In this document: positions 1 through 21,758 of the stretch, piece after piece
Layout of the letters: each line of letters starts with the position of its first letter
Position numbering within the stretch: position 1 is the stretch's first letter
Origin: a virus
Virus record (IMG/VR): IMGVR_UViG_3300047560_001797
Span: 1 to 21,758 of that record
Length of the DNA stretch: 21,758 nt
Direction: 5' to 3' (one strand)
Position numbers and translations under genes: made by a program
Notes under the pieces: model-generated
What the model was told of the DNA's origin: nothing
Databases searched by the model: none
The model's input: the letters and a program-made list of their open reading frames with translations, nothing else

Positions 1-193
1 GATTAACATCTAGCTCGTTAAACAAGATTTTAGCCAATGTTGTTTTACCAATACCTGCGTTACCACTAAACAACAAGTGTGGGATAGTGCCTTGTTTAAT
101 CCAAGATTTTACTTGTTCTTTTTGATGCTCGTCTCTAAATACATAACCATCAATCTTACTTGGACGATATTTTTCTACCCATAATTCTTTCAT
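1..193 (-). CDS. 44: Sliding-clamp loader ATPase subunit, T4 gp44 type (5' part of gene, runs off the window)
   Basis: Only the first 64 codons are present; the gene continues past position 1. The translation begins MKELWVEKYRPSKIDGYVF and contains HLLFSGNAGIGKTTLAK, in which GNAGIGKTT is the Walker A (P-loop) of an AAA+ clamp loader. The opening WVEKYRPS matches the conserved start of T4 gp44 and of RFC small subunits. In T4 the gp44/gp62 complex uses ATP to load the gp45 clamp on primed DNA for the replicative polymerase. The ATG at 191-193 is preceded by AAAGG in TTTAAAGGCACAAAATG, a usable ribosome binding site, and lies 9 bases after the stop of the 77-residue membrane protein gene, so the two are probably co-transcribed. 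Walker B, the arginine finger and the C-terminal collar lie outside the window. The family call is firm; activity cannot be judged from this fragment. Confidence 0.93.
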   Translation of the reverse strand, partial: MKELWVEKYRPSKIDGYVFRDEHQKEQVKSWIKQGTIPHLLFSGNAGIGKTTLAKILFNELDVN

Positions 194-202
194 TTTGTGC
201 CT

Positions 203-436
203 TTAAACTAATTCTTCAACAATACCTAGTGCTTCTGCGGCAATTAAACCAACACCGCACCACACAGGAAAACCAACAACTAAACAAACTCCTGCTGTGA
301 TACGGATAAAACTTTTTGCAAGACTAATGTATAGATGTTTTTTTGGATCTGGGTGTTTCATTGTTGCGCCTGGCTCTGTGTCCAAAACGCTCTTTGCTTT
401 CTTAATGTCACTAAGTGCTTCATCAAATGTACTCAT
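203..436 (-). CDS. Small membrane protein of unknown function (77 aa)
   Basis: I do not recognise this protein. The N-terminal 40 residues are polar and rich in Lys and Asp (SDIKKAKSVLDTEP and KHPDPKKH), probably helical and cytoplasmic. Residues about 43-71 are hydrophobic (ITAGVCLVVGFPVWCGVGLI) and can form one membrane segment or a tight hairpin; the chain ends in the acidic EELV. No signal peptidase site is evident. The start at 436 is well supported by AGGAG (TATAAGGAGATCTCTATG). It is the first gene behind the sigma70-like promoter at 460-489 and is followed after 9 bases by the clamp loader gene, suggesting early or replication-phase expression. A host-membrane role, such as anchoring replication or altering the envelope, is only a guess. 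Confidence 0.8.
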   Translation of the reverse strand: MSTFDEALSDIKKAKSVLDTEPGATMKHPDPKKHLYISLAKSFIRITAGVCLVVGFPVWCGVGLIAAEALGIVEELV

Positions 437-459
437 AGAGATCTCCTTATACTACTGAC

Positions 460-489
460 AGTATACAGGTGAGAACAGGGCTATGTCAA
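460..489 (-). promoter_or_regulatory. Sigma70-like promoter (TTGACA, 18-base spacer, TATACT)
   Basis: On the minus strand a perfect -35 box TTGACA (positions 489-484) is followed after 18 bases by TATACT (465-460), a five-of-six match to TATAAT. Transcription would start near 453, leaving a leader of under 20 bases that holds AGGAG before the ATG at 436. It sits in the only substantial gap between genes in the window (437-505) and points at the membrane protein and clamp loader genes. The late NATAAATA pattern is absent here, which fits early or middle expression by unmodified host RNA polymerase. The -35 box overlaps the loop of the hairpin at 474-497. Confidence 0.65.
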
Positions 490-497
490 GCCCTGTT
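474..497 (-). other. Perfect 9-bp hairpin after the cochaperonin gene (possible weak terminator)
   Basis: AACAGGGCT at 474-482 and AGCCCTGTT at 489-497 form a perfect 9-bp inverted repeat with a 6-base loop, starting 8 bases beyond the cochaperonin stop codon. On the transcribed minus strand the stem is not followed by a T run (the next bases are CTCACC), so it is a poor intrinsic terminator in that direction. On the plus strand it is followed by TTTT. It may protect or process the 3' end of the upstream transcript, or limit read-through. Its loop overlaps the -35 box of the next promoter. Confidence 0.6.
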
Positions 498-505
498 TTA
501 CTCAA

Positions 506-898
506 TTACATTCTAACGAAATCTTCTGGACTGTGTACTGAGCCGTGCGCCGCAGTAGTGTATATTCCAAACTCTGGTCCTTTTGGACGCTCGTCTGCTG
601 ACATCATAATGCCAGTTGGGTCAACACGCCAAATAGTAAATTTAGTTCCATCGTCTTCTTCTACTTCTAAACCACGAGTCCAACGACCGTGTTCTATAAG
701 AATCCATTCACCGACTTTGACGTCTTTTTGTTCTGGACCTACGGCAAAGACTTTAGCCCAACGAGGTTTGACACCTTCTGATTTACCATCATCGCTTGGG
801 ATATAAATTCCACTTGCTGTTTGTTGTTCAGCAAAGTTCATATCTCTAACTAAGATATGCGCTTGGATTGGTCTAAGTTTACTAGCTTGTGCTTTCAT
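506..898 (-). CDS. groES: GroES-like cochaperonin (functional counterpart of T4 gp31)
   Basis: This 130-residue protein has the GroES layout: an N-terminal strand (LRPIQAHILVRDMNFAEQ), a mobile-loop region with the hallmark GIYIPSDD at about 30-37 that would contact GroEL, then WAKVFAVGPEQKDVKVGEWI corresponding to the GroES 'V.AVG.G...VKVGD.VL' core, and a final strand pair including WRVDPTGIMM. Cellular GroES is about 95 residues and T4 gp31 about 111, so this is longer. The excess is a C-terminal extension from about residue 105 (ADERPKGPEFGIYTTAAHGS onward) plus an expanded middle. T4 gp31 replaces GroES on host GroEL so the large capsid protein can fold; a similar role for virion proteins is inferred here. 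The ATG at 896-898 overlaps the upstream stop as ATGA, so translation is probably coupled. Confidence 0.9.
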   Translation of the reverse strand: MKAQASKLRPIQAHILVRDMNFAEQQTASGIYIPSDDGKSEGVKPRWAKVFAVGPEQKDVKVGEWILIEHGRWTRGLEVEEDDGTKFTIWRVDPTGIMMSADERPKGPEFGIYTTAAHGSVHSPEDFVRM

Positions 899-1158
899 TC
901 GTTTCCTTCCGGATCCATACCTGAAACGTCCTTAACTGCTGGAGCCGCTTGGGCTGTAGATTTTGGACTAACTTCTCTCAATACGTCTTCACGCTTTTTA
1001 ACGATTTTGCCACCTGGGCCAATTTCGTCTCCGCGAGCATTAACTCGCACGTTACCGACAGCTAATGTCATTTCGTTTTGCATGACTAGTTTGTTCATAT
1101 CGACTTCTTTGCCCTGCATTGAACGATAAACTTGTCTTTGTTGTTCTTTCATACTCAT
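895..1158 (-). CDS. Conserved-looking small phage protein of unknown function (87 aa)
   Basis: I cannot assign a function. The first 30 residues are charged and probably helical (MKEQQRQVYRSMQGKEVDMN), the middle (TLAVGNVRVNARGDEIGPGG) looks like a short beta region with a glycine turn, and the tail is low-complexity and rich in Ala, Pro and acidic residues (STAQAAPAVKDVSGMDPEG). There is no signal peptide or membrane segment. The start at 1158 is supported by AGGAG seven bases upstream (CCTAGGAGATTAATATG); a second in-frame ATG two codons later is less well placed. It overlaps the cochaperonin gene by four bases, so the two are very likely co-expressed. A virion accessory or scaffold role would be speculation. 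Confidence 0.78.
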   Translation of the reverse strand: MSMKEQQRQVYRSMQGKEVDMNKLVMQNEMTLAVGNVRVNARGDEIGPGGKIVKKREDVLREVSPKSTAQAAPAVKDVSGMDPEGNE

Positions 1159-1185
1159 ATTAATCTCCTAGGATTATGCTTTTAC

Positions 1186-1695
1186 TTATCTCAGGAATTC
1201 CTGCCAGTCTAAATTATATTTGATGCTGTCTATACTATGAACACCAATAAGGTACAGTACATAGCTTGCCACACTAGATCCACGTCCTAATCCCCAAAGC
1301 ACGTTTTCTTTTGAGCAAGTATCAACAAAATATTTAAGCCAGCGTAGCAAGTCTAGCATATTTCTTGCTTTGTACGCTTCTAACTCTTCGCGAGTTCTTG
1401 TATAGTTTGGATCCCATGGTGGGCATTGTTCTAACACCCATTGTTCAATATCCATGTTTTTGTATTCATCGGGCATGAACCAGTTGCTTTGGTGCGCCGA
1501 ATCATATCCTTCTAAACTGATATCTAAATCATCCGGATACGGTTGTAAAAAGGAAAAGCCAGCCTGCTTTTCCAAATTTTCAGTTTCAGATGTTTTTTCA
1601 ACGAATAAATCAGAAGATAATGCTTGTCCGCGGTATAAAGCGTCAAATAAATCTTGTTCGTTAAAAATTGGATTGCTATATTTGTCTAATCGCAT
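1186..1695 (-). CDS. Orphan DnaE-like (DNA polymerase III alpha) palm fragment, lacking the catalytic motif
   Basis: The 169-residue product ends with a clear piece of the bacterial Pol III alpha palm: LRWLKYFVD, then GLGRGSSVASYVLYLIGVHS at 135-154, then IDSIKYNLDWQEFLR. In DnaE the matching stretch reads roughly GPGRGS..GSLVAYAL.ITD.DP...DLLFERFL and is followed at once by the PDxDxDF motif carrying two catalytic aspartates. Here the reading frame stops after EFLR, so the acidic motif, fingers, beta-binding and OB domains are missing, and no PHP domain is visible. The N-terminal 90 residues (including FLQPYPDDLDISLEGYDSAH) match nothing I know. The stop is followed by a proper ribosome binding site and the next gene, so this looks like a maintained short gene rather than a local frameshift. 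It cannot be an active polymerase alone; nucleotide or DNA binding, or polymerase interference, is inference. Confidence 0.72.
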   Translation of the reverse strand: MRLDKYSNPIFNEQDLFDALYRGQALSSDLFVEKTSETENLEKQAGFSFLQPYPDDLDISLEGYDSAHQSNWFMPDEYKNMDIEQWVLEQCPPWDPNYTRTREELEAYKARNMLDLLRWLKYFVDTCSKENVLWGLGRGSSVASYVLYLIGVHSIDSIKYNLDWQEFLR

Positions 1696-1704
1696 TCAAC
1701 TATA

Positions 1705-1935
1705 TTAGTTGACTTTAATCAGTTTGTCAAGATCTTTATTGCGTGATTGCATCATTTTTTCGTAGGCAACTTGCTGTCGTCTACTCAATTCTGCTTTATA
1801 TGCTTCCAAAATCATAACAATTTGTTGTTGTACATCAAAATTATGAGTTGCGAAGTATTTGCGAGTTAGGTCGCTAATACGATTCTCTAACTCGCTATCT
1901 TTGAACTTTTCTAAGTCTTCGACTAATGGATGCAT
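1705..1935 (-). CDS. Small alpha-helical phage protein of unknown function (76 aa)
   Basis: The product (MHPLVEDLEKFKDSELENRI at its start, SRNKDLDKLIKVN at its end) is almost wholly helical and charged, with heptad-like spacing around LENRISDLTRKYF and QQQIVMILEAYKAELSRRQQ, so a short coiled coil is likely. It resembles small conserved proteins beside fibre or baseplate genes of T4-like marine phages, but I cannot name a function. The frame is open upstream to 2049, yet that part overlaps the end of the 786-residue fibre gene. I chose the ATG at 1933-1935 because it follows that gene's TAA by one base (TAAAATG). No good Shine-Dalgarno is seen, so translation probably depends on reinitiation. 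The gene ends 9 bases before the DnaE-like gene starts. Confidence 0.78.
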   Translation of the reverse strand: MHPLVEDLEKFKDSELENRISDLTRKYFATHNFDVQQQIVMILEAYKAELSRRQQVAYEKMMQSRNKDLDKLIKVN

Positions 1936-1936
1936 T

Positions 1937-4297
1937 TTATGGCCATGTAGAAATTGCAACACGCTTCCAGGTGTTATTGGCAACGCAAATATATAGATAA
2001 TCTGGATCGTAGGCAATGTCGCCTGCTTTACCAGTATCGTTAGCCGCACCTGGTTGGTCTACAATAACAGCTGGCATAGAATCTAATTCGCAACCGTTGT
2101 TACTAATCACATACCAATGTCCGCTTACAAATTGTAATGTACATGCATCTCCAATTTGGTCAAATGTAATTGTTCCTGTTCCGCCACCAATTTTCCAACC
2201 TGCGTTTGAAACAGACACAACCATGTTGCCAACAAACGCTTTCATGATAAGTGTCTTAACTTGGCCTTCTGTGCCAGCGGCAAGAGTTGAACTTTCTGGG
2301 CCTTCTGTAGCAAAATAACTAACTGCTGTGTCTAAACGAATAGAAGCAGAGTCAGCAACGTCTTCACTGCCGTTGTATGTAATGCGTAATGCTGTCCAGT
2401 TTACACCATCGCTGGTTAATGTTACGCCACCGTAATTACCTGCAATAGCAATAGTACCAGTTTCGCCGTTGATAGTTACACTTGGGTTACCTGGATCAAC
2501 TGTAATACTGTTTGTTGCGGCATGTCCGTTGTCAACAATAGTAATAGTTGTACCTAGTTCTGGGTTAACTGGCAATGTAATAGTCAACGGACCATCTGTT
2601 GTATCAACAATGATACTTTGACTTCTAGATGCTGTGTAATCTCTAACAACCTTGATAGAGCCGCCGGCTACTTGAATCGGCCATGCTTTGCCCATTAGTG
2701 ATGTATCTGGACCACCAATGTCTCTTGCGTATAGATATAATGGGCTTGGTGTATTTTCTGTAACAAACAATTCAATGTATGCGCCAGCTGTACTGCCTGG
2801 AGTACCGTAAGAATAAACACCGTTTGCTTCGCCAGTATAATCATGTGCGTAAGCAACAATAGGATCAGTATCTGGAACAGTCGAGAATCTCATACCTAAA
2901 CCAGAATTTGAAACATCTTCTAAATTAAAGCGATATTTCTTACCAATTTCAAAACGCAATGCCGCTTGGTCGATTGGAACACCGTCAAAGTTAAATGGGT
3001 CTGGGTTAGTGTTGTTTGGAATAGTAACAACGTATTCTGTTAAGTCAACTGTGTTAGTCCATGAACCATCACCTGTTGGATCATATTTTAATACGTCACC
3101 TTGACGTGGATCTACGATATTAACGTCTTGAACGTCAGCTAAATGTGCAACGTTAGAAGAAGCGTTAAGTGTTGATCCTTCACCGGTAACAACAATCTTA
3201 CCACTAACGTAGATATCTCCACCAACGTTTAGTGTTTTACCAATACCAACACCACCAGTAATAACTGCTGTTCCTGTGTCAGGTGATATAGAATCTGTAC
3301 TTTCTTGAACATTAAGTCTACCAATGTTCAATGTTGAATAGTTAATTTCGTTTTGGTCTAAGTTACCAATGTAGTTTAAGAAAACTTTTGTACCACCGTT
3401 ATATGTCCATGCTTCGACAACTTGGTCAACAGTAGCATCTGGTTTTAGCAACAGCGGCAATGAAAACTCAGAGTCTGCAATAATTTCGCCTACTCCGTCA
3501 GTTAATAGATTTAAAGTTTTCCATGGTTTAACTTTACCACTGCCTGAACCTTTGTTAGTTGCAATAAACACAACACCAGCAGTCATACCAGTCATGTCAA
3601 CACTACCGGTACCGCTTGGGTGGCTAGTGTCAACAGTATAAGTTCCTGTTCCACCAGAACCTGAACCTAAACCATTAATTTTTGTTCCTGCTGTAATACC
3701 TGAACCAGAAATATAAGTGTTAGTGTTAAGGACACCAGAAGCAACAGCAGTTACAGTAAGTGTAGTACCTGTGATAGAACCAGTAAATGTTGCTGTAGGA
3801 TCTGCACCCATTGTTGTAAAATTAGTAGAACCAACAGTATCAATAGTATAGCGTTTACCAACAGTAACGTTATCGCCAACATCGATAGCAATAGCGTTGT
3901 TTCTTAAATGTAAACGAACATTGGCATACTTACCAGTAGTTGGCCAGTGTCTAAATGTTAGAGTAGAATCGTCTGTTATTTGGAAAACCTGCAATGAACC
4001 AACACGCACATCGATGTCTGCTGATGTAGGAGTCGAACTGTTAGTGTAAGAAGTTCCGTGGAAGTTTGTATATGTTCCGTTAGAAATGTTGCTTCCACCA
4101 AAGTCGTTGCTTAGTGTACTTCCTGTAAGCGCAGATTTTAAAATGGCCTTAGCTTGTAAATCCTCAAGCTCAGTTTTTGCGGCTACAAAGTTAGACTTGA
4201 TTGCGGCAAAATTGTCACGAAATCCCTGGCTGTCATTGTCCTGACCCGCTACCGGATACGTACTATCGATGTTATCATTGTTTATATTGCTACTCAT
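1937..4297 (-). CDS. Modular tail fibre-like structural protein (786 aa)
   Basis: A mosaic virion protein. Residues 20-48 ([20 protein letters not shown]) are a variant of the N-terminal anchor motif in the neighbouring fibre genes. Residues 147-256 hold a TVGSTNF...[14 protein letters not shown] module with a second module ([18 protein letters not shown] to [12 protein letters not shown]) inserted in it. Residues 342-376 carry the [19 protein letters not shown] repeat typical of marine phage fibres. Residues 447-545 resemble a beta-sandwich common in marine phage proteins ([27 protein letters not shown]). Residues 553-640 are Thr/Gly-rich beta sequence, and the end ([20 protein letters not shown]) is a familiar fibre terminus. 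The ATG at 4295-4297 has AGGAT upstream and overlaps the preceding stop as ATGA. A host-contacting tail or baseplate appendage is the likely role; exact position in the virion is unknown. Confidence 0.8.
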
Positions 4298-7146
4298 ATG
4301 GTTATCCTATCATTTCTGAATACAAGGTATTTATCTTGTGTTTGACCCTCTACAGAATCTATTATATATCTATCAGCTGTGTAATCCAGCTGGCTAAAGC
4401 TGAAATCTGTAGTGTTTAAGTAGTTTTTAATATTGAGCAGAATATCGTCTGCTGTGCCTACTTTACAGTAACAGATTGGTACTGCTAGTTGAAAATCTAG
4501 TTCTCTCTTAGTTCCGGGCTGTATACTACGCATCCATAATGGAAGGTAGTTGCGTTCTGAGGCAAAGCTGTCACCAACTCCGCCATCCCAATTCTTTAAT
4601 CTATCACGCCAGTTGCTAATGCTGTTTGGAAAGTATTCGTTTACCTTTGGATTGGATACTTCAAATCCTTGGCTGTCCGCAGTTATGTTTAAATCAGGTC
4701 TTCTTGCATCTGGAGCATCGGCTAACAAGTCGCCTATTTTAGTACTCCAAATACTGTTACTTAGGTCAACTGTGACCTTTTGTGTTTGTAAACTTAGCTT
4801 TTCAAGTTTGTTAGGTAAACGCTTGCCGTTAGGCTCGAGTGGGTCTAACATTTCAATGTAAATTACTTCGTAAACAGCATCGGTAGTTCCTGGGTTATAA
4901 GCAACTGCTTTCTTCAAACTACCAAATTTAAATCTCTTACGCTTATGGTTTAACCCCATTGCGCTAACGTAGGTTGCCGCTTCTCTAGTTTCAATACCAG
5001 CGTATACTAACATAGACAAATCTGTTTGAATACCAAAGTTGATATCATTTGGTCTGTAAATGCTAGTAGGAGTAAACACGGTTGTGTTGTTGATAAAAGT
5101 TTTCCAGTTGTTACGTTGTTCTTCTTTTAAGAACGGTCTAACTTTAATGTTGCTGAATATCAACTGATTAGGAGTGTCAATGCTAATCTTAAATGTTCTG
5201 CTGATAGCACTATATCCAAACTGGTCTTGTGCTTTAACTGTGAACTCGTAAACTCTGTCAATGCTTGTAGTACCGCCGTCGAATGTAGTAACATCTGTTG
5301 TAAAATCAAATGTAGTCAACCCAGCTGTGCCTGCAAGCGCATCACCGTATTGGTTAACTTTACCAACAATTTCACCGCTCAAGTCTAAACTTAGTCCTGG
5401 TGGTAAACGTCCACTAGTGATTGTGTATAATAGCGTTGCTCCGGCAACTGTGCTAGTAGCATTGACATTAAGAGTTGAAATAAAGTTGGCATTAATAGTA
5501 CCTAAGTCACTTGGAGTATTCCAAGTTAACACGCTGTCTACTTCGCCTAGTATGTCAACAGTAAAAATTTTAGGAGTGCTGGCACGTTCGCCCTTGTCAC
5601 TGATTCTAGTAGCAGTAACAGTAAAACGGTAGTTCTTAGTTACAGCAGGTTGATATGGAACCAAGCCGTGTACTTCTGCATTGTTTTCGTCAAACTGCAT
5701 TCCGTCTGGAATAGCACTAGCAGTACCAATCAAAATTGTAACATCGTTAGGTACATCAACTTCGAGTGGGTAGTATAAGGTTAATCTGTATTCATTGTTA
5801 GGTAATGCCTGTACATTGTCTACACGGTTAATTTGTGTAGCACCCTGCACATACCCACTAAGTGTTAGCAAATGCCCAACTTGTGGTGCGTTTGTTGCTA
5901 ATGTAATGGTTAAGGTATAGCTGCCAATTACGTTATCTGGAGTTGTAATTCTTCTTGTTGTTGCTTTACAATCAGCATTAATTTGCTCTAGATTATAAAT
6001 GATATTTTCTGTATCGTAAGTGTCTAGGATTAACGTGATGTAGTTGTTTGCTCTGTGCAAGCCTAAGTAGCTAGGAGTTAACCACATTGGCGGACGCAAG
6101 TAAGTTACGTCAGCAGTAAACAACTGGTTAATAGTTAACCATTCAGTGTTGTCCGCACGGAAGAAATCATCACCTACAACAAATATTTTAAATTTACGTT
6201 TAGCAAATGTGTCGCCATCTGTAACGGTTACTGTGAATTCGTAGGTACGGTTTAACTTTTTAGGTCTGTTGCTTTGTAAGGCAAAGTCAAAGAACACCGC
6301 ATCGTAAATGTAACTATCATATCCGTTTGTTGGTACAAACGCAAAGTCGTATGCTACCGCATCGTAGAAGCTGTTAGCATAAGTTCCGTCACCGTCTTCT
6401 GGTCTGATAGCCAGTGTCGGTTGCACGAATCCAACAATACGTCCATCGTCAGTTAGTACTAGGCCTGGAGGTAATGCACCACCATCTCTGTCAATAAAAT
6501 AACTTAATCGTTGGCCAGTGGTTGTATCTGCATCAGTTGCTTGTATTTGATAATCAACATAGGTACTGTCGATAACAAACAACTCGTTATCATCACCGAT
6601 GTTTAGTAACCCTTCTGGAGTTACAAATTCAGGAGCGTCTTCGCCTTCGACAGTAATAACAAATGTTCTGTCGGAAATTTGGCCGTTTTTGCTTGCTCTT
6701 ACACAAAATGTAAAGTCTGTAATTCTTGGAACTTCGTAAGGACTGCCAACAATATTCCCAGCATCTAAGCGTGTGCCCGGTGGAAGTTTGCCGCTGATAA
6801 TTGTATATGTTGCACCGTGTCCAGCTGGAGTAACGGGCAATGGAATATCTAACTGTCGTCTTTCTGGAAATGCTATGCTAGATGCAGTACCTGTGCCTGC
6901 GGTTTCTCTGTTGGAACCGCTTAAAGTAACTTCAGTAGGACCTGCGCCGGAACCGTTGTTAATAGCAGTGAACACTTCGCCCACTATGTTGTAGTTAGCA
7001 CCAATCTTTTTAAAGTCGGTTGTGCCAACAGTTTCGATGACATATTTTTGCCCAACGATGAAGTTACCGGAATTAACTGACTGGTTAATTCCTGGGTCTG
7101 CTCCAAGATTGTAGCCTGATGATTTAGTCCATATTTCTAGCGCCAT
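4294..7146 (-). CDS. Large structural protein with four Ig-like (He_PIG-type) repeats (950 aa)
   Basis: The start [15 protein letters not shown] is an opening I know from marine phage structural proteins and differs from the NDGTGD anchor of its neighbours. Residues 32-90 are a [13 protein letters not shown]...[10 protein letters not shown] module also found in the 786-residue protein. Four putative Ig repeats of the LPPGLxLxxxGxIxG type follow: [14 protein letters not shown] (121-134, strands to 167), [15 protein letters not shown] (225-239, to 325), [16 protein letters not shown] (479-494, to 533) and [15 protein letters not shown] (581-595, to 656). The C-terminal 290 residues (such as [20 protein letters not shown]) have no repeats and may form an assembly domain. 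I chose the ATG at 7144-7146, with GAGAG ahead and a late-promoter-like box, over an in-frame TTG seven codons upstream. Probably a baseplate or fibre component; catalysis is not indicated. Confidence 0.8.
4328..4335 (-). promoter_or_regulatory. Late-promoter-like GATAAATA before the 786-aa fibre gene
   Basis: The minus strand reads GATAAATA at 4335-4328, matching the NATAAATA form reported for late promoters of T4-like cyanophages (T4: TATAAATA). It lies 30 bases before the ATG at 4297, inside the end of the preceding coding region, where it also encodes Asp-Lys-Tyr. The same eight bases occur before the 950-residue gene. A chance match is possible because the sequence is AT-rich. Confidence 0.4.
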
Positions 7147-7167
7147 AATTGCTCTCAGTTGTAGCAA

Positions 7168-7175
7168 TATTTATC
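7168..7175 (-). promoter_or_regulatory. Late-promoter-like GATAAATA before the 950-aa structural gene
   Basis: The minus strand reads GATAAATA at 7175-7168, in the short gap between the 190-residue gene (stop at 7183) and the ATG at 7146. Late T4-type transcription starts a few bases beyond this box, leaving room for GAGAG before the start codon. Its intergenic position makes it the stronger of the two late-promoter candidates. Confidence 0.5.
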
Positions 7176-7182
7176 GCTATTT

Positions 7183-7755
7183 TTAAACAAAAGTTCCGAA
7201 GTCTATTTGACTAACTTGCGGTGTTCCTGCAAAACCGTTTAGTAATAAACCGTTCATATCTAAGTCGTATGTAGTGTTAGTAGCATCTGGAATGCCAGTT
7301 GTACCTGGCACAAACGAACCAAAATCTACAGTAATTGCATTAGATGCTAGCAATAATTCCATTAAGGTAGTCAATGCTCTAACATCAATACCAAACACAG
7401 TAGTTTGAACATCACCGTGATAAATGTAATATTGGTCTAAATCCAAGTTTGCACTTAATTTAGGACTAGGATCGTTTTCTAATTTTGCACGGGAAATTAA
7501 ATCAATTTCAGTATCAGTTGATGTGATATCAACTGTGTTGTCCGAGCTAGTTAATGTTTTAAATTCTAAATTAGGATCAGTTGCATTACGTTGGGCAAAT
7601 ACAGCTTCGCCTGTGCCTAGATTAGTTCCGTCTAGGATAGGACCGTTTGTGCCCAATGTGGCAAAGTTGGCGTTAACTTTTTCAAACGCAGAGCGCAAAT
7701 CATCGCCTGTTCCGTCGTTTGCATAGCTACCAATGTTGATTGTTTGTAATGTCAT
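7183..7755 (-). CDS. Short fibre-type structural protein with NDGTGD anchor (190 aa)
   Basis: The N-terminus (INIGSYANDGTGDDLRSAF, then EKVNANF) is the same anchor motif that opens the 361-residue and giant fibre proteins. The middle (residues 40-130) is variable beta and turn sequence, and the C-terminal 60 residues contain two DFG(S/T)F motifs, VDFGSFVPG and IDFGTFV, the second ending the protein. Similar endings are familiar in marine phage fibre proteins, but their role is not known to me. The ATG at 7753-7755 is preceded by AAAGAGAG. A weaker late-promoter-like GGTAAATA lies at 7781-7774. It could be a small appendage protein or an adaptor that docks on the same site as the larger fibres; no enzyme motif is present. 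Confidence 0.72.
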   Translation of the reverse strand: MTLQTINIGSYANDGTGDDLRSAFEKVNANFATLGTNGPILDGTNLGTGEAVFAQRNATDPNLEFKTLTSSDNTVDITSTDTEIDLISRAKLENDPSPKLSANLDLDQYYIYHGDVQTTVFGIDVRALTTLMELLLASNAITVDFGSFVPGTTGIPDATNTTYDLDMNGLLLNGFAGTPQVSQIDFGTFV

Positions 7756-7782
7756 AATGCGCTCTCTTTAGTATATTTACCC

Positions 7783-8867
7783 TTAATTGTAGAACGAACC
7801 AAACTGTATAGCGTGTACGCTAACTTGTAAATTATATTGTGCTTGAAGATTTGTAGCATATACGTTTATACTACCACTACCGTTGCCTGGACCAGTTCGA
7901 TGAACTTCGAATGTTGCTAATGGAGTAGGGCTAGTATAAACTAACCCATACACACTCATTATAGGCTCTGCATATGAGTTATAATTTGCGGCGATTGCTG
8001 CCTCACATACTTGGGTATGATCCAAATCGTCAGTGTTATCGTCAAGGCGTGTTTCGACCATAATAACTAACTTAAATCCAGTTTGCCAAGCATCACCGGA
8101 ATAAATGAGTCCTGAAGAACCAGCTTCTACAGTTGTAGTACCTTGTGTAACGGTTCGTGTAGTTCTTTGTTGGATAGCACCGCTTGTTGTGCTTGTACCG
8201 GACGGTAGTTCTAGGTCACCGTTACTATTAAAAGCCCAAACGTTATTGTTAACTTTGATGTTATGAGAAAGTATACTATCTCCAGCACCTAAATCATAAT
8301 GCTCGCTACCTGCTGGAAACACTAAATGTCCGCTATTATCAAAATGCCATTTAATACTATCGGTAATATAGCTATTTGTTTGTAACCACGCACCGTTCGA
8401 GTCTGCCCAAATCCATGTTTGTTCAGGGTGGTCAGTATCAGGACCTGCTGCCAACGCCGCATAATTAAGGTCACCTGTACCTGGTACAACACGAAGTGTG
8501 GCACCATTAATAATGCTTTGATCCGGCAATACTACAACACCGTTAGTATCTAATGTTAGTCTATAGTGCTGATTGCTGTTAGTTTGATTAGTGCTGTATA
8601 GTTTGTTTGTGACAATCTTGTTAGCATTAGTTAAGCTAAATCCATCGCCAAAATCACTAATCGAAATGGAATCAGTCCAACTTAATGTAGTGCCATCGGT
8701 TGTTAGTACTTTTCCACTGTTGCCTGTTTGTACCGGAATCTGTACGTCTGCACCTGCAAGAGAATACAACTCGTCAAAGTTATCATTTACTTTTTGGAAC
8801 GCTGTACGTAGAGGATCACCAGTACGGTCGTTTGCTGTATTTCCAATGAATATAGTTTGTTTAGACA

Positions 8868-8868
<1 letters not shown>
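7783..8868 (-). CDS. Fibre-type structural protein with NDGTGD-type anchor (361 aa)
   Basis: The product begins MSKQTIFIGNTANDRTGDPL and continues FQKVNDNFDELY, the anchor motif shared with the neighbouring fibres. A linker with GKVLTTDGTTLSW follows. Residues about 110-235 contain three spaced copies of a 'W.F...G.L.LP' strand motif (LTLDTNGVVVLP, WHFDNSGHLVFP, WAFNSNGDLELP) often seen in marine phage tail proteins. The C-terminal third (SGLIYSGDAWQTGFKLVIMV onward) looks like a compact beta domain and ends AIQFGSFYN, echoing the DFGTF ending of the next protein. The ATG at 8866-8868 overlaps the giant fibre stop as TAATG and has a strong AGGGAGAG site, so the genes are probably translationally coupled. 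A tail appendage role is inferred from motif and location. Confidence 0.75.
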
Positions 8869-21604
<12,736 letters not shown>

Positions 21605-21609
21605 TTATT

Positions 21610-21758
21610 TTATACTCCGAAACTTGCGCCGCAACCGCAAGTGTGTGATGCGTTTGGGTTTTTAATTGTAAATTGTGAGCCCATAAGCTCTTCTACGTAA
21701 TCTATTGTTGCACCTTGTAGATATGTCATACTCATACTATCTACTAGAACTTTCCAGG
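21610..21758 (-). CDS. iscA: A-type iron-sulfur carrier protein (IscA/HesB family), C-terminal part
   Basis: Only the last 48 codons are present; the gene begins beyond 21758. The translation contains [20 protein letters not shown] and ends [20 protein letters not shown] followed by TAA. The NPNA...CGCG.SF ending is diagnostic of A-type carriers (IscA, ErpA, SufA, HesB), where two of the three conserved cysteines form the CxC pair and bind the Fe-S cluster or iron. The third cysteine would lie off the window. Such genes occur in marine T4-like phages as auxiliary metabolic genes, thought to support Fe-S assembly in infected cells. Which subfamily it belongs to cannot be decided from this fragment. 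Its end carries the ribosome binding site of the giant fibre gene five bases downstream, suggesting joint expression with virion genes. Confidence 0.92.

Follow-up and report, generated by a model that had tools for sequence, protein, structure and literature searches.

Family C polymerases in one and two pieces

Apart from the split forms considered here, family C DNA polymerases are large single-chain enzymes, and they are the hallmark of replication in bacteria. The bacterial DnaE and PolC enzymes each consist of one polypeptide of approximately 900–1400 amino acids, in which PHP, thumb and C-terminal domains are present. A family C polymerase made from two genes is known from cyanobacteria, where the split DnaE is accompanied by a split intein. 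The cyanobacterial split point lies much further toward the C-terminus than the one considered below.

In phages, a split minimal DNA polymerase III α was described from comparative genomics of the group 2.2 jumbo phages (Iyer et al. 2021, PMC7824862). The sections of that paper devoted to the enzyme describe a stand-alone N-terminal NTP-binding unit and a Mg-binding and template-binding partner that is encoded far away, with a family B polymerase beside them. A 172-amino acid “truncated” Pol III α had also been reported from phage CBB (CBB_328) in 2017, where its shortness was remarked upon, and the portion of that report that deals with the gene does not identify a second half (PMC5259590). 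Homologues of the α and ε subunits were noted in the description of phage Atu_ph07 (PMC6102473), and in a 2022 survey, PF07733 was the sole gene that was both confined to one cluster of marine jumbo phages and present in over half (51.9%) of it (PMC9123017). No experiments on the split enzyme were found in the literature searched.

The gene that is the subject of this analysis lies in a stretch of viral DNA of 21,758 nucleotides (IMG/VR record IMGVR_UViG_3300047560_001797, positions 1 to 21,758), referred to here as the window. Its product, half A, belongs to the same gene family as CBB_328 and fits the enzyme of Iyer et al. as the N-terminal unit (phrog_11127, with phrog_11778 as the partner, half B), with no difference in kind from the description in the sections cited. 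Given that description, the window gene is a further member of a known split enzyme. The exact split relative to PDxDxDF, the way in which A and B bracket gp44/gp62 in some phages, the occurrence of the enzyme in a 141-kb Alishewanella phage and a one-piece relative of approximately 570 amino acids seemingly go beyond those sections. The split enzyme shares with DnaE and PolC the GRGSS, PDxDxDF, KxD and fingers motifs, as well as the predicted structure of the palm, and differs from them in its division and in the domains that accompany the palm. Unlike the cyanobacterial DnaE it has no intein parts, and A stops within the palm while B opens with the catalytic motif or a short way ahead of it. 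A two-protein version of approximately 360 amino acids that keeps the palm motifs and the fingers would show the minimum required for family C chemistry, and would put a split family C enzyme in the same virus as a eukaryote-like family B polymerase. With the junction located exactly and the linkage of the genes described, the prediction of 2021 becomes open to a direct test with two small proteins.

The half A gene and its product

The half A gene runs uninterrupted from ATG to TAA (Table 1), positioned as in the initial annotation, which had read it from the window alone as a Pol III α (family C) palm piece that carries GRGSS and is devoid of the catalytic aspartates. This assignment is borne out by profile searches. 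In a Pfam scan, PF07733 (DNA_pol3_alpha; curated cut-off 23.9 bits) aligned to residues 99–168 with 37.7 bits (E = 2.2e-9), and phrog_11127, which is 171 positions long, matched residues 3–169 of the 169 with an E value of 6.8e-40. The same Pfam scan placed no PHP family on half A, and the 57 residues ahead of the palm are too few for a PHP domain. The chain ends in ...NLDWQEFLR and aligns with E. coli α up to residues 392–393. The PDFDVDF motif of E. coli α we take to begin at residue 400, which puts the stop approximately seven residues short of PDxDxDF, just ahead of the motif as first proposed. Unlike in a full family C polymerase, then, the catalytic aspartates are not in the chain that holds GRGSS, as the window half A ends before DxD.

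Table 1. Features of the half A locus in the window
Feature	Position	Strand	Basis
Half A gene, 169 aa; predicted N-terminal (NTP-binding) subunit of a split minimal Pol III α	1186..1695	−	ORF, PF07733, phrog_11127, dN/dS
GRGSS motif, residues 137–141	1273..1287	−	Alignment; GxGRGS invariant in the half A family
Half A C-terminus (Leu-Arg-stop) at the split point	1186..1194	−	Half B start MPDIDIDF in near-complete relative; end-point counts
Half A residues 58–169, predicted first half of a Pol β-like palm (E. coli Pol III α 271–393)	1189..1524	−	AlphaFold2 model aligned to Pol III/PolC
Promoter-like TTGACA-17-TAATAT just upstream of the half A ATG	1702..1730	−	Consensus match only
Small conserved neighbour, phrog_14844	895..1158	−	phrog match; small genes likewise downstream of half A in relatives
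GroES-like protein, conserved neighbour	506..898	−	PF00166 8e-9; synteny
Small 77-aa neighbour between the GroES-like gene and gp44	203..436	−	ORF only
T4 gp44-type clamp loader large subunit, N-terminus, cut by the window end	2..193	−	phrog_168 6.8e-22

The AlphaFold2 model of half A (mean pLDDT 84) supports the same assignment, since from residue 58 to the C-terminus it aligns with Pol III and PolC chains at Z scores of 8–12. The N-terminal part of no assigned type, to which 90 residues had been allotted, is present but comprises approximately 57 residues, given that the palm match begins at residue 58. Foldseek alone gave no match at E ≤ 0.001 for either half A or half B; the fold assignment rests on a second structural alignment, in which the Pol III and PolC rows stood far above unrelated rows.

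Stand-alone short half A genes, annotated at 122–183 amino acids, were recovered by tblastn against phage records from large T4-like phages of Pseudomonas, Xanthomonas, Stenotrophomonas, Agrobacterium, Sinorhizobium, Salmonella, Escherichia, Klebsiella, Erwinia, Vibrio and Salicola. At least 313 relatives are present in IMG/VR; counts of contigs obtained by pattern scanning are lower bounds. The 81 distinct short homologues are 30–84% identical to the window protein, and every one of them both keeps GxGRGS and stops 0–4 residues past a common point, so that short phage homologues with the same end point, as the initial annotation had envisaged, are indeed the rule, and no member of this family continues into an acidic motif. 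The median dN/dS among close pairs is 0.066, which indicates strong purifying selection on half A. No fused A-B gene of this family was present among the ORFs of 341 loci; four long matches in these loci were rejected as fusions and represent a different one-piece family C polymerase. A weak PF07733 match in CBB at 53183 was likewise dismissed, as it contains three internal stops. The only bacterial homologues of half A are on six MAG contigs (L327–L332) filed as Neomarinimicrobiota, Saccharibacteria, Rickettsiales, Pelagibacter and Methylophilaceae. These look like mis-binned phage DNA, because half B was found as well in the three MAG genomes that were searched again.

The partner gene

A search of complete genomes with PF17657 (Pol III fingers) revealed a single additional gene in XacN1 and in RAS14, the products of which begin with MDIDIDI and MDIDIDL, respectively, and thus with the catalytic motif that is missing from half A. 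This second gene, half B, encodes approximately 190 amino acids and is annotated “DNA polymerase”. It was matched by tblastn in 65 phage records, in 63 of which at least 80% of the query was covered. In a near-complete 356-kb relative from the window clade, the half A of which is 68% identical to that of the window, half B starts with MPDIDIDF. In all 161 distinct complete half B sequences DxDxD lies close to the N-terminus, usually 1–2 residues and most frequently two past an ATG codon, and all 161 have KxD, which contributes the third catalytic Asp. The invariant columns of the alignment include DxDxD, HxxG, KxD, RP and HxxxY.

Half B carries a short fingers domain. Its model is of modest quality (mean pLDDT 73) and matches well only Pol III and PolC chains, with the best rows at Z 8–9 and unrelated rows at no more than 2.4; the alignment covers 103–128 residues spread over E. 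coli residues ~381–782. When half B is modelled alone, residues 1–9 and 41–72 fall below a pLDDT of 50, and these belong to its palm part, composed of the N-terminal motif and the residues leading to KxD, which would combine with half A into one palm. Approximately 61 residues separate DxDxD from KxD, where the thumb would sit, compared with presumably some 150 between DxD and KxD in E. coli α. A split intein was ruled out, as no more than four residues follow the palm in half A and no more than approximately 20 precede DxDxD in half B.

Co-occurrence and linkage of the two halves

Neither half B nor a family B polymerase was seen in the window, which is a 21.8-kb fragment, and the pairing proposed for it draws on its relatives. 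Among the matches listed, and as compared by eye, at least 57 of the 60 phage records with half A are also half B records. The three outside this overlap are Vibrio phage 2.275.O, in which half B was confirmed by profile, and two GAP32 records. Both halves are present in Alishewanella phage Slicko01 (141 kb) and in the 356-kb contig of the window clade, where they are approximately 170 kb apart. In a second set of contigs, half A was found in all five half-B-bearing contigs of 180–270 kb, and no separate half A in seven such contigs of 82–155 kb; in the earlier set, it was not found in one half-B-bearing contig of 216 kb (G023), which is perhaps incomplete. Like this contig, several half-B-bearing contigs of 80–155 kb in which half A was not found may be incomplete, and all of these records were counted neither way. 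That half B was not found in window-clade contigs of 39–111 kb is uninformative, as these are fragments. Half A had initially been called an orphan, a description rejected once the PF17657 search had revealed a second gene, which brings the missing catalytic half to nearly every full-size relative tested.

The initial annotation also took half A to be a real gene of a T4-like genome, in which a family B polymerase is the norm. This agrees with its relatives, as such a polymerase is encoded by 12 of 12 half-A-bearing genomes in the first set; in the second, fragments included, it was found in 7 of 9. In Slicko01 (L155/W12), Paride (W01) and LR756508.1 (W13), the family B matches are divided between two open frames, of 578 and 322, 825 and 379, and 1022 and 625 amino acids, respectively, and this polymerase may accordingly be split or interrupted there too.

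In two loci (L123 and L124), the halves lie on one strand within approximately 5 kb of each other and flank gp44/gp62, in the order half A, a small gene, a GroES-like gene, a membrane-like gene, gp44, a gp62-like gene (phrog_11758), phrog_11058 and half B, with one extra small gene in L123, where the halves are at 1201–1731 and 6001–6576. The 356-kb relative still has phrog_11758, phrog_11058 and half B together. These gene orders suggest that the halves were formerly neighbours around the clamp-loader genes. Elsewhere, half B lies 1.5–2 kb upstream of primase and helicase genes (Paride and 121Q, in which the halves are gp56 and gp16) or 2.3 kb from a gene annotated as Pol III ε (XacN1 ORF223; L120 3780–4373). 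Both XacN1 ORF223 and Paride_0068 (L081 3564–4337) are annotated as Pol III ε or a polymerase exonuclease subunit, and the product of the ε-like gene may proofread for the split enzyme.

A compact one-piece family C polymerase of approximately 565–575 amino acids, without PHP, was also observed (PF07733 7.6e-43, PF17657 1.5e-14). It is encoded in L303 (14112–15806, plus strand), in L283, L304 and L324, and in L342 (LR756508.1 47361–49040), and in some marine relatives it lies 5–7 kb from half B. The 484-kb phage LR756508.1 has the one-piece polymerase, and a search there for a separate A or B found neither; the one-piece form may hence have replaced the split enzyme in that phage.

A proposed two-protein polymerase and its alternatives

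Homology, split point, co-occurrence, conservation of the catalytic residues, purifying selection and gene linkage are established at the level of sequence comparison. Half A is, with good confidence, one subunit of a two-protein, PHP-less and apparently thumbless minimal family C DNA polymerase. In such an enzyme, half A would supply the N-terminal half of a Pol β-like palm with the nucleotide-binding GRGSS, and half B, encoded elsewhere in the phage genome, would supply the acidic residues (DxDxD and KxD) and shortened fingers. As there is no intein at either junction, the halves would associate non-covalently to rebuild a single palm and active site. The assembled enzyme of approximately 360 amino acids would be devoid of the PHP, C-terminal β-clamp, OB and τ parts, and seemingly of a thumb.

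We infer complex formation between A and B, polymerase activity and a role for the enzyme from these comparisons. The linkage to clamp-loader genes, to primase and helicase genes and, in XacN1, to the ε-like exonuclease gene suggests that it takes part in the replisome or in repair synthesis while the family B enzyme acts as replicase, and repair or gap-filling synthesis would be the likeliest role. A more tentative proposal, to which we give somewhat less than an even chance, is that the split thumbless polymerase uses the phage T4-type clamp and clamp loader with a DnaQ-like exonuclease, rather than the bacterial β, τ and ε, in a hybrid replisome of family B and family C enzymes.

A thumbless polymerase would be unusual, and another nucleotidyl transfer reaction is therefore possible; this is the main rival to a repair or gap-filling role. 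Accommodating the same heterodimer and an intact nucleotidyltransferase site, it would assign A and B a job other than templated DNA synthesis, such as priming, end addition or the modification of another molecule. The very small size, the lack of evident thumb and clamp-binding parts and the separate family B replicase of the half-A-bearing genomes first tested would all suit such a job, but the RP and HxxxY motifs, typical of Pol III α fingers, are invariant, and A and B are found among replication genes, which leaves this reading rather improbable. Far less probable is that half A acts alone and unpartnered as a domesticated nucleotide- or DNA-binding protein, as the initial annotation had suggested. 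Half A does have its own gene, often far from B as in the 356-kb relative, yet near-complete co-occurrence, exactly complementary end points and, in some genomes, the retention of A and B as flanks of the clamp-loader genes speak against it.

The β- and τ-contacting parts of Pol III lie outside the palm half that is kept in half A. This bears on the other initial suggestion, that half A acts as a dominant-negative mimic to poison the host Pol III, which draws on its resemblance to a piece of host α without the aspartates. Just half of the palm is retained, however, and half A is found among phage replication genes in phages that infect many unrelated hosts; in full-size genomes, half B almost always accompanies it. 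With a co-occurring partner to supply the catalytic residues, the mimic is unsupported and scarcely credible. It is equally hard to credit that the gene is what decay has left of a full-length phage dnaE; the ORF is short for a family of 900–1400 amino acids, but its frames are intact, and truncation or decay was rejected on the common end point of the 81 distinct sequences and the low dN/dS.

Surroundings of half A in the window

From half A to gp44, the gene order of the window is the usual one of its relatives, namely half A, a small gene, a second small gene (GroES-like where annotated), often at least one more gene and the gp44 clamp loader. The product of the 77-amino acid gene was given no confident family by the phrog and Pfam scans. 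An SD-like AGGAG is found ahead of the gene next to half A. Promoter-like matches in the region number 10 against 5.9 expected, and chance also yields such matches. An inverted repeat, TCAACT-AATAT-AGTTGA (1696–1712, minus strand), immediately precedes the half A start codon and overlaps the −10-like hexamer; it is a possible operator. Four very long ORFs, all on the minus strand, look like structural proteins (8868–17786, 2972 amino acids; 17702–21604, 1300; 4294–7167, 957; 1937–4297, 786). Similar opening segments, of the type IxIGxxxNDGTGDxxRxxFxKVNxNFxxL, are shared by the ORF at 17702–21604 and the smaller genes at 7183–7755 and 7783–8868.
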